Below, piece after piece: positions 1-64,000 of a stretch of DNA of 64,000 bases. The DNA is from Hanstruepera ponticola (GTDB lineage Bacteria > Bacteroidota > Bacteroidia > Flavobacteriales > Flavobacteriaceae): the NCBI RefSeq assembly GCF_012931685.1, contig NZ_JABANC010000003.1, positions 248,001 through 312,000 of the forward strand, in the 5' to 3' direction. The first letter of the stretch is position 1, and the number at the start of each line of letters is the position of its first letter. Under the pieces are notes generated by a model. That model was given only the letters and a program-made list of their open reading frames with translations. It had not been told where the DNA came from and did not search any database. The translations under genes were made by a program, and so were the position numbers.

Positions 1-669
1 GACTTGCCAATACATAAAACGTCTAGCAATCAAAAATTTCTCAACACTATAAATGCCTTTTTCCTCTACAACCAATGAGTCATCCACAACGTTTAGCATT
101 GTGATCAATCGCTCTGTATTTATATTACCTTCTGATACGCCTGTATAAAAACTATCACGTTTTAGGTAATCTGCCCGATCCATATCCAATTGACTGGAAA
201 TTAATTGACAAAGGAACTTTCTTTTATAATTACCCTTAAAAATTTCTATGGCTAGCGTTAAAGTTCCGTTAAATTCAGCATTCAGGTTTTCCATAAAAAG
301 CAATGAAATTTCCTCATGACTAATACCATTTACAATACTATGCTCCATGGCATGTGAAAAAGGACCGTGCCCAATATCATGAAGTAAAATTGCAATAAAC
401 AAAGCCTCTTCTTCGGCTTTTGAAATATCAACTCCCTTAAAACGAAGTGTTTGCACAGCTTTTTGCATTAAATGCATGCACCCTAAAGCATGGTGAAACC
501 GCGTATGATGTGCCCCAGGATATACTAAATATGACATACCCATTTGCGAAATGCGACGAAGACGCTGGAAATATCTATGCTCAATTAAATTAAAAATTGT
601 AGAATTAGGTATAGTAATAAAACCGTAAATTGGGTCGTTAAATATTTTAAGTTTGTTTTTTGAAATCAA
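1..669 (-). CDS. HD-domain phosphohydrolase, dGTPase-like (3' end outside window)
   Basis: The leftward reading frame is open for 223 codons to the window edge, so the C-terminus is missing. The translated product carries HD-superfamily metal-binding signatures: a HTRFHHALG stretch, then LLHDIGHGPFSH, then MDRADYLKRDS. This matches the COG1078 group of HD phosphohydrolases, which hydrolyse nucleotide or other phosphoester substrates; the exact substrate is unknown. The start is set at TTG 669-667 because an in-frame TAA lies four codons upstream and the next Met is deep inside the conserved region. The gene is divergent from porX across only 36 bp. Not seen: the C-terminal part. Confidence 0.85.
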   Translation of the reverse strand, partial: MISKNKLKIFNDPIYGFITIPNSTIFNLIEHRYFQRLRRISQMGMSYLVYPGAHHTRFHHALGCMHLMQKAVQTLRFKGVDISKAEEEALFIAILLHDIGHGPFSHAMEHSIVNGISHEEISLLFMENLNAEFNGTLTLAIEIFKGNYKRKFLCQLISSQLDMDRADYLKRDSFYTGVSEGNINTERLITMLNVVDDSLVVEEKGIYSVEKFLIARRFMYWQV

Positions 670-705
670 GCTGCTTAATTACTTTAATTATATAAACAAA
701 TATAC

Positions 706-2259
706 ATGAACAATATAAATATTCTTTGGGTTGACGATGAAATTGATTTATTAAAACCCCATATCCTTTTTTTAGAACAAAAAAACTATCAAGTAACCAC
801 TTGTAAAAGTGGTACAGAAGCCATTGAGATTTTAGACGATAAAAACTTTGATATTGTTTTTTTAGATGAAAACATGCCTGGATTAACAGGTCTTGAAACT
901 CTAAATGAGATTAAAGAAAAACGTGATACGCTTCCAGTTGTAATGATTACTAAAAGTGAGGAAGAATATATCATGGAGGAAGCTATTGGGAATAAAATAG
1001 CTGACTATTTGATAAAACCTGTGAATCCAAACCAGATTTTATTAAGCCTCAAAAAGAATTTAGACCATTCTAGATTGGTTTCTGAAAAAACGACGTCAAA
1101 CTACCAACAGGAATTTAGAAAAATTGCTATGGACTTAACTATGGTTAATAGTTTTGAAGAGTGGGCCAATCTTTACCAAAGGCTTATTTACTGGGAAATG
1201 CAATTGGAAGATATTGAAGATACTGGCATGTTTGAAATTCTTGAATCGCAGAAAAACGAAGCCAATACGCAATTTGGTAAGTTTATAGATAAGCACTATC
1301 CAAGCTGGTTTGAACCACATGTTGATGCGCCTACCATGTCACATACACTATTTAAAAATAGAATAGTTCCAGAATTAAGTAAAGAACAACCCACTTTCCT
1401 GGTTGTAATTGATAATTTACGTTATGACCAATGGAAAGCTTTTGAGCCTATTGTAAACAATTATTATAAGAAAGATAAAGAAGCACCATTTTACAGCATA
1501 CTACCAACGGCAACACAATATGCCAGAAACGCCATATTTTCTGGATTAATGCCTGCTGATATGGAAAAAATGCATCCTGATTTATGGAAAAATGACACTG
1601 ATGAAGGCGGCAAGAACCTACATGAAGCTGAATTTTTAGATGCTCAAATGAAACGTTTAGGACTAAATCATTTAAAACATGAATACTACAAAATAACCAA
1701 TTTAAAAAACGGTAAAAAATTAGTTGATAATTTTAAAGGACTAAAAGATAATGACCTGACTGTTGTGGTTTATAATTTTGTAGATATGCTTTCTCATTCC
1801 AAAACTGAAATGGACGTGGTTAAAGAATTAGCATCTAATGATAAGGCGTATCGCTCACTTACACAGAGTTGGTTTAAAAACTCACCACTACTTGAAATGA
1901 TTCAACAAGCACAGCAATTAGGGTTTAAACTTATTTTGACTACAGATCATGGTACTATTAATGTGAAAAACCCGTCAAAAGTAATTGGTGATAAAGACAC
2001 TAGTTTAAACTTACGATATAAAACTGGTCGTTCTTTAACTTATGAAGACAAAGAGGTTTTAGTGGCAAAAGACCCAAAAACCATACATCTGCCATCAATT
2101 ACCATGAGTAGTTCATTTATTTTTGCTAAAAATGATTTGTTTTTTGCTTATCCAAATAACTATAATCATTACGTAAGTTATTACAGAAACACATACCAAC
2201 ATGGTGGCGTTTCGTTGGAAGAAATGATTATTCCATTTGCTGTTTTAAGCCCTAAATAA
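706..2259 (+). CDS. porX: PorX: response regulator with PglZ domain, T9SS regulator
   Basis: The 517-residue protein has an N-terminal CheY-like receiver (about 1-120) with acidic pair D10/D11, phospho-acceptor D54, T82 and K104. A linker leads to a PglZ/alkaline-phosphatase-superfamily domain (about 215-517) containing the motifs VIDNLRYDQW and TTDHG. This architecture is PorX, which with the histidine kinase PorY and the ECF sigma factor SigP controls type IX secretion genes; published work also gives the PglZ domain metal-dependent nuclease/phosphodiesterase activity. No PorY lies in the window. It is followed by tsaE, a common order in Flavobacteriaceae. The start ATG is supported by the typical first beta strand (NILWVDDE). 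Confidence 0.93.
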   Translation: MNNINILWVDDEIDLLKPHILFLEQKNYQVTTCKSGTEAIEILDDKNFDIVFLDENMPGLTGLETLNEIKEKRDTLPVVMITKSEEEYIMEEAIGNKIADYLIKPVNPNQILLSLKKNLDHSRLVSEKTTSNYQQEFRKIAMDLTMVNSFEEWANLYQRLIYWEMQLEDIEDTGMFEILESQKNEANTQFGKFIDKHYPSWFEPHVDAPTMSHTLFKNRIVPELSKEQPTFLVVIDNLRYDQWKAFEPIVNNYYKKDKEAPFYSILPTATQYARNAIFSGLMPADMEKMHPDLWKNDTDEGGKNLHEAEFLDAQMKRLGLNHLKHEYYKITNLKNGKKLVDNFKGLKDNDLTVVVYNFVDMLSHSKTEMDVVKELASNDKAYRSLTQSWFKNSPLLEMIQQAQQLGFKLILTTDHGTINVKNPSKVIGDKDTSLNLRYKTGRSLTYEDKEVLVAKDPKTIHLPSITMSSSFIFAKNDLFFAYPNNYNHYVSYYRNTYQHGGVSLEEMIIPFAVLSPK

Positions 2260-2333
2260 CTCCGTGTAATGCAAAAAAATCCGACGAAATACACTTTTTA
2301 TTAGTTTTTTTCAATTTTTATACTTAATATTGC

Positions 2334-2756
2334 ATGCAAACAAGATGTGATTTGACTATAGCATATAGTTTAAATGAGTTAAATGCTGTTGCTAATCAAG
2401 TTCTTAAATCTGTAAAATCAAAAACCATTTTATTTTACGGAAACATGGGAACTGGTAAAACAACATTAATTAAAGCTTTAATTGAGGCTCTAGGAAGTGA
2501 TGATGATGTAAGTAGCCCAACCTATTCTATTGTCAACGAATATAGTTTGAGTGATAATGTGATTTATCATTTTGATTTATATCGCTTAAAATCTATTGAA
2601 GAGGCTTATGATTTTGGAATTGAAGATTATTTGCAAACTGAAGGCTGGTTATTTATTGAATGGCCAGAATTGATAAAGAATCATTTAGATGTTGAATATG
2701 ATATTATTGAGTTATCAATATCAGAACAAAACAAACGAATATTAACGCTTAAATAG
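2334..2756 (+). CDS. tsaE: tRNA threonylcarbamoyladenosine biosynthesis ATPase TsaE
   Basis: This is a small P-loop ATPase of 140 residues, normal for the family. The Walker A motif GNMGTGKTT sits at residues 36-44, followed by the family strings SPTYSIVNEY, HFDLYRL and FIEWPE. TsaE drives the TsaB/TsaD/TsaE complex that transfers the threonylcarbamoyl group to A37 of ANN-decoding tRNAs in the cytoplasm. It sits 74 bp after porX and could share its transcript. Nothing is unusual in length or in the key residues. Confidence 0.93.
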   Translation: MQTRCDLTIAYSLNELNAVANQVLKSVKSKTILFYGNMGTGKTTLIKALIEALGSDDDVSSPTYSIVNEYSLSDNVIYHFDLYRLKSIEEAYDFGIEDYLQTEGWLFIEWPELIKNHLDVEYDIIELSISEQNKRILTLK

Positions 2757-2805
2757 TGATTTATTATAAGATTGAAAACAACAAATTGCCCTAAATTGTC
2801 GCGTT

Positions 2806-2822
2806 TTACGGTTTTACCGTAA
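2806..2822. repeat. Perfect 7-bp inverted repeat after tsaE
   Basis: TTACGGT, a three-T loop and ACCGTAA form a perfect hairpin. No T-run follows on the plus strand, so it is not a classical terminator. It could act in 3'-end processing of the tsaE transcript. Low confidence in any role. Confidence 0.35.
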
Positions 2823-2894
2823 CGAAAAAATCAAAAAATGTTGATTTTAACATTTTTTTAACATTTCGACCTACTTTCATACATACTTCATATA

Positions 2895-2902
2895 TACATT
2901 TG
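2895..2902 (+). promoter_or_regulatory. Putative Bacteroidota -7 box
   Basis: TACATTTG matches TAnnTTTG and lies 29 bp ahead of the ATG at 2932. No convincing -33 TTTG is visible. It would drive the small secreted peptide and the overlapping membrane-protein gene. Confidence 0.45.
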
Positions 2903-2931
2903 GGTTATTAATTAATTAATCCCTTAATATA

Positions 2932-3075
2932 ATGAAAGCAAAAAAGTATGTATTAGCAATCGCAATTTTTGGCGGTATGTTGTTTACAGTTCAAGCAACT
3001 AACATCATTGATTTAGATGGACAACAAACAACAAAAATCGAAGGAAAAAGAATTAAAGTTCCTGCGAACGGATAA
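2932..3075 (+). CDS. Small putative secreted peptide (47 aa)
   Basis: A 48-codon frame starts with a Lys-rich segment (MKAKKYVLA), continues with a hydrophobic stretch to about residue 20 and a VQA cleavage-like site, and ends with a short basic tail, KRIKVPANG. I do not recognise a family with certainty. A good -7 box lies just upstream and the start has an AT-rich Bacteroidota-type leader. The last 59 bp overlap, in another frame, the start of the next gene, so translation of the two may be coupled. It could be a real exported micropeptide or a leader peptide. Confidence 0.5.
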   Translation: MKAKKYVLAIAIFGGMLFTVQATNIIDLDGQQTTKIEGKRIKVPANG

Positions 3076-3568
3076 GAAAATAAATAAAGTTATCTTAAGT
3101 GGTAGTATAATTGCTACTATAATAGCTTTGATACCTTATTTATTTTATTTATACGAAGGTGTTCCAGACACACAAGTTTGGGACACTTTTTTGTTTACAT
3201 ATGATAGTAAAGTATATGAAAGTGCCTATGTTGTTGCATGGACACTTTCAGGCAAGCTAATTCCTTTATTACTATTATTCATTTGGTTCTTTACTTGTCG
3301 TCATTGGTGGTACCATGTGCTGTTAGTTCCGATAATTATGTATTCTTATCAAATTATATCTTTCATTACTTCCGACACGGGTATAGTAGATGAGTTTCAA
3401 TTAATCTATTTAGTTCCTATAATGGCGGTTATGGTGCCTTCTATTTATTTAATAAGAGCTAAAATGTTTGATAAATTAAATACTGTAAATAAATCTATGG
3501 AAGAGCTTGAAGAAGAATTTAAAATTAAACCCACAACCCTTTGGGGAAGAATTAAGCAGTATTTTTAA
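3017..3568 (+). CDS. Conserved flavobacterial membrane protein, function unknown
   Basis: The 183-residue protein has a charged N-terminus followed by about four predicted membrane helices (about 25-45, 75-95, 98-118, 128-148), and a charged tail. Aromatic and Trp-rich loops (TCRHWWYH) lie between helices. I recognise the general pattern from flavobacterial genomes but know no assigned function. The start at ATG 3017 is forced, because no usable start follows before the hydrophobic region, so the 59-bp overlap with the upstream peptide frame is real if both are translated. It lies 66 bp ahead of ald. Confidence 0.8.
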   Translation: MDNKQQKSKEKELKFLRTDKKINKVILSGSIIATIIALIPYLFYLYEGVPDTQVWDTFLFTYDSKVYESAYVVAWTLSGKLIPLLLLFIWFFTCRHWWYHVLLVPIIMYSYQIISFITSDTGIVDEFQLIYLVPIMAVMVPSIYLIRAKMFDKLNTVNKSMEELEEEFKIKPTTLWGRIKQYF

Positions 3569-3634
3569 AAACAACTTAATCTTTAAAAAATTAATTCGTA
3601 ATTTGACTTTCCGTTACCAACAACTAGTCAAAGT

Positions 3635-4834
3635 ATGTCTAAATCCTTATCACCTTTTACCAAGCAGCAATTACTGCCACAAGAGGAAACACTTGAAATT
3701 TTAAAACAAAAAGGAGATCTGTTCATTGGTATTCCCAAAGAAACAGCTTTTCAAGAAAAGCGTGTGTGTTTAACACCAGACGCTGTTTCTGCTTTAGTAA
3801 CCAATGGACACAGAATACTTATGGAATCAGGTGCTGGCAAAGGCGCCAATTTTAGTGACAAGGATTATAGTGAGGCAGGTGCTGAAATCACAAAAGATGC
3901 TGCAAAAGTTTACAGTTGTCCTATTATTTTGAAAGTTGAACCGCCTACTCTAGAGCAAATAAAACTGATTAATCCGCAGACTATTTTAATTTCTGCTCTT
4001 CAATTAAAAACCCAAACAAAAAAATATTTTGAAGCACTTGCATCCAAACGCGTAACGGCTTTAGCATTTGAGTTTATTCGTGATGAAGATGGTGCCTATC
4101 CAGCAGTCAGATCCTTAAGTGAAATTGCAGGAACAGCCTCCGTTTTAATTGCTTCTGAATTATTAAGCAATGTTAATAATGGTAACGGTCTCATGTTTGG
4201 AAACATTAGTGGTGTTCCGCCTATTGAAGTTGTTATTTTAGGAGCAGGAACAGTTGGAGAATTTGCAGCTAGAGGCGCTATTGGTTTAGGAGCTAATGTA
4301 AAAGTGTTTGATAATTCTATTACCAAACTTCGATGCATCCAAACAAATTTGGGCAGAACCATTTTTACATCAACCTTACAACCCAAGAATTTATCTAAAG
4401 CTCTTAAACGCTGTGATGTTGCCATAGGTGCTGTTCGCGGAAAAAACAGAGCACCAGTTCTTGTTGCTGAAACTATGGTTGAAAACATGAAATCTGGTGC
4501 AGTTATTATTGACGTTAGTATTGATATGGGAGGTTGCTTTGAAACCAGTGAGGTAACAACACATAAAAACCCAACTTTTGTTAAGCATGGGGTTACGCAT
4601 TATTGTGTACCTAATATTCCTGCACGTTACTCACGTTCTGCTTCTATATCAATCAGTAATATTTTCACACCCTATCTTTTAAAAATTGGTGAAGAAGGTG
4701 GTTTAGAAAATTCCTTACGTTTTGATAGAGGTTTGAAAAATGGGTTGTACTTTTACCACGGCATTCTAACCAACAAATCTGTTGGTGAATGGTTTGATTT
4801 AAAACACAGCGATATTAATTTGCTGATATTTTAA
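3635..4834 (+). CDS. ald: Alanine dehydrogenase
   Basis: The 399-residue protein shows the AlaDH/PNT fold. The N-terminal signature GIPKETAFQEKRVCLTPDAV contains the conserved basic residues for pyruvate binding, and a Rossmann motif GAGTVG at residues 203-208 binds NAD(H). The enzyme interconverts L-alanine with pyruvate plus ammonia. The roughly 30-residue N-terminal extension before the core is usual for the Bacteroidota version. It follows the membrane-protein gene and precedes a small anchored protein by 27 bp, so the three may be co-transcribed. Confidence 0.9.
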   Translation: MSKSLSPFTKQQLLPQEETLEILKQKGDLFIGIPKETAFQEKRVCLTPDAVSALVTNGHRILMESGAGKGANFSDKDYSEAGAEITKDAAKVYSCPIILKVEPPTLEQIKLINPQTILISALQLKTQTKKYFEALASKRVTALAFEFIRDEDGAYPAVRSLSEIAGTASVLIASELLSNVNNGNGLMFGNISGVPPIEVVILGAGTVGEFAARGAIGLGANVKVFDNSITKLRCIQTNLGRTIFTSTLQPKNLSKALKRCDVAIGAVRGKNRAPVLVAETMVENMKSGAVIIDVSIDMGGCFETSEVTTHKNPTFVKHGVTHYCVPNIPARYSRSASISISNIFTPYLLKIGEEGGLENSLRFDRGLKNGLYFYHGILTNKSVGEWFDLKHSDINLLIF

Positions 4835-4861
4835 ATAAAGTAAAACTTCAAATTTAAATAC

Positions 4862-5233
4862 GTGAAATTACTACATCGTGTTGGTTATTACCTAGGAGGC
4901 TTCTCTATAGGACTTATTATTTTAGCATTTTTTTTAAATGGCAAAAAAGTATCTTGTGATTATGGCCCTGAAGCTCGTGTGCTAAAAAACATCAATTCCA
5001 AAGAACTAAAAATACCCGAAGATATTTATAATTCCCTTATGGCTAAAAAAATGGATTCGCTAAATATCATCAACATTCTTAAACATGCAAATATTCGTTT
5101 TTTGGATAGTGATACAAGAAAAGAACCATGTGGTATTTATTATTTAGAGAACACCTTGTCAGAATCCAAAATGGATCTAAAAATTGAAAACTGCGATAGT
5201 ATTGTTACTATTAAAGAAATAGTCTGGAAATGA
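4862..5233 (+). CDS. Small membrane-anchored protein, possibly DUF4258-like
   Basis: This 123-residue protein starts with GTG, has one N-terminal membrane helix (about 8-25) and then a soluble domain with two or three Cys (CDYGPE; EPCGIYY). It resembles a short family that commonly follows ald in flavobacteria and is sometimes labelled DUF4258; I give that family name with low certainty. The soluble part should lie outside the inner membrane if the helix is a signal anchor. It ends 22 bp before a strong terminator. Confidence 0.7.
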   Translation: MKLLHRVGYYLGGFSIGLIILAFFLNGKKVSCDYGPEARVLKNINSKELKIPEDIYNSLMAKKMDSLNIINILKHANIRFLDSDTRKEPCGIYYLENTLSESKMDLKIENCDSIVTIKEIVWK

Positions 5234-5255
5234 TTTCTGTAAATACTTATAAATG

Positions 5256-5282
5256 AAAAAGACCTGAAATTCAGGTCTTTTT
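5256..5282. terminator. Bidirectional intrinsic terminator
   Basis: A 12-bp perfect stem (AAAAAGACCTGA / TCAGGTCTTTTT) with a 3-nt loop has A- and T-runs on both flanks. It sits between the convergent genes at 4862-5233 and 5303-8758 and can stop transcription from both sides. Confidence 0.9.
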
Positions 5283-5302
5283 CACAACTAAAAGTGGGAA
5301 AA

Positions 5303-8300
5303 TTAATTTAGTATTAAGCGTTTAGTGAAACTTTTGCCACTTTGAGTTACTGATACTATATAAATACCTCTTGGTAAATTACTAACATTTAAATTATTAA
5401 TGATTGGCTGTGAGCTTGGCTGTATAGCTTTATTAATAAGCATTCTACCTGCCATATCAAATAATTGCAAACTAGCGACACCAGTAAAATCTGTCATTTT
5501 AACATTTACTTGACTTTGCGCAGGATTAGGATATACATTAATTCCTGTATTCAAATTGCTTTCTTCTTCAATTACGTCTTCATTAGTTTCACAGTTATTC
5601 ACCATGACTTCAACAGTTGCAATTTCAGATGATATTCCATTTGAAACAGTTACAGTATAAATTGAAGTTTCTTCAGGTGAAACTGTAATACTTTCGGTCA
5701 TATCACCTGTGTTCCATTCATAACTTAAACCACCTGAAGCCGTTAACGTAACCGTTTCACCCATACAAATTTCAGCATTGGATCCGGCAGAGGCATTTAC
5801 TGGTTCAACAACATTTACCCAAACCTCATCAGTAGAAGAACATCCATTTGAATGTACTGTTACAGAATAACTCGATGTTTGGTTAGGACTAACTACAATA
5901 CTTTGATTTGTACTGCCATTACTCCAAACATATCCAGAACCTCCTGATGCCGTTAGAGTTACGGATGCTCCATTTTCAATAGTCACATCACTACCAGCGT
6001 TGGCAGTTGGTATTGGGTTTACTGTTACTGTAACAGAATCACTATCTGAAACTGTACCCTCACTTACCGTTACCGAATAAGTGGTTGTACTATTTGGGCT
6101 AACTGTAATGCTTTGAGTGGTTTCTCCTGTACTCCATTCATAAGAACCTCCTCCTGATGCCGTTAAAACTGTACTTTCATTTTCACATATGGAAACATCT
6201 TGACCTGCATTGGCAACAACAGTTACACTCGGCTCTACTGTTACCGTAACAGAATCACTACTAGAACAGTTGTTAGAACTAACTGTTACAGTGTACGTAG
6301 TTGTTTCACTTGGGTTGACCGTAATGCTTTGAGACGTTGCACCTGTACTCCATTCATAAGAATCTCCTCCTGATGCTGTTAAGGTGGTACTCTCACCTTC
6401 ATTTATAGTTATATCATTTCCAGCATTGGCAGTTGGTATTGAATTTACTGTTACTGTAACAGAATCACTGTCTGAAACTGTACCCTCACTTACCGTTACC
6501 GAATAAGTAGTCGTACTATTTGGGCTAACTGTAATGCTTTGAGTGGTTTCTCCTGTACTCCATTCATAAGAACCTCCTCCTGATGCCGTTAAAACTGTAC
6601 TTTCATTTTCACATATGGAAACATCTTGACCTGCATTGGCAACAACAGTTACACTCGGCTCTACTGTTACCGTAACAGAATCACTACTAGAACAGTTGTT
6701 AGAACTAACTGTTACAGTGTACGTAGTTGTTTCACTTGGGTTGACCGTAATGCTTTGAGACGTTGCACCTGTACTCCATTCATAAGAATCTCCTCCTGAT
6801 GCTGTTAAGGTGGTACTCTCACCTTCATTTATAGTTATATCATTTCCAGCATTGGCAGTTGGTAATGGATTGACCGTTACCGTAACAGAATCACTATCTG
6901 TTTGTTCACCTTCAGTAACTGTAACTGTATAAATTGTCGTTTCGCTTGGACTGACCGTTATGCTTTGTGAAGTTTCACCTGTACTCCACACATAATCTGA
7001 TCCTCCTGATGCAGTTAATACCACGCTATCATTATCACAAATAGTAACGTCTTGGCCTGCATCAGCTTCTATGGGAGTCGGTATCACAGTTACCGTAACG
7101 GTATCTTCGGTACTACAACCATTTTGAATAACCGAGACAGTATAAGTAGTCGTTTCTGTCGGGCTTACAACAATGCTTTGAGTATTATCGTTTGTGCTCC
7201 AAGAATAATTGGTTCCTCCAGAAGCTGTTAAAGTTGTGCTTTCACCTTCATTTATTGTTACATCTTCACCTGCATTGGCAGTTGGTAGTGGATTAACAGT
7301 AACTGTCACCGTATCAGAAACACTATTTCCAGTGTCATCAGATAATGTTACCGTATAAGTTGTTGTTTCATTAGGACTAACTTCAATATTTTGTGAGCTT
7401 TCACCAGTATCCCAAGAAAAATTATTTCCTCCTGTACCGTAGGCAGTAAGGTTAGTGGATTCACCTTCGCAAATAGTAATGTCATTTCCTGCATTAACGG
7501 TCATTCCAACGTTTCCCTGTGGAAATTCTAAAACAAAAGCTGGTGCGCTAGTTTGGTTAGTCTGTGTTGGATCATTCCAGTTACTAGCAAATATCATTTT
7601 GGTACCATTTCTATTTGGCACTACTTGTGTTTCATGTAGATAACCTGTTGGTGCCGAATGGTGTTTAGCATAACGCTCAATAGTTCCTGAATTATCAAGT
7701 TTTATAGCAAAAATTTCTCTCGGAGCTACTGGATTTGAAGAACAGCATTGCTCACTTACATAAGCCCAACCTGGTCTATCAATGTTTCTACAGCTCACAT
7801 GACCACCCCAAATGCCACGACCATTTATGTATGGAAATAAATTGGTTATTCCTCCACCATCCAATCTAGCCATGTACATACTGTAACCTGCATCCCATTG
7901 AGCTTGGTCACCATAACCAACAAATACTTCATTACCATAAGCATCATAACCTAAATCACCATGAGGTGTTGTATCGGCAATGTGTATTTCGTTTTGCATG
8001 TTTATATCATAAGTTTTTAATCCCTGATTTGGACCTGAACCATCTGTACGCCAGCATAAAACAGCATATTGTCCAGATTGTGAAACTGAAAACCAATCCA
8101 AGTCACCACCAGGAATAACCATAGAACCAGTAACCACGTCGTTTTGAATATCATATACAAAAACTGTTTTAGTACTTCCGCTAGTGCCAATAAGTCCTAC
8201 ATATCTATCGTCATTTGACTGGTTACCTTCACCATATCCAAAATCAATATTTGAGTATTCAGTAAAAGTCCTTAAGGTTGTTCTTTGATTGGTTGTAACA

Positions 8301-8758
8301 TCAAATGATTGAAAACTATTACTACTAGAACCATACATAATATGAGGCTCTGTATGACTCCAACGTCCATAACCAGGAATATTTGCCCAATACAAAAACT
8401 CATAGGTTTCTGCATCTAAAATAGCAGCAGGATGTCCAGACAACTTTATTAATGTTTCGTCTGAATTCCATGTTTGGTCTTTTGAATAGTTATGACGTAT
8501 TCTATTAGAACTGGTTCCAAAAACATTTCTGTCTCCAATTCTCCTCACAATACTACCAGATAAACCTTCAGTAAAAGGCTCTAAATAATCGGGCATCGCT
8601 GTAGCAGGTGCCTGATAATTTTGATAATCTACATTTGGCAATTGTTCTTGTGTCGGATAATTCTGACCGTTCGTCGATAAAATACCACAAGAAATACATG
8701 TGATAATTATGAAATTCCTGAAAGCCAGGAATTTCCCGTTGGGATAAAAATTCTTCAT
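5303..8758 (-). CDS. T9SS-secreted protein: beta-propeller-like head, nine Ig/PKD-like repeats, type A sorting domain
   Basis: The 1151-residue protein starts with a signal peptide (about 1-31). Residues of about 50-420 look like a WD40/PD40-type propeller (repeated D-x-G/W blades). Nine repeats of about 70 residues follow (about 430-1065), each with the pattern NAG-D-x-TIC/TIN, LTASGG, W-S-T-G, QSI-V-SP, TYTVTV, DSVTVTV. The last 75 residues are a type A T9SS sorting domain, with NVYPNPAQ, LFDMAGR, LPRGIYIV and a basic C-terminus. The protein should be exported by T9SS to the cell surface or medium. Repeats 4-5 and 6-7 are nearly identical. The enzymatic or binding role of the head is unknown. 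Confidence 0.9.
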   Translation of the reverse strand: MKNFYPNGKFLAFRNFIIITCISCGILSTNGQNYPTQEQLPNVDYQNYQAPATAMPDYLEPFTEGLSGSIVRRIGDRNVFGTSSNRIRHNYSKDQTWNSDETLIKLSGHPAAILDAETYEFLYWANIPGYGRWSHTEPHIMYGSSSNSFQSFDVTTNQRTTLRTFTEYSNIDFGYGEGNQSNDDRYVGLIGTSGSTKTVFVYDIQNDVVTGSMVIPGGDLDWFSVSQSGQYAVLCWRTDGSGPNQGLKTYDINMQNEIHIADTTPHGDLGYDAYGNEVFVGYGDQAQWDAGYSMYMARLDGGGITNLFPYINGRGIWGGHVSCRNIDRPGWAYVSEQCCSSNPVAPREIFAIKLDNSGTIERYAKHHSAPTGYLHETQVVPNRNGTKMIFASNWNDPTQTNQTSAPAFVLEFPQGNVGMTVNAGNDITICEGESTNLTAYGTGGNNFSWDTGESSQNIEVSPNETTTYTVTLSDDTGNSVSDTVTVTVNPLPTANAGEDVTINEGESTTLTASGGTNYSWSTNDNTQSIVVSPTETTTYTVSVIQNGCSTEDTVTVTVIPTPIEADAGQDVTICDNDSVVLTASGGSDYVWSTGETSQSITVSPSETTIYTVTVTEGEQTDSDSVTVTVNPLPTANAGNDITINEGESTTLTASGGDSYEWSTGATSQSITVNPSETTTYTVTVSSNNCSSSDSVTVTVEPSVTVVANAGQDVSICENESTVLTASGGGSYEWSTGETTQSITVSPNSTTTYSVTVSEGTVSDSDSVTVTVNSIPTANAGNDITINEGESTTLTASGGDSYEWSTGATSQSITVNPSETTTYTVTVSSNNCSSSDSVTVTVEPSVTVVANAGQDVSICENESTVLTASGGGSYEWSTGETTQSITVSPNSTTTYSVTVSEGTVSDSDSVTVTVNPIPTANAGSDVTIENGASVTLTASGGSGYVWSNGSTNQSIVVSPNQTSSYSVTVHSNGCSSTDEVWVNVVEPVNASAGSNAEICMGETVTLTASGGLSYEWNTGDMTESITVSPEETSIYTVTVSNGISSEIATVEVMVNNCETNEDVIEEESNLNTGINVYPNPAQSQVNVKMTDFTGVASLQLFDMAGRMLINKAIQPSSQPIINNLNVSNLPRGIYIVSVTQSGKSFTKRLILN
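6001..6852 (-). repeat. Tandem duplication, two 426-bp units
   Basis: Positions 6001-6426 and 6427-6852 are nearly identical at an exact 426-bp offset (142 codons, two Ig-like repeats). I saw only about five substitutions in the parts aligned by eye, for example near 6016 and 6083. Identity breaks outside the unit. This points to a recent in-frame duplication within the secreted protein gene. Confidence 0.9.
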
Positions 8759-9200
8759 TTGGGGCTATTTGCTATTAACTCAGGCTAAACTATATATATC
8801 AGTTTTTGTTCTGTTAAATAAATGGTTTGTTTTCGATGAAATGCATATTTTTTGTAAAATAAATACTACAAAACATGCGTTTTGAAGTCATTTTATTACA
8901 CTTTATCGATAAAAATTGAATTAATAGCTGTTCTCGGAAATACAAGAGTTGCCAAATATACGGTCACTATTTAGTTTTGGATGTCCTTTAGAAAGATTTT
9001 AACATAATAAGATATCAACACCTTATAAACAAAATAGTTATCACTTAAAATTTAATAGAAAAAGTACTACAAATACCTTTAATATATTAAATATGGTATT
9101 TAGTCTAATAACAGAAATAGAATCAGGTACAGAAACAAAAAATATCTACTTTTAATGCATAGAACTGATTGTAATAAGATTTTAATAAAATTTGTTTCTT
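8759..9200. other. Divergent intergenic region, 442 bp
   Basis: This AT-rich spacer lies between the leftward T9SS cargo gene and the rightward polysaccharide locus. A minus-strand -7-like box (TATATTTG) lies at 8953-8960, far from the cargo start. No RNA gene or coding frame of note was seen. It must carry the promoter of the polysaccharide operon, but no clear TAnnTTTG box was found for that strand. Confidence 0.5.
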
Positions 9201-10292
9201 TTGAAAAAAAGTAAAATCGCTTTTTTAATTCCGAGTCTTGAAGCTGGTGGTGCTGAACGCGTAGTAGCTACTTTAGCCAATAGCCTAGTGATTACTTATG
9301 ATGTTACAATAATTGTACTTTATAAAAGCCCCATTTTCTTTAAACTAAATCCAGATATTAACATAATATACTGCGGTGATGAATACCAGGCAGTATATAG
9401 CCTAAAGCATTCTATTACATCGCATTTAAAATTTATAAGAACAATCATTAAAATTATTAAATCAAATAACATTAGACTTTTAATAGGCTTCATGACGACA
9501 CCAAACATCTATGCTGTTATTGCAGCTAAATATTCTGGTATTCGAAGCATAATCAGTGAACGCGTTCATCCTAAATATACCGAAGCTTCTAAAGTTTGGT
9601 TTTCAGTAAGAAGACACCTCTATCCCTTTGCTGATAAACTTGTTATTCAAACGCAAGATATTGCTGATTATTTCTCTAGGTTTATCAAAGAAAAAAACAT
9701 GCAAATTATTCTGAACCCATTAAATCCTGAATTAATAAGTAAGCGTGATATCACCAATAAAGAAAATATTATTCTTAACGTTGGCAGATTGAATTATCAA
9801 AAAAATCAAGACATGTTAATTAGGGCTTTCTCAAATATAAACCCAATAGATTGGAAATTGATTATAGTAGGTGATGGAAAGGAATTGGCAAACTATAAGC
9901 GTTTAATAAACGAATTAGAAACAGCAGACAAAGTCATATTAACTGGTAATGTCGAAGATGTATCAGATTACTATAATAAGTCTAAAATATTTGCTTTTAC
10001 ATCGCGATATGAAGGATTTCCAAATGCGTTGACAGAAGCCATGTATTTTGGGCTAGCTTCAATAGCTACCGATTGTCCTTCAGGTCCTTCCGATTTAATA
10101 ACAAATGAAGAAAATGGTTTTTTAATCCCATCTGAAAATCAAAAAGCGTTAGAAGACAAGTTACGTTTGTTGATGTCGAATTCTCCAATAAGAGAAAAAA
10201 TGGGTAAGGCAGCTATGAATGACACTGATAAATTTAAAATTGAAAACATCTCACTACAATGGGAACAATTAATTAATAACCTACTTAATTAA
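9201..10292 (+). CDS. GT4-family glycosyltransferase
   Basis: A GT-B fold transferase of about 363 residues. The N-terminal motif is FLIPSLEAGGAERVV, which binds the acceptor and orders the glycine loop; the C-terminal donor site holds YEGFPNALTEAM, an E-x7-E motif. Such enzymes add a sugar from an NDP donor to a lipid-linked chain at the inner face of the membrane. The start is drawn at TTG 9201 (reading MKKSKIAF); TTG 9192 in the same frame is the alternative. It is the first gene of the locus and one base separates it from the next. It is paralogous to the genes at 15554 and 16640. Confidence 0.85.
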   Translation: MKKSKIAFLIPSLEAGGAERVVATLANSLVITYDVTIIVLYKSPIFFKLNPDINIIYCGDEYQAVYSLKHSITSHLKFIRTIIKIIKSNNIRLLIGFMTTPNIYAVIAAKYSGIRSIISERVHPKYTEASKVWFSVRRHLYPFADKLVIQTQDIADYFSRFIKEKNMQIILNPLNPELISKRDITNKENIILNVGRLNYQKNQDMLIRAFSNINPIDWKLIIVGDGKELANYKRLINELETADKVILTGNVEDVSDYYNKSKIFAFTSRYEGFPNALTEAMYFGLASIATDCPSGPSDLITNEENGFLIPSENQKALEDKLRLLMSNSPIREKMGKAAMNDTDKFKIENISLQWEQLINNLLN

Positions 10293-10293
10293 A

Positions 10294-11259
10294 ATGAATT
10301 TAAAATCACTTTTACCTACATATTCAAAACAAAAACCCGGAACGTATGATTACACTTTTACGGTTTTTACTCCTGTATATAATCGAGCTGACACCATAAA
10401 AAGAGTTTTTGATTCGTTAGAAAAACAAACTTTTAGAGATTTTGAATTATTAATTATTAACGATGGCTCATCTGATAATTCAAATAATGTCATTGAAGAG
10501 TTAATAAGCACTTGTAATTTTCCTGTTCGATACATAAACAATTTAGAAAACAAACACAAGATGGCTTGTCTACTACAAGGTGTGAGTTTAGCTAAAGGTG
10601 AATTTTTCCTAACTTTTGATTCAGATGATGAATGTACCGAAAATGCTCTAGAAATCTTCAAAAAAACTTATGATGCTATTCCGGATGAACGTAAAGATTC
10701 CGTTTGCAGCCTTACCTGTCTTTGTAAGGATCAATTTGGTAATTTGGTTGGTGAAAAATTTGATACTGATTTATATTACAGTTCAACATTTGGGAATATG
10801 GTGATAGATAGATACAAATCTGAAAAATGGGGATTAACAAAGACCGACATCTTAAAAGGTGTGTCTATCAATGAATTTATGTTCGCCAAAGGTTATATAC
10901 CAGAAGGCGTTATATGGAATTTATTCTCTAAAGAAAATTACAAAACCCTTTATTTTAATGATATACTTCGCATATATTATATAGATACTGAAAACAATAT
11001 TTCTTCTGGACAAATTAAAAATAATGCGCTCGGACTAGCAATTTACTCACTGGCAAATGCCAATTGGTTTTATAAACAATACCTTCTCAAAAATCCAACG
11101 TTATTTTTGAAACAAGTATACTTACTCTTACTAGCATCTAAATATTTAAATTTTAAAAGAACTGAATACACAAATGCTATTGATAGTAAATTTTTGAAAA
11201 TGATATTTAACATATGTTGGCCATTCAGAAGACTAATCACAGCTAAACCATTATCATAA
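10294..11259 (+). CDS. GT2-family glycosyltransferase
   Basis: The 321-residue protein has the GT-A nucleotide-binding start FTVFTPVYNRADTIKRV, then LLIINDGSSDNS, then a metal-binding FDSDDE in place of a strict DxD. These are marks of inverting GT2 transferases. The C-terminal third is variable and probably sets the acceptor. It probably adds one residue of the repeat unit. It lies between the first GT4 gene and the flippase gene with no spacer, so it belongs to one operon. The sugar transferred cannot be told from sequence. Confidence 0.85.
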   Translation: MNLKSLLPTYSKQKPGTYDYTFTVFTPVYNRADTIKRVFDSLEKQTFRDFELLIINDGSSDNSNNVIEELISTCNFPVRYINNLENKHKMACLLQGVSLAKGEFFLTFDSDDECTENALEIFKKTYDAIPDERKDSVCSLTCLCKDQFGNLVGEKFDTDLYYSSTFGNMVIDRYKSEKWGLTKTDILKGVSINEFMFAKGYIPEGVIWNLFSKENYKTLYFNDILRIYYIDTENNISSGQIKNNALGLAIYSLANANWFYKQYLLKNPTLFLKQVYLLLLASKYLNFKRTEYTNAIDSKFLKMIFNICWPFRRLITAKPLS

Positions 11260-12600
11260 TTGATAAAACTTAAGGACATAAAAGCCATAATTCGCAAGAC
11301 TTACAAAAGTTCTCTGGTTGTAAATATTACTACCGTAGCATTAATAACTGTTCTTGTTAAGGGTTTTGGGTTCTACAAAGAGGTTGTAATAGCTTCCAAC
11401 ATTGGTCTTTCAGAATTATTAGATACATTTTTTATTGCATTGTTACTACCTGGATTTATTAATCAAGTTTTTTTAATTGCATTCAAATCTGTCTTTATAC
11501 CCAACTATGTAGCTGAATTAAAAGGTGGTAATAATGTTGGCACAATACAATCGACTAGTTTTTTTATAACCTTCATAACAGGAATTGTATTAACCGGTAT
11601 TGCTTTTTTATTTACTGATGTTTTTTTAGATACTTTTTTTGCAGGACATTCAGAAACTTACTATCAACTCATTAAAACACAATTTTATTATCTGGCACCA
11701 TGCATAGTAATATGGGGTTTTTGTGCATTATTAGGCGGATTACTCAATATTTACAACGAGTTTAAATTTGCTTCAATCCATCCTATATTAACAAGTATCT
11801 CCATGTTGGTTTGTCTTATATTCTTTAAAGACGAATTACAAGACAAGGTATTGGCTGTAGGAATGCTAATAGGTTGTTCATTAGAATTACTACTCTTGGT
11901 TACTGTATGCTCTTATAAAAAAATTATTAAACTAAAAAAGGTTGACTTTAAGAATAAAAATGTAAAAATGATGTTCAATCAATTACCAGCTAGAATATCA
12001 TCTGGCTTTTTAACTGGACTTATACCTGTAACCGATCAGTATTTTGCTGCGACCTTGGCTATTGGTTCAATAGCAGCTTTAAATTACGGTATGAAGATTC
12101 CAGCTTTTTTTTCGTCAATAATTATCATGGCATTGGGAAGTGTTCTTCTACCCTACTTTTCAAACCTCAATTTTGATAATAGAGCGCTAGCTTTTAAGAG
12201 ACTAACAACCATTTTGAAGATATTATTTATTTCCTTGGTCATTATTGTTATTCCGCTTATTATTTTTTCAACACAAATTATATCATTATTATTTGAAAGA
12301 AATGAATTTAAAGCAGACGATACCGCTCTGGTTGCCAATATCCAAATGATTTTTCTTATTAGTATTCCTTTCACTATTTGTGGTGATGCAATTGTAAGGT
12401 TTTTAACAAGTATTAATAAAAATGCTTTTTTAGCCTATGTATCATTTGGAACTATGATACTTAATCTAATACTGGATTATATTTTCATGAAACTATATGG
12501 TGTCATTGGAATTGCTTTGTGTACTACAGTCGTGCAAATAATAAAAGTTCTTATTTTTATTCAATATGCCAAAAAACAGCAAACTCTGAAAGTGACTTAA
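11260..12600 (+). CDS. MurJ/Wzx-type lipid-linked polysaccharide flippase
   Basis: This 446-residue, very hydrophobic protein has about twelve to fourteen predicted helices. It contains a MurJ/MviN-like N-terminal segment (VKGFGFYKEVVIASNIG), the pattern of MOP-superfamily flippases. In this locus it most likely moves the undecaprenyl-linked repeat unit to the periplasmic face, that is, the Wzx role. It starts with TTG directly after the stop codon of the GT2 gene. A second MurJ for peptidoglycan would be expected elsewhere in the genome, so this one is unlikely to be essential. Confidence 0.82.
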   Translation: MIKLKDIKAIIRKTYKSSLVVNITTVALITVLVKGFGFYKEVVIASNIGLSELLDTFFIALLLPGFINQVFLIAFKSVFIPNYVAELKGGNNVGTIQSTSFFITFITGIVLTGIAFLFTDVFLDTFFAGHSETYYQLIKTQFYYLAPCIVIWGFCALLGGLLNIYNEFKFASIHPILTSISMLVCLIFFKDELQDKVLAVGMLIGCSLELLLLVTVCSYKKIIKLKKVDFKNKNVKMMFNQLPARISSGFLTGLIPVTDQYFAATLAIGSIAALNYGMKIPAFFSSIIIMALGSVLLPYFSNLNFDNRALAFKRLTTILKILFISLVIIVIPLIIFSTQIISLLFERNEFKADDTALVANIQMIFLISIPFTICGDAIVRFLTSINKNAFLAYVSFGTMILNLILDYIFMKLYGVIGIALCTTVVQIIKVLIFIQYAKKQQTLKVT

Positions 12601-12601
12601 T

Positions 12602-13708
12602 ATGCAAATATTAAAATACATACTGCTCGTACTAATACTGCTAAATATACCAACGTTTAGTATAGCCAACATTAGTCCAGGTCTTGGTAGTATTACCAGT
12701 ATGTTACTATTATTATGTGTAATCATTTTTTATTTTTTTGAAGAAAAACTAAAACCAATTATTCCTCTTGTGCTTTTGGGATTAAGCTATTACATGATTT
12801 CTAGTTTAAGTTATACTGAAGATACCACTGAATTTCTTAAGGATGTTATTCGCTATTTTATTTTCATTTTAGGTATTAGAAAACTAGCTGCCCTGACTTC
12901 TAAACAAGAAATATGTATCATTTTATTGTTTGGCGCCATAAGTATTATAATTAATGCTTTTTTGTTTAGTAATGCTTATGGAAGATATAGCGGGTTTTAT
13001 ATAAACCCGAATAAAGCTGGCTTTATATGTATTATTGGTTTTGCACTTACCTATAGTTTACAAAGAAAAAGTATAAAATTGGCAGCACAATTTTTGTTTG
13101 CAATCGCTGGGCTTATGACACTTTCAAGGTCATTCATACTACTCTTTTTAATGGTAAATGTTATTGCCATATTTATTGATAAAAAAAACATTATAACCCT
13201 AATTTCTGGATCTATTGCTCTTATTCTTATTTTGAGTTTGTCATCCATAAAATTAAATACAGATAGATTTAATGCCCTAAAGAGTATATTTTCTGATGAT
13301 GTTGACACAACAACCATAACCAAAGAATCCAGAGATGAAACCTGGGCTAAATATGTTGATGGTATTCTAACTAACCCTCTTTTTGGTCAAGGGTATAAAA
13401 AACTACACGGTAAGCCAAAAGGTACTTATAATAATGATGACGTAGGCGTACATAATACATTTTTAATGATTATAGGCGAAGCGGGTATTTTACCTTTTAT
13501 TCTTGTGATAGTTTTATATTTATCAATGCTCATTAGGAGTTTTAAAATCTTTCATAATGAACCCCTTTATATCATAGTATCCATTCTATTATTTTCGTAC
13601 TTAATGGTAAGTCATAATTATTTTGATAATTTCTTGTTGCTATTTATGACTGTTTGGCTTTATGATAAATTAAAATCACACGAAACCTTAACCCTAAACA
13701 CTCAATAG
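12602..13708 (+). CDS. Wzy/O-antigen-ligase-like polymerase
   Basis: A 368-residue integral membrane protein with about ten to eleven helices. A large outer loop before the last helices carries GQGYKKLHG and VHNTFLMIIGEAG, the conserved Arg/Gly-rich and HN motif region of the Wzy/WaaL family. It should link flipped repeat units into polymer in the periplasm. It follows the flippase by 1 bp, the usual Wzx-Wzy pairing. Polymerase and ligase members cannot be separated by sequence; the context favours a polymerase. Confidence 0.78.
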   Translation: MQILKYILLVLILLNIPTFSIANISPGLGSITSMLLLLCVIIFYFFEEKLKPIIPLVLLGLSYYMISSLSYTEDTTEFLKDVIRYFIFILGIRKLAALTSKQEICIILLFGAISIIINAFLFSNAYGRYSGFYINPNKAGFICIIGFALTYSLQRKSIKLAAQFLFAIAGLMTLSRSFILLFLMVNVIAIFIDKKNIITLISGSIALILILSLSSIKLNTDRFNALKSIFSDDVDTTTITKESRDETWAKYVDGILTNPLFGQGYKKLHGKPKGTYNNDDVGVHNTFLMIIGEAGILPFILVIVLYLSMLIRSFKIFHNEPLYIIVSILLFSYLMVSHNYFDNFLLLFMTVWLYDKLKSHETLTLNTQ

Positions 13709-13709
13709 T

Positions 13710-15554
13710 ATGTGCGGTATATATGGCATAACATACAATCGATATAACGCTGATCAAATTTCTGAAAAATTAAAACGTATTAATTTTAGAGGACCAGATT
13801 TAAGTGCTCAAAAACCATTTGAAAACCGCGTTGTTTTGGCTCATAATAGGTTGTCCATAATAGATTTAGACCCAAGATCAAATCAACCATTTTCGTATGA
13901 AAACAAAGTCCATATCGTGTTTAATGGTGAAATTTACAATTTTAAAGATATAAAGTCTGAACTTGTCAAAAAAGGTTACAATTTCCGAACTGAAAGTGAT
14001 ACCGAAGTTATCTGTGCAGCTTATTTAGAATATGGAACCGAACTACCAAATATGCTAAACGGCATGTTTGCCTTTGTTATTTATGATGAAATAAATAATA
14101 AACTATTTGGTGCTAGAGACAGATTGGGGCAAAAACCTTTTTATTACTTGTTAAATAATGATGGCTTTGAATTTGCCAGTCAGCTTTCGGCAATACAATT
14201 ACATAACAAAAACTTAAGCATTTCAAGTAAATCAATTACTCAGTATTTTGCTTGGGGTGTTGTTCCAGATCCATATACCATCTTTAATGAAGTGAACAAA
14301 CTTCCTGCTGGGCATAGATTTACTTACCATATTTCAAGCAAAAAATTTAGTATTTCAAAATATTGGGATATTGATAATGCAAACACCAAACCTTTTACTG
14401 GAAGCTTTAATGAAGCCAAATCAAAATTGAGTCACCTTATAAAAGATGCGGTCAAAATAAGGCTTTATGCCGATGTCCCTGTTGGTGTATTTTTGTCTGG
14501 TGGTGTTGATTCGTCCTTGGTTTCTGCAATGGCTCAAAATGTCACAAATAGCCAGGTAAAAACATTTTCTGTAAAATTTAATGAGAAAGGTTTTGATGAA
14601 AGTATCTATGCGCAAAAAGTAGCTAATCACCTAAAAACGGATCATCACATAATTTCCTGTAATTACAATGAAGGTCTTGATTTAATTGACAGCTTCAATC
14701 ATTATTACGATGAACCTTTTGCCGATTCGTCTGCCATTCCGTCCATGCTACTATCAAAACATACTCGAAAAAAGGTAACCGTTGCATTATCTGGTGATGG
14801 TGGAGACGAAATGTTTATTGGTTATCAACGATATCATTGGATGAAACAAGTCAGCACTTTATACAAAACACCTAAACAATTTCGTGACTTTACAGCTTTT
14901 TTGTTGAACGCTGCTCCTAATTATAAATTAAAAACAATATCTAAAGGACTTCGATTTAATAACCTAAACAGTCTATACCTTGCTTCAGTGACAGGTATTG
15001 ATGCTAGTTGGATACAATCTGATTTTGACTATCTTGATATAGAAGAAAAGGCTTATTTAGAAAATAGTAAAAAGAATATTTACGAACGCATGTCTGATTT
15101 TGACATTAAGGCGTATTTAAACTGGGATATAAACACAAAAGTTGATCGTGCAACAATGGCTTACTCGCTTGAAGCTAGGTCTCCATTAATGGATTATCGT
15201 GTTGTGAATTTTGCACAATCATTACCAACACAATTTAAATACAAAAACAGTAATCAGAAAATTATATTAAAAAACATACTATATGATTATGTGCCTAAAT
15301 CATATTTTAACCGACCAAAGTCTGGTTTTACCATGCCCTTTTCTGATTGGTTTAGAAACGAATTGAAAGATATGGTTTTAAGTGAACTAAATGATGAAGG
15401 ACTAAGACAAATCCCAAATATAGATATTGATGAAGTCAAACTTCGTATTAATCAACACATGGATGGTAGTTGGAATAGATACCCCTTAATCTGGAAATTA
15501 TTGGTACTTAAACAGTGGATGAACAATAATGGTAAAGGCTACCCAATTGTTTGA
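13710..15554 (+). CDS. asnB: Asparagine synthase-like glutamine amidotransferase (copy 1)
   Basis: The 614-residue protein begins MCGIYG, giving the Cys2 nucleophile of class II glutaminase domains (1-200). A PP-loop ATP pyrophosphatase follows, with SGGVDSS at 263-269 and LSGDGGDE further on. The family amidates carboxylates through an adenylated intermediate using glutamine. In a polysaccharide locus the likely substrate is a uronic acid carboxyl group on the sugar, as for WbpS-type proteins, rather than free aspartate. A second, clearly diverged copy lies at 17803. It overlaps the next gene by one base (TGATG). Confidence 0.88.
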   Translation: MCGIYGITYNRYNADQISEKLKRINFRGPDLSAQKPFENRVVLAHNRLSIIDLDPRSNQPFSYENKVHIVFNGEIYNFKDIKSELVKKGYNFRTESDTEVICAAYLEYGTELPNMLNGMFAFVIYDEINNKLFGARDRLGQKPFYYLLNNDGFEFASQLSAIQLHNKNLSISSKSITQYFAWGVVPDPYTIFNEVNKLPAGHRFTYHISSKKFSISKYWDIDNANTKPFTGSFNEAKSKLSHLIKDAVKIRLYADVPVGVFLSGGVDSSLVSAMAQNVTNSQVKTFSVKFNEKGFDESIYAQKVANHLKTDHHIISCNYNEGLDLIDSFNHYYDEPFADSSAIPSMLLSKHTRKKVTVALSGDGGDEMFIGYQRYHWMKQVSTLYKTPKQFRDFTAFLLNAAPNYKLKTISKGLRFNNLNSLYLASVTGIDASWIQSDFDYLDIEEKAYLENSKKNIYERMSDFDIKAYLNWDINTKVDRATMAYSLEARSPLMDYRVVNFAQSLPTQFKYKNSNQKIILKNILYDYVPKSYFNRPKSGFTMPFSDWFRNELKDMVLSELNDEGLRQIPNIDIDEVKLRINQHMDGSWNRYPLIWKLLVLKQWMNNNGKGYPIV

Positions 15555-16636
15555 TGAAACAAAAAAAAATTAGAATAACGTTTATTTTACCGTCTCTTGC
15601 TGCAGGAGGTGCCGAGCGTATATTGTCTTTTATTGCACAAGAACTAAATAAAGATGATTTTGAACCAACACTTTTAATTACAGGTTATGAAAAAGAAACT
15701 GTTTACCAGTTAAAAGAACTAAACATTATTTACCTCAATAAATCTCGTGTTTTAAAATCTGTATTTAGTTTAGCGAAATACTTTAAGAAAAATAAACCTG
15801 ATATTGTAGTCAGCTCCATAGTGCACTTAAATACATTAACGGCATTTATTTCTATTGCTTTTCCTAAAATAAAATTTGTTGCTAGAGAAGCTAATGTATT
15901 GACAACACTTAACAAACACAACCCATATACCAAATCCTTCTTTCCAAAGTTCATGGTTAAAATAGCATATAGACTAGTTGACTGTATAATCTGTCAATCA
16001 AAAGACATGCAAAAAGATATGATTGATAACTACCAAGTAGATAAGAGCAAGGCAGTTTTAATAAACAACCCAATCACTAAATTATATCCACTAAAACCTG
16101 AAAAAAATATTAAAAAGAACGTCTTTAAATTTATTACAGTTGCTAGGTTGAGTAAGGAAAAAGGGCACGATAGAATTTTAGAAGCATTGTCAAAATTAGA
16201 CTTCGATTTCAAATATACCATTATAGGAAATGGCCCAGAAAAAGAGGCTGTTTTCAATAAAATAAAATCATATCAATTAGAAAATGCCATTGAATATATT
16301 AGCTTTACAAATGAAGTTCATACATATTTATCTGAAAATGATTTATTTCTACAAGGCTCATATGTTGAGGGGTTTCCAAACGTATTATTGGAAAGTTGTG
16401 TTGTAGGCACACCCATTTTAGCGTTTGATGCTCCTGGCGGTTTAGATGAAATTATTGAACAAAAAAAGAATGGACTTGTTGCAAAAAATATTGAAGAATA
16501 TGTTATGTATTTAAAAGCATTACATTCTGATTTTATTTTCAACCCTAATACGGTGAGTCAAATAGTAAAAGATAGATTTGAAAGCCACTATATTGTATCC
16601 CAATATGAAAATTTATTTAAACGTTTAGTAGCATAA
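15554..16636 (+). CDS. GT4-family glycosyltransferase
   Basis: About 360 residues with the N-terminal motif FILPSLAAGGAERIL and the donor-site motif EGFPNVLLES (E-x7-E), so a retaining GT-B enzyme. It is a paralogue of the genes at 9201 and 16640. ATG 15554 overlaps the TGA of the amidotransferase by one base, giving translational coupling; the in-frame TTG three bases earlier is less likely. Probably adds one sugar of the repeat unit in the cytoplasm. Donor and acceptor are unknown. Confidence 0.85.
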   Translation: MKQKKIRITFILPSLAAGGAERILSFIAQELNKDDFEPTLLITGYEKETVYQLKELNIIYLNKSRVLKSVFSLAKYFKKNKPDIVVSSIVHLNTLTAFISIAFPKIKFVAREANVLTTLNKHNPYTKSFFPKFMVKIAYRLVDCIICQSKDMQKDMIDNYQVDKSKAVLINNPITKLYPLKPEKNIKKNVFKFITVARLSKEKGHDRILEALSKLDFDFKYTIIGNGPEKEAVFNKIKSYQLENAIEYISFTNEVHTYLSENDLFLQGSYVEGFPNVLLESCVVGTPILAFDAPGGLDEIIEQKKNGLVAKNIEEYVMYLKALHSDFIFNPNTVSQIVKDRFESHYIVSQYENLFKRLVA

Positions 16637-16639
16637 TCA

Positions 16640-17797
16640 GTGGAAAGAAAAAGAAAAATAGCATTGTTTGTTTCTGCAATTGGTTTTGGTGGCGCAGAAA
16701 AAGTTGTTAGTTTATTACTTGATGAACTAACCAAATATTTTGATGTTACACTTATTCTTCTTTATGATGAAATAAAGCTGCCAATTGCCAAGAATGCTAA
16801 AGTAATTGTGTTATCAAAACCTGGTGAAACTTTTAAAAGTTCAAAAATAGCCAGAGCGATTGATAATATTAAGTTTATTTTCAAATATCAGAAAGTGTTA
16901 AAGAAGGAGAATATTGAAGTTTCAGTTTCTTTTCTAGTTCGCCAAAATATTTTCAATGGCATTGCCAAAATGCGCAATCCAAAACTAAAAACAATCATAA
17001 GCGAAAGGTGCTTCCCTTCCATCATGTATAGTCATGATCGAACTACCTCATTTTTAACTAAAATGCTTATTCCATTTTTTTATAATAAAAATGACAAATT
17101 ATTCTCTAACTCAATTTACATCAATAATGATTTGGTTTCAAATTATAATATAACAATTGACACCTCGGTTATTTACAACCCAATTTTAACAGAGAACAGA
17201 AAACCAAGATTAAAATCGTATCATGACTTGGAAAAAATCTTTAAAGTGGTTACAGTCGGTAGATTAATTCCAGTAAAAAATCAAAAGAGTATTGTTGAAA
17301 GTATTAGCATGTTGCCTAGTAATTTCTACTTAGACTTATATGGCGATGGCGAGTTATTAGAAACGTTGCAAACACAGGCTAAAGAATTAAATGTTGGAGA
17401 AAGAGTTCAATTCCATGGAAATGTTAATCAGGTAAAAAAACATATAATTGAAAACCATTGTTTTGTGTTAAGTTCTTTAACTGAAGGTTTCCCAAATGTC
17501 GTTTTAGAAGCCATGTCAGTAGGCCTTCCAGTAATTAGCACAAACTGTATGTCTGGTCCTTTAGAACTTTTAAATGACAACGAAAAAGTAACTATTCTAT
17601 CTGGTTCATTTGTTAAGGCAAAGTACGGATTACTTGTAAATGTTGATGATGCTGTTGGACTATCACAAGCCATAAAGTTTTTACAAAATAATATTGAGCA
17701 AAGAGAAATGTATAGTCGCTTAAGTTATGAAAGAGCCAAGACGTATGATGTATCCAATATTGGAATTCATGTAAAAAATTTAATTGACAGTCTTTAA
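16640..17797 (+). CDS. GT4-family glycosyltransferase
   Basis: A 385-residue GT-B protein that starts with GTG. The N-terminal motif is LFVSAIGFGGAEKVV and the donor site has TEGFPNVVLEAM. It is the third member of the GGAE-type GT4 set in this locus, and sequence divergence among the three is large enough to suggest different linkages. Three bases separate it from the previous gene and five from the next amidotransferase, so it is part of the same transcript. Specificity unknown. Confidence 0.85.
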   Translation: MERKRKIALFVSAIGFGGAEKVVSLLLDELTKYFDVTLILLYDEIKLPIAKNAKVIVLSKPGETFKSSKIARAIDNIKFIFKYQKVLKKENIEVSVSFLVRQNIFNGIAKMRNPKLKTIISERCFPSIMYSHDRTTSFLTKMLIPFFYNKNDKLFSNSIYINNDLVSNYNITIDTSVIYNPILTENRKPRLKSYHDLEKIFKVVTVGRLIPVKNQKSIVESISMLPSNFYLDLYGDGELLETLQTQAKELNVGERVQFHGNVNQVKKHIIENHCFVLSSLTEGFPNVVLEAMSVGLPVISTNCMSGPLELLNDNEKVTILSGSFVKAKYGLLVNVDDAVGLSQAIKFLQNNIEQREMYSRLSYERAKTYDVSNIGIHVKNLIDSL

Positions 17798-17802
17798 TAT
17801 GT

Positions 17803-19677
17803 ATGTGTGGAATTAACGGTATCATAGCAGCTTCGAATGACCCAAAAGGTAATTGGTCTGCCAAATTACAGCGCATGAATGCTTTAATTGAGCATCGTGG
17901 TCCTGATGATGATGGTTTTTACCATGATGATGAGGTCTATATGGCTATGAGAAGATTATCCATAATAGATTTAGAAACAGGCAAACAACCCATTTCCAAT
18001 GCGTCAAACAATATTGTTATTGTTTTTAATGGAGAAATATATAATTATAAAAAACTAAAGACATCACTCGAAAATAACGGTGTTACGTTTAAAACGAACA
18101 GTGATACTGAAGTCATTTTGAGGCTCTATGAAACATTTGGCACATCAAGTTTTAAAATGCTTGATGGTATGTTTGCTTTTAGTATCTATGATAAAACCAA
18201 AAACAAAGTTTTTATTGCTCGGGATTTTTTTGGCGAAAAGCCACTCTATTTTACCAAAAATTCAGATTTCTTTTCATGGTCATCTGAATTAAAATCTTTA
18301 GCAAGCTTACTTCATAAAAAGCCAGACATATCCAAAGAAGGGCTAAACCTATTTTTCAAACTAACATATATTCCAGCACCGTATACCATTTACAATGACA
18401 TCTATAAATTGGAAGCCAATCATTTTATCGAATTTGATCTAAAAAGTCAATCTTATCAAATTAATAGGATTAATGATATATCAACTGATAAAATAGACCT
18501 ATCATTTACCGAGGCCAAGTTAAAACTTCATGATTTGCTTATGCAAACCATAGAAAGTAGATCTGTTAGTGATGTTCCTATTGGCACATTTTTATCAGGT
18601 GGTGTCGATTCTTCAATAGTTAGTTTAGGCTTGTCAAAAATTACAGATTCAAAGATTGATACTTTCTCCATTGGTTTTGATAAATCTAGTTTTGATGAAA
18701 CTGATAAGTCTAGATTAGTTGCAAAATTGATTGGTAGTAATCATCATGAATTTATTCTAAAAGAAGATGATATTGTTGGTGATATTGATAAGGTGTTATT
18801 GAATTTTGATGAGCCTTTTGCTGATTCATCAGCACTTCCCACCTACCTTGTATCCAAAGAAACTAGCAAGTATGTTAAAGTTGCTCTAACTGGTGATGGT
18901 GGTGATGAAGTTTTTGGAGGTTACAATAAATATTACATGGGAAAGTTGAGTAGAAACTACACCCAATTTGTTCCAGAGTTAATTCATAGCAAGAGCAAAC
19001 CCATTTTAACCAAACTACTCAATACTAAAGATGATAGTAGAGGAAAACGGTTCAAGTTAAAAAAACTATTGCATGCCATTGATTACTCTGGAAATAATTA
19101 TTGGAATATTATTTCATTAGGTTTTAGCAATCCAGAAAAATTATTGAACACCTCCTATTCTTACAGCAATACATTTAGTCATTATTCACAATTTGTAGCC
19201 AAACCAAAAAATCTAAATGACTATAGAGAAATTGATCGCTTAATCAGTTTAGAAGGTGATATGCTTGTTAAAGTGGACAGAACGAGCATGTTAAACTCAC
19301 TTGAATGTAGATCTCCCTTTTTAAACAAAGCACTTTGGGAATTTTCAAATGGCTTACCAGAAAATTATTTAATGAAGAATTGGGATAAAAAGCACATCTT
19401 AAAGGAAACGTTTAAAAGTGAATTTCCCGATGGCTTTTTAGATAAGTCCAAGAAAGGGTTTGTTGTTCCTGTTGGTGATTGGCTTCGCAATAGCTTAAAA
19501 ACAGAATTAGTTAGCTATACTGAAGATGCTTTCCTTGAAGAGCAACAAATATTTCAAAAATCATATATACAACAAATAGTAAACAATCATTTGTCTGGAA
19601 AGGTTGACAACAGCTACAAAGTTTGGACATTTTACACGTTTCAAAAGTGGTATTCTAAAATATATTTAAACCTATAA
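17803..19677 (+). CDS. asnB: Asparagine synthase-like glutamine amidotransferase (copy 2)
   Basis: This 624-residue protein has Cys2 (MCGING), the glutaminase domain and a PP-loop SGGVDSS at 265-271, followed by LTGDGGDEVFGGY. All catalytic features seem intact. It differs strongly from copy 1 (13710), so the pair is not a recent duplication. It presumably amidates another carboxyl group of the polysaccharide or its precursor. The start is the second ATG-like position after the GT4 stop, chosen because Met must be followed directly by Cys. Confidence 0.88.
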   Translation: MCGINGIIAASNDPKGNWSAKLQRMNALIEHRGPDDDGFYHDDEVYMAMRRLSIIDLETGKQPISNASNNIVIVFNGEIYNYKKLKTSLENNGVTFKTNSDTEVILRLYETFGTSSFKMLDGMFAFSIYDKTKNKVFIARDFFGEKPLYFTKNSDFFSWSSELKSLASLLHKKPDISKEGLNLFFKLTYIPAPYTIYNDIYKLEANHFIEFDLKSQSYQINRINDISTDKIDLSFTEAKLKLHDLLMQTIESRSVSDVPIGTFLSGGVDSSIVSLGLSKITDSKIDTFSIGFDKSSFDETDKSRLVAKLIGSNHHEFILKEDDIVGDIDKVLLNFDEPFADSSALPTYLVSKETSKYVKVALTGDGGDEVFGGYNKYYMGKLSRNYTQFVPELIHSKSKPILTKLLNTKDDSRGKRFKLKKLLHAIDYSGNNYWNIISLGFSNPEKLLNTSYSYSNTFSHYSQFVAKPKNLNDYREIDRLISLEGDMLVKVDRTSMLNSLECRSPFLNKALWEFSNGLPENYLMKNWDKKHILKETFKSEFPDGFLDKSKKGFVVPVGDWLRNSLKTELVSYTEDAFLEEQQIFQKSYIQQIVNNHLSGKVDNSYKVWTFYTFQKWYSKIYLNL

Positions 19678-19680
19678 GCT

Positions 19681-20772
19681 ATGAAAAAGAAAATTTGCCT
19701 TGTAGGTGGTGAAGATGTCCACAAAAGAATTCAGCTTTCAAAATACCTCATTGATGCTGGTTTTAATGTTACTATTATTGGAACTAGCAAACAAGAATTT
19801 CCTAGCGACATCACATATCACTCATATAATTTAAAAAGAAATTTATCACCAATTGCCGACTATAAAACTGTTTTATGGTATAAAAACTTTTTTAAAAACA
19901 ATGAATTTGATTTAATCCACACATTTGATACCAAACCAGCATTTTTGGTGCCATTGGCACTCATGGACAGTAAAATACCCATAACCCGAACTATTACAGG
20001 TTTAGGGACTATTTTTATGTCCAAATCAATTTTAAGTAAAGCCCTACGCGTTGTTTACAAAAAAATGCATTTGAGAGTCAAGGATAGAGTCAGTAATACT
20101 GTTTTTCAAAATTTAGATGATCGCGATGTTTATTTAAAAAATAATTTGATTTCTAAATCTGGTTATGAACTAATATACAGCAGTGGTATTGAGCTTAAAG
20201 AGTTTAATCAAATTTCTCAAAGAAACAGTAAACCATTTACCTTTATTTGTGTTGCGCGATTGGTGTATGAAAAAGGTATTATCAATTTACTTGAAGCTAC
20301 AAAAAACTGTAGAGATTTAGGCTATGATTTTAAAGTGTTATTAGTAGGTCCACTTGAAGAAAACTCAAAAAGGTTAAACAGTAAAATTCTTGACGCATAT
20401 AAAGATACCGTGACTGTTTTAGGAGAAAGACATGACGTCAAAGAGTTGCTATTAAATTCTAATGCATTCATCCTTCCAACTTTTAGAGAAGGTTTTTCAA
20501 GAGTGCTATTGGAAGCTGCTGCAATAGGATTGCCTATAATCTCAACAAATGTTACTGGTGTCAGGGAGTTCGCAAGGCACAATGAAGAAGCTATCTTGAT
20601 TGAACCCAGAAATTCATCGGCATTAACTCAAGCCATGATAACACTTGCAAGTGACAAAAAACTAGCAGATAAATTAGTTGAAAATGCTTTAAAAAGGGTT
20701 GAATTGTTTGGTTTAGCAAATGTTTCCAAGCAATATATAACTATCTTTGATAAAGCTATTAACGATAATTAA
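19681..20772 (+). CDS. GT4-family glycosyltransferase, PglA/CapM-like
   Basis: The 363-residue protein differs from the other three GT4 enzymes. The N-terminus KKKICLVGGEDVHKRIQLSKYL and the segments HTFDTKPAFLVPLAL and TRTITGLGTIF resemble the PglA/CapM/EpsD group, which often adds the second sugar onto a primed undecaprenyl-diphosphate sugar. The donor-site motif is REGFSRVLLEAA. The position just before an aminotransferase and a PglC-like priming enzyme supports this. It is the last GT before those genes, three bases after the amidotransferase. Confidence 0.83.
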   Translation: MKKKICLVGGEDVHKRIQLSKYLIDAGFNVTIIGTSKQEFPSDITYHSYNLKRNLSPIADYKTVLWYKNFFKNNEFDLIHTFDTKPAFLVPLALMDSKIPITRTITGLGTIFMSKSILSKALRVVYKKMHLRVKDRVSNTVFQNLDDRDVYLKNNLISKSGYELIYSSGIELKEFNQISQRNSKPFTFICVARLVYEKGIINLLEATKNCRDLGYDFKVLLVGPLEENSKRLNSKILDAYKDTVTVLGERHDVKELLLNSNAFILPTFREGFSRVLLEAAAIGLPIISTNVTGVREFARHNEEAILIEPRNSSALTQAMITLASDKKLADKLVENALKRVELFGLANVSKQYITIFDKAINDN

Positions 20773-20773
20773 A

Positions 20774-21979
20774 ATGAAGATTCCGTTTTCACCGCCATTT
20801 ATAAATTCAACAGTTATTGATGAAGTAACTGATGCCTTAAACTCAGGTTGGATTACTACAGGACCTAAAGTTAAAAAGTTAGAAGATTTAGTGTGTTCAC
20901 ATATTGGCGTATCTAATGCTCTATGTGTAAATTCAGCAACTTCAGGACTAATATTAACGCTTAAGTGGTATGGTATTGGTAAAGGAGATGAAGTCATTAT
21001 TCCGGCTTACACCTATGCAGCTACGGCATTAGCTGTAATTCATGTTGGAGCTACTCCAATTATGGTGGATGTCAATGAAGATTTTAATATTTCAGTTAAA
21101 AAAATTGAACAGGTTATCTCGCCAAAAACCAAAGCCATAATACCTGTTGATTTTGCTGGTTGGCCATGTGACTATGAAGAGTTACATAAATTGATAAATA
21201 ACAAAAAGAATATTTTTAAGCCGCAAAATGACAACCAAGAAAAACTGAACAGAATATTACTTGTCTCGGATTCGGCGCATGCCATAGGAGCAAAATATTT
21301 TGGAAATTATATTGGGCTTACAGCTGACCTGACAGTATTTTCATTTCATGCAGTAAAAAATGTGACAACTGCCGAAGGTGGAGTGATTTGCATAAATTTA
21401 CCTAAACCTTTTGAAAATAAAGATGAATATAATTACTTACGCTGCTATGCATTAAACGGTCAAACCAAAGATGCTTTCACAAAATCAAAAGCTGGCGGAT
21501 GGAAGTATGATATTATTTATCCAGGTTTAAAGATAAATATGCCAGATGTTTTAGCTGCCATTGGCGTTGCGCAATTACCTAGTTACTTTTCAAACATTTT
21601 AAAAGAGCGAGAAAATATTTATCAGTTTTATCATGACGCTTTTAAAAATAAAGCGTGGGCAATACTACCACCTTTTAAAAGTGACACGAAAGTTTCCTCT
21701 TGTCATTTATATGCTTTAAGGATAAAAAATATTTCTGAAGAAACACGTGATAAAATTATTGAAAGTATAACTGAAACAGGAGTTGCAGTAAACGTACATT
21801 TTCAGCCGTTACCGTTGCTTACAGTATTTAAAAACATGGGATATAAAATTTCTGATTATCCCATTTCTTACAATAATTACAAATCTGAAATATCACTCCC
21901 TATTTACCCACAACTATCAGAAAAGGAATTATCATACATCATCAAATCAGTTATATATTCGGTTGAGTCACATCTATGA
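20774..21979 (+). CDS. DegT/DnrJ/EryC1-family PLP sugar aminotransferase
   Basis: The 401-residue protein begins MKIPFSPPFINSTVIDEV and has the family core GWITTGPKVKKLE, a Thr/Ser-rich SATSGL phosphate loop and the Schiff-base Lys K195 in SFHAVKNVTTAEGG. It should transfer an amino group, usually from glutamate, to a UDP-4-keto-sugar. The start is ATG 20774, just after the previous stop; an upstream in-frame start at 20747 would overlap that gene. It ends in ATGA overlap with the priming transferase. A second, divergent family member lies at 26107. Confidence 0.88.
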   Translation: MKIPFSPPFINSTVIDEVTDALNSGWITTGPKVKKLEDLVCSHIGVSNALCVNSATSGLILTLKWYGIGKGDEVIIPAYTYAATALAVIHVGATPIMVDVNEDFNISVKKIEQVISPKTKAIIPVDFAGWPCDYEELHKLINNKKNIFKPQNDNQEKLNRILLVSDSAHAIGAKYFGNYIGLTADLTVFSFHAVKNVTTAEGGVICINLPKPFENKDEYNYLRCYALNGQTKDAFTKSKAGGWKYDIIYPGLKINMPDVLAAIGVAQLPSYFSNILKERENIYQFYHDAFKNKAWAILPPFKSDTKVSSCHLYALRIKNISEETRDKIIESITETGVAVNVHFQPLPLLTVFKNMGYKISDYPISYNNYKSEISLPIYPQLSEKELSYIIKSVIYSVESHL

Positions 21980-22566
21980 TAAAACGTTTATTTGATATCG
22001 TGTTTTCTTTAATAGGTTTAATTTTATTATTACCTTTACTATTAATAATAGCACTTATAATAATAGTAGAATCTAAAGGTTCTGTTTTTTACAAACAAGT
22101 TAGGGTTGGTAAAGACAATACGAATTTTAAGATTTTCAAATTCAGAACCATGTTTGTTGGCTCTGATAAAAAAGGTCTGCTAACAGTTGGTAACAAAGAC
22201 CCTAGAGTTACCATAACTGGATATTTCTTGAGGAAATATAAGCTGGACGAACTCCCTCAATTAATTAATGTATTACTTGGTAATATGAGCTTTGTTGGTC
22301 CAAGACCTGAAGTTAGGCATTATGTAAATTTTTATTCTAAAGATGATTTAATCATATTAACTGTTAAACCTGGTATTACTGATTATGCATCTATATACTT
22401 TAGAAATGAAGTTGAAATTTTAAAAGCATCTGATAACCCAGAAAAACTTTACATAGAGCAAATATTACCAAAGAAAATTGCTTTGAATAAACAATATATT
22501 GAAAACAACAGCCTGTTTACAGATATAAAAATTATTTTAAAAACTATTTTAACCATCATTTCATAA
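21976..22566 (+). CDS. PglC-type initiating sugar-phosphate transferase
   Basis: A small 196-residue bacterial sugar transferase. One N-terminal re-entrant membrane segment (about 8-32) is followed by QVRVGKDNTNFKIFKFRTM, then KLDELPQLINVLLGNMSFVGPRPE with the catalytic acidic pair. Short members without extra helices are of the PglC kind: they transfer a sugar-1-phosphate from a UDP-sugar to undecaprenyl phosphate to start the lipid-linked unit. It overlaps the aminotransferase gene by four bases and the deacetylase gene by one. The usual PglD acetyltransferase is absent here. Confidence 0.9.
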   Translation: MIKRLFDIVFSLIGLILLLPLLLIIALIIIVESKGSVFYKQVRVGKDNTNFKIFKFRTMFVGSDKKGLLTVGNKDPRVTITGYFLRKYKLDELPQLINVLLGNMSFVGPRPEVRHYVNFYSKDDLIILTVKPGITDYASIYFRNEVEILKASDNPEKLYIEQILPKKIALNKQYIENNSLFTDIKIILKTILTIIS

Positions 22567-23555
22567 TGAGTCCAACCAATGGTTATTTTATTGTTTCACT
22601 TGACTTCGAATTATTTTGGGGACTTTTTGATGTCAAAAAAATAAGTGATTACGAGAAAAACCTACTCAATGTTCGCAAAGTTATTCCAAGACTGCTTGAT
22701 CTGGCAGATAGTTATGATGTTAAATTGAGTTTTGCTGCTATAGGTTTCTTATTTGCAAAAAATAAAGAAGAGTTGTTAGATTCATTCCCTGATTTAAAAC
22801 CAACTTATGAAAACTCTACCTTCAATCCTTACAAGCTTATTGATAATGTTGGAAAAAACGAAGAAGATGATCCATTTCATTATGCAAATTCATTAATCAA
22901 ACTAATACAAGCTCGAGAATCCCATGAAATTGCCAGTCATACGTTTAGTCATTATTACGTTAATGAATCTGGCCAAACTTTAGAACAATTTGATGCTGAT
23001 TTAAAAGCTGCTGTTTCTATTGCAAACAAGAATAATATTTCTCTTTCCAGTATTGTTTTTCCTAGAAATCAAATTAATACTGATTATTTAGAAATATGCA
23101 AAAAATATGGTATTACGTGTTACAGAGGTACCGAAAAACATTGGATGTTTAATACTCAGAATACTAAAACACTCAGTAGTCCTGCTCATAAAGCTTTTAG
23201 GCTTTTGGATGCCTATTTTAATCTATCTGGCTACAATACCTATAAAATATCTGAAGTTAAAAATGATTCAGGTATCATCAACATTCCATCAAGTAAGTTT
23301 TTCAGACCCTATAACAAAACATTAGGTTTTATGGAGCCCATGCGCATTACAAGAATAAAAAAAGGATTAGCCTATGCAGCCACCAAGAAAGAAGTATATC
23401 ATATCTGGTGGCATCCGCACAATTTTGGTAGTAATATTGAAGAGAATTTCAATAATTTAGAAGAAATTTTCAAACATTATAAAACTCTTAATTCTGAATT
23501 TAATTTCAAATCTGAAACCATGAAAGGTCTAGCAACCAAAATTCGCCATTCTTAA
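22566..23555 (+). CDS. Polysaccharide deacetylase-family protein
   Basis: The 329-residue protein has a NodB-like fold: D13/E15 in FIVSLDFELFWG, then SHTFSHYY with metal-binding H125 and H129, and near the end WWHPHNFG. The family removes N- or O-acetyl groups from sugars, and cytoplasmic members act on lipid-linked intermediates. There is no signal peptide, so it is probably cytoplasmic. It starts one base into the stop codon of the priming transferase gene. Its stop codon shares the palindrome TTAA with that of the opposite-strand neighbour. Confidence 0.83.
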   Translation: MSPTNGYFIVSLDFELFWGLFDVKKISDYEKNLLNVRKVIPRLLDLADSYDVKLSFAAIGFLFAKNKEELLDSFPDLKPTYENSTFNPYKLIDNVGKNEEDDPFHYANSLIKLIQARESHEIASHTFSHYYVNESGQTLEQFDADLKAAVSIANKNNISLSSIVFPRNQINTDYLEICKKYGITCYRGTEKHWMFNTQNTKTLSSPAHKAFRLLDAYFNLSGYNTYKISEVKNDSGIINIPSSKFFRPYNKTLGFMEPMRITRIKKGLAYAATKKEVYHIWWHPHNFGSNIEENFNNLEEIFKHYKTLNSEFNFKSETMKGLATKIRHS

Positions 23556-24526
23556 GCCAGTTTATGTCTTAATTTCCAGTACCAAGTATTTAAGTTTTTC
23601 TCTCTTAAAAATTGTTTGAACTTAAAATAATTAGAGAGTATATAGGCTATTAAATTAGCTCCTTTAGATTTAGAGTCATAAATTATATGCACATCAAACA
23701 GGTATGATTGATCAATAAACCTTTTTTTGTAAGCCTGATTTCCTTTAGAAAAATCAAAAACCTTGTAATTGGATTTTATGCTCCATTCTAACAATTTCAA
23801 TAACTCCAAAACGCCCAGACTATAGCTTTTATAATTGATATCAAATGCTTTTACAGCACCAATAATTGAGGATTCCGAAATAAACGCTAAAGAAATAGCA
23901 CCTATTTTATCATCAATACAAATTGTATTTAAAATAGCTCTTTTTTCTTTTAGCATTTGATAAGTCAAATCATGATAAAACGACCATTTCATTAAAATAT
24001 CATTTTCTAAACCTAAATCATCAAAACGGTTTTCTAGAAGTAATTTAAACTGCAGCATAATGTCCAAATACGTTTCATAGGAAACGCTCTCGTCATAAAC
24101 GTTGTAGGAAACCGAATGATTCTTCTCCAATTTATTGAAGTAATTCCTAAACTTGCCTCTGCTTTTTGAATTGAATTTTTGCTTTAAAAAGAAGTCTATA
24201 TCCTCATATGCCTCAATATCTAACGAATAACCTTTGTATTGCTTAATTTTTTTTAGCCTAATTCTTGGGTCATCTATCTTAATTTGATGATAACTTGGCA
24301 CATCATATATCAATAAAACCTTATTTTTAAGAACATCCACATCATTTGCTAGTTGATATGTGATACCATTGGTCATGTTTTTTCCGAAGTTGATAAACAA
24401 GGGAAACCAATTATTTTTAAAAAACTTTAATTTAGTAATACAGTTAAAACTTGTAACGATTTTATTATCAATAAAATGCTTTTTCCATACATCCTGGTAA
24501 GTATCACTAATAAAGGGATTACTCAT
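23552..24526 (-). CDS. FemAB/GNAT-like acyl- or aminoacyltransferase (Acetyltransf_6 type), copy A
   Basis: A 324-residue protein on the opposite strand to the locus. The C-terminal half holds FDFSKGNQAYKKRF, the D-F-x2-G-x3-Y-K signature of the BioF2-like/Acetyltransf_6 GNAT group, and SKSRGKFRNYFNKLE mid-protein. It is a clear paralogue of the neighbour at 24519. Such proteins in polysaccharide loci transfer acyl or amino-acid groups to sugars. The start is ATG 24526; it overlaps the upstream gene by 8 bp. It is convergent with and overlaps the deacetylase gene by 4 bp. Confidence 0.8.
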   Translation of the reverse strand: MSNPFISDTYQDVWKKHFIDNKIVTSFNCITKLKFFKNNWFPLFINFGKNMTNGITYQLANDVDVLKNKVLLIYDVPSYHQIKIDDPRIRLKKIKQYKGYSLDIEAYEDIDFFLKQKFNSKSRGKFRNYFNKLEKNHSVSYNVYDESVSYETYLDIMLQFKLLLENRFDDLGLENDILMKWSFYHDLTYQMLKEKRAILNTICIDDKIGAISLAFISESSIIGAVKAFDINYKSYSLGVLELLKLLEWSIKSNYKVFDFSKGNQAYKKRFIDQSYLFDVHIIYDSKSKGANLIAYILSNYFKFKQFLREKNLNTWYWKLRHKLA

Positions 24527-25760
24527 CAATAAAAATTTTTAAAATTTGGTCCTTTCCTTTGACGTAATATAAGGTTTCGTCACATTTAAATAATTTTAGT
24601 TCACTAACTTTTTTAGGGTTCATATATAAAAAATCATAAAGTGCTTTACGCAGTGACATCATTGCATCAGATTGCAAATTAACTAATTCCAATTTTTCAA
24701 ATTCTGGAACTACTTCGTTTACTGTTTCTACGTTAAATGGCTTAAATTCAATGCTTTTTGATTTGTAGTTTGGAAATATTTTATGCTTGTAATAGTGATA
24801 TTTCTCATTAAACTTTCTTTCTCGAAAGATACGCTTCAAGTTAAAATAATGTTGCATTAGTTTTGCAGTCAAAATACTTTTTATAGATTTTGTGTCATAG
24901 AGAATGTGAAAATTGGTGTCATAAGTACTATCACTCCACCTTTTTTTATAGTCAAAGTCCCCTTGTGTATAATCAAATAATTGCAACTTATTTTCAAAAC
25001 TCCATTCCAACATTTTTAAAATAGTAGTATGACCTATATTAAATCTATAAAAATCAATATCAAAAACAGTTAGGGCTTCAATCAAAATCTTATTAAAATG
25101 ATAACTAAACGTAATCCCAATAGGCTTTTCATCACAATAGATTACAAAGAGAGATGCTGTTTTTTCATTTATCATGTTGTAAGCCAACTCACAATAATAA
25201 CGCCACAATTCGGGCTGTAATTCACCACAGGGCTCACCTTTTTCATTATAGCGTTTTTCTAGAAGGCTGTAAAATACTCTAAATATATTATCGAAATCAG
25301 TTTTCAGAATGTTACCATAATACATTTTATAATCAACCTGAAAACATGATTCCAATCTATTAATATTTCGTCTAAACTTGGAGCGTGAATTTGATTTGTA
25401 AATGGTTTTTAGATAGTCATCAAGCGACTCATATTTTTCAACATTTGTAGTATATCCCTCGTATTGAAATACCTTTTTTAATTTAAGCCTGGTTCCTTTT
25501 GGCTTCTCAATATGATGATAAGTGGGTAAATCTCTTATTAAAAATGTTTTCCCCTTAAAATCATCAAAATCACCGTCAGTCAGTTCATAAGTTATACCGT
25601 TAGTTAAATTTCTACCAACATTGATGTAATAAGGAAAAAACTGATGTTTAACAAAGCTGATTTTATTTATGAAACGGAAAGTGAATACAGGTAATGAACC
25701 GTTAAAATGCTTGTTCCATATTTTCACAAAAGTTTGAGAAGCAAATGGGTTTTTAGACAT
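24519..25760 (-). CDS. FemAB/GNAT-like acyl- or aminoacyltransferase, copy B with C-terminal extension
   Basis: The 413-residue protein aligns over its first 310 residues with copy A. Shared motifs include NPFASQTF/NPFISDTY, GRNLTNGITYEL/GKNMTNGITYQL and the signature FDYTQGDFDYKKRW. It adds about 90 residues at the C-terminus that I do not recognise. The pair arose by tandem duplication followed by strong divergence. They sit inside the polysaccharide locus but on the other strand, so they need their own promoter in 25761-26106. The substrate is unknown; a cell-surface acylation role is an inference from context. Confidence 0.78.
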   Translation of the reverse strand: MSKNPFASQTFVKIWNKHFNGSLPVFTFRFINKISFVKHQFFPYYINVGRNLTNGITYELTDGDFDDFKGKTFLIRDLPTYHHIEKPKGTRLKLKKVFQYEGYTTNVEKYESLDDYLKTIYKSNSRSKFRRNINRLESCFQVDYKMYYGNILKTDFDNIFRVFYSLLEKRYNEKGEPCGELQPELWRYYCELAYNMINEKTASLFVIYCDEKPIGITFSYHFNKILIEALTVFDIDFYRFNIGHTTILKMLEWSFENKLQLFDYTQGDFDYKKRWSDSTYDTNFHILYDTKSIKSILTAKLMQHYFNLKRIFRERKFNEKYHYYKHKIFPNYKSKSIEFKPFNVETVNEVVPEFEKLELVNLQSDAMMSLRKALYDFLYMNPKKVSELKLFKCDETLYYVKGKDQILKIFIDE

Positions 25761-26106
25761 TATTGGTTTTAATTTAAAATAAAATTAGCATTTTAAATTC
25801 AGAATTTAGAAATGATTACACTTTTTTAGACGTAACAAAAAAAATACAATACGAAAGGCACTTTGACCATTTAAAAATGCTGAAGCAAAACTTAAAGCGA
25901 TTAGATTCTAAAAATCGCTTTAAATCTAAATGAAACATAAAATTGATTACTTTTAGTTTTTATTTCAAATCTTAATTTTTGTGCGACAAAGTGTTGAAAA
26001 CAAAGGATTAAGTATGATATGACTATCAATGAAAAATCAAAAATCGTAGAAATTAGTTATTTATCGTATTTATTTGATGAATCTTATTTAAACCTAGATA
26101 TTTACT
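25761..26106. other. Intergenic region with hairpin, 346 bp
   Basis: This AT-rich spacer lies between the leftward GNAT-like pair and the rightward second half of the polysaccharide locus. It holds an 11-bp perfect inverted repeat (25892-25923) and a 31-codon frame (26019-26114) whose end overlaps the start of the next gene by 8 bp. No clear -7 box was found for the rightward operon (a TA-N3-TTTG variant lies near 25975). Confidence 0.5.
25892..25923. repeat. 11-bp inverted repeat
   Basis: Arms TTAAAGCGATT (25892-25902) and AATCGCTTTAA (25913-25923) are separated by 10 nt. There is no T-run, so it is not a standard terminator. It could be an operator for a dimeric regulator or an RNA hairpin in a long leader of the operon starting at 26107. 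Confidence 0.45.
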
Positions 26107-27249
26107 ATGATTAAAAATGCTGAAAAATTGAATTCTAGAATATGGCTATCTGCACCACATATGAGTGGTTATGAAGATGAATTTATAAAAAAAGCATTTG
26201 AATCTAATTGGATTGCACCTTTGGGTCCTAATTTAGAAGGTTTTGAAAAAGATATTGAAACTTTTTTAGGTCACCAATCGCAAGTTGTAGCATTAAACTC
26301 TGGAACAGCAGCCATTCATTTAGCATTGGTTTTACTAAATATTGGCAAAGGAGACGAGGTTATTTGTCAAACAAAAACATTTGTAGCATCAGTTAATCCA
26401 GTCACATATGTTGGTGCCACACCAGTTTTTGTAGATAGCGAAAGTGAGACATGGAACATGAGTCCAGAATTACTTGAAAAAGCAATAAAAGATCGTTTAA
26501 AAAAAGGAAAGAAACCTAAAGCAATAATAATAATCAACCTATACGGCATGCCATATCACGTGGATCGCATACAAGAATTATCAGAGCAATATCAGATTCC
26601 TGTAATTGAAGATAGTGCTGAAGCTTTGGGTAGTAAATATAAAGGTAAGCCTTGTGGTACTTTTGGAGACCTCTCTATTCTATCGTTCAATGGCAATAAA
26701 ATTATCACAACATCTGGAGGTGGTGCTCTAATATCAAAAAGTGAGCAAATAAAAGACAAGGCTATTTTTTTAGCCACACAAGCCAAAAATCCTGGAGTGG
26801 AATATTCGCATTCCGAAACTGGTTACAATTATAGGATGTCTAACATTCTTGCTGGAATTGGTAGAGGTCAAATGAAAGTGCTGGAGGACTATGTTGAGTT
26901 AAGAAGAAGAAATTTTGACTATTATTTTGACGCACTTAAGGATATCAATGAAATTATATTTTTAAAAGAACCAATCAATTATTATTCTAATCGCTGGTTA
27001 ACTTGTGTCTTATTGGAAACAAATAAAATGAGAAATGATTTATTAAAATTATTATCTGACAATAATATTGAAGCAAGACCATCATGGAAACCAATGCATC
27101 AACAAGAATTATTTAAATCATTTCCAAAATACTTAAATGGTCAAGCAGATAAGCTTTATGAAAGAGGTCTTTGCTTACCTAGCGGTTCTAGTTTAACTAA
27201 AGACGATTTATTAAAAATAACAACACTAATTAAAAGCTATTTTGAATAA
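26107..27249 (+). CDS. DegT/PglE-like PLP sugar aminotransferase
   Basis: The 380-residue protein carries WLSAPHMSGYE, the characteristic start of PglE/LegC-type UDP-4-keto-sugar aminotransferases. It also has NSGTAAIHLAL for phosphate binding and Schiff-base Lys K198 in SFNGNKIITTSGGG. Together with the PglF-like gene overlapping its end by 8 bp, it would turn a UDP-4-keto-6-deoxy-GlcNAc into an amino sugar. It is first of four genes (26107-32302). The start follows the N-terminal pattern of the family. Confidence 0.88.
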   Translation: MIKNAEKLNSRIWLSAPHMSGYEDEFIKKAFESNWIAPLGPNLEGFEKDIETFLGHQSQVVALNSGTAAIHLALVLLNIGKGDEVICQTKTFVASVNPVTYVGATPVFVDSESETWNMSPELLEKAIKDRLKKGKKPKAIIIINLYGMPYHVDRIQELSEQYQIPVIEDSAEALGSKYKGKPCGTFGDLSILSFNGNKIITTSGGGALISKSEQIKDKAIFLATQAKNPGVEYSHSETGYNYRMSNILAGIGRGQMKVLEDYVELRRRNFDYYFDALKDINEIIFLKEPINYYSNRWLTCVLLETNKMRNDLLKLLSDNNIEARPSWKPMHQQELFKSFPKYLNGQADKLYERGLCLPSGSSLTKDDLLKITTLIKSYFE

Positions 27250-29137
27250 GATTTATTACCTATTAAGAAAGTTATCCAACCGATATGCATCCAAATGGCT
27301 TGTTTTGCTGTTTGATTCATGTGTGGTTGCATTCACCTTCTTTTTAGCTTATTTAATTCGCTATAATTTTAAAATTGACTTTGATTTCTCAATGTTTTTA
27401 AAACAAATACCGTTTGTAGTATTTGGTGCAATTATCAGCTTTTTATTGGTTAGTTCGCATAAAGGTGTTGTCAGATTCACTGGTTTTAAGGATGTAGTAA
27501 ACATTATCATTGGAGTCAACATTCTTGCCACTATTCTTATAATTTCGACTTTTATGAGTCGAAAATATGAGTTTAACAATGTTTTTGACATTCCAGGATC
27601 CATAATATATATTCACCTCCTACTCAATATATTCTTTCTCATTGGAGCCAAATTTTTTATAAAATCAATTTACCGAAGTCTTATTACTGATTATGATAAA
27701 TTAAGTAAAGTTCTTATTTACGGAGCTGGTGATTCAGGAATGATTACCTATAATGCTATCACTAATGATGCTAAAAACAGTACGGAAGTATTAGGGTTTA
27801 TTGATGATAATATTAGTAAGGTTGGAAAAAAAATAAATCTGCTTAATGTTTATCATCCAAAAAAAGTTACAAAAGAATTTATTGAAAAGTATGATATTGA
27901 TGAGGTTATCATATCTATCCAAAATATTAATTCAAACCGTTTGCTTCAAATAACAAGTGCACTTTTTGCATTAAATCTTAAAGTTAAAATTGTCCCTGCT
28001 GTTCAAACATGGATTGATGGTGATTTAAGTATTGGTCAGATAAAAGAAATAAAAATTGAAGACTTATTAGGCAGAGAGCCTATTAATATTGACAACCCTT
28101 TGCTCAATAACGAATATAGCAATAAAGTAATACTTATTACAGGTGCGGCTGGTTCAATTGGAAGTGAGTTGGTAAGAAAGTTATGTCATTTTGAATTCAA
28201 GAAACTCATACTTGTTGACAACGCCGAATCACCTCTTTATAATCTTCAGCAAGAACTAGAGCAGAAAAAAATAAAGAACGTTTTTCCTATTGTGGCAGAT
28301 ATCAGAAACATGGTAAGAATGGACAATTTGTTCAACCAATATAAACCAGAAATTATTTTTCATGCTGCCGCCTATAAACATGTACCATTAATGGAACAAA
28401 ATCCTTTTGAAGCCGTTAGTGTAAATGTTAGAGGCACCAACAATGTGGTAAATCTATCTTTAAAACATGGTGTTGATAAATTCATACTTATTTCTACAGA
28501 CAAAGCCGTTAACCCAACCAATGTTATGGGAGCCACTAAACGCATTGCCGAAATGATAATTTGCTGTCAGAAAAATCTAGTTAATAGTAAGACGAAATTT
28601 ATCATAACACGTTTTGGTAACGTATTAGGCTCTAATGGGTCTGTCATTCCTTTGTTTAAAAAACAAATTGAATCTGGAGGTCCTGTTACTGTTACTCATG
28701 AAGACATCATTAGATACTTCATGACCATACCAGAAGCAAGTTTATTAGTACTTGAAGCAGCAGCCATGGGACTTGGTCATGAGATTTTTGTTTTTGATAT
28801 GGGTAAACCCATCAAGATTTTTGATTTGGCTGTAAATATGATTACACTTTCAGGACTTAATTACCCAGATGATATTGACATAAAAATTGTTGGCTTACGA
28901 CCAGGAGAAAAAATATTTGAAGAACTGCTAATTGATGGTGAAAACACAAAGCCAACTTACAACGAAAAGATAATGATTGCAAAATGTAAAATTCTTGATA
29001 CTGAAAATGTTGAAAAATTAATAAAAGAACTGTGTTTACTTGGTTCTAATTCTCAAAATATCGAAATTGTATCAAAAATTAAAGAAATAGTAAAAGAATA
29101 CATCCCTAATAACTCTACTTACGACGTATTAAACTAA
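27242..29137 (+). CDS. Membrane-bound nucleoside-diphosphate-sugar 4,6-dehydratase, PglF/WbpM-like
   Basis: The 631-residue protein has four N-terminal helices (about 15-135), a first Rossmann-like domain with GAGDSG at 161-166, and the catalytic SDR domain with GAAGSIG at 301-307 and S418-T-D-K421. Met429 stands where short-chain members have Tyr, as in PglF and WbpM. The enzyme makes UDP-4-keto-6-deoxy-HexNAc at the inner membrane. It starts with TTG and overlaps the aminotransferase gene by 8 bp, which supports a joint pathway to a 4-amino sugar. Confidence 0.9.
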   Translation: MNKIYYLLRKLSNRYASKWLVLLFDSCVVAFTFFLAYLIRYNFKIDFDFSMFLKQIPFVVFGAIISFLLVSSHKGVVRFTGFKDVVNIIIGVNILATILIISTFMSRKYEFNNVFDIPGSIIYIHLLLNIFFLIGAKFFIKSIYRSLITDYDKLSKVLIYGAGDSGMITYNAITNDAKNSTEVLGFIDDNISKVGKKINLLNVYHPKKVTKEFIEKYDIDEVIISIQNINSNRLLQITSALFALNLKVKIVPAVQTWIDGDLSIGQIKEIKIEDLLGREPINIDNPLLNNEYSNKVILITGAAGSIGSELVRKLCHFEFKKLILVDNAESPLYNLQQELEQKKIKNVFPIVADIRNMVRMDNLFNQYKPEIIFHAAAYKHVPLMEQNPFEAVSVNVRGTNNVVNLSLKHGVDKFILISTDKAVNPTNVMGATKRIAEMIICCQKNLVNSKTKFIITRFGNVLGSNGSVIPLFKKQIESGGPVTVTHEDIIRYFMTIPEASLLVLEAAAMGLGHEIFVFDMGKPIKIFDLAVNMITLSGLNYPDDIDIKIVGLRPGEKIFEELLIDGENTKPTYNEKIMIAKCKILDTENVEKLIKELCLLGSNSQNIEIVSKIKEIVKEYIPNNSTYDVLN

Positions 29138-29148
29138 AACCACTAAAC

Positions 29149-29940
29149 ATGATTGTCATAAATTTTTTAAAAAAACAATTAGTTAAGACTCTTGTTATTC
29201 TTCTTGCATTAACATCATTATCCTGTGTTACAAGTAAAGAAATTATATATTTTCAGGACGAAGCCATTTCAAGAGACAATCAGGTTAGTCTAAATTCGGC
29301 CATCATTTACAAACCTAACGATTTGCTTTTTATAAGCGTTGGTGGTGATAAAGATGCTGTCGCTCCCTTTAATTTACCCGCTATTTCTTATAGTACATCA
29401 TCAGTAGCTGCAAATGGCGACCTAAAAATGCCAACCTATTTAGTTGATAATAATGGTAACATTGAATACCCAGTACTTGGTACAATAACGCTTGGAGGTT
29501 TAACCAGAGAACAAGCCACCATGTACTTGAAAAATAAAATTTCAGAGTATGTTAAAGACCCTATCATTAATATACGGTTAATCAATTTTACAGTAACTGT
29601 TTTAGGTGAAGTTAAAAACCCAGGTACATTTACGATTGAAGATGAACGCATTTCGCTAACAGAAGCCCTAGGGTTAGCTGGCGACTTGACCATTCACGGT
29701 AAACGAGAAAATGTATTTTTAATTCGTGAGTTAGACGGCAAAAAGCAATACACCAAAATTGATCTCACTTCCGTAAATTCATTAAACTCTCCATCTTACT
29801 ACTTGCAACAAAATGACGTTCTTTATATAGAACCAAACAAAGCAAAAGTCCGTTCGGCATCATATAATGAGAATAACGGTATTATAATTTCAGCAATTGC
29901 TACACTTGCAACTATAGCTGCCATATTTATAGCAAATTAA
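29149..29940 (+). CDS. Wza-type polysaccharide export lipoprotein
   Basis: A 263-residue lipoprotein: lipobox LTSLSC with Cys26. The Poly_export domain (about 45-140) is followed by a SLBB domain (TVTVLGEVKNPGTFTIEDERI), and a C-terminal hydrophobic segment (about 243-262) probably spans or enters a membrane. It forms the outer-membrane export channel for the polymer together with the downstream Wzc-type kinase, 10 bp away. Length is typical of the short Bacteroidota version. Confidence 0.88.
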   Translation: MIVINFLKKQLVKTLVILLALTSLSCVTSKEIIYFQDEAISRDNQVSLNSAIIYKPNDLLFISVGGDKDAVAPFNLPAISYSTSSVAANGDLKMPTYLVDNNGNIEYPVLGTITLGGLTREQATMYLKNKISEYVKDPIINIRLINFTVTVLGEVKNPGTFTIEDERISLTEALGLAGDLTIHGKRENVFLIRELDGKKQYTKIDLTSVNSLNSPSYYLQQNDVLYIEPNKAKVRSASYNENNGIIISAIATLATIAAIFIAN

Positions 29941-29950
29941 GATTCTTTAA

Positions 29951-32302
29951 ATGAAACAAAAGGAAGACTTTAGAGATTTAATTCAGCCCTATTTACACAA
30001 ATGGAAATTTATTCTTTTATGTGTCATTATTGCAATTGGTTGTGCTTTCGTTTATTTGCGATATGCAGATTATGAATATGAAGCTAAAGCTACCATTAAA
30101 ATCAAAGATGATAAATCAAAAAACAAACTTCCTGAAATATCCTCACTTCAAAACTATGGCCTATTTAGTCAAGACCAAAACAATGTTCTTGACGAAATTG
30201 AAATCATAAAATCAAGAAACCTTATTGAAAGTGTGGTAAAAGATTTAAAATTCAATATTCAATATTTTGTTGAAGGACGCATTCAAGATCACGAAGTATA
30301 TAAAAACCCTCCTTTAAACATTAATTTTAGTGCGTCTGATTCGATTATACAGAAAATTGACACATCCTTTAACATTAGAATCAATTCTTCTAAAGACTTT
30401 TATATTCAAGGAATAGTTGAGGAAAACAAATTACTAAAAGAGCTAAAAGGCAATGATGAGGTTAAAGGCGATTTATATGACTTTGGTAAAAGTGTTCCAA
30501 CTAGTTTTGGCGATATTATTATTACGCCAAATATCGGGCAATATGCCACTAAAATTGGTTCAAACATAAAGATAAAAATCTCTCCAATTAATGGTGTCAC
30601 GAGTAACTATAAAACAAAATTACAGATAGAAAGTAATGAACTTTCTAGTATTATTAAAATATCAGCTAGAGATAATGTTAAGGAGAAAGCGAAACTCTTT
30701 TTAGACAAGCTTATTGAAAAATATAATGAAGATGTTATAAATGACAAGAACCTAGTTGTTGAAGCTACATCAGAATTCATAAATAATAGACTGGAAGTTG
30801 TATCAAAAGAATTGGGCCAAGTAGATTTAACTGCCGAAGACCTCCAACAAGCAAACAAGCTAACAGATTTACAAACCCAATCAACCCTTGTCTTGCAAAA
30901 TGAGCGTGACAATGAAGCTAAACTAGTTGCAGCTGCCAATCAAATTCAATTGATTGATTACATGAGGGATCATCTAGATGCAAATGATTCAGCCAATGAC
31001 TTATTACCGACGAATATTGGCATTAGCGATAATAGCATAGCACAAGTTACACAGAAACACAATGAATTGGTATTGGAAAGAAATAGAATACTAAAAAATT
31101 CTAGTGAAAAAAACCCAACAGTTGTTAACCTAACAAATCAAATAAATCAATTAAAAAACAATTTGACTCAAAGCTTAAATAGTGTTAAATCTTCTAATGA
31201 AATAACCTATAACAGTTTACTTTCAGAAAATGCACGTATAAATTCACGCATTTTTTCGGCTCCCATAAAAGAACGCCAATTCAGAGACATAAAACGTCAA
31301 CAAGATATTAAGGAATCACTATACTTATATCTATTAGAAAAACGTGAAGAATCTGCTATAACGCATGGCGTTTCATCTCCTAATGCTAAAATAGTTGACA
31401 AGGCTTACGCATCATCAGTACCAGTTGCACCAAAAAAAACTATCATCCTTTTAGCTGCTTTAATATTAGGCTTTAGCTTCCCAATTGCACTTATATATTT
31501 ATTAAATCTACTGGATACTAAAGTGCATAATGTCAATGACGTTAAAAAAGCAATAGATGTACCGTTTATAGGTGATATTCCTCGATCTAGCAAAAAGAAA
31601 CAATTAATTTCAAAGGTGGACTACTCACCAAAAGCAGAGGCCTTTAGAATGGTGAGAACCAATATTGATTTCATGCTTAAAAGTATTGATAAAAAAGCGA
31701 AAACTATTTTTGTAACATCCACTACTAGTAAAGAAGGTAAATCACACACTTCCATAAATTTAGCACTTTCATTTTCCTATTCAGAAAAGAAAACCCTTTT
31801 GATTGAAACAGATATTCGTGTTCCAAAAGCAACCAATTATTTAAACGTAAAAAACGAAGTGGGATTAACGAATTATATAAGTGATCCTGACCTATCACTA
31901 AAGGATATCCTAGCTAATTTGGAAGGAAATGACTTTTTAGACATTATACCATCGGGTGTGATACCTCCTAATCCTGCAGAGTTACTAATGAGTAAACGCA
32001 TGAACGATTTATTCAGTTTGGTTGAAAAGAAATATGATTATATTATAGTTGATACAGCTGCTGTTGGGCTTGTAACTGACACCATGCTTATAAGTAGCCA
32101 TGCTGATTTGTTTATTTACGTTATGAGAGCTAACTACCTTGACACCAGACAGCTGAAATTGGCAGAAACTATGTATCAAGAAAAGCGTTTACCAAATATG
32201 GCCATTTTACTAAATGGTGTTAATCACAAAAAAGGTAATGGTTATGGATATGGTTACGGTAAAAACCCAAACAAAAAGAAATGGTGGAAAATCAATAAAT
32301 AA
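29951..32302 (+). CDS. wzc: Wzc-type polysaccharide co-polymerase / tyrosine autokinase
   Basis: The 783-residue protein has a Wzz domain with a first helix (about 17-40), a long coiled-coil periplasmic region (about 270-430), and a second helix (about 497-518). A BY-kinase domain follows, with Walker A EGKSH (G596-K597-S598), Walker A' LLIETDIRVP and Walker B YIIVDTA. The tail ends in a short Tyr cluster, GYGYGYG, with only three tyrosines before a Lys/Trp-rich end, less than in the classic enzyme. It controls chain length and export with the Wza-type protein. It is convergent with the proline dehydrogenase gene at a distance of 1 bp. Confidence 0.9.
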   Translation: MKQKEDFRDLIQPYLHKWKFILLCVIIAIGCAFVYLRYADYEYEAKATIKIKDDKSKNKLPEISSLQNYGLFSQDQNNVLDEIEIIKSRNLIESVVKDLKFNIQYFVEGRIQDHEVYKNPPLNINFSASDSIIQKIDTSFNIRINSSKDFYIQGIVEENKLLKELKGNDEVKGDLYDFGKSVPTSFGDIIITPNIGQYATKIGSNIKIKISPINGVTSNYKTKLQIESNELSSIIKISARDNVKEKAKLFLDKLIEKYNEDVINDKNLVVEATSEFINNRLEVVSKELGQVDLTAEDLQQANKLTDLQTQSTLVLQNERDNEAKLVAAANQIQLIDYMRDHLDANDSANDLLPTNIGISDNSIAQVTQKHNELVLERNRILKNSSEKNPTVVNLTNQINQLKNNLTQSLNSVKSSNEITYNSLLSENARINSRIFSAPIKERQFRDIKRQQDIKESLYLYLLEKREESAITHGVSSPNAKIVDKAYASSVPVAPKKTIILLAALILGFSFPIALIYLLNLLDTKVHNVNDVKKAIDVPFIGDIPRSSKKKQLISKVDYSPKAEAFRMVRTNIDFMLKSIDKKAKTIFVTSTTSKEGKSHTSINLALSFSYSEKKTLLIETDIRVPKATNYLNVKNEVGLTNYISDPDLSLKDILANLEGNDFLDIIPSGVIPPNPAELLMSKRMNDLFSLVEKKYDYIIVDTAAVGLVTDTMLISSHADLFIYVMRANYLDTRQLKLAETMYQEKRLPNMAILLNGVNHKKGNGYGYGYGKNPNKKKWWKINK

Positions 32303-32303
32303 G

Positions 32304-33479
32304 TTATTTCAACTTGCGTCTTGCCTTCTCCTTTTTAATAAGCATCAATTCCCTACCTGTTTGACCAGCAACCGAAGTGTTTTCTTCAGCTCTTCTTATC
32401 AAATAAGGCATGACATCTTTTACAGGTCCAAAAGGCACATATTTTGCAACGTTATAACCCAAATTTGCTAGATTGAAACTAATGTTATCACTCATTCCAA
32501 ACAACTGACCAAACCATACACGATTATCGGCGTTTTCTATATTTTTTTTCTGCATTAAATCCATTACCAAATAACTACTTTCCTCATTATGCGTACCTGC
32601 AAATAGTGAAATGGTATCTAAATTGTCCAAAATATATTTTACGGCATCATTAAAATTAATATCTGTAGCTTGTTTGCTTTCACAAATGGGAGATAGATAA
32701 CCCTTTTCAAGCGCTCTATCATTTTCTTTTTCCATATAAGCACCCCTTACTATCTTATAACCTAGTAAGAATCCCTCTTTTTTAGCAACCTCATGTTCGG
32801 CTTTTAAAAAATCCATGCGATCATGCCTATACATTTGAAGCGTATTATAAACAATTGTTGATTCTGTATTATACTTTCGCATCATTTCAGTAACCAACTG
32901 GTCAGCTGCATCTTGCATCCAACTTTCTTCCGCATCAATCAATATTTCAACATCTCTTTCCTTGCCTAACCTACAAACCTTATCAAATCTATCTACTACT
33001 CTATCCCACTCTGCCTGCTCATCGGCTGTAAATGGCTTTCCTTCGCCTTTTTTTTGATAAAGATGAAATCTTCCAAATCCTGTTGGCTTAAAAACAGCAA
33101 TAGGCATGGAATCCTTTTCTTCAGAAAATCGAATAATTTTCAGTGTTTTTTCCATAGCAGCATCAAAATGCGCTTCTGACTCTTTACCTTCAACAGAATA
33201 ATCCAAAACTGAACTTACACCAAGTTCATACATCCTTTCAATAATATCTAGACAATCATCTTCATTTACACCTCCACAAAAGTGATCAAAAACTGTTGAG
33301 CGTATTAATCCTTCTACTGGTAAATTGGCTTTGATTGCAAAATTGGTAACTGCTGTTCCAATTTTTACCAATGGTTCAATTGATATCATTTTAAATAAAA
33401 AATGAGCTCGTTCCAGTTCGGTGTCACTTTTTAATTGAAAGGCAACTTCCGTATTATCAAATATTTTTTGGCGCTCCAT
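32304..33479 (-). CDS. Proline dehydrogenase
   Basis: The 391-residue, stand-alone FAD enzyme with a TIM-barrel core. Conserved family strings are KIVRGAYMEKE (substrate/FAD site), TDINFNDAVKYIL, WFGQLFGMSDNISFNLA and the C-terminal RRAEENTSVAGQ that clamps proline. It oxidises proline to pyrroline-5-carboxylate and passes electrons to quinone. The P5C dehydrogenase is not fused and not in the window. A -7 box lies about 20 bp upstream. It is divergent from aroB, an order I have seen in other flavobacteria. Confidence 0.9.
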   Translation of the reverse strand: MERQKIFDNTEVAFQLKSDTELERAHFLFKMISIEPLVKIGTAVTNFAIKANLPVEGLIRSTVFDHFCGGVNEDDCLDIIERMYELGVSSVLDYSVEGKESEAHFDAAMEKTLKIIRFSEEKDSMPIAVFKPTGFGRFHLYQKKGEGKPFTADEQAEWDRVVDRFDKVCRLGKERDVEILIDAEESWMQDAADQLVTEMMRKYNTESTIVYNTLQMYRHDRMDFLKAEHEVAKKEGFLLGYKIVRGAYMEKENDRALEKGYLSPICESKQATDINFNDAVKYILDNLDTISLFAGTHNEESSYLVMDLMQKKNIENADNRVWFGQLFGMSDNISFNLANLGYNVAKYVPFGPVKDVMPYLIRRAEENTSVAGQTGRELMLIKKEKARRKLK

Positions 33480-33498
33480 GCTAGTTGAAAAATATTCA

Positions 33499-33506
33499 CA
33501 AATATA
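33499..33506 (-). promoter_or_regulatory. Putative -7 box for proline dehydrogenase
   Basis: On the minus strand the octamer reads TATATTTG, matching TAnnTTTG, 19 bp ahead of the ATG at 33479. The implied leader is about 15 nt. Confidence 0.5.
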
Positions 33507-33575
33507 ATTATCATTCAGCTACTTTTTTATAAAAAAAACTCCTTATTTTCACTTGGTAAAATTTGTAAAGTTTTC

Positions 33576-34643
33576 ATGAAATCCATAACAACCACAGACT
33601 ACGCAATACATTTTAATTCAGAATGTTACAATCAAGTTAATTTACATTTAAAAAACTGTAGTTACTCCAAAATTTTTATTTTGGTAGATGAAAACACACA
33701 CAATCATTGTTTACCCCAGTTTTTATCAAAATTAGAAACGACAGTTACTATTGAAATCATTGAAATTGAATCTGGTGAAAAAAACAAGACTATTGACACC
33801 TGTTTGGGCGTTTGGAATGTGCTTTCAGAACTTGAGGCTGACAGAAAAAGTTTAATTATCAATTTAGGTGGTGGTGTGATTACTGATATTGGCGGCTTTA
33901 TTGCCTCTACTTTCAAACGTGGTATCTCTTATATTAATGTTCCGACATCACTATTAGCAATGGTCGATGCATCGGTTGGCGGTAAAACTGGTGTTGATTT
34001 AGGGCATTTAAAAAATCAGATTGGTGTTATAAATGTTGGTGAAATGGTATTGATTGACACTTCTTTTCTTAATACGCTACCACATAATCAACTACGATCT
34101 GGTTTGGCTGAAATGCTAAAACACGGACTTATTCATAGCCAAGCTTACTGGGATAATTTTGACAAGTCATTTTCATTAAAAACTGACAGTCTTGATAAAT
34201 TGATATATGAATCTGTACTTATTAAAAAAGAAATTGTAGAAAAAGACCCAAAAGAAGAGAATTTAAGGAAAACACTTAATTATGGACACACATTAGGTCA
34301 TGCAATTGAAACGTATTTTTTGAGCCATCCAGAAAAAGAGGATTTACTTCATGGTGAAGCTGTTGCTATTGGTATGATACTAGCAACTTATCTTTCCTAT
34401 GAATTGTTAGGCTTTGATAAAACAAAGTGTGATTTGATAAAAGATAAGATTATTTCTATCTACGGGAATATTGATTTTAAAGACACAGATATACTACCAA
34501 TTATTGACCTTTTGAAGTTTGACAAAAAAAATGAACATGGTAACATTAACTTTGTCCTTCTTCATGACATCGGAAAAACTCAAGTAAACTGTAAAGTAAG
34601 TAATGATTTAATTTTCAGAGCCTTTGAATATTACAGTGCCTAA
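33576..34643 (+). CDS. aroB: 3-dehydroquinate synthase
   Basis: The 355-residue protein contains the NAD-binding GGGVITDIGGFIAST, the active-site VDASVGGKTGVD followed by KNQIGV, and the metal ligands in NYGHTLGHAIE and LLHGEAVAIGM. It converts DAHP to 3-dehydroquinate in the shikimate pathway. aroC, for the last shikimate step, is also in this window but 17 kb away. The ATG is 96 bp from the divergent proline dehydrogenase start. Confidence 0.94.
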   Translation: MKSITTTDYAIHFNSECYNQVNLHLKNCSYSKIFILVDENTHNHCLPQFLSKLETTVTIEIIEIESGEKNKTIDTCLGVWNVLSELEADRKSLIINLGGGVITDIGGFIASTFKRGISYINVPTSLLAMVDASVGGKTGVDLGHLKNQIGVINVGEMVLIDTSFLNTLPHNQLRSGLAEMLKHGLIHSQAYWDNFDKSFSLKTDSLDKLIYESVLIKKEIVEKDPKEENLRKTLNYGHTLGHAIETYFLSHPEKEDLLHGEAVAIGMILATYLSYELLGFDKTKCDLIKDKIISIYGNIDFKDTDILPIIDLLKFDKKNEHGNINFVLLHDIGKTQVNCKVSNDLIFRAFEYYSA

Positions 34644-34724
34644 TTATTAAAAAATAATTTGTAACTTTAAGAAAATGCTATTAAACAGATTGTTGGAATT
34701 TCTTAAGACCTAATTATTTTAACA

Positions 34725-35024
34725 ATGAAAAGAGTTATCGTTGATTACAAAAAGCTTACTCCTGAAATTTTGAATCTCCTGACAGAGAAGTTTCCCGATG
34801 GTTATGATGATGACGACATCATTACTTTTGACAATCACAAAAATGAAACCATTGAAGCGGTTGAAGTAAAAACCGAAGACTGTATTTATCTAGTAAAAGT
34901 TAGCAGCAAACTACACTATACCATGACTAATTTTGAAATTGGTGATGATTTGGAGTTAAACGATTTAGGACATATCATCGTGGTCAATGAAGACATTAAA
35001 ATAGAAGATGACGAAGAAGAATAA
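34725..35024 (+). CDS. Conserved acidic flavobacterial protein, unknown function
   Basis: A 99-residue acidic soluble protein, starting MKRVIVDYKKLTPEILNLL and ending in a D/E run (KIEDDEEE). No catalytic motif is visible. It resembles a short family found widely in Flavobacteriia after aroB; functional names sometimes attached to such proteins are not supported by sequence. It ends 2 bp from the convergent DinB-like gene. Confidence 0.75.
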   Translation: MKRVIVDYKKLTPEILNLLTEKFPDGYDDDDIITFDNHKNETIEAVEVKTEDCIYLVKVSSKLHYTMTNFEIGDDLELNDLGHIIVVNEDIKIEDDEEE

Positions 35025-35026
35025 AT

Positions 35027-35548
35027 CTAATTATCCAAGTAGCGCTCTTTTATCACTTTACAATGATGCGTTTCGTGACCAATAATTACAAAGCCCAAAG
35101 CTCTCACTGACATTTTAGAGTTGCTTGCAGTCCCTATATTCTGTAATGTTTGACTATCAAAGCTCTTGAATAAATTTATTGTAAATAAACGCAAGGCTCT
35201 ATAACTGCTTAATAAATCGGCTTTAGTTTTCTTATTAGCTGAACTCATTTCGGCATAAAAATTCTCATCAAATCCTGGTAATTCTGTTTTGTCATTACGA
35301 GCAAATCGCAAGGCACGATAAGCAAATACAACTTCAGCATCCATTAGGTGCTGTATAATTTCTTTAATAGTCCATTTACCATCAGCATATCGATATTCAA
35401 GCTTGTTATCTGGAATGGACTCCAAAAAAGTAACAGTTTTATCTAAACTAGTTTGCAATCCACTAATAAGCTCATTGCCTATCGCTAAATCAATGTAGTT
35501 TTTGTAATATGTGTGATACTCGTTTGTATTTAAATCTAAAACCGTCAT
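35027..35548 (-). CDS. DinB/YfiT-like metalloprotein (possible bacillithiol S-transferase)
   Basis: The 173-residue four-helix-bundle protein of the DinB_2 group. Probable metal ligands are the His in IIQHLMDAE and the His pair in GHETHHCKV. The mid-region FAYRALRFARNDKTELPGFDE is typical of the YfiT-like branch, whose Bacillus subtilis member (BstA) is linked to bacillithiol transfer. Since bshA is in the same window, a thiol-transferase role is reasonable but unproven. It sits 9 bp behind the Lrp-family gene on the same strand and is probably co-transcribed. Confidence 0.83.
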   Translation of the reverse strand: MTVLDLNTNEYHTYYKNYIDLAIGNELISGLQTSLDKTVTFLESIPDNKLEYRYADGKWTIKEIIQHLMDAEVVFAYRALRFARNDKTELPGFDENFYAEMSSANKKTKADLLSSYRALRLFTINLFKSFDSQTLQNIGTASNSKMSVRALGFVIIGHETHHCKVIKERYLDN

Positions 35549-35557
35549 GTATTGAAA

Positions 35558-36037
35558 TTACATATGCTTGAAAATAGAATGCATCAAACGTTTTTTGTCA
35601 TTAATGCTCTCTTCCAATGAAATCATAGTTTCCGTTCTGTAAACGCCTTCAATGTCATCTATCATGAAAATCACTTCTTTTGCATGCTCAGTATTCCGAG
35701 CCCTTATTTTACAAAACACATTGAATTTGCCTGTTGTAATATGTGCTACAGTAACGTAAGGAATTTCATTAATACGCTCTAAAACAAATTTGGTTTGAGA
35801 TGTTTTTTGAAGAAACACACCAACGTATGCAATAAAAGAATAACCAAGTTTTTTATAATCTAAAGTAAGTGAAGATCCTTTGATTATTCCTGCTTCTTCC
35901 ATTTTCTTAACGCGTACATGAACAGTACCAGCAGAAATCACTAATTTTTTAGCAATATCTGTGAATGGAACACGCGTATTATCAATTAACATATCTAGAA
36001 TTTGATGATCAACATCATCCAACTTGAATTTAGCCAT
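35558..36037 (-). CDS. Lrp/AsnC-family transcriptional regulator
   Basis: The 159-residue protein has an N-terminal winged helix-turn-helix (about 8-55: HQILDMLIDNTRVPFTDIAKKL, then SAGTVHVRVKKMEEAG) and a C-terminal RAM/AsnC ligand domain (about 65-150). Members sense amino acids and form octamers on DNA. Targets cannot be told; the downstream DinB-like gene is in the same transcript, and the divergent side is the M14 peptidase gene's 3' end. A -7 box lies 25 bp upstream of the start. Confidence 0.92.
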   Translation of the reverse strand: MAKFKLDDVDHQILDMLIDNTRVPFTDIAKKLVISAGTVHVRVKKMEEAGIIKGSSLTLDYKKLGYSFIAYVGVFLQKTSQTKFVLERINEIPYVTVAHITTGKFNVFCKIRARNTEHAKEVIFMIDDIEGVYRTETMISLEESINDKKRLMHSIFKHM

Positions 36038-36062
36038 TTTTACAATTTAATTAAATAAAAAT

Positions 36063-36070
36063 CAAAAATA
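36063..36070 (-). promoter_or_regulatory. Putative -7 box for the Lrp/DinB-like operon
   Basis: Minus-strand TATTTTTG fits TAnnTTTG, 25 bp ahead of the ATG at 36037. Confidence 0.5.
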
Positions 36071-36102
36071 GTACATTATTGTTAGATATTCTCCATCAAA
36101 AA

Positions 36103-37266
36103 TCAAGTATTTATTAATTTTAATGAATATTTTTCATTATTTATAAAAACGAAATCGTTTTCGTAATTCAAATAAATAGGCTGAAAATCGTTTGTTAACA
36201 CCTTATGTTCTTTGGCATCTAGTTCCCGATGTCCATAAAATCCATTTAGCCTTTCAATTTTTTCAATTTTCGGTACAAACAACACATTTCCTTCAGACAA
36301 AATTTCCTTATACTGTATTCCGATATCTACTATTTCAAATTTTTCATCTTTGAATACCGAAGCATTTCTAATGATTATATCAAAAAACGATTTTTCGTTA
36401 TTTGGAATGTTTAAATATGGCTCAAAACCCTCGCCTGATATAGTGTTATTGAAAATGTAATCAATAGCTAATAACAACGATTGATAGATAAAGAATCTTG
36501 TTGTTTCTCTTGAATAATCATCTTTAAAATGACCAGCTTCAAACAATACGGTTACAGATCCTAAACTCTGAAAAGTATCGCCCACACAGTTAATGTTAAA
36601 GGAATCGTCATAAATTCCAACCTGACCTGGAATCTGATTCTGCAAAATAGTATTCAAAAATGAAATAATCTCCATGGCTTTCTTTCTCGTATCTGTAATA
36701 GAACGTTCTTCATCTTCTGAAGGTGCCAAAAAAGAAACGGTTGCTGATTTATTGGTTGCACCTACCCCAAAAATAGTACGTTGCCCGTGCAAATTAAAAC
36801 AATAATGCGGCATGAAATCATCATAAACTGATTTCAAGATACGAGACTCTGGCTGCGTTAAATCTTGAGCATCCCTGTTCAAATCAACTTCGTTAGCATT
36901 TACTCGCGTGTAAGCTCTTGCACCATCTGGGTTTAGTATAGGAATTATAGTAATGGTACACGAAGTTCCAACAGAATTGAATAAATCGTCATTAGCGCTC
37001 AACGTGTTCAGTAAATCAAAAAGCGCTTTAGTTGTTGTAGATTCGTTTCCATGCATTTGCGACCAAAGAAGAATTCGTTTACTCCCGGTTCCAAATTTTA
37101 TAGCATGTATTTCTTCTCCTTTTACTGAATGACCAATAGTTGAAACTTCAAACTTATTAGACAATTCTTTTATTAAAGTTAAGACATGATCATTACAAAT
37201 GTATCTATGAAATAAACGCGTTTCCTTGTGATTATCAAATAGTGATTTTAGGTTTTTAACTTGCAT
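36103..37266 (-). CDS. M14-family zinc carboxypeptidase-like protein
   Basis: The 387-residue protein has the M14 metal motif H72-x2-E75 in QMHGNEST, substrate-binding NPDGARAYTRVNANEVDLNRD, third ligand His in NLHGQRTIFG, and a likely catalytic Glu in LFEAGHFKDDYSRETTR. There is no signal peptide, so it is predicted cytoplasmic. Members trim C-terminal or amidated residues from peptides or peptidoglycan fragments; the substrate here is unknown. The last 110 residues form a separate, unassigned domain. It is divergent from an Xre regulator, with palindromes in the shared spacer. Confidence 0.85.
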   Translation of the reverse strand: MQVKNLKSLFDNHKETRLFHRYICNDHVLTLIKELSNKFEVSTIGHSVKGEEIHAIKFGTGSKRILLWSQMHGNESTTTKALFDLLNTLSANDDLFNSVGTSCTITIIPILNPDGARAYTRVNANEVDLNRDAQDLTQPESRILKSVYDDFMPHYCFNLHGQRTIFGVGATNKSATVSFLAPSEDEERSITDTRKKAMEIISFLNTILQNQIPGQVGIYDDSFNINCVGDTFQSLGSVTVLFEAGHFKDDYSRETTRFFIYQSLLLAIDYIFNNTISGEGFEPYLNIPNNEKSFFDIIIRNASVFKDEKFEIVDIGIQYKEILSEGNVLFVPKIEKIERLNGFYGHRELDAKEHKVLTNDFQPIYLNYENDFVFINNEKYSLKLINT

Positions 37267-37284
37267 ATTAAAATTTAATATTCA

Positions 37285-37292
37285 CAAAGGTA
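37285..37292 (-). promoter_or_regulatory. Putative -7 box for the M14 peptidase gene
   Basis: Minus-strand TACCTTTG fits TAnnTTTG, 18 bp ahead of the ATG at 37266. The palindrome at 37305-37318 lies 12 bp further upstream, where it would cover the -33 region. Confidence 0.5.
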
Positions 37293-37304
37293 AACATTTG
37301 ATAT

Positions 37305-37318
37305 TTTACAATTGTAAA
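37305..37318. promoter_or_regulatory. 14-bp perfect palindrome, putative operator
   Basis: TTTACAATTGTAAA is its own reverse complement. Its core TTACAnnTGTAA occurs again at 37519-37530. It lies between the divergent M14 peptidase and Xre regulator genes and is a candidate binding site for the Xre protein. Confidence 0.5.
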
Positions 37319-37518
37319 CATGCTGTTTCTTTAAAATTGATACAATGTTAAACAAATAACCAAACAGGCATCTTATTAAATTAAAGAAAATGCAATAACA
37401 AAAATATAACGAATATAAATAATTGTTATTCAATTTTTTATCAAACATTATATAAAGTTTATAATTATATATAAAACACATATTATTGCTAATTATAGCT
37501 ACTAAAAATAATATTTCA

Positions 37519-37530
37519 TTACATTTGTAA
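37519..37530. promoter_or_regulatory. Second TTACAnnTGTAA palindrome over the xre -7 box
   Basis: TTACATTTGTAA contains the -7 box TACATTTG (37520-37527) for the Xre gene that starts at 37559. A regulator bound here would block RNA polymerase, which suggests autorepression. Confidence 0.5.
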
Positions 37531-37558
37531 CACCTCAAGCCACAAATTTAAGTTTACA

Positions 37559-37924
37559 ATGATAAACAGTAGAGATTTTTCAAAAAGACTAGAAAAAGTA
37601 ATTGATTTTTATGGTGAAACCGCATCGTCTTTTGCAGAAAAAATTGGCGTACAACGATCAAGCATTTCACATATTCTTTCTGGTAGAAATAAACCAAGTT
37701 TAGATTTTGTTATGAAAGTTTTATCCTCCTATCCTGAAGTAGAATTGTATTGGCTTTTAAACGGAAAAGGAAATTTTCCAAAAATGGTAGAACCTACTAT
37801 TTCAAAAAATGAAAGTAGCGAACATCAAAATTCTTTTCAAAAACAAATCACAAGCGACCAAGATATTGAACGCATTGTCATTTTTTTTAAAGATGGTACT
37901 TTTAAAAATTTCACTAACTTTTGA
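37559..37924 (+). CDS. Xre-family helix-turn-helix regulator
   Basis: A 121-residue protein with an N-terminal HTH_3 domain (about 8-62): SSFAEKIGVQRSSISHILSGRNKPSLDFV. It is followed by LYWLLNGKGNFPK, a common ending of this type in flavobacteria, and a polar C-terminal tail of 50 residues with no known domain. It probably represses its own promoter and the divergent M14 peptidase gene through the two palindromes in the spacer (inference). No toxin partner is seen next to it, so it does not look like an antitoxin. Confidence 0.9.
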   Translation: MINSRDFSKRLEKVIDFYGETASSFAEKIGVQRSSISHILSGRNKPSLDFVMKVLSSYPEVELYWLLNGKGNFPKMVEPTISKNESSEHQNSFQKQITSDQDIERIVIFFKDGTFKNFTNF

Positions 37925-37971
37925 TTCTATATTTAATTATTAAATGATTTCTTATTAGTTATTCCAATTGA

Positions 37972-37987
37972 TAGTTTTGTAATTTTG
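37972..37987 (+). promoter_or_regulatory. Two adjoining -7 boxes ahead of the small lipoprotein gene
   Basis: TAGTTTTG (37972-37979) and TAATTTTG (37980-37987) both fit TAnnTTTG and abut each other, 14-29 bp before the ATG at 38002. Confidence 0.45.
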
Positions 37988-38001
37988 TGAAAATATTTTA
38001 A

Positions 38002-38373
38002 ATGAAACCCCTTTATTACTTTTTATTATTATTGAGTTTAACTGGCTGTTATCAGATAGAACGCAATTGTCAAGATTATCAATTAGGAACTTTTAAAAGT
38101 GAAGTCAATATTAACGACTCACTTTATGTATCGTCATTTACCAGAACCAAAACACTCCAAATAGAAACGTATAACAATAAAGTCGATTCTTCTCAAGTAC
38201 GTTGGATTAATGACTGTGAGGCTATTTTTAAAACAATCAACCCAAAAAATAGAGTTGAAAAAAAAGATATCCATTTAAAAATATTAACAACCACTGATTC
38301 AAGCTATACATTTGAATATTCATATGTGGGTGATAAAATAAAACAAAAAGGTGTCGCAATAAAATTGAACTAA
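38002..38373 (+). CDS. Small lipoprotein, unknown function
   Basis: A 123-residue lipoprotein with lipobox SLTGC (Cys16) after a short signal peptide. The mature part holds CQDYQLGTFKSE, TRTKTLQIE and RWINDCEAIFKTI, a pattern of small Bacteroidota envelope proteins that some genomes mislabel as DNA topoisomerase IV. There is no topoisomerase feature here. Its stop is 1 bp before the terC-like start, so the two are co-transcribed. Confidence 0.78.
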   Translation: MKPLYYFLLLLSLTGCYQIERNCQDYQLGTFKSEVNINDSLYVSSFTRTKTLQIETYNNKVDSSQVRWINDCEAIFKTINPKNRVEKKDIHLKILTTTDSSYTFEYSYVGDKIKQKGVAIKLN

Positions 38374-38374
38374 T

Positions 38375-39163
38375 ATGCTGGACTTTCTGTTGACAAGTGA
38401 TGCCATTATAGCATTATTAACTTTAACTTTTTTAGAAATCATATTGGGAATTGACAATATTGTTTTTATATCAATAGCTGCTAATAAATTACCTGAAAAC
38501 CAACGCGCAAAAGCCACTAATATAGGACTGGTTTTGGCCATGGTACAACGTATAGTTCTGCTATTTTTTGTCTCTTTTCTAATTGGTTTAAAGGAACCTT
38601 TTTATAAGATTGAACTATCTTGGTTGGAAATTGCTATAAGTTGGCAAGCTATCATATTATTTGCTGGAGGGCTGTTTTTAATTTACAAGAGTACATCAGA
38701 AATACGTGAAAAAGTAGAAATGCCAGACCATGATGAAAGTAGAATAAAACAGTCTAAAATCACATCATTATCAAACGCGATTACCCAAATTTTGCTAATA
38801 GATTTTATTTTTTCAATTGATTCAATTCTTACTGCAGTAGGCATGACAAATGGGTTGCACGAAAACCACAATTACAATTTGGTACTTATGATTATTGCCG
38901 TCGTTATTTCAATAATCATTATGATAGCTTTTGCAAACCCCATTAGAAAATTTATCGAGACACACCCAAGTATTCAAATGTTAGGTTTAGCATTTTTAAT
39001 ACTTATTGGTTTTATGCTAATTACAGAAGCTGCTCACTTGTCAGAAACCAAGTTTTTCGACAAAACAGTTGGAGCCATTCCTAAAGGATACCTCTACTTT
39101 GCAATCGCTTTTTCTTTATTTGTTGAGTTTCTTAATTACAAACTTGTTAGAAAGAAAAATTGA
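38375..39163 (+). CDS. TerC-family integral membrane protein
   Basis: The 262-residue protein has about seven to eight helices. It contains the family signatures LEIILGIDNIVFISI near the N-terminus and LLIDFIFSIDSILTAVGM midway, with conserved acidic residues inside helices. TerC/Alx proteins are linked to metal (often manganese) export or to pH and tellurite phenotypes; the sequence does not decide which. No other ter genes lie near it. It is convergent with the alpha/beta hydrolase gene 4 bp away. Confidence 0.88.
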   Translation: MLDFLLTSDAIIALLTLTFLEIILGIDNIVFISIAANKLPENQRAKATNIGLVLAMVQRIVLLFFVSFLIGLKEPFYKIELSWLEIAISWQAIILFAGGLFLIYKSTSEIREKVEMPDHDESRIKQSKITSLSNAITQILLIDFIFSIDSILTAVGMTNGLHENHNYNLVLMIIAVVISIIIMIAFANPIRKFIETHPSIQMLGLAFLILIGFMLITEAAHLSETKFFDKTVGAIPKGYLYFAIAFSLFVEFLNYKLVRKKN

Positions 39164-39167
39164 TTAC

Positions 39168-40154
39168 CTAATCATATAATGCATCCATTTCATCCAAGAA
39201 CTGTATCATTTTCTTGTTCACGATTTCTGATTGATCAATAGATAAAAAATGCCCTGCATTATTAATAACCTCTGCCCTTCCGTAAGGCAATATCTCTTTG
39301 GTCATTCGAACAGTTTTTTCATTGTTTATCATATCATCATCACCTATTAAAACATAAACTGGCATTTTAAGACTTTGTAATTCCCGCTTTGAAAAAGGCA
39401 TCATGTCAATAGTAAATTTATTTATTGAGTCCTTATCAACTGCAATTCTATATTGATCCAAATATGTTTTATTGACATTCCCTGGATTAACAGACATGGT
39501 TTTTAGTGTTTCTTGCATTTGTTTTTCCTTTGATGAAAAAGCATAGATGATATTTTTCAATAAATCAGTGCTTGGTCTCACCCAAATAAATGTTTGAGCA
39601 GGACTCAACAAAATCATACTATTTATTTGACTTTGGTCTTGAAGGGCAATTTTTGTTGCCAACCAACCGCCTCTTGAAGCACCGATAAGATTAAATTTTT
39701 CAAGTTTCAACTTCGCGAAAACCTCATGGTACCATAATGCAATATCGTCGGTTGACTTCATTTCTTTTTCAATAAATGATTTACCAGGCTCCAAAATAAA
39801 ATCAATGGCGTAAATACGATAATCTTGAGCCAAAGCTTCAATATTTGCATACCACATGGTAGAGCTAGCATTCATACCATGCAACAAGACAACTGGCATA
39901 CCGTCTTCTGGGCCTGAAACCACAACATGAGCAGTGCCATAGTTTGTAGGCACATAAAGTTCCTCAAACGGTGTTTTCCATAATTTCAAGGATTCATTAT
40001 ATGCCTCAAAATATGCTTTTTGCTCAAAGTCAGGATTAGATATATAATCTGGCTCCTTTTTATACTTTGAATAATCATCGTTACAACCTATAAAAACCAA
40101 TAACGCTGCAAATAACAATAAAACACTGTTTCTAGTCATTCTAAAAATTTTCAT
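39168..40154 (-). CDS. Lipid-anchored alpha/beta hydrolase
   Basis: A 328-residue lipoprotein (lipobox VFIGC, Cys24) whose mature N-terminus reads CNDDYSKYKK. The alpha/beta-hydrolase fold has the oxyanion segment VVLLHGMNASS, nucleophile Ser in GASRGG, acid Asp in LIGDDDMI and the final His in NAGHFLSID. The triad is complete. It should sit in the envelope and hydrolyse an ester or amide; the substrate is unknown. The start is ATG 40154; a TTG just upstream is in frame. Divergent from mutS2. Confidence 0.86.
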   Translation of the reverse strand: MKIFRMTRNSVLLLFAALLVFIGCNDDYSKYKKEPDYISNPDFEQKAYFEAYNESLKLWKTPFEELYVPTNYGTAHVVVSGPEDGMPVVLLHGMNASSTMWYANIEALAQDYRIYAIDFILEPGKSFIEKEMKSTDDIALWYHEVFAKLKLEKFNLIGASRGGWLATKIALQDQSQINSMILLSPAQTFIWVRPSTDLLKNIIYAFSSKEKQMQETLKTMSVNPGNVNKTYLDQYRIAVDKDSINKFTIDMMPFSKRELQSLKMPVYVLIGDDDMINNEKTVRMTKEILPYGRAEVINNAGHFLSIDQSEIVNKKMIQFLDEMDALYD

Positions 40155-40214
40155 CAAATTTACACAAATAAAAAAGTTTCTTTTTAATCATTAACACATT
40201 CTTTTAACTTATGC

Positions 40215-40222
40215 TAAATTTG
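40215..40222 (+). promoter_or_regulatory. Putative -7 box for mutS2
   Basis: TAAATTTG fits TAnnTTTG, 43 bp ahead of the ATG at 40266; the implied leader is about 37 nt. Confidence 0.45.
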
Positions 40223-40265
40223 CGATAACTATTAAATACTTGGCGGTATTTAACTGAAAATTGCT

Positions 40266-42434
40266 ATGATAAACATTCATAAGAAAACACTTCAGGATTT
40301 GGAATTTGCTGCTGTTTTAGAGCAAGTAAGCGAATTATGCATTACTGCATTAGGCCATGAAATGAGCTTAAACTTAACACCTTACAAGAATAAGGATCAA
40401 GTTGTTCTTGCACTAGGCCTAACCAATGAATACTTATCATCATTTTACAATGAGAACAGAATACCAAACCATGGTTTTGAGCCAATAACCAAGGAATTAC
40501 AATTACTGAAAATTGAGAACACTTATCTAGAGACACATGCCTTAAAAAAAATAGTTTCCATATCGTTGACTACGAATGATATTTTACGCTTTCTCAAAAA
40601 ATTTCACGAGTACTATCCTAAACTTAATGATTACGCTTCCAATATTGAAGTGACTAAAGTTATCATTGAAGAAATAGACAACGTTGTAGATCGATTTAGT
40701 GATGTCAAGGATAGTGCTTCTCCGCATCTTAATGATTTAAGACAGCAAATAAATAAGCTGAAAGCTAGAATAAATCAAAGTTTCACCTCTGCATTAAACA
40801 CCTATCACAATCTAGAATATCTAGACGATATTCGCGAATCGGTCGTGGATAACAAAAGGGTTTTGGCAGTGAAAGCTATGTACAGGCGCAAGGTAAAAGG
40901 CGCCATTATGGGAGGAAGTAAAACCGGAAGTATTGTATATATAGAACCAGAAACAACGCTCCAACACACGCGCGAACTCAATAATTTAGAATACGAAGAA
41001 AATGAAGAAGTCATTCGTATTTTGAAACAACTTACTGACTTTATTCGCCCACACAGAGGTTTATTGGCTAGTTATCAAGATTACCTAACTGAGTTAGATG
41101 TCATTTCGGCAAAAGCAAAATATGCCAAATCCTTAAATGCCATTTTACCAGAAATTACAGAAAATAGGATACTTCATCTTCGTGATGCCTATCATCCCTT
41201 ATTATTTTTAAGCAACAAAAAGAAAAAGGAAAAAACCTATCCGCAATCTATTGAGCTTAAAGAAAACAATAGAATCATTGTTATTTCTGGCCCAAATGCT
41301 GGTGGAAAAAGCATCACTTTAAAAACTGTGGGTTTATTACAGGTTATGTTGCAATCGGGATTATTAATTCCTGTTCATGAACGCAGTGAAGTATTTTTAT
41401 TTGATCGGGTGATTTCTGACATTGGTGATAATCAATCTATTGAAAACCATTTGAGCACATATAGCTATCGCTTAAAACAAATGAACTACTTTTTAAAAAA
41501 GTGCAACAAAAATACCTTGTTTTTAATTGATGAGTTTGGAACTGGTAGTGATCCTGAATTAGGAGGTGCTTTGGCTGAAACATTTTTAGAAGAATTTTAT
41601 AACCGTGAAGCTTTTGGAATTATCACCACGCATTATGCTAATTTAAAAATGTTGGCAAATGAGCTACCAGATATGCAAAATGCCAATATGATGTTTGACG
41701 AAAAAACGCTGGAACCCATTTTTAAACTTGCTTTGGGTCAAGCAGGAAGTTCTTTTACTTTTGAAGTGGCACAAAAAAACGGTATTCCTTATAGCTTAAT
41801 TAATCGTGCTAAAAAGAAAATTGAACGTGGCAAGGTACGTTTTGACCAAACAATTGCTAAACTTCAAAAGGAACGCTCAAAACTCGAAAAAACCGAGCAA
41901 TCCCTTAAACTCAATGAACGTAAAAAACTGGATGAAGCTGAAAAACTAGAGGAGATCAATTTAAAAATTCAAAAAAAACTCGAAAGCTATCAAGAACTTT
42001 ACGACAGTAATCAACGCCTCATCTATTTAGGACAAAAGGTTAATGATTTGGCAGAAAATTATTTCAACAACAAACAAAAACGGGAGTTGATGAATGAACT
42101 TTTCAAATTGGTACAAATAGAAAATTCTAAGCGTAAAAAAGTTTCTGCCAAACAACAAAAAGTAGAGAAAGTCAAAGCTCAAAAGATTAAACAAGAAGCA
42201 GAAAAGAAAGTTAACGTTATTAGAAAGAAAAAAAAGGAAGCCAAGAAAAAAGAAGCTCTAAAACCTCCTAAACCAAAACCTACTTTAAAAGTTGGTGATC
42301 GCGTTCGACTAGAAGATGGTCGAGCAGTTGGAAGTATTGATAAAATTGAAAAAAATAAAGCTATTGTAAACTATGGCTTATTTACTACTAATGTCAGTAT
42401 TGAGCAACTGGAATTAGTAGAATCCAAGAAATAA
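40266..42434 (+). CDS. mutS2: MutS2-family ATPase without Smr domain
   Basis: The 722-residue protein has a MutS-type core: helical clamp region (about 100-300), Walker A GPNAGGKS at 342-349, Walker B LFLIDEFGTGSDPELG, and the HHY-type THYANLK segment. A long Lys-rich coiled coil follows (about 520-680). A short KOW-like end (VGDRVRLEDGRAVGSI) closes the protein. The C-terminal Smr nuclease domain present in many MutS2 proteins is absent; translation stops cleanly. MutS2 acts on branched DNA or on collided ribosomes. This version should bind and hydrolyse ATP but not cut nucleic acid. Confidence 0.88.
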   Translation: MINIHKKTLQDLEFAAVLEQVSELCITALGHEMSLNLTPYKNKDQVVLALGLTNEYLSSFYNENRIPNHGFEPITKELQLLKIENTYLETHALKKIVSISLTTNDILRFLKKFHEYYPKLNDYASNIEVTKVIIEEIDNVVDRFSDVKDSASPHLNDLRQQINKLKARINQSFTSALNTYHNLEYLDDIRESVVDNKRVLAVKAMYRRKVKGAIMGGSKTGSIVYIEPETTLQHTRELNNLEYEENEEVIRILKQLTDFIRPHRGLLASYQDYLTELDVISAKAKYAKSLNAILPEITENRILHLRDAYHPLLFLSNKKKKEKTYPQSIELKENNRIIVISGPNAGGKSITLKTVGLLQVMLQSGLLIPVHERSEVFLFDRVISDIGDNQSIENHLSTYSYRLKQMNYFLKKCNKNTLFLIDEFGTGSDPELGGALAETFLEEFYNREAFGIITTHYANLKMLANELPDMQNANMMFDEKTLEPIFKLALGQAGSSFTFEVAQKNGIPYSLINRAKKKIERGKVRFDQTIAKLQKERSKLEKTEQSLKLNERKKLDEAEKLEEINLKIQKKLESYQELYDSNQRLIYLGQKVNDLAENYFNNKQKRELMNELFKLVQIENSKRKKVSAKQQKVEKVKAQKIKQEAEKKVNVIRKKKKEAKKKEALKPPKPKPTLKVGDRVRLEDGRAVGSIDKIEKNKAIVNYGLFTTNVSIEQLELVESKK

Positions 42435-42519
42435 TAACATTCAAATTGCGTTCAATTAATTATTATACTACCATAGATTATTTTAATCTCTTTTATTTAT
42501 TCAATAGTATGAGATAGCT

Positions 42520-42527
42520 TATTTTTG
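42520..42527 (+). promoter_or_regulatory. -7 box only 4 bp from a start codon (possible leaderless mRNA)
   Basis: TATTTTTG fits TAnnTTTG. The ATG of the DCC-family gene begins at 42532, about where transcription would start. Confidence 0.45.
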
Positions 42528-42531
42528 TAGT

Positions 42532-42951
42532 ATGCTAGAGTTAATTCCAAGGGAAAAGAAATTGATATTATTTGATGGCGTTTGCAATTTATGCAATTCA
42601 AGCATTCAGTTTGTAATAAACCATGACAAGAAAGACATCTTTTTATTTGCTCCATTACAAAGTAAAATAGGCCAAGAAATAATTTCTCATTTTAAAATAG
42701 ATACGACCAAAACAGATTCTATTATATTATATACTGAAAAAACAGGAATAGATTACAAATCTACCGCAGCTCTTAAAATAGCGTATTATTTAGGGTTTCC
42801 CATAAATTTAGCAAGCATCTTTTTAATTGTTCCGCCAATTATAAGAAATTGGTTTTATGACCTTATTGCACGTAACAGATATAAATGGTTTGGAAAAAAA
42901 AGTGAATGCATGATTCCAACGCCTGAATTAAAATCAAAATTTTTAAATTAG
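42532..42951 (+). CDS. DCC-family thiol-disulfide oxidoreductase-like protein (DUF393)
   Basis: The 139-residue protein opens LILFDGVCNLCNSSIQFVINHD, the D-x-C-x2-C motif that names the DCC family, with a thioredoxin-like fold inferred. The distal part has YLGFPINLA and YDLIARNRYKWFGKKSECMIP, both typical. Redox function is assumed from the CxxC motif; no partner is evident. Transcription may begin at or next to the ATG. Confidence 0.88.
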   Translation: MLELIPREKKLILFDGVCNLCNSSIQFVINHDKKDIFLFAPLQSKIGQEIISHFKIDTTKTDSIILYTEKTGIDYKSTAALKIAYYLGFPINLASIFLIVPPIIRNWFYDLIARNRYKWFGKKSECMIPTPELKSKFLN

Positions 42952-42994
42952 CTTCAATTATATTCGTAATTTTACCTCACCAATCAAAATAATT

Positions 42995-43750
42995 ATGAAA
43001 AATCTACTCTCCTTTATTGTATTGTTGGTTTTTATTACCAACACAGCTTTTTCTCAAGAATTAGAAAATGAAGAAAAAGAAAAAAGAGTTGTTAAAAATG
43101 AAATTTCTTTTGAGGCATTACAATTGGTAAACGGTGTTTATCAAATTTCTTACGAACGTTACATTTGGAACAATTTTTCAGCTGCTTTGGCCGTTGGTTA
43201 TAAGGGTAAAGAAGGTCTTGTTAATTTCTCTGGCCTAGATTATACTGGTCCTAATGGCGGAAGACTTGAAACAAATGATTTATTTTATACTGGCTATCAA
43301 ATTATTCCTGAAATTCGTTATTATTTAAAAAACACATCAAAGGGCAACTTAAACGGGTTTTATTTAGGTCTTTATTTTAAATTTTCTCAATATACATCTG
43401 ATTTAACAGGCAAGTATACCGCAACTGATAATACGCCATACCAGGTTGAATTTGAGGCAAAGTTAAATATCGCATCAACAGGACTTATGATTGGCTACAA
43501 GCTACCTATCACAAAGCGTTTTAATATTGATTTCATTATTGCTGGCCCTGGGGCTGGTGACTATAACTTTAGAATAATTAACAAAAAAGACTTACCTGAT
43601 GAGTTTTATAATAATTTAAATGAGGCACTTGAAGAGTATAGTGTGTTAGACTTTATTAATTCCGACTTTAGATTTTCTAAAGTTGATTCTAGATCAAAAT
43701 TTTCTGCGTTTTCATTTCGTTATGGAATCGCATTAGGCTATACATTTTAA
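42995..43750 (+). CDS. Putative outer-membrane beta-barrel protein
   Basis: The 251-residue protein has a signal peptide ending near ANTAFSQ (about residue 21) and then alternating hydrophobic/aromatic strands, with the last strand FSFRYGIALGYTF ending in Phe, as expected for outer-membrane barrels. It resembles the small porin-like families of Bacteroidota; no substrate can be named. It lies between a DCC protein and a lipoprotein 25 bp downstream, probably co-transcribed with the latter. Confidence 0.75.
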   Translation: MKNLLSFIVLLVFITNTAFSQELENEEKEKRVVKNEISFEALQLVNGVYQISYERYIWNNFSAALAVGYKGKEGLVNFSGLDYTGPNGGRLETNDLFYTGYQIIPEIRYYLKNTSKGNLNGFYLGLYFKFSQYTSDLTGKYTATDNTPYQVEFEAKLNIASTGLMIGYKLPITKRFNIDFIIAGPGAGDYNFRIINKKDLPDEFYNNLNEALEEYSVLDFINSDFRFSKVDSRSKFSAFSFRYGIALGYTF

Positions 43751-43775
43751 CAAATATTAATCATAAAAAATACAA

Positions 43776-44447
43776 ATGAAAAAAGTACTAAATTCAATTT
43801 CAATTTTATTGGTAATAATCACCTTCTCCAGCTGCTCTGGAGTAAAAGTATTAACCTCCTGGAAGTCAGATTCAGTTGATGAAATAAAAGACAACAACTT
43901 CTTAGTAATTGCAAGAACTGATAATAAACAAGCTAGAATTGCATTTGAACAAGAAATTTCAAATCAATTAAGAGAAAGTGGTATGAAAGCTACTGAAAGT
44001 TTTAGGGAGTTACCAAACATGAGTCATGATCAAGAATTAACAGAAGAACAAAAGAAAAATTTTCAACAGTTTTTAGACAATGAAGGATACGACGGAATCG
44101 TTTTAACAGTAATAAAAGACTATCAAGAAAGTACACGAACTACTGAAGATGGTGGTTATTACGCTGGTGCTACCTATTTTCCTTCATATTACCCATCTTA
44201 TTATGGTGGTTTCTACGGTTATTATTATAACCCTTTATCTTATTCCACTTACGGTTCATATGTCCCAAGATCATCAACTACCTATACTGTAAAGACATAT
44301 ATTTTGGAAACAGTAGCTTATGATTTAAATCAAGATGACGGTAAACAATTAGCAGTAGTTGTTACCACTCAAATTGAGGATCCTCAAGATGTACATAAAA
44401 ATGCAGTAGAATACACAAAAAAAATAACTGAAGCATTAAAAAAATAG
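43776..44447 (+). CDS. Lipoprotein, unknown function (DUF4136-like possible)
   Basis: The 223-residue protein has a lipobox FSSC with Cys20. The start of the mature part, VKVLTSWKSDSVDEIKDNNFLVIA, recalls small periplasmic lipoproteins of the DUF4136 kind. A Tyr/Gly/Ser-rich stretch at about 125-175 (many YY and SYY) interrupts the fold and may be a surface loop. It is the last gene before a strong terminator. Confidence 0.75.
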   Translation: MKKVLNSISILLVIITFSSCSGVKVLTSWKSDSVDEIKDNNFLVIARTDNKQARIAFEQEISNQLRESGMKATESFRELPNMSHDQELTEEQKKNFQQFLDNEGYDGIVLTVIKDYQESTRTTEDGGYYAGATYFPSYYPSYYGGFYGYYYNPLSYSTYGSYVPRSSTTYTVKTYILETVAYDLNQDDGKQLAVVVTTQIEDPQDVHKNAVEYTKKITEALKK

Positions 44448-44470
44448 TCTGACACACCCATAATAAAATA

Positions 44471-44504
44471 GAAAAAGGTCTTGAAATATTTCAAGACCTT
44501 TTTC
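44471..44504 (+). terminator. Intrinsic terminator
   Basis: A 14-bp perfect stem (GAAAAAGGTCTTGA / TCAAGACCTTTTTC) with a 6-nt loop, 23 bp after the lipoprotein gene. The A- and T-rich ends allow termination on the plus strand. Confidence 0.88.
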
Positions 44505-44975
44505 ATAACTTAACTAACCAAAAAAATTAAACAAACAAAAAATAGTGCTGATATTTAGGTATTTAGCACTCTTATTTTGATATTTAAATCTACAAATACT
44601 TATCAAAAACCTCATAAATTCTCGATGAAATGATGAAATTAATTGTTTAGTCATTTTTTTTTGCAAAAAACATCCATGAAATACTAATTATTTCATTTTT
44701 AACTAGTTACATCATCTCAATTAAAAAGTATCAGATTAATTAACTTTCTCATATCCACGCTTGACTTATTCAAACTAGCCATTCACTCAATTATTCTTTC
44801 ATTTTAGGTATTGTCAAGGTAATTTTATTCTAATGATGAAAGCCTTGAAGTGAAATAGTTAATTTGACCCTGATTTCAGTTAATCAGGAATGAATCAAGT
44901 TCTTGTAGTTGTGCAATGTCTACCCACACTATGAGTTTAGTGTGTAAACTAAAAACCCAATTCACTTCGAGGTTT
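44505..44975. other. Intergenic region, 471 bp, no gene seen
   Basis: This is AT-rich and without a coding frame longer than background. Near its right end are two short inverted repeats: CACACTA / TAGTGTG (44925-44944) and the 7-bp A/T-rich stem at 44951-44977. The rest shows no repeat or RNA structure that I can support. A small RNA cannot be excluded. Confidence 0.5.
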
Positions 44976-44977
44976 TT
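44951..44977 (-). terminator. Weak terminator of the leftward QEGLA operon
   Basis: Stem AAAAACC / GGTTTTT with a 13-nt loop; on the minus strand it ends in a T-run just after the stop codon of the QEGLA gene. The stem has only two G-C pairs, so confidence is low. Confidence 0.35.
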
Positions 44978-46136
44978 ATTTTAAACTCTTTAAAATAAAG
45001 TCTAAATTCTTGTTGATATGCTCTTTATTGATATAAGAATCAGTATAATACTTCGAGGTGGATGCCAAGCCTATTTTTTGTAATTTGTTAATGGTATGTA
45101 AATATTCTAAAGACACTTTGCCAGTTAGTAATGGATTTAAGTCTTTTCCCTTTTTAGCATAATTATAAACTTTCTTCAAACCTGACAGATATAAATGATC
45201 TTTTGTAAAGCCACCACCTCTATGCACACGCAAAGTGATTGCAAAGGCTTTGTCGCGATCTAACTTATATTGACTATACAGCAAATCAAAAGTGTCTGAA
45301 AAACTATAGCCTTTTATCAAACTATCTACTGCTATAACACGATATGACAACTCTTTCAATCGTGTTAGTGTCAAACAACCAGACATATATTCAGAATATA
45401 CCGCTAAACCTTCTTGTGTTTCAACATTATTAGGGAATCCATTTGAGAAAATATGTAATGGCTGATTAATCGCATTGAAAGTTGTAACCAAATGCACACC
45501 AATCTCATGATTGGCTAGAACCTGTAACTGGTTTTTACTAAACTTATGATTTTTCCTTAACACTAAAGTTTTAGCATGATTCTGAACCATTGCTGCAGCT
45601 GAAATATTTGTTGAAAATTTAATATGGTATTCAAAATCATAACGTTTTGAAAACTCTTCAAAATAGGCTTTAGCATCTTGAGCATTAAAAAGTGGTAGCA
45701 TATCTTGATCAAAATCACCATCATCAAAGCGCAAAATAAATTTGGCGTTGTCAAGATCTCTCTCTGTTGGTGTTCCAAAACTCTTTAAACTATTGTAATA
45801 AAACTTCCTGCTTTGATTAATAGTTTCAATGCATTCAATAAGCCCTGAGTATTCATAAATAATGTCTTCATATAGATTACGAATATCATTGTCTTCAATA
45901 CGTTCTAATCGCTGTGAAAAGAATAATCTATGAAGTTTATAGCCATTAAATTTTAACTTCGGATAATTAAAATTTGGTTCATAATTAAACTTTGAAGCAT
46001 AAAACTGTTTCTTTTCATTCTCAATATTAAGCGGGTTGATATAATTGAGTAATTCTATTTTTTTTACCAACCGATTAAGGTTAGAGTCTATATCAAATAA
46101 GTCTTGGTATTTATTTATTTGCTTTTCAGAAACCAT
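44976..46136 (-). CDS. QEGLA-motif (DUF1704, MATCAP-family) putative metallopeptidase
   Basis: The 386-residue protein holds H210-E-I-G-V-H215 (HExxxH zinc site) and VETQEGLAVYSEY with E242, the motif that names the family (flavohemoglobin expression-modulating QEGLA protein, TIGR02421/DUF1704). Animal relatives (MATCAP/KIAA0895) are tyrosine carboxypeptidases acting on alpha-tubulin. By analogy this enzyme may remove a C-terminal amino acid from a protein or peptide. It is the last of a leftward string with N-formylglutamate-amidohydrolase-like, sulfurtransferase and GshB-type genes; no base separates it from the amidohydrolase gene. Confidence 0.87.
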   Translation of the reverse strand: MVSEKQINKYQDLFDIDSNLNRLVKKIELLNYINPLNIENEKKQFYASKFNYEPNFNYPKLKFNGYKLHRLFFSQRLERIEDNDIRNLYEDIIYEYSGLIECIETINQSRKFYYNSLKSFGTPTERDLDNAKFILRFDDGDFDQDMLPLFNAQDAKAYFEEFSKRYDFEYHIKFSTNISAAAMVQNHAKTLVLRKNHKFSKNQLQVLANHEIGVHLVTTFNAINQPLHIFSNGFPNNVETQEGLAVYSEYMSGCLTLTRLKELSYRVIAVDSLIKGYSFSDTFDLLYSQYKLDRDKAFAITLRVHRGGGFTKDHLYLSGLKKVYNYAKKGKDLNPLLTGKVSLEYLHTINKLQKIGLASTSKYYTDSYINKEHINKNLDFILKSLK

Positions 46137-46967
46137 TTATTTTGAAAATGTTTTATAGAATTCATGTGCATGTTGTGGTAATTCGCTTTTCAGAGCATCT
46201 TCTACTGCAGTGACAACCTCTGGATAAATAATCTGCTTATACTCATCACAATACACTTTAGCAATTTCAGTTGCCAAAACTAACGTATTTTTAAAAGTAT
46301 TAGTTATATATCTTAAGAAATATCCATTACCATAAAATGTATCGTTAATTTTCGCTGTTGACTCAATACCATTAGGCAAAATTATTTGCTCAAGGCTCTG
46401 CCTCCAAGATTCAATAATGCTTCCAAATCGATTGTTATCTACATTGCTAGTTCCTAAATTCCAAGTGGGTACTTCCCTATCCCAACGTTGCCAATTATAA
46501 CTGTGCATGTCATAAACTATACATACACTGTGCTTTTCTTCAATTTTAGAAATTAAAGCATGAACTACTTTATAAAAATTATTATGCTTGTTTAAACTCC
46601 TTTGTTTCTTATCTAAATCTAAAGGCTTTTTCCACAATTGCTTTCCCCATGCTGTATCAAATACCGCATCTTCTGGGAAACGATTTAAGTCATATTCAAA
46701 TCGAGAATCACAACCAGCTATCACTATTGGGTGCGATTGTATCATGTTTTTTGTTTCAGGGTCTTCTTCATACCATCTTTCGTATTCGGTATGTAAACAA
46801 TTATCCCATAATTCTTTTCGAAACTGATGACCGTCATGAACTGCACCACAAACGTAATGCACATAACTATCAATTTTTATGGTAAAACTATAATCATCTG
46901 AAACTGCATGAAAAGTCTCTTCAGCTTCTATTTTTTTAATTATTTGGTCAACTGACAATTTTATCAT
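46137..46967 (-). CDS. N-formylglutamate amidohydrolase-like protein
   Basis: The 276-residue protein shows the fold's metal and substrate motifs in variant form: CGAVHDGHQFR, AGCDSRFEYDLNR, VCIVYDMHSYNW and NDTFYGNGYFLRYI. Classical members release formate from N-formylglutamate in histidine breakdown. There are no hut genes here, so another N-acyl-amino acid or peptide is more likely. It overlaps the sulfurtransferase gene by 4 bp and abuts the QEGLA gene, pointing to a shared pathway. Confidence 0.84.
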   Translation of the reverse strand: MIKLSVDQIIKKIEAEETFHAVSDDYSFTIKIDSYVHYVCGAVHDGHQFRKELWDNCLHTEYERWYEEDPETKNMIQSHPIVIAGCDSRFEYDLNRFPEDAVFDTAWGKQLWKKPLDLDKKQRSLNKHNNFYKVVHALISKIEEKHSVCIVYDMHSYNWQRWDREVPTWNLGTSNVDNNRFGSIIESWRQSLEQIILPNGIESTAKINDTFYGNGYFLRYITNTFKNTLVLATEIAKVYCDEYKQIIYPEVVTAVEDALKSELPQHAHEFYKTFSK

Positions 46968-48139
46968 GCTGCTTCGTTTATAATGCGTTTTAACCAGTTA
47001 AACACCACATGTTCCACTTGATCAAATTCGCCATCTGCAAAAAATAACACTTTAATATCTACAAACAGTTGATTTAAATCTGATCTTGAATATTCATGGG
47101 TTTCCATACCTTGAATAATTTTTTGGATACATTGATAATCATTATCCGCTTTAAACTCATCATAAACCATTTGGAACGTATTCATATCAACTTTAGATAA
47201 AATAACGTTGCGCTCTTTATTTGTTTCAGACAAATTTGAATTTGCCGCATAAAACAAAATGTAAGCTACTAATTCTTTTTTTGACCAATTTTGAACAGCA
47301 TCCATATCATTATTATTAATTAAACTTCCATATTCAGTCCATGAACCATCATAAACAGACATATTTTTATAACCAGTTAATTCTGCCCCTAGAGCCAACA
47401 CACAAGCCGTAATACCTGAACCACATGAAAAGACCATGGGTTTATCATCTTCTAAAACTTCTTGAAAAATATCACGAATCTCATTTTCAGATTTCAAACG
47501 GCCATTGACTAATAAATTTTGAAACGGTATGTTTTTTGAGTTTGGAATGGTTCCACTACGCAAACCTTCTCGAGGCTCTGGCTCCTGACCCATAAATCTT
47601 GCTTGAGAGCGTGCATCAATAACTTGGTGTGTTCTGTTTTTTACTATTTTCTGAACATCATCAAAAAAACACATACAATCTTGATTTTTTTTAGCTGTGA
47701 AATTTCCAATTGCTCCTTGATATACTTCTTTTTTACTTAATGGATAAAATGCTTCAATCCATGCAGGTAAACCTCCATCTAAAACTGCCACATTTTCAAA
47801 ACCAAAAGATTTAAACAACCACCAAGCTCTTGGGCTTGAATAAATACCCTTATCATCATAAATTACAAGGAAGCTATTATTGTTAATACCTAAATTCCTG
47901 GCTTCGCTTTCAAATTGATCTTGCGTTGGATACGTTGTTGGAAATGATGCAGCTGTATTGCTAAACTTATTCTTTAAATCAAAAAAACGTGCTTTTGGAA
48001 TGCATAAATCATTAGTGCTATTTGTATTTTCGGTAACTTTTGGAATAGATGCGTCGAGTATCACTAAATTGGTAGCATCTTTATTTTTATGTAACCATTC
48101 AACCGAAACAATAGGCTTATGGAATTTTGTAATTACCAT
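46964..48139 (-). CDS. Two-domain rhodanese/mercaptopyruvate sulfurtransferase fused to a TerB-like tail
   Basis: The 391-residue protein begins with an inactive rhodanese repeat (about 8-145). An active one follows (about 160-268), with the catalytic Cys239 in CGSGITAC, the loop type of 3-mercaptopyruvate sulfurtransferases. Residues of about 280-391 form an extra helical domain (WSKKELVAYILFYAANSNL; DIKVLFFADGEFDQVEHVV) that looks TerB-like. I do not know this fusion from characterised proteins. The operon position suggests sulfur handling or regulation for the neighbouring ligase and hydrolases. Confidence 0.82.
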   Translation of the reverse strand: MVITKFHKPIVSVEWLHKNKDATNLVILDASIPKVTENTNSTNDLCIPKARFFDLKNKFSNTAASFPTTYPTQDQFESEARNLGINNNSFLVIYDDKGIYSSPRAWWLFKSFGFENVAVLDGGLPAWIEAFYPLSKKEVYQGAIGNFTAKKNQDCMCFFDDVQKIVKNRTHQVIDARSQARFMGQEPEPREGLRSGTIPNSKNIPFQNLLVNGRLKSENEIRDIFQEVLEDDKPMVFSCGSGITACVLALGAELTGYKNMSVYDGSWTEYGSLINNNDMDAVQNWSKKELVAYILFYAANSNLSETNKERNVILSKVDMNTFQMVYDEFKADNDYQCIQKIIQGMETHEYSRSDLNQLFVDIKVLFFADGEFDQVEHVVFNWLKRIINEAA

Positions 48140-48150
48140 ACTTTAATGGG

Positions 48151-49188
48151 TTAGGCATCTTCAACTGTTTTTCGCAAACGAGAACGTCTGTTAAATGCTT
48201 CAAGATTATCGAGCACTTTACTTTCTAGAAAATCAATAACCTTCTCTTCTACCTTAAATTTATTTTTATATACTTTATTGATATATGTAATTCCACCTGG
48301 TGACATAACATTTACCTCAACCAATTTCCCACCAATGACGTCAATACCAACAAAATACAATCCATCTTTGACCAATTTAGGACCAATTTGTTTACACAAA
48401 GCCTTTTCTGCCTTGGTTAGTGAGTGTTTTTGAACGCTACCTCCAGCTGAAACATTAGAACGATGATCATCGCTTCCAGGCACACGCTTCATAGCACCAA
48501 CTGGCTCGCCATTTAACATTAAGATACGAACATCGCCTTGATCGGCTCCTTCAATGTAGTCTTGAAGAATAACATAGTTTGATGTACCATCTCCACTATT
48601 GATATAAAAATCCAATAGCGAATTAATATTACTCATTGCCGATTTTTCAATTAATATAACACCCGATCCTCCAAATCCATTTAAAGGTTTTAGTATCATT
48701 TTATCGGCTTTAGATTCTTTAATTTGCCTAATAAGATAATTCTTGTTTTTAGAAACATGTGTGTTTGGAATAATGTTGCTATGCGCATCACCAAAAGCAG
48801 CCGTGTATAATTTATTATTGGCCTCACGCATTCCCTGCAATGAATTAATTATAAAAACATCATCTTTGACAGAATCCAAAAAATTCAGCATTAAAGGATC
48901 TAATGGTGGATTTGCTCTAAAAAATATAGCATCAAAACCAGCCAAAGGAAGCATTTCTTCTCGTAAATTGGCTTTATTATAAAATGCTTTTAACGTACTA
49001 GGAACTTTATCCATTCTACCTACAACAGTACAAAACGCATTGGTAACACTATCTCGAATAGTTAGGTTTGCAGGAGAGCATAAAGCGACACCATGTTTTC
49101 TCTTGACACACTCTCTTATTAAAGCTAGACTTGTATCATTTTCAGGATCAATTTGTTCCCAAGGATACATTAAAAAGCAAATATTCAT
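48151..49188 (-). CDS. gshB: GshB-family ATP-grasp ligase
   Basis: The 345-residue protein aligns by eye with prokaryotic glutathione synthetase. Matching segments are RANPPLDPLMLNFLDSV, MILKPLNGFGGSGV (ATP-grasp glycine loop), GDVRILMLNGEPVGAMKRVP, SNVSAGGS, and LVEVNVMSPGGI, where E. coli GshB has INVTSPTCI. No GshA is seen and bshA lies in the window, so true glutathione synthesis is doubtful; a related C-N ligation is as likely. It is followed after 11 bp by the sulfurtransferase gene and preceded by a symporter gene 46 bp upstream. Confidence 0.85.
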   Translation of the reverse strand: MNICFLMYPWEQIDPENDTSLALIRECVKRKHGVALCSPANLTIRDSVTNAFCTVVGRMDKVPSTLKAFYNKANLREEMLPLAGFDAIFFRANPPLDPLMLNFLDSVKDDVFIINSLQGMREANNKLYTAAFGDAHSNIIPNTHVSKNKNYLIRQIKESKADKMILKPLNGFGGSGVILIEKSAMSNINSLLDFYINSGDGTSNYVILQDYIEGADQGDVRILMLNGEPVGAMKRVPGSDDHRSNVSAGGSVQKHSLTKAEKALCKQIGPKLVKDGLYFVGIDVIGGKLVEVNVMSPGGITYINKVYKNKFKVEEKVIDFLESKVLDNLEAFNRRSRLRKTVEDA

Positions 49189-49234
49189 CTTTCTTATTTT
49201 TGGCTAATTATTCTTAAAAATTAAGTTAATAATA

Positions 49235-50560
49235 TTATTTAACTTTATCATAATTGTCATCCCAGTTTTTTGGTTTTGGCTCATGCAATTTATCCAGTGA
49301 TTTGGCTACTAACATAGAGACTGTCGCATCTCCAGTTACATTCACAACAGTTCTACACATATCCAACGGCCTATCAACAGCAAAAATTAGAGCCAAGCCA
49401 ATAGGTAATAATTCAGCAGGAAATCCAATGGATTCTAAAACAATTACCAACATAACCATTCCCGCACTTGGCACAGCTGCACTACCTATAGACGCTAACA
49501 AGGCTGTTGCAATAATAACCAACTGATTAGTAAAAGTTAAACCTTCGGGCCAAATTACTTGCATAATAAAAACAGCAGCAATACCTTGATACAAGCTGGT
49601 GCCATCCATGTTTACAGTCGCTCCAACTGGTAATACAAAACCAGAAACCTCCTTATCTACTCCAATATGTTCTTCAACACGTTCCATAGTTACTGGTAAC
49701 GTCGCGGCACTAGAACTCGTTGAAAAAGCTAATAATTGTGCAGGTGATATTTTATTTAAAAACCAAAGAGGTGATTTTCCAGTAAATGATTTTATTAAAA
49801 TCAGATAGAAAACAATCATTAGTGCTAAACCTGCAACGACGCACAATGCATAATTCAATAATTTAAGTAAAATTTCAGTATCATCAAAAGCAATAATCAC
49901 ATTTGCCATCAATGCAAAAACCGCATAAGGAGCAAATAGCATTATTAAATCTACCATTTTCATAACTACCTCATTTAAGGAATTGAAAAACTTAACCAAT
50001 GGTTTTGCATCTTTTTCTGGTATCAATAACAAACAAATACCAACAAACAGAGCAAAAAAGATAACCTGAAGCATTTGCGCTTCACCTAAAGCTGTAAAAA
50101 TGTTACTTGGAAATATATCAACTAATGCTTGTAACGGACCTGCATCATGTTGTGCTGATGCCTTTGTTAGTTTATCGGTTACGCCAGCATCATTTTCATA
50201 CTTTAGTTTTATTTTCTCAATGGTATCTTGAGACATACCTGTTCCAGGCTTTAAGGTATTCACAATTGACAATCCTATGACTATTGCAACAAGAGTAGTT
50301 CCTACATAAATCAAGATAGTTCTCAATCCCATAGATTTAATTTTGGAAATATCCTTTAAGTCCGAAATACCTTTGATTAGTGAGGCTAGTATTAATGGTA
50401 CTGCGATAAGCTTTAATAAATTAATGAATATGGTTCCGAAAGGTGCAATCCAATCAGTTACGAATCCTTTACCGCCATCAACCGAATTCATGATAAATCC
50501 AAAGATGACACCTAAAACCATACCTATGATTATTTTCCAGTGTAGTGCTATTTTTTTCAT
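49235..50560 (-). CDS. DAACS-family dicarboxylate/amino acid:cation symporter
   Basis: The 441-residue protein has eight helices plus two re-entrant loops. Family hallmarks are the Ser-rich FSTSSSAATLPVT loop, VLPVGATVNMDGTSLYQ for Na+/substrate binding, and the late motif VDRPLDMCRTVVNVTGD. Members import glutamate, aspartate or C4-dicarboxylates with Na+ or H+. It is the first gene of the leftward string that includes the GshB-type ligase, so it may feed that pathway with glutamate or a related amino acid. Confidence 0.9.
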   Translation of the reverse strand: MKKIALHWKIIIGMVLGVIFGFIMNSVDGGKGFVTDWIAPFGTIFINLLKLIAVPLILASLIKGISDLKDISKIKSMGLRTILIYVGTTLVAIVIGLSIVNTLKPGTGMSQDTIEKIKLKYENDAGVTDKLTKASAQHDAGPLQALVDIFPSNIFTALGEAQMLQVIFFALFVGICLLLIPEKDAKPLVKFFNSLNEVVMKMVDLIMLFAPYAVFALMANVIIAFDDTEILLKLLNYALCVVAGLALMIVFYLILIKSFTGKSPLWFLNKISPAQLLAFSTSSSAATLPVTMERVEEHIGVDKEVSGFVLPVGATVNMDGTSLYQGIAAVFIMQVIWPEGLTFTNQLVIIATALLASIGSAAVPSAGMVMLVIVLESIGFPAELLPIGLALIFAVDRPLDMCRTVVNVTGDATVSMLVAKSLDKLHEPKPKNWDDNYDKVK

Positions 50561-50608
50561 ATAACGTCTGCCAATCTCCTAAAGAGAAATTTTATAATTA
50601 AAATTTTA

Positions 50609-50616
50609 CAAAAATA
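50609..50616 (-). promoter_or_regulatory. Putative -7 box for the symporter operon
   Basis: Minus-strand TATTTTTG fits TAnnTTTG, 48 bp ahead of the ATG at 50560. It could drive the whole string down to 44976. Confidence 0.45.
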
Positions 50617-50740
50617 TTCAGTTGTCAATATAAGTTTTTTTGACCTCGTACAATTAATCAGAAACATAATTTTTTGGATGTTTAATATTATTATGAAATT
50701 TCAGATTAAATGGAATTATATAATTAAAATTTAGAAACAA

Positions 50741-51508
50741 CTATTCCTCATCATAAATATCGTCATGATCATCAATTGCTTCCGTATTGGGATCCCTTCT
50801 AAATACCTCAATTAAATTAAAAACAATAATACAGAAAACCACCCATACAGCACCTGCAATAAATCCGGCGACAATATCTGATGGGTAATGCACTCCTAAA
50901 TAGATTCTGCTAACACCAATACTTAATATCAAAAAAGCAAAAATAATCATACCTGTATATTTCAGGAACCTGTTCATTTTCATTTTATAAAAAAGATAGA
51001 TTACAAACCCATAAAAGGACATAGCAGCCATAGCATGACCACTTGGGTAACTTAAGCTTTCGGCAGTTACCAACTGCTCAATAGTTGGACGTGCTCTGTT
51101 AAAAACACGCTTAAGGACTAGGTTTGACAGCGCAGAAATAATCATAACAATTCCTATTTGCAAAATGTATTTCCATTTTTTTAAAACAACTTTAGAAATG
51201 ATAGCTCCTATAACCGTAACAGCTATATAACCCTCCACATCACCAAGGTCAGTAACAAATTTAAAATAACTGGTAAATGCTGGTGAGCGATAAGATAAAA
51301 CAAAATCAGTCACGGAATTATCAAAGCCCACTAACTCGTCATCAATTAATGTTTCAGTGAATTCTATAAAAAAGTTTATACCAAAAACAATGAACATCAG
51401 TGCCAATAAAACGATAATAAAATAAGGCAATGTCACGTTGTAAACCCGTAATTTATCTCTTAAGGAATCTCTTAATTTTTTGACAAATGTTATTAGAAGT
51501 TCGAACAT
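50741..51508 (-). CDS. PAP2-family membrane phosphatase
   Basis: The 255-residue protein has about six helices and all three phosphatase motifs: KRVFNRARPT, SYPSGHAMA and SRIYLGVHYPSD. Members dephosphorylate phosphatidic acid, undecaprenyl diphosphate or lipid A. Which lipid is used cannot be told. It ends in an acidic tail. The start codon lies only 4 bp from a -7 box, so its mRNA may be leaderless. Confidence 0.9.
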   Translation of the reverse strand: MFELLITFVKKLRDSLRDKLRVYNVTLPYFIIVLLALMFIVFGINFFIEFTETLIDDELVGFDNSVTDFVLSYRSPAFTSYFKFVTDLGDVEGYIAVTVIGAIISKVVLKKWKYILQIGIVMIISALSNLVLKRVFNRARPTIEQLVTAESLSYPSGHAMAAMSFYGFVIYLFYKMKMNRFLKYTGMIIFAFLILSIGVSRIYLGVHYPSDIVAGFIAGAVWVVFCIIVFNLIEVFRRDPNTEAIDDHDDIYDEE

Positions 51509-51512
51509 AAAA

Positions 51513-51520
51513 CAAAACTA
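51513..51520 (-). promoter_or_regulatory. -7 box 4 bp from the PAP2 start codon (possible leaderless mRNA)
   Basis: Minus-strand TAGTTTTG fits TAnnTTTG; the ATG begins at 51508. The spacing is the same as for the box at 42520-42527. Confidence 0.45.
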
Positions 51521-51638
51521 TTTTGAAATCCATGCTAAATTTAATGGCACTTCATAAATTATTTGTGCTCAATCACTGAAAATAAATATGGGAAATGAAA
51601 TTTTAAGCTCTAACTCTGAATAATAACATACTGGTATC

Positions 51639-52703
51639 TCAATAAATTTTATTAATCAGATAAAAGTCCGCTAAAACTAATGCTGCCATTGCTTCAACAA
51701 TAGGCACAGCTCTTGGAACCACACAAGGATCATGACGACCTTTTCCTTGCATTTCAACAATACTACCTGAATTATCCAGTGTGTTTTGCTTTTGAATAAT
51801 AGTGGCAACAGGCTTAAAAGCCACGCGAAAGTAAATATCCATACCATTACTAATACCACCCTGAATGCCACCTGACAAGTTTGTAGTTGTTGTTCCGTCG
51901 TCGTTGAACAAATCATTATGTTCACTACCTTTCATTCTGGCACCACAAAATCCACTACCATATTCAAAACCTTTTACTGCGTTTATTGACAACATGGCCT
52001 TTCCTAATTCAGCGTGTAATTTATCAAAAACAGGTTCACCAAGTCCAATCGGAACATTTTGAAGTACACAGGTTACTGTTCCACCTATGGTATCACCTTC
52101 CTTTCTGATAGCTTTTATTTTTTCAATCATAGCATGAGCTGTCTCTTTATGAGGGCATCGCACTGCATTACTTTCTATATCAGCAAAGTTTAACGATTGA
52201 TAAGGTTTTTCTAAAAAAATATCACCTACAGAAGAGGTGTAAGCATTAATTTTTATTTCTGGAATTATTTGTTTTGCTAATGCTCCAGCAACCACACGAC
52301 ACGCTGTCTCACGAGCCGAACTTCGACCTCCTCCTCTATAATCACGAATTCCATATTTCTTTTCGTAAGTAAAATCGGCATGGCTTGGTCTATAAACATC
52401 TTTTATATGTGAGTAATCTTTTGACTTTTGATTGGTGTTTTTTATTATGAATCCAATGGATGTTCCTGTAGTAGTTCCTTCAAAGATACCAGATAAAAAC
52501 TCAACTGTATCAGGTTCTTTTCGCTGTGTTACTATTTCAGACTGGCCAGGTTTACGTCTATTTAATTCCTGTTGAATAGCTTCTAAATCAACTTTTACAC
52601 CTGAAGGGCAACCATCAATAATCCCTCCAATTGCTTTACCATGTGATTCTCCAAAAGTGGTTAATTTAAAAATGTTACCAAAGCTATTTCCCGCCATATT
52701 CAA
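51639..52703 (-). CDS. aroC: Chorismate synthase
   Basis: The 354-residue protein contains [18 protein letters not shown] near the N-terminus, [17 protein letters not shown] for FMN binding, and [14 protein letters not shown] and [19 protein letters not shown] near the end, all chorismate synthase signatures. It makes chorismate from EPSP with reduced FMN. The frame opens at ATG 52703 ([12 protein letters not shown]); ATG 52697 or the GNSFG start is equally possible. It stands alone, with a -7 box upstream. Confidence 0.95.
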
Positions 52704-52739
52704 TATTTTACTGCTAAAGTAATTGTAATATTAGAGAAA

Positions 52740-52747
52740 CAAAAATA
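52740..52747 (-). promoter_or_regulatory. Putative -7 box for aroC
   Basis: Minus-strand TATTTTTG fits TAnnTTTG, 36 bp ahead of the ATG at 52703. Confidence 0.5.
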
Positions 52748-52882
52748 GAATGCTGTCATCGGTTCTGATTTATAAATAAATCTAGTAACAATTACTTAAC
52801 AAATTACTCACAAACAATTAATTACAGCGTAATATTAGGGTAATATTTAATGTAGTTATTTGCATTAAATATCCAATAAAAC

Positions 52883-53719
52883 TTGAAGCAAAAAAGGAAA
52901 ATTGAAATCTCGGTTATTTCAGATGTACATTTAGGAACTTATGGGTGTCAAGCAAAACAGCTTCTCACTTATCTAAACAGTATTAACCCAAAAAAGCTCA
53001 TTCTAAATGGTGACATCATAGATATTTGGCAGTTTAGTAAACGGTATTTTCCAAAATCTCACCTAAAGGTCATTAAAAAAATTATAGATATGGCATCAGA
53101 AGGTGTTGAAGTTATTTACATTACTGGAAACCATGATGATATGTTACGTAAGTTTAGCGGAACGGCTATAGGCAATATAAAAATTGATGATAAACTAGTT
53201 CTAAATTTAGATGGAAAGAAAGCATGGTTTTTTCATGGTGACGTGTTTGACGCATCTATACAAAACGCTAGGTGGTTAGCTAAATTAGGTGGCTATGGTT
53301 ATGATATGCTCATTCTTATTAATCGTTTTATAAATTGGTGTTTAGAATGCATGGGACGTGAAAAATATTCGCTATCACTTCGCATAAAAAATAGTGTTAA
53401 GAAAGCTGTGAAATACATAAGTGATTTTGAAGAAGTTGCATCTGATTTAGCCATTGAAAATGGTTATGATTATGTGATTTGTGGTCACATTCATCAACCT
53501 AAAATGCTTCTTAAAAAAAATAAAATGGGTGAAACCACCTATTTGAATTCTGGTGATTGGGTTGAAAACTTTACTGCATTAGAATATCAATTTAAACGTT
53601 GGAAAATTTACAATTACAATAACGACAAACTTTCAGCTTTTTACGCCGACGAAGATATTAAGGAAATGGAAATGAAAGATTTAATTGCTGCTATTACCAT
53701 TATTGATCAAAAACAGTAA
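52883..53719 (+). CDS. LpxH-like UDP-2,3-diacylglucosamine diphosphatase / metallophosphoesterase
   Basis: A 278-residue calcineurin-like hydrolase with a full metal set: SDVHLG, NGDIIDIW, ITGNHDD, FFHGDVFD, and ICGHIHQP. The arrangement is like LpxH, the lipid A step from UDP-2,3-diacyl-GlcN to lipid X. Similar UDP-DAGn hydrolases with a broader role exist in Bacteroidota, so the symbol is not assigned. It starts with TTG 52883 (MKQKRKIEISVI), with no better start in range. Confidence 0.85.
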   Translation: MKQKRKIEISVISDVHLGTYGCQAKQLLTYLNSINPKKLILNGDIIDIWQFSKRYFPKSHLKVIKKIIDMASEGVEVIYITGNHDDMLRKFSGTAIGNIKIDDKLVLNLDGKKAWFFHGDVFDASIQNARWLAKLGGYGYDMLILINRFINWCLECMGREKYSLSLRIKNSVKKAVKYISDFEEVASDLAIENGYDYVICGHIHQPKMLLKKNKMGETTYLNSGDWVENFTALEYQFKRWKIYNYNNDKLSAFYADEDIKEMEMKDLIAAITIIDQKQ

Positions 53720-53764
53720 ATCACTACTTTGTTGTTTTAATTATTGTTAGTTGTATTAAATTGT

Positions 53765-53772
53765 TATTTTTG
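53765..53772 (+). promoter_or_regulatory. Putative -7 box for the surface lipoprotein gene
   Basis: TATTTTTG fits TAnnTTTG, 27 bp ahead of ATG 53800. It lies inside the longer open frame that begins at 53761 and therefore argues for the later start. Confidence 0.5.
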
Positions 53773-53799
53773 AGACTGACAAAACTTAAAACAACAACA

Positions 53800-54675
53800 A
53801 TGAAAACAATGAAGCAATTATTTCTAATGCTAACAGTTGCCCTTTTTGTGGCATCCTGCTCATCAGATGATGATGGTGGTACTAATCCACCAACAAATCC
53901 ACCAACCGATAATACTGGAAACTACTTTCCTTTGACAGTTGATGATTATTGGAATTATGACGTTGAATACACTGACAATAATGATTCTAATAATAATTCT
54001 AGTTCTTCAGATTTTCTTTATGTAGCTTCTGAAACAAATGGTAGCTTTGATTTGGGTGTCAATACCAATGATATTGCTAATGGTGCAATGAATGGTATTT
54101 TGGTGAATGGTACACTAGAACGTACGGAATCAACACTGGTTTTAGATGGTTCTATCTCAATTCCGTTTCCTGGTTTTGAAACCTCAAGCATTGATTTCAC
54201 CGATATGGTTTTATACGATTTAAATGCAGCAAACAATAGTCAGTTGGCAAGCACCTCTGGAAGTATTGACCAAAATATTGATTTGGGAACAGATGTAATT
54301 CCAGTAACTATAAATTATACTGTATCTACAACACAGATTAACAATAACAGTTCTGTTTCTGTTGGAGGAACCAATTATACAGGTGTATCAAAGGCGAGAT
54401 TTAAGCTTAACTTAAATGTTATTGCAACAATTCTTAATCCAATTACCAACCAACCTCAAAATTTAAATATTCTAGGAAATCAAGATGTAACGGTTGGTAC
54501 AAATTATTTTGTTGAAAATATAGGTTTAGTAAAATCAGAAACGGCAATAAATTATCAAGTTGATCAAACTACAATAGAATTACTAACATTGTTTGGAATT
54601 GATATTCCATTTCCAACTTCTGGTTCGGCTACTAACGTTCAAGAAATGACAGATTACATGGTTGCTGAAGAATAA
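53800..54675 (+). CDS. Putative surface-exposed lipoprotein
   Basis: A 291-residue lipoprotein, Cys20 in the lipobox LFVASC. The mature N-terminus, CSSDDDGG followed by Pro/Thr/Asn-rich TNPPTNPP, matches the lipoprotein export signal used in flavobacteria to place lipoproteins on the cell surface. The rest is beta-rich and Asn/Thr/Ser-rich (about 60-291) with no known domain. The start is set at ATG 53800 from the signal peptide and promoter. Its stop codon abuts that of the convergent oxidoreductase gene. Confidence 0.82.
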   Translation: MKTMKQLFLMLTVALFVASCSSDDDGGTNPPTNPPTDNTGNYFPLTVDDYWNYDVEYTDNNDSNNNSSSSDFLYVASETNGSFDLGVNTNDIANGAMNGILVNGTLERTESTLVLDGSISIPFPGFETSSIDFTDMVLYDLNAANNSQLASTSGSIDQNIDLGTDVIPVTINYTVSTTQINNNSSVSVGGTNYTGVSKARFKLNLNVIATILNPITNQPQNLNILGNQDVTVGTNYFVENIGLVKSETAINYQVDQTTIELLTLFGIDIPFPTSGSATNVQEMTDYMVAEE

Positions 54676-57597
54676 TCATTTAATCAAAGCATCATATAAT
54701 ATTTCGATGGGATGTAACGCTTGGCGTTGTGTCCCATCTTTTATTTGATGCCTGCAACTCGTACCATTAGCCGAAATAACTACTTCGGAGTCAGCTTTTC
54801 TAATTGCTGGAAACAAAGTCTGATTACCAATTGTCATGCTAACATCGTAATGTTCTTTTTCGTACCCAAAACTACCTGCCATACCACAACATCCGCTTGG
54901 TATAATAGTGACTTTATAATTCTTTGGTAAATTTAAAACATCAAAACTTGACTTTTGATTACCCAGGGCTTTTTGATGACAATGACCATGAAATTTAATG
55001 GTTTTTGATTCAGAAGTAAATTGTTCAGGATTAATATTCCCCGTTGCAATTTCACTTTGAAGGAACTCTTCTATTAAATAAGTATGACTGGCTATTGATT
55101 TTGCAGCACCTGTGTCATTTGCCAATTTTAAATATTCGTCTTTAAATGTCAAAATTGCTGAAGGTTCAATACCAATTAATGGTGTTTCTTTTGATATTAA
55201 ATCTTTATAAAGCGCTACGTTTTCATTAGCAACTTGTTGTGCCTGTTTTAAAAATCCTTTTGATAAAAATGCCCTACCAGACTCTTTGTTTGGCAATATG
55301 TTAACCTTGTAATTTAAACCTCCCAACAGCATAATTGCATCCTTACCTATTTTAGTGTCCAAATAATTAGTAAACTCATCAATAAAAAAATATATCTCTT
55401 TAGTATATTTAGACTTAACTATCTGTTTATTATTGTTTTTAATCCATTTAAATAAACTAACACTTGAAATATTAGGTAAGCTTCTTTTTGGTGCTATGCC
55501 TAATCCTTTTTTAATGAGAGATGAAAAAAATACGTTCGAAAACATCAAGTTGCTGATGCCAGAAAATCGACTTCCAATATTGTTAAATTTATTATTGTAG
55601 GCAAATACTTTTGTGCGCAAATTTGAACCATTTATACTTTGGTACTGATATTCAAACTCTGCCTTTAAAGCGGCTACGTTAACACTACTAGGGCATTCAC
55701 TAGAACACGCCTTACAACTTAAACAAAGGTCAAATACATCTTTGAGTTCTTCGTGATTAAACTTATTAACCTTATCAGATTGGGTTAAAAACTCCCTTAA
55801 AGCATTAGCTCTAGCGCGAGTAGTGTCTTTTTCATTTCGAGTGGCACGATAACTCGGACACATAGTGCCACCAAATTCTGGAAGTTTTCTGCAATCACCA
55901 GATCCGTTACATTTTTCAGCTTCACGTAAAATACCCAATGAATCTGAAAAGTCTAACAACGTGTTTATTTCAGGTTCTACCCTATCCGGTTGATAACGTA
56001 AGGATTTATCCATTGAAAATGCATCAACAATTTTCCCAGGATTAAAAATATTATTTGGATCGAAAACTTGCTTTATTTGCTTAACTATTTTGTAATTGTT
56101 TTCTCCAATCATCATCGGAATAAACTCCGCACGTACAATACCATCGCCATGTTCACCACTCATTGAGCCTCCATACTTTTTGACTAAATGTGCCACATCA
56201 GTGGTTATTTTGCGAAATAGTACAACATCTTCTTTCTTTTTTAAATTTAAAATAGGCCGCAAATGTAACTCTCCAGCTCCAGCATGAGCATAATACACTG
56301 CTTTTTGTTTATAACCATTCATAATAGCTGTAAAATCCCTGATATAATTACTTAAATCTGAAATTAGCACAGCTGTATCTTCAATACATGGTGCCGTTTT
56401 TTTGTCACCAACTATATTGCCTAATAAGCCCAAACCAGCCTTCCTTAATTCTATAGCCTTATTGATGTCTTCGCCTACTAATAGTGGATTGGCATAACTC
56501 AAACCACCAGAGTTTAATGTATCTAACAAACTATAGGCTTTTCTGGTTACAACTTCTATGCTATTATCACGCACTTCACACATTAAAATCGCTTCAGGAT
56601 CACCAGTTACAAATTGTCTATTAACCTCTTGTGTTTTATTATGTTTGGTTAGATCTAAAATGGTCTTATCCATCATTTCACATGTGTATAAGTCATGCTT
56701 CATAACACTCTCAACTGCATTTAAACAGTTTTCAATACTATTGAAATGAGCCGCAATCATGACAGTGTTTGCTGGTGGTAATACATCTAATTTTAAGGTT
56801 ATTTCTGTTGTAAATGCCAGAGTACCTTCGCTACCTGACAACAACTTACATAAGTTTAGCGGTATGTCTGAATTAGAAAATGGTTCAGTTTTTATTACTT
56901 CATCAATAGCATAACCCGTATTGCGTCTATGGATTTCTTTTTTTGGAAACTGATTTCTAATCTCATCCTGAACACTTCTGTTTTTTAATTCTTGATTCAA
57001 AACACGATATATCCTTCCTTCCAGATTATCTGAATTTATTTTTTTCTCAAACTCTAATTTAGAAATGTCAGAAAAAATTACTTCACTCCCATCGGACAAT
57101 AATGTTTTCAAGGCCAATACCTTATCACGTGTCACACCATATTTGATGGATGTGGTTCCTGACGAGTTGTTTCCTACCATACCACCTATCATACAACGGT
57201 TTGAAGTAGATGTATTAGGACCAAAAAACAAGCCGTAAGGCTCTAAAAAATTATTAAGTTCATCTCGAATTACACCTGGCTGAACAGTAATGGTCATATC
57301 CTTTACATTAAAATCTACAATCGCATTAAAGTGTTTAGAAACATCTACCACAATACCTTTACCCACACATTGCCCTGCTAAAGAAGTTCCTGCAGCCCGA
57401 GGTATTAAAGATGTTTTATGATTATTAGCAAAATCAATAAGCACTTTCAAATCATTATCACTCTTTGGAATAGCTACTGCCAAAGGCAACATTCTATAAA
57501 CTGATGCATCTGTCGCATAGAGAGTTTTCATCAAATCATCATAATGAAGTTCACCTTCCAACAATTGATTAAGTTTCTTTAAGTATGTTATTTCCAT
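54676..57597 (-). CDS. FAD-binding and Fe-S oxidoreductase, D-lactate/2-hydroxyacid dehydrogenase-like (YdiJ type)
   Basis: The 973-residue protein has an FAD-binding PCMH domain (about 35-270; PRAAGTSLAGQCVGKG, MVGNNSSGTTSIKYG), an FAD-oxidase C-terminal domain (about 275-540) and a ferredoxin region with CLSCKACSSECP (C625, C628, C631, C635). A CCG-type heterodisulfide-reductase-like domain contains C903-C904-G. It should oxidise a 2-hydroxyacid such as D-lactate or 2-hydroxyglutarate and pass electrons to the quinone pool at the membrane. Domain order and length fit YdiJ-like fusions. Confidence 0.9.
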   Translation of the reverse strand: MEITYLKKLNQLLEGELHYDDLMKTLYATDASVYRMLPLAVAIPKSDNDLKVLIDFANNHKTSLIPRAAGTSLAGQCVGKGIVVDVSKHFNAIVDFNVKDMTITVQPGVIRDELNNFLEPYGLFFGPNTSTSNRCMIGGMVGNNSSGTTSIKYGVTRDKVLALKTLLSDGSEVIFSDISKLEFEKKINSDNLEGRIYRVLNQELKNRSVQDEIRNQFPKKEIHRRNTGYAIDEVIKTEPFSNSDIPLNLCKLLSGSEGTLAFTTEITLKLDVLPPANTVMIAAHFNSIENCLNAVESVMKHDLYTCEMMDKTILDLTKHNKTQEVNRQFVTGDPEAILMCEVRDNSIEVVTRKAYSLLDTLNSGGLSYANPLLVGEDINKAIELRKAGLGLLGNIVGDKKTAPCIEDTAVLISDLSNYIRDFTAIMNGYKQKAVYYAHAGAGELHLRPILNLKKKEDVVLFRKITTDVAHLVKKYGGSMSGEHGDGIVRAEFIPMMIGENNYKIVKQIKQVFDPNNIFNPGKIVDAFSMDKSLRYQPDRVEPEINTLLDFSDSLGILREAEKCNGSGDCRKLPEFGGTMCPSYRATRNEKDTTRARANALREFLTQSDKVNKFNHEELKDVFDLCLSCKACSSECPSSVNVAALKAEFEYQYQSINGSNLRTKVFAYNNKFNNIGSRFSGISNLMFSNVFFSSLIKKGLGIAPKRSLPNISSVSLFKWIKNNNKQIVKSKYTKEIYFFIDEFTNYLDTKIGKDAIMLLGGLNYKVNILPNKESGRAFLSKGFLKQAQQVANENVALYKDLISKETPLIGIEPSAILTFKDEYLKLANDTGAAKSIASHTYLIEEFLQSEIATGNINPEQFTSESKTIKFHGHCHQKALGNQKSSFDVLNLPKNYKVTIIPSGCCGMAGSFGYEKEHYDVSMTIGNQTLFPAIRKADSEVVISANGTSCRHQIKDGTQRQALHPIEILYDALIK

Positions 57598-57725
57598 ATT
57601 TGGTTGATAGATACCTAGGTATAGATAAAGCTAAAAATAATATTATTAAAGTTATTAACCTTCAAGTATATTCAATTAATTTGCCTTAATAAAAATCTAA
57701 CAATAACCCAAATTACGTATATAAC

Positions 57726-58271
57726 ATGAAATCAAAAAACTATAGAACTATGAAGAAAATAATCTTATCTGTAATTACCTTGTTCGGCTTTATTACTATG
57801 GCAAATGCTCAAGAAATAAGTAAAAATGCTATTGGTCTTCGCTTGGGAGATAGCGACGGATTTGGAGCTGAAATATCGTATCAACGTGCAATTGGACAAA
57901 ACAACAATCGGTTGGAGTTTGACTTTGGCTGGCGAGATGGCAAAAACTATGATGGCATTAAACTTATAGGGCTTTATCAGTGGGTTTGGAACATAGACGG
58001 TGGCTTTAATTGGTATGCTGGTCCAGGTGTTGGTTTTGCAGCGTTTAGACATAAATATGAAAGATATGTTCCTGGACAGAACGATTATTATTATGAAGAA
58101 AACAGAGATGCTTTTCCTATAGTGACTGGGACAATTGGTATTGAATATAGCTTTGATTTTCCGCTATTATTATCTCTAGACTTTAGACCTGAATTAGGTT
58201 TTGGAGATGATTTATATGACAATAATGATTTAGATTTTGACGTGGGATTAGGTGTAAGATATCAATTCTAA
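57726..58271 (+). CDS. Putative small outer-membrane beta-barrel protein
   Basis: The 181-residue frame has a signal peptide (KKIILSVITLFGFITMANAQ) ending about residue 29, then alternating aromatic strands and a C-terminal Phe (VGLGVRYQF), as in OmpX/OmpW-size barrels. The ATG at 57750 directly before the signal peptide is probably the true start; 57726 only adds a charged leader. No function can be assigned. A terminator follows. Confidence 0.78.
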   Translation: MKSKNYRTMKKIILSVITLFGFITMANAQEISKNAIGLRLGDSDGFGAEISYQRAIGQNNNRLEFDFGWRDGKNYDGIKLIGLYQWVWNIDGGFNWYAGPGVGFAAFRHKYERYVPGQNDYYYEENRDAFPIVTGTIGIEYSFDFPLLLSLDFRPELGFGDDLYDNNDLDFDVGLGVRYQF

Positions 58272-58293
58272 AAAAAACCTTATTAGAATAAGT

Positions 58294-58317
58294 AAACCAC
58301 CAATTTCATGGTGGTTT
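58294..58317 (+). terminator. Intrinsic terminator
   Basis: A 9-bp perfect stem (AAACCACCA / TGGTGGTTT), 6-nt loop, then a T-run. It ends the barrel-protein transcript. Confidence 0.88.
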
Positions 58318-58359
58318 TTTTCTATATTTAAGTATTTCTTCAATCTCAAGCACTGTTAT

Positions 58360-58875
58360 ATGTTTATAGAATTAAAAACTGAACGACTTTTATTAAGAGC
58401 TTTAGAGAATCATGACGTAAATCAAATTTTGTTTTTAAGATCAGATCTAGTAGTTAACCAATTTGTTGAACGCCAAAAAACAAAAACAAAAGATGAAGCT
58501 CTAGAATTTATAAAGCGTATTCAATTATCAGTATCAAATGAAGAAGTTTGTTATTGGAGTATTTGCTTAAAAACCAATTCCAAGCTTATAGGAACAATCT
58601 GTTTATGGAATTTCTCAAGAGAATTAAACAAGGCTGAAGTTGGTTACGACTTACATCCTGATTTTCACAGGAAAGGCATAATGAGCGAAGCTTTGCATGC
58701 TGTATTGGAGTTTGGTTTTCAATCGTTAAACCTAAATCATATTGATGCCTATACACAATATGATAATTTAAGTTCAGTATATCTTCTAAAGAAATTTGGC
58801 TTTAAGCACGACCCTAAAAGAAAGGATTCGGGAAATAAGAAAAATCACATCTATATCTTAAATAACACCAATTAG
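58360..58875 (+). CDS. GNAT acetyltransferase, RimJ/RimL type
   Basis: The 171-residue protein opens with ELKTERLLLRALENHD, typical of the Acetyltransf_3 (RimJ/RimL) group. The acetyl-CoA loop reads LHPDFHRKGIMSEAL, and the C-terminal part IDAYTQYDNLSSVYLLKKFGF is equally typical. It transfers an acetyl group to an amine, in this group often protein N-termini or small molecules. The substrate is unknown. It is convergent with the DUF4130 gene, 1 bp away. Confidence 0.88.
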   Translation: MFIELKTERLLLRALENHDVNQILFLRSDLVVNQFVERQKTKTKDEALEFIKRIQLSVSNEEVCYWSICLKTNSKLIGTICLWNFSRELNKAEVGYDLHPDFHRKGIMSEALHAVLEFGFQSLNLNHIDAYTQYDNLSSVYLLKKFGFKHDPKRKDSGNKKNHIYILNNTN

Positions 58876-58876
58876 C

Positions 58877-59650
58877 TCAAGGCTGCTTTTCACTTAAATA
58901 TTTCCAATAGCGTTTTGGTACATGTCTAGTATGTAGCTTCATGTTTTTACGAGATTCGATATTGGTGCTTTTGAAATAGTTTTTCCACAATTTTTGAAAA
59001 TCCATTTCTTCAGTAGCAAAAACAGCTTCATCTTTTGATAAAACTGTTAAATCTGCTGAAAGATTCATCGTTATTATTTCAGTTTTACATAAATCGTAAT
59101 ACAAACCGTATTTCCTTTTCAAATCATAAATCACCCAACTTTGATCAGCATAACGCTTGGTAAAATGTTTAGAAATTAGTGGCAAGACATTAAAATCTGG
59201 TTCTATATTAGCAAAATAAATGTTATCCTTGGTAAGTTTAAACCTAACAAAAGCCTCCATTCGATGTTTCTCCCTCCCAACACTTTTCGCTAATTTTGAA
59301 ACTTTTAAAACTGAAGGATTGGTGTAATTTTTATCAATATATATCTTGGTATTAAACATGTAACGTATATAGTCTAACAGCAAATTTTCAACACCTAACT
59401 CTTCGCTTAAAAAAGTATAATACAATTGAATATACCCGCTTCTTGAAGCTTTAGATTTAATCCCTTTCCAAACGCGCTCTGCTTTTATAACATCAGTTTC
59501 TACATGTTGTGTTTCAGCAAATAGTTGATTTTGGCTTCTAAATTCACTTTGAATTTTAACCTTGTCTAACTTATACTTATAGACATGGAAAATAGTCGAT
59601 AGAAATCCATCGAATGTACCATCATATATTAAGTTACTATTTGTTAACAT
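58877..59650 (-). CDS. DUF4130/TIGR03915-family putative DNA-metabolism protein
   Basis: The 257-residue protein begins LIYDGTFDGFLSTIFHVYKYKL, the family's signature, and contains SKLAKSVGREKHRMEAFVRF and FANIEPDFNVLPLISKHF. In other genomes the family is joined to, or lies beside, a uracil-DNA-glycosylase-like domain and an unusual radical SAM protein; here it stands directly after that radical SAM gene, with stop and start adjacent. A DNA repair or modification role has been proposed from context but its chemistry is unknown. It is unfused here. Confidence 0.86.
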   Translation of the reverse strand: MLTNSNLIYDGTFDGFLSTIFHVYKYKLDKVKIQSEFRSQNQLFAETQHVETDVIKAERVWKGIKSKASRSGYIQLYYTFLSEELGVENLLLDYIRYMFNTKIYIDKNYTNPSVLKVSKLAKSVGREKHRMEAFVRFKLTKDNIYFANIEPDFNVLPLISKHFTKRYADQSWVIYDLKRKYGLYYDLCKTEIITMNLSADLTVLSKDEAVFATEEMDFQKLWKNYFKSTNIESRKNMKLHTRHVPKRYWKYLSEKQP

Positions 59651-60913
59651 CTAACCGAATAAGCTTAATTGATTACTCAAAGTTTTTTGATATTTGCTAG
59701 ATGAATTTTGAAGTATCAAAGATTTTATGGTTGCTGGCGATAAATCGCGCTTTTCGAATAACTTGGAGTTACAAGTCAAAAAATATTGTGCTCTATTAAG
59801 TGAAATGCCTATTCTCTTCAAATGATCCCAATTTAATTGCCTAAATCGTCTAGCATGAAGTATTTTATATACAGACTTCATCCCAACCCCAGGTATTCTT
59901 GACAACATACGCTTGTCAGCTGTATTAACATCAATTGGAAACTCATGTAAATTACGAAGTGCCCAACCTAATTTGGGATCTATGTCTAAATCTAAATTTT
60001 GATTGTTTTCATTTAATATTTCACTGACATCAAAACCGTAAAAGCGCATCAACCAATCCGTTTGATATAAACGATTTTCGCGAAGCATTGGTACTTGACT
60101 ACCTATTTGAGGCAACCTGCTATCATAACTTATGGGTACATATCCAGAATAATAGACACGTTTTAAATTGAATTTCTTGTAAAAAAATTTAGATGTATGC
60201 ATAATTTGATAATCATTTTCACCTGTTGCTCCAATTATCATTTGAGTACTTTGACCGCCAGGCGCATATTTGGGGGTGCTCTTTATAATTTTCTTTTCAT
60301 TCTTATATTGAATAATTTCATTTTTAACCTTTTCCATTGGTTTTATGAAATCTTCTCTTTTTTTGTCTGGAGCCAGTAATTTTAGTCCTTTTTTGGTAGG
60401 TATTTCAATATTTACACTTAACCTATCTGCATATAAACCTGCTTCTCTCATAAGTTCATCTGAAGCTCCAGGAATAGATTTCAAATGAATATAACCATTG
60501 AAATTTTCTTCTAATCGAAGTTTTTTAGCCACAGCAACTAATCGTTCCATGGTATAATCCGGATTCTTAAAAATTCCAGAACTCAAAAACAAGCCTTCAA
60601 TATAATTACGACGGTAAAAGTTTATGGTCAATTCTACTACTTCCTGAACCTTGAAAGCCGCCCGCTTTATATCATTACTCTTTCGGGTCACACAATAAGC
60701 ACAATCAAAAATACAATGATTAGTGAGTAAAATTTTCAATAGAGAAACACAGCGTCCGTCTTCAGTATAAGAATGACAAATTCCCATTCCCGAAGAATCC
60801 CCTAACCCCTTACTTTTATTTGACCGTGTGCTACCGCTAGAAGAACATGATACATCATATTTTGCAGCATCAGCTAAAATGTTTAGTTTTTCTTTTATAC
60901 GTTCAAAAGACAT
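59651..60913 (-). CDS. Putative DNA modification/repair radical SAM protein (TIGR03916 type)
   Basis: The 420-residue protein has the cluster motif C67-x3-C71-x2-C74 in NHCIFDCAYC, ahead of a radical SAM barrel, and a helix-hairpin-helix segment near residue 330 (RIPGVGMKSVYKIL) that can bind DNA. The radical SAM plus HhH layout matches the TIGR03916 family. A second Cys-containing N-terminal stretch (VSCSSSGSTRSNK) is notable. It is coupled to the DUF4130 gene. A -7 box lies 31 bp upstream. The reaction is unknown. Confidence 0.86.
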   Translation of the reverse strand: MSFERIKEKLNILADAAKYDVSCSSSGSTRSNKSKGLGDSSGMGICHSYTEDGRCVSLLKILLTNHCIFDCAYCVTRKSNDIKRAAFKVQEVVELTINFYRRNYIEGLFLSSGIFKNPDYTMERLVAVAKKLRLEENFNGYIHLKSIPGASDELMREAGLYADRLSVNIEIPTKKGLKLLAPDKKREDFIKPMEKVKNEIIQYKNEKKIIKSTPKYAPGGQSTQMIIGATGENDYQIMHTSKFFYKKFNLKRVYYSGYVPISYDSRLPQIGSQVPMLRENRLYQTDWLMRFYGFDVSEILNENNQNLDLDIDPKLGWALRNLHEFPIDVNTADKRMLSRIPGVGMKSVYKILHARRFRQLNWDHLKRIGISLNRAQYFLTCNSKLFEKRDLSPATIKSLILQNSSSKYQKTLSNQLSLFG

Positions 60914-60943
60914 TAAGAAATACGATTTGGGTAATTTATTTCA

Positions 60944-60951
60944 CAAAAATA
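60944..60951 (-). promoter_or_regulatory. Putative -7 box for the radical SAM/DUF4130 pair
   Basis: Minus-strand TATTTTTG fits TAnnTTTG, 30 bp ahead of the ATG at 60913. Confidence 0.5.
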
Positions 60952-61030
60952 CTAAATTTAGAAGCAAAATATTGCTACATTTTATAGCAAGTATAGAATT
61001 TACATATTGATAATAAATTATTACTTCAAT

Positions 61031-62167
61031 TTATAACTGCATACATTTTGAGAGTGTTTTCTCGTAAACAGCCTCGTATTGAGGAACAATATTATGGATA
61101 TTAAATTTATCAGCTTGGTCTTTAGCCTGCGTCTTGAAAGTTTTTAACACCTCTTCGTCTTTTAAAATTGAAAGCGCATTTTTACTCATATCATCTATAT
61201 CACCAACCTCACTTAAATAACCTGATAGACCGTGAATATTTACTTCTGGAATTCCACCAGAGTTACTTGAAATTACCGGAACACCTGATGCCATAGCCTC
61301 CAAGGCGGCTAAACCAAAACTTTCAGTTTCTGATGGCAACATAAATAAATCTGAAAAACATAGTATTCTATCTATTTCATTACTGTTTCCAAAGAAAACA
61401 ACTTTATCCTCGATCCCTAAACTTTTGCACAACTCTTCCGCTGGCTCCTTTTCTGGTCCTTCACCGACCATCATAAGTTTAGCAGGGATTTCTTTCTGAA
61501 TATTGTAAAAAACTTGAATAACATCTTGGATGCGTTTTACAGGTCTAAAATTACTAATGTGGGTTATAATTTTTTCATTCTCGTTCGCCATCATAGAACG
61601 TTGACAATCTGCAAAACCATGCGTGTGCTTATCAATGTCTATAAAATTAGTAACAACATCAATATCATTAGTAATATTGAAAAGCCTTAAGGTATCTTTT
61701 TTCAAGCTTTCAGAAACTGATGTAACAGCATCAGATTTATTAATACTGAACTCAACAGCTGCTTTGTAAAACGGATGACTACCAACCAAGGTAATATCAG
61801 TACCATGTAAGGTTGTTACAATTGGCAAATAAACACCTTCTTCATGTAACATTTTTTTCGCCATATATGCAGCATATGCATGAGGAATGGCATAATGCAC
61901 GTGTACAATTTCAATTTGATGTAATTTAACCATATCAACCAGTTTACTAGAAAGTGCTAGTTCATAAGGCTGATAATGAAACAAGGGGTATTCTGGTACA
62001 TTTACTTCATGAAAATGGACGTTGTTACCTAATAATTCAAGTCGAACTGGTTGTTTGTATGTAATAAAATGTACTTCATGACCACGTTTTGACAATTCAA
62101 TTCCAAGCTCCGTAGCAACAACACCGCTTCCTCCAAATGTAGGATAACAAACAATACCTATTTTCAT
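61031..62167 (-). CDS. bshA: BshA: N-acetyl-alpha-D-glucosaminyl L-malate synthase (bacillithiol synthesis)
   Basis: A 378-residue GT4 enzyme with CYPTFGGSGVVATELG, YKQPVRL, VHVHYAIPHAYAAY and TLHGTDITLVG, all signatures of BshA, and the donor motif ETESFGLAALEAM. It joins UDP-GlcNAc to L-malate as the first step of bacillithiol synthesis. BshB and BshC are not in the window. It lies 2 bp behind the GH3/serine hydrolase gene. Its presence argues that bacillithiol, not glutathione, is the main small thiol. Confidence 0.93.
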   Translation of the reverse strand: MKIGIVCYPTFGGSGVVATELGIELSKRGHEVHFITYKQPVRLELLGNNVHFHEVNVPEYPLFHYQPYELALSSKLVDMVKLHQIEIVHVHYAIPHAYAAYMAKKMLHEEGVYLPIVTTLHGTDITLVGSHPFYKAAVEFSINKSDAVTSVSESLKKDTLRLFNITNDIDVVTNFIDIDKHTHGFADCQRSMMANENEKIITHISNFRPVKRIQDVIQVFYNIQKEIPAKLMMVGEGPEKEPAEELCKSLGIEDKVVFFGNSNEIDRILCFSDLFMLPSETESFGLAALEAMASGVPVISSNSGGIPEVNIHGLSGYLSEVGDIDDMSKNALSILKDEEVLKTFKTQAKDQADKFNIHNIVPQYEAVYEKTLSKCMQL

Positions 62168-62169
62168 AA

Positions 62170-64000
62170 TTAATCTTCTATAGATTCATAAATTAAACGC
62201 TGAATCTCTGTTCTTATATTTTCTTTTAATAATCTGTTTGATCCTGCAATAGGATACGTCCTATTAGCCAAAAACACATAAACAATTTCTTCTTCTGGGT
62301 CTGCCCAAGCGTAGGTGCCTGTAAATCCTGAATGTCCAAAACTAGTCATTGATATACAACCACATGTTGGACCATCTTCACCTAGTTGTGGTTTATCAAA
62401 CCCTATCCCTCTTCTGTTATCACTTTCACAGAAATAACAGGTATTAAATTTATCCAATGTTTCAGACTTAAAATAGCGTTTTCCTCCATAATAGCCCTTT
62501 TGTAAATACATCTGCATAATTTTGGCAACATCATTGGCATTACTAAAAATTCCTGCATGACCACCAACACCTCCTTGCATGGCAGCTCCCATATCATGCA
62601 CATATCCTTTTATTTCTTGATAACGATAATAATCGTCTAATTCTGTTGGCACAATGGATTTATTGCTAAACTTATTGTATGGATTATAAGTTGTGTAATT
62701 TGCGCCTAAAGATTCATAAAAATGTTCCTGAACCAATTCATCCATTGGTTTGTCGTAATGCTTTTCAATAAATTTCTTTAGAATGTAGTAAGGTAAATCG
62801 CTATAACGATATCTTAACCTATTTAATAAATCAGAATCCTTTATAATCTTTTGAATTGAGTCCTGATAATCCCGTCGCATAAATAAGTCATTTGCTACTT
62901 TTACACTAAATTCAGAGCTTTTTTCATTTCTGTAATACCTGGCATCTGGTTTTTTAGTCACTGAATCTAAAGTCGCGTAATAAAAAGGAATCCATGGTTT
63001 TAATCTGGCATAATGCGAAAGCATTTTTTTGATTGTTACATCCTTTTTGTTAGAATTAGTATACTCTGGCAAGAGTTGAGAGAGTTTAGAATCTAGTGAT
63101 ACCACGCCTTGTTCTTCAAGCTCCATTATCAAGGGAAGCGTTGCTAGAATTTTTGTCAATGAAGCTACATCATAAATGTCATTAAATTTTACAGTTTCAG
63201 CATCAGCTTCATATGTATGTTTTCCAAAATTTTTATTGTAAATAACTTTTCCCTTTCTAGCTACCAATAATTGGATTCCTGGTGTCATTTCATTATCAAC
63301 GGCATATTGAGCTACCGAATCTAATTTACCCAATTTTTTAGAATTCACACCAACACGTTCAGGAATCGTATAACCTAACAAAGACATTGAATTATAATCA
63401 ACTCCATCGCCTTCATTATAAAACTTTCCTATTGAAACTGGTAATTTACCTTTGGCTTCAATGGCACCAAAAATCATTTGAGCCGATATTTTTTGAGACG
63501 TATCACTATTCTGATAACTCACAACTAAAGCTTCAATGTTTTCAAAAGTAGCTATGTCTAAAAGCGCATATGGTTTTACAAAAACATCCAAAATAACAGT
63601 ATTGGTTCTAGCAATTTCATAGAGCCAAACCAATTCTTTATCACTAAATTGATAATCTTTCCATGGATGATCATTTGAACGATGAAATCCAACAACCACA
63701 GTGTTGTAAGCTTTTAGTTTTGTAATGAGTTCATCTAGATTGTCAGCTTTCACCTCGTGAACCTTGGTGTATTTTTGTAATTCTTTAAAAAAAACAGAAC
63801 CAGAGTCGTCTCCTAATTGCACATAAGCAACACGTTTGTTTTTAAGGTCTCTTATAGGCAGCAAATTACTTTTGTTTTTAACTACCGTTATGGCCTTTTC
63901 AAAGGCTAATTCATTAAGGATTTGATCCTTTGGCCTATTGAGTTCGTTAACTAAATTTTCAATTACAATAGGCTTAAAATTATTTAAGCCCACTTTATAT
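62170..64000 (-). CDS. GH3 C-terminal domain / serine hydrolase (beta-lactamase-type) fusion, 5' end outside window
   Basis: The frame is open for 610 codons to the window edge without a stop, so the start lies beyond position 64000. Residues before about 190 look like a GH3 C-terminal domain. The rest is a class C beta-lactamase-type domain, with SLTK (Ser-x2-Lys), a Tyr-Ser element in RYRYSDLPYY, and HSG in FGHSGFTGTYAW. Complete relatives of about 970 residues start with a signal peptide and a GH3 N-terminal (beta-N-acetylhexosaminidase-like) domain. A role in cell-wall or glycan turnover is likely but not proven. Confidence 0.85.
   Translation of the reverse strand, partial: YKVGLNNFKPIVIENLVNELNRPKDQILNELAFEKAITVVKNKSNLLPIRDLKNKRVAYVQLGDDSGSVFFKELQKYTKVHEVKADNLDELITKLKAYNTVVVGFHRSNDHPWKDYQFSDKELVWLYEIARTNTVILDVFVKPYALLDIATFENIEALVVSYQNSDTSQKISAQMIFGAIEAKGKLPVSIGKFYNEGDGVDYNSMSLLGYTIPERVGVNSKKLGKLDSVAQYAVDNEMTPGIQLLVARKGKVIYNKNFGKHTYEADAETVKFNDIYDVASLTKILATLPLIMELEEQGVVSLDSKLSQLLPEYTNSNKKDVTIKKMLSHYARLKPWIPFYYATLDSVTKKPDARYYRNEKSSEFSVKVANDLFMRRDYQDSIQKIIKDSDLLNRLRYRYSDLPYYILKKFIEKHYDKPMDELVQEHFYESLGANYTTYNPYNKFSNKSIVPTELDDYYRYQEIKGYVHDMGAAMQGGVGGHAGIFSNANDVAKIMQMYLQKGYYGGKRYFKSETLDKFNTCYFCESDNRRGIGFDKPQLGEDGPTCGCISMTSFGHSGFTGTYAWADPEEEIVYVFLANRTYPIAGSNRLLKENIRTEIQRLIYESIED

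Follow-up and report, generated by a model that had tools for sequence, protein, structure and literature searches.

A conserved bacterial trio of a GshB-type ATP-grasp ligase, an FGase-like hydrolase and a MATCAP-family peptidase that may build and take apart a peptide-like product

The best-characterised GshB-type ligases use small peptides as substrates, and FGase (N-formylglutamate amidohydrolase)-type enzymes are known as N-deformylases. Iyer et al. (2009) reportedly set out networks of amidoligase and peptidase genes, and the locus described here resembles them in the broad idea that peptide ligases and peptidases go together. We take PF08014 (MATCAP) to be the former DUF1704. Human members of the MATCAP family remove C-terminal Tyr, Ala and Glu residues and shorten polyglutamate chains, according to the excerpted text of PMC10499314. 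Among CC-licensed PMC papers, MATCAP enzymes were discussed only in tubulin biology, and a transcriptome of Photobacterium damselae was the only literature on bacterial DUF1704/QEGLA proteins that we found; the term DUF1704 itself occurred in one paper, on malaria (PMC3245289).

The window analysed here is a stretch of 64,000 nucleotides from Hanstruepera ponticola, and the genes considered are the following:

48151-49188, minus strand: GshB-subfamily ATP-grasp ligase (PRK12458 type), 345 aa; first gene of the unit.
46964-48139, minus strand: two-domain rhodanese of the 3-mercaptopyruvate sulfurtransferase type with a C-terminal tail of ~110 aa, 391 aa; optional member.
46137-46967, minus strand: FGase-like metallohydrolase, 276 aa, with a predicted N-formylglutamate amidohydrolase/carboxypeptidase fold; core member.
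44976-46136, minus strand: QEGLA/DUF1704/MATCAP-family metallopeptidase, 386 aa, with H210-E211-H215 and E242; core member.
49235-50560, minus strand: SDF-family symporter (glutamate/dicarboxylate type), 46 bp upstream of the ligase; not core.

The open reading frame coordinates bear out the four tightly packed leftward genes described in the earlier note, with junctions, from 5' to 3', of an 11-bp spacer, a 4-bp overlap and 0 bp.

DUF1704/MATCAP proteins were found in 16 of 296 Bacteroidota genomes, and a GshB of the window ligase's subfamily (at least 396 bits; the next best scored 215 bits) was found in 15 of the 296, every one of them among those 16. The ligase and DUF1704 genes were adjacent in all 15 (the window plus 14 of the 15 fetched loci), and the chance of such a co-occurrence was 3e-24 in a hypergeometric calculation that treats genomes as independent and ignores shared ancestry. 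The ligase, FGase and DUF1704 genes were neighbours in 71 of the 80 named flavobacterial loci, and their grouping is therefore not due to chance. The rhodanese was present in 24 of these 80 loci and in 2 of 15 other sampled Bacteroidota loci, which rules it out as a core part. Thus, the four-gene cluster proposed earlier was kept in relatives, and in the neighbourhoods of DUF1704 homologues, as far as the GshB-like ligase, the FGase and DUF1704 are concerned, while the sulfurtransferase was mostly absent and is an optional passenger. Photobacterium and rhizobial replicons carry the same trio, complete in 7 of the 8 inspected rhizobial/Vibrionaceae replicon loci holding DUF1704; that inspection leaves out nine Pseudoalteromonas records with DUF1704 and the S. 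meliloti 2011 locus (L163), and phyla beyond Bacteroidota were sampled through plasmid records only. The core is a three-gene unit of ligase, FGase-like hydrolase and MATCAP-family peptidase. The S. meliloti trio genes may bear SMb2136x-2137x tags. SMb21373 is named in galactosamine use in the excerpted text of one paper, its kinship to the trio genes being a guess from the tag.

The DUF1704 protein matched MATCAP PF08014 with 338.7 bits (Pfam gathering cut-off, 27) and scored below the cut-off of TIGR02421, a hypothetical equivalog for flavohemoglobin expression-modulating QEGLA proteins (307.6 against 338.65). H210, E211, H215 and Q241-E242 were invariant in alignments of 15 and of 51 sequences, confirming the intact HExxxH motif (H210-H215) and Glu242 noticed earlier. 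Its predicted model matched human MATCAP with Z 24.9 and rmsd 2.9 over 291 aligned residues at about 20% identity, the next matches being DUF885 proteins (Z 14-16) and M32 carboxypeptidases (Z 11-12), and the link to animal MATCAP made in the earlier note is that of a true relative by sequence and by predicted fold. Long DUF1704 proteins have an extra N-terminal domain of ~240 aa that resembles, and judging from profile comparisons probably is, a degenerate FGase. HHalign gave 94% for this domain against all FGases and no more than 1.2% in 20 column shuffles; against FGase subtype A alone it gave 82% over 60 columns and against subtype B 34%, with controls at 18.4% or less. The domain of the G053 protein also had a weak direct BLAST match to FGase (E 2e-4). 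FGase::DUF1704 fusion proteins occur in several loci (L021, L112, L116, and L164), belonging to some of the Vibrionaceae and to a single genome of the Bacteroidota, and, together with the FGase-like N-terminal domain, they make FGase and DUF1704 look as if they work in a complex. A DUF1704-GshB fusion in L030 was apparent only, as it came from an overlapping open frame with no MATCAP match in that frame.

The FGase-like protein matched PF05013 with 51.5 bits (Pfam cut-off, 28.9) and conserves the motifs HxG, SRFExDxNR and DxHSYN, while its score against the HutG deformylase equivalog TIGR02017 was 18.9 against a cut-off of 278.75. The predicted model matched 2q7s (N-formylglutamate amidohydrolase) at Z 24.6, enzymes of the carboxypeptidase A/B type at Z about 11-12, succinylglutamate desuccinylase at Z 11.3, phage poly-gamma-glutamate hydrolase at Z 10.7 and CCP5 at Z 10.4, with 204 of 1000 chains at Z 8 or higher. 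On predicted-fold similarity alone, the protein is better read as a putative second carboxypeptidase-fold hydrolase of the ligase's product than as the general recycler of N-acyl amino acids suggested earlier.

The ligase belongs to the GSH-S_N/GSH-S_ATP families and exceeded the cut-off of NCBIfam PRK12458 (458.1 bits against 408), and it did not reach that of rimK_fam (92.5 against 143.4). It is homologous to E. coli GshB (1gsa; E 5e-37), with the ATP-grasp core motifs in common, it scored above the cut-off of the glutathione synthase model PRK05246 (277.8 against 272), and in the window it adjoins the rhodanese, whose nearest NCBIfam model is 3-mercaptopyruvate sulfurtransferase. These matches would suit a low-molecular-weight thiol pathway leading to glutathione or a glutathione-like compound, with the rhodanese handling sulfane sulfur. 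However, the ligase missed the TIGR01380 glutathione synthase equivalog (233.4 against 299.05), it reads RANPP and SPGGITYI where E. coli GshB has RKDPP and SPTCIREI, and the rhodanese is infrequent at the loci, as described above. Moreover, the GshA-type Glu-Cys ligase PF04262 had no match in any of the 16 Bacteroidota genomes with DUF1704, and GCS2 (PF04107) was absent from 9 and present in 7 of the 16, the sole GCS2 of the window genome sitting in an RLAN/FGase operon. Because of these missing partners, glutathione is unlikely as the ligase product, which suits the earlier proposal, and we regard the thiol pathway as highly improbable. The rhodanese itself had a Pfam match and fell short of the NF008557 3-mercaptopyruvate sulfurtransferase equivalog (220.1 against 250). 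Its tail, earlier called TerB-like, had no Pfam match at E 0.001, and a detached tail gene in another genome (L025) had a TerB-like match only below the cut-off (E 0.008), which leaves that label weak.

Since the set was kept together in distant bacteria, it would probably make and unmake one peptide-like product. Our leading reading, held tentatively and at somewhat less than an even chance, is that this product is built and taken apart by a three-enzyme module, in which an ATP-grasp ligase works alongside a pair of carboxypeptidase-like enzymes. The GshB-fold ligase, judging from its family, would couple the carboxylate of some peptide-like acceptor with an amino acid; the DUF1704/MATCAP protein may strip C-terminal residues from the ligase product, both direction and substrate being presumed; and the FGase-like protein would cut an acyl-amino-acid bond, probably one with an acidic, Glu-like residue. 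Both cytosolic metallo-carboxypeptidase-like enzymes would then act on the product from its C-terminal side, and this product would most likely be a small soluble cytosolic peptide or acyl-peptide, not glutathione. As to its physiology, osmotic or stress-related turnover is our best guess. In the excerpted text of PMC10308900, P. damselae A0J47_RS17020 (GshB) was up 38-fold and RS17025 (QEGLA) 28-fold in 1% versus 3% NaCl, and this low-salt induction, recorded for a single species in a single transcriptome, is a hint that the module has an osmotic function.

The target could instead be a protein. Among the 41 loci that lack the rhodanese and have the complete trio called, the ligase and FGase genes overlapped in 32, both junctions of the trio were 5 bp or less in 25, and a junction exceeded 100 bp in 5; therefore, most loci have no space for a precursor-peptide gene between the trio genes. 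This close packing counts in favour of the leading reading as well, and for protein editing it leaves some general protein of the cell as a possible target. The ligase would then extend a C-terminus or side-chain tail, DUF1704 would trim the chain, and the FGase would take the last residue. Such editing would parallel the action of TTLL/TTL, MATCAP/TMCP and CCP5 on tubulin, or that of RimK/RimB on ribosomal protein S6; MATCAP homologues work on protein tails (PMC10499314, as excerpted), the predicted FGase fold is common to the CCP5 deglutamylase, and in bacteria RimK and RimB form a ligase/peptidase pair that works on the tail of a protein (PMC12239564, as excerpted). However, small peptides are what the best-characterised relatives of the ligase use, and we found no further conserved partner among the proteins compared in the loci, a comparison in which the only queries were the window's own genes, so that any partner that the window lacks would escape it. 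We consider protein editing unlikely. Still less probable is its variant as a bacterial tail code, in which acidic residues that the ligase has placed on the C-terminus of a cellular protein are cut back by the MATCAP-family peptidase until the FGase, with its CCP5-like fold, releases the last one; if true, the module would be a functional counterpart of the tubulin tyrosination/glutamylation machinery, with the peptidase also an evolutionary relative.

The unit is not always complete. In 8 of the 80 flavobacterial genomes, DUF1704 was still carried while ligase and FGase were missing genome-wide, and the peptidase is therefore useful without them. This speaks against a strict ligation/removal cycle of the kind that the earlier note suggested, whereas the tie between ligase and peptidase genes that it drew stands in 15/15 Bacteroidota genomes. 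The losses amounted to 4 changes on one fast tree and to at least 2 on a careful tree, where the comparison was limited to the 27 other labelled rows; each joint loss could be a single deletion of adjoining genes. Two genomes (G053 and G273) kept DUF1704 and the ligase but had no genome-wide match to the FGase family, genome G186 and the Vibrio replicon L112 have DUF1704 without an adjoining ligase, and in the Ensifer replicon region L161 DUF1704 is missing from the vicinity of the ligase. In the 8 loci lacking ligase and FGase, DUF1704 lies beside the symporter, as would be expected if DUF1704 and FGase degraded imported or intracellular peptides while the ligase recaptured residues or used a side substrate. 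However, the strict association of ligase and peptidase is unexpected under pure catabolism, and the symporter adjoined the trio in just 6 of 15 sampled Bacteroidota loci. An SDF-family gene also adjoined aroC in 17 of 20 DUF1704-negative genomes of the same family, an imperfect control in that a single genus supplies 15 of the 20 genomes and that 13 of the 17 symporters, at 30-33% identity, count as distant homologues of unsure orthology. The symporter is thus ruled out as a core member and probably lies next to the trio through aroC synteny, and we judge catabolism or salvage to be improbable.

With the peptide-building module as the preferred reading, the pairing is of a type known from RimK/RimB and TTL/MATCAP, here with bacterial MATCAP relatives in a conserved ligase operon. 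Once found, the product would show what a bacterial DUF1704 protein acts on, its identity would correct the annotations "glutathione synthase" and "N-formylglutamate amidohydrolase", and it would bear on the origin of tubulin carboxypeptidases, whose relatives in Bacteroidota, rhizobia and Photobacterium are encoded beside an ATP-grasp ligase. The window peptidase shares the Pfam family PF08014, the HExxxH...E site and the predicted fold with the MATCAP/TMCP tubulin carboxypeptidases (KIAA0895L and KIAA0895), and the R303/K312-D313/Y316 region with the human MATCAP chain, but it is only ~20% identical, is encoded in a bacterial operon with a ligase and an FGase, and has a predicted activity. 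RimK/RimB and RloC/RloA likewise place an ATP-grasp ligase in an operon with a peptidase, and Rlo has an osmotic link; in contrast to the PF08014 peptidase here, they combine another ATP-grasp subfamily with an aspartic peptidase, and no FGase is mentioned for them in the excerpted text (PMC12239564). The ligase shares its sequence family with the glutathione synthase GshB, yet it forms a distinct subfamily tied to DUF1704, in many genomes with the GshA partner missing. Finally, an RLAN-ATP-grasp/GCS2/FGase operon elsewhere in the window genome also pairs an ATP-grasp ligase with an FGase paralogue, but there the ligase is RimK-like with an RLAN domain and is accompanied by GCS2, and no DUF1704 was seen in that operon.

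The four leftward, closely packed genes that the earlier note had described were borne out exactly by the open reading frames of the window, each of which also had Pfam and NCBIfam matches:

48151-49188, leftward (-): GshB-type ATP-grasp ligase
46964-48139, leftward (-): rhodanese (3-mercaptopyruvate-sulfurtransferase type)
46137-46967, leftward (-): N-formylglutamate-amidohydrolase-like protein (FGase)
44976-46136, leftward (-): DUF1704 protein (QEGLA/MATCAP family), a putative metallopeptidase
49235-52703: SDF symporter and neighbouring aroC, separated by a PAP2 gene

The products of the four genes are assumed to be cytosolic, because inspection of the sequences by eye found no hydrophobic N-terminal signal in any of them.

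The claim that these genes form a conserved, unexplained ligase/peptidase operon held for three of the four. Among the named flavobacterial loci, taken as the best 80 of 580 matches in a genome-collection scan and thus the closest relatives (the nearest being a Hanstruepera marina protein, 91% to the window DUF1704 protein), the ligase, FGase, and DUF1704 genes occurred together in 71 of 80, while the rhodanese accompanied just 24 of those 71. In the 41 rhodanese-free loci of this best 80 with all three genes called, the ligase and FGase genes overlapped in 32, both junctions were at most 5 bp in 25 (-8 and -4 bp in 18), and a junction exceeded 100 bp in 5. Of the remaining best-80 loci, one (L040), lying at the end of a contig, carried FGase and DUF1704, and eight had DUF1704 without the ligase and FGase; the peptidase is therefore useful even where its two partners are missing. 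Whole-genome searches of those eight genomes gave only partial ATP-grasp matches (27 to 35% identity, E 5e-17 or weaker, against E 3e-197 or better in four positive genomes); an FGase homologue turned up in none of the eight, but in 6 of 6 positives. The presence pattern of ligase and FGase required four changes on a fast tree with 76 rows (the window and 75 of the 80 loci; L055, L057, L062, L063, and L065 were dropped, with no complete gene called) and at least two on a careful tree, where the count was made relative to some of the labelled rows. The ligase and FGase go together, although one deletion could remove both.

The association extended to the wider phylum. A MATCAP match was found in 16 of 296 sampled Bacteroidota genomes, and all 15 genomes with a GshB of the NF009110 subfamily at 396 bits or more (17 copies) fell within those 16; the curated cut-off of 408 bits was exceeded in 14 of the 15, and the next-best scores were 215 and 194. 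Assuming independence, such an overlap has a probability of 3e-24, yet the genomes share ancestry. The ligase adjoined DUF1704 in the window and in 14 of the 15 other fetched Bacteroidota loci, and the FGase did so in 12 of the 15; no PF05013 match was present in the whole genomes of G053 and G273. At the exceptional locus L017 (G186:C4:26008-27078), where neither the ligase nor the FGase was found adjoining, the DUF1704 protein was of another type (424 amino acids, 28% identity).

Two architectures were apparent. Short DUF1704 proteins (about 390 amino acids) were paired with subtype A of both ligase and FGase, and long ones (open frames of about 610 to 690 amino acids), carrying an extra N-terminal domain, with ligase subtype B, which is 27 to 32% identical to the window ligase. 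In the hybrid clusters of G103 (L022, 7528-13224) and G118 (L023, 5978-10878), a single long DUF1704 protein and a single subtype-A FGase were accompanied by two GshB-like ligases that differed from each other. Fusion of FGase and DUF1704 into one polypeptide was seen in G045, in Vibrio sp. HDW18, and in two Photobacterium replicons. The long-form N-terminal domain had no Pfam match above cut-off in the four proteins tested (L022, L026, L031, and L115), but profile comparison matched it to FGase with 94% probability (five control pairings, at most 18.4%; 20 column shuffles, at most 1.2%), and a weak direct tblastn hit came from G053 (E 2e-4). The FGase catalytic motifs were missing from this domain in the profile alignment. 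It is probably an FGase domain turned scaffold; this is not proven, because the match fell to 82% (60 columns) and 34% when the FGase subtypes were compared separately.

DUF1704 was also found in 127 plasmid records, mostly of Rhizobiales (Pseudoalteromonas, 9; Photobacterium, 2; Vibrio, 1), and the three genes lay side by side in seven of eight inspected loci (L113, L114, L115, L116, L160, L162, and L164). The eighth, L112 (Vibrio sp. HDW18 plasmid, 7122-9113), held the fusion, with no ligase gene beside it; its FGase half has DMYAYN in place of the DxHSYN motif. A maoP/DUF413 gene lay directly upstream of this fusion and likewise preceded the ligase in Photobacterium L116. An Ensifer locus reached via the ligase (L161) had a lone ligase amid general-stress-type genes. 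Separately, OQ572403.1, listed as Pseudomonas phage Y1, had a partial DUF1704 match at 63521-64207 (58% of the query, 31% identity).

In 67 of the best 80 named loci, an SDF symporter gene preceded the cluster in the same orientation, which could be read as glutamate transport. Two results argue against this reading: the symporter adjoined only 6 of the 15 sampled Bacteroidota loci, and an SDF-family gene adjoined aroC, as in the window, in 17 of 20 DUF1704-negative Flavobacteriaceae genomes. The latter control is imperfect in that 15 of the 20 genomes belong to a single genus and that, of the 17 symporters, 13 were distant homologues (30 to 33% identity).

The predicted DUF1704 structure (mean pLDDT 89.9) matched human MATCAP best (Z 24.9, rmsd 2.9, 291 aligned), followed by DUF885-type proteins (Z 14 to 16) and M32 carboxypeptidases (Z 11 to 12). 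The FGase model (pLDDT 94.2) was closest to N-formylglutamate amidohydrolase 2q7s (Z 24.6); Z was at most 12.4 for A/B-type carboxypeptidases, 11.3 for succinylglutamate desuccinylase, 10.7 for phage poly-gamma-glutamate hydrolase, and 10.4 for CCP5 with a Glu-peptide analogue. Several FGase relatives release Glu. By these models, both hydrolases appear near groups releasing C-terminal residues, although a common fold is no proof of function.

The simplest interpretation is a module that would build and trim one peptide-like product: the ligase would extend it, the DUF1704 protein would take off terminal residues, and the FGase would cut the acyl-amino-acid bond that remains. We favour a small metabolite as the product because of the tight gene junctions and the GshB fold; the ligation/removal cycle on a protein tail proposed earlier would be one option, given the MATCAP and CCP5 parallels. 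As for the role of such a build-and-trim module, one study reports that the Photobacterium damselae ligase and QEGLA genes were up 38-fold and 28-fold, respectively, at 1% versus 3% NaCl (PMC10308900), and another describes osmotic phenotypes for rlo, a different ligase/peptidase operon (PMC12239564). We infer that the P. damselae genes belong to a ligase/FGase/DUF1704 unit from their neighbouring locus tags and from two other Photobacterium replicons (L116 and L164). Together, the expression data and rlo phenotypes weakly suggest a role in hypo-osmotic adjustment.

Glutathione is an unlikely product. Although the window ligase scored above the cut-offs of two of three NCBIfam models named for glutathione synthase or synthetase and below that of the third, glutamate-cysteine ligase matches were absent for PF04262 in all 16 DUF1704 genomes and for GCS2 in 9 of the 16, with E. 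coli positive in both controls. The single GCS2 of the window's genome sits outside the window, in an operon that also encodes a second FGase paralogue and an RLAN-domain RimK-like ATP-grasp ligase (G000:C7:593000-605726; L149: 3777-7139). Judged by coordinates, at least 13 other sampled genomes have an ATP-grasp match no more than about 2.5 kb from an FGase match; in one of them (L153), a C39-like peptidase gene lies alongside. In an alignment with E. coli GshB, the window ligase retained the ATP-grasp core, including the ExNxxSP and R...RxN segments, but it reads RANPP and SPGGITYI where the E. coli enzyme has RKDPP and SPTCIREI.
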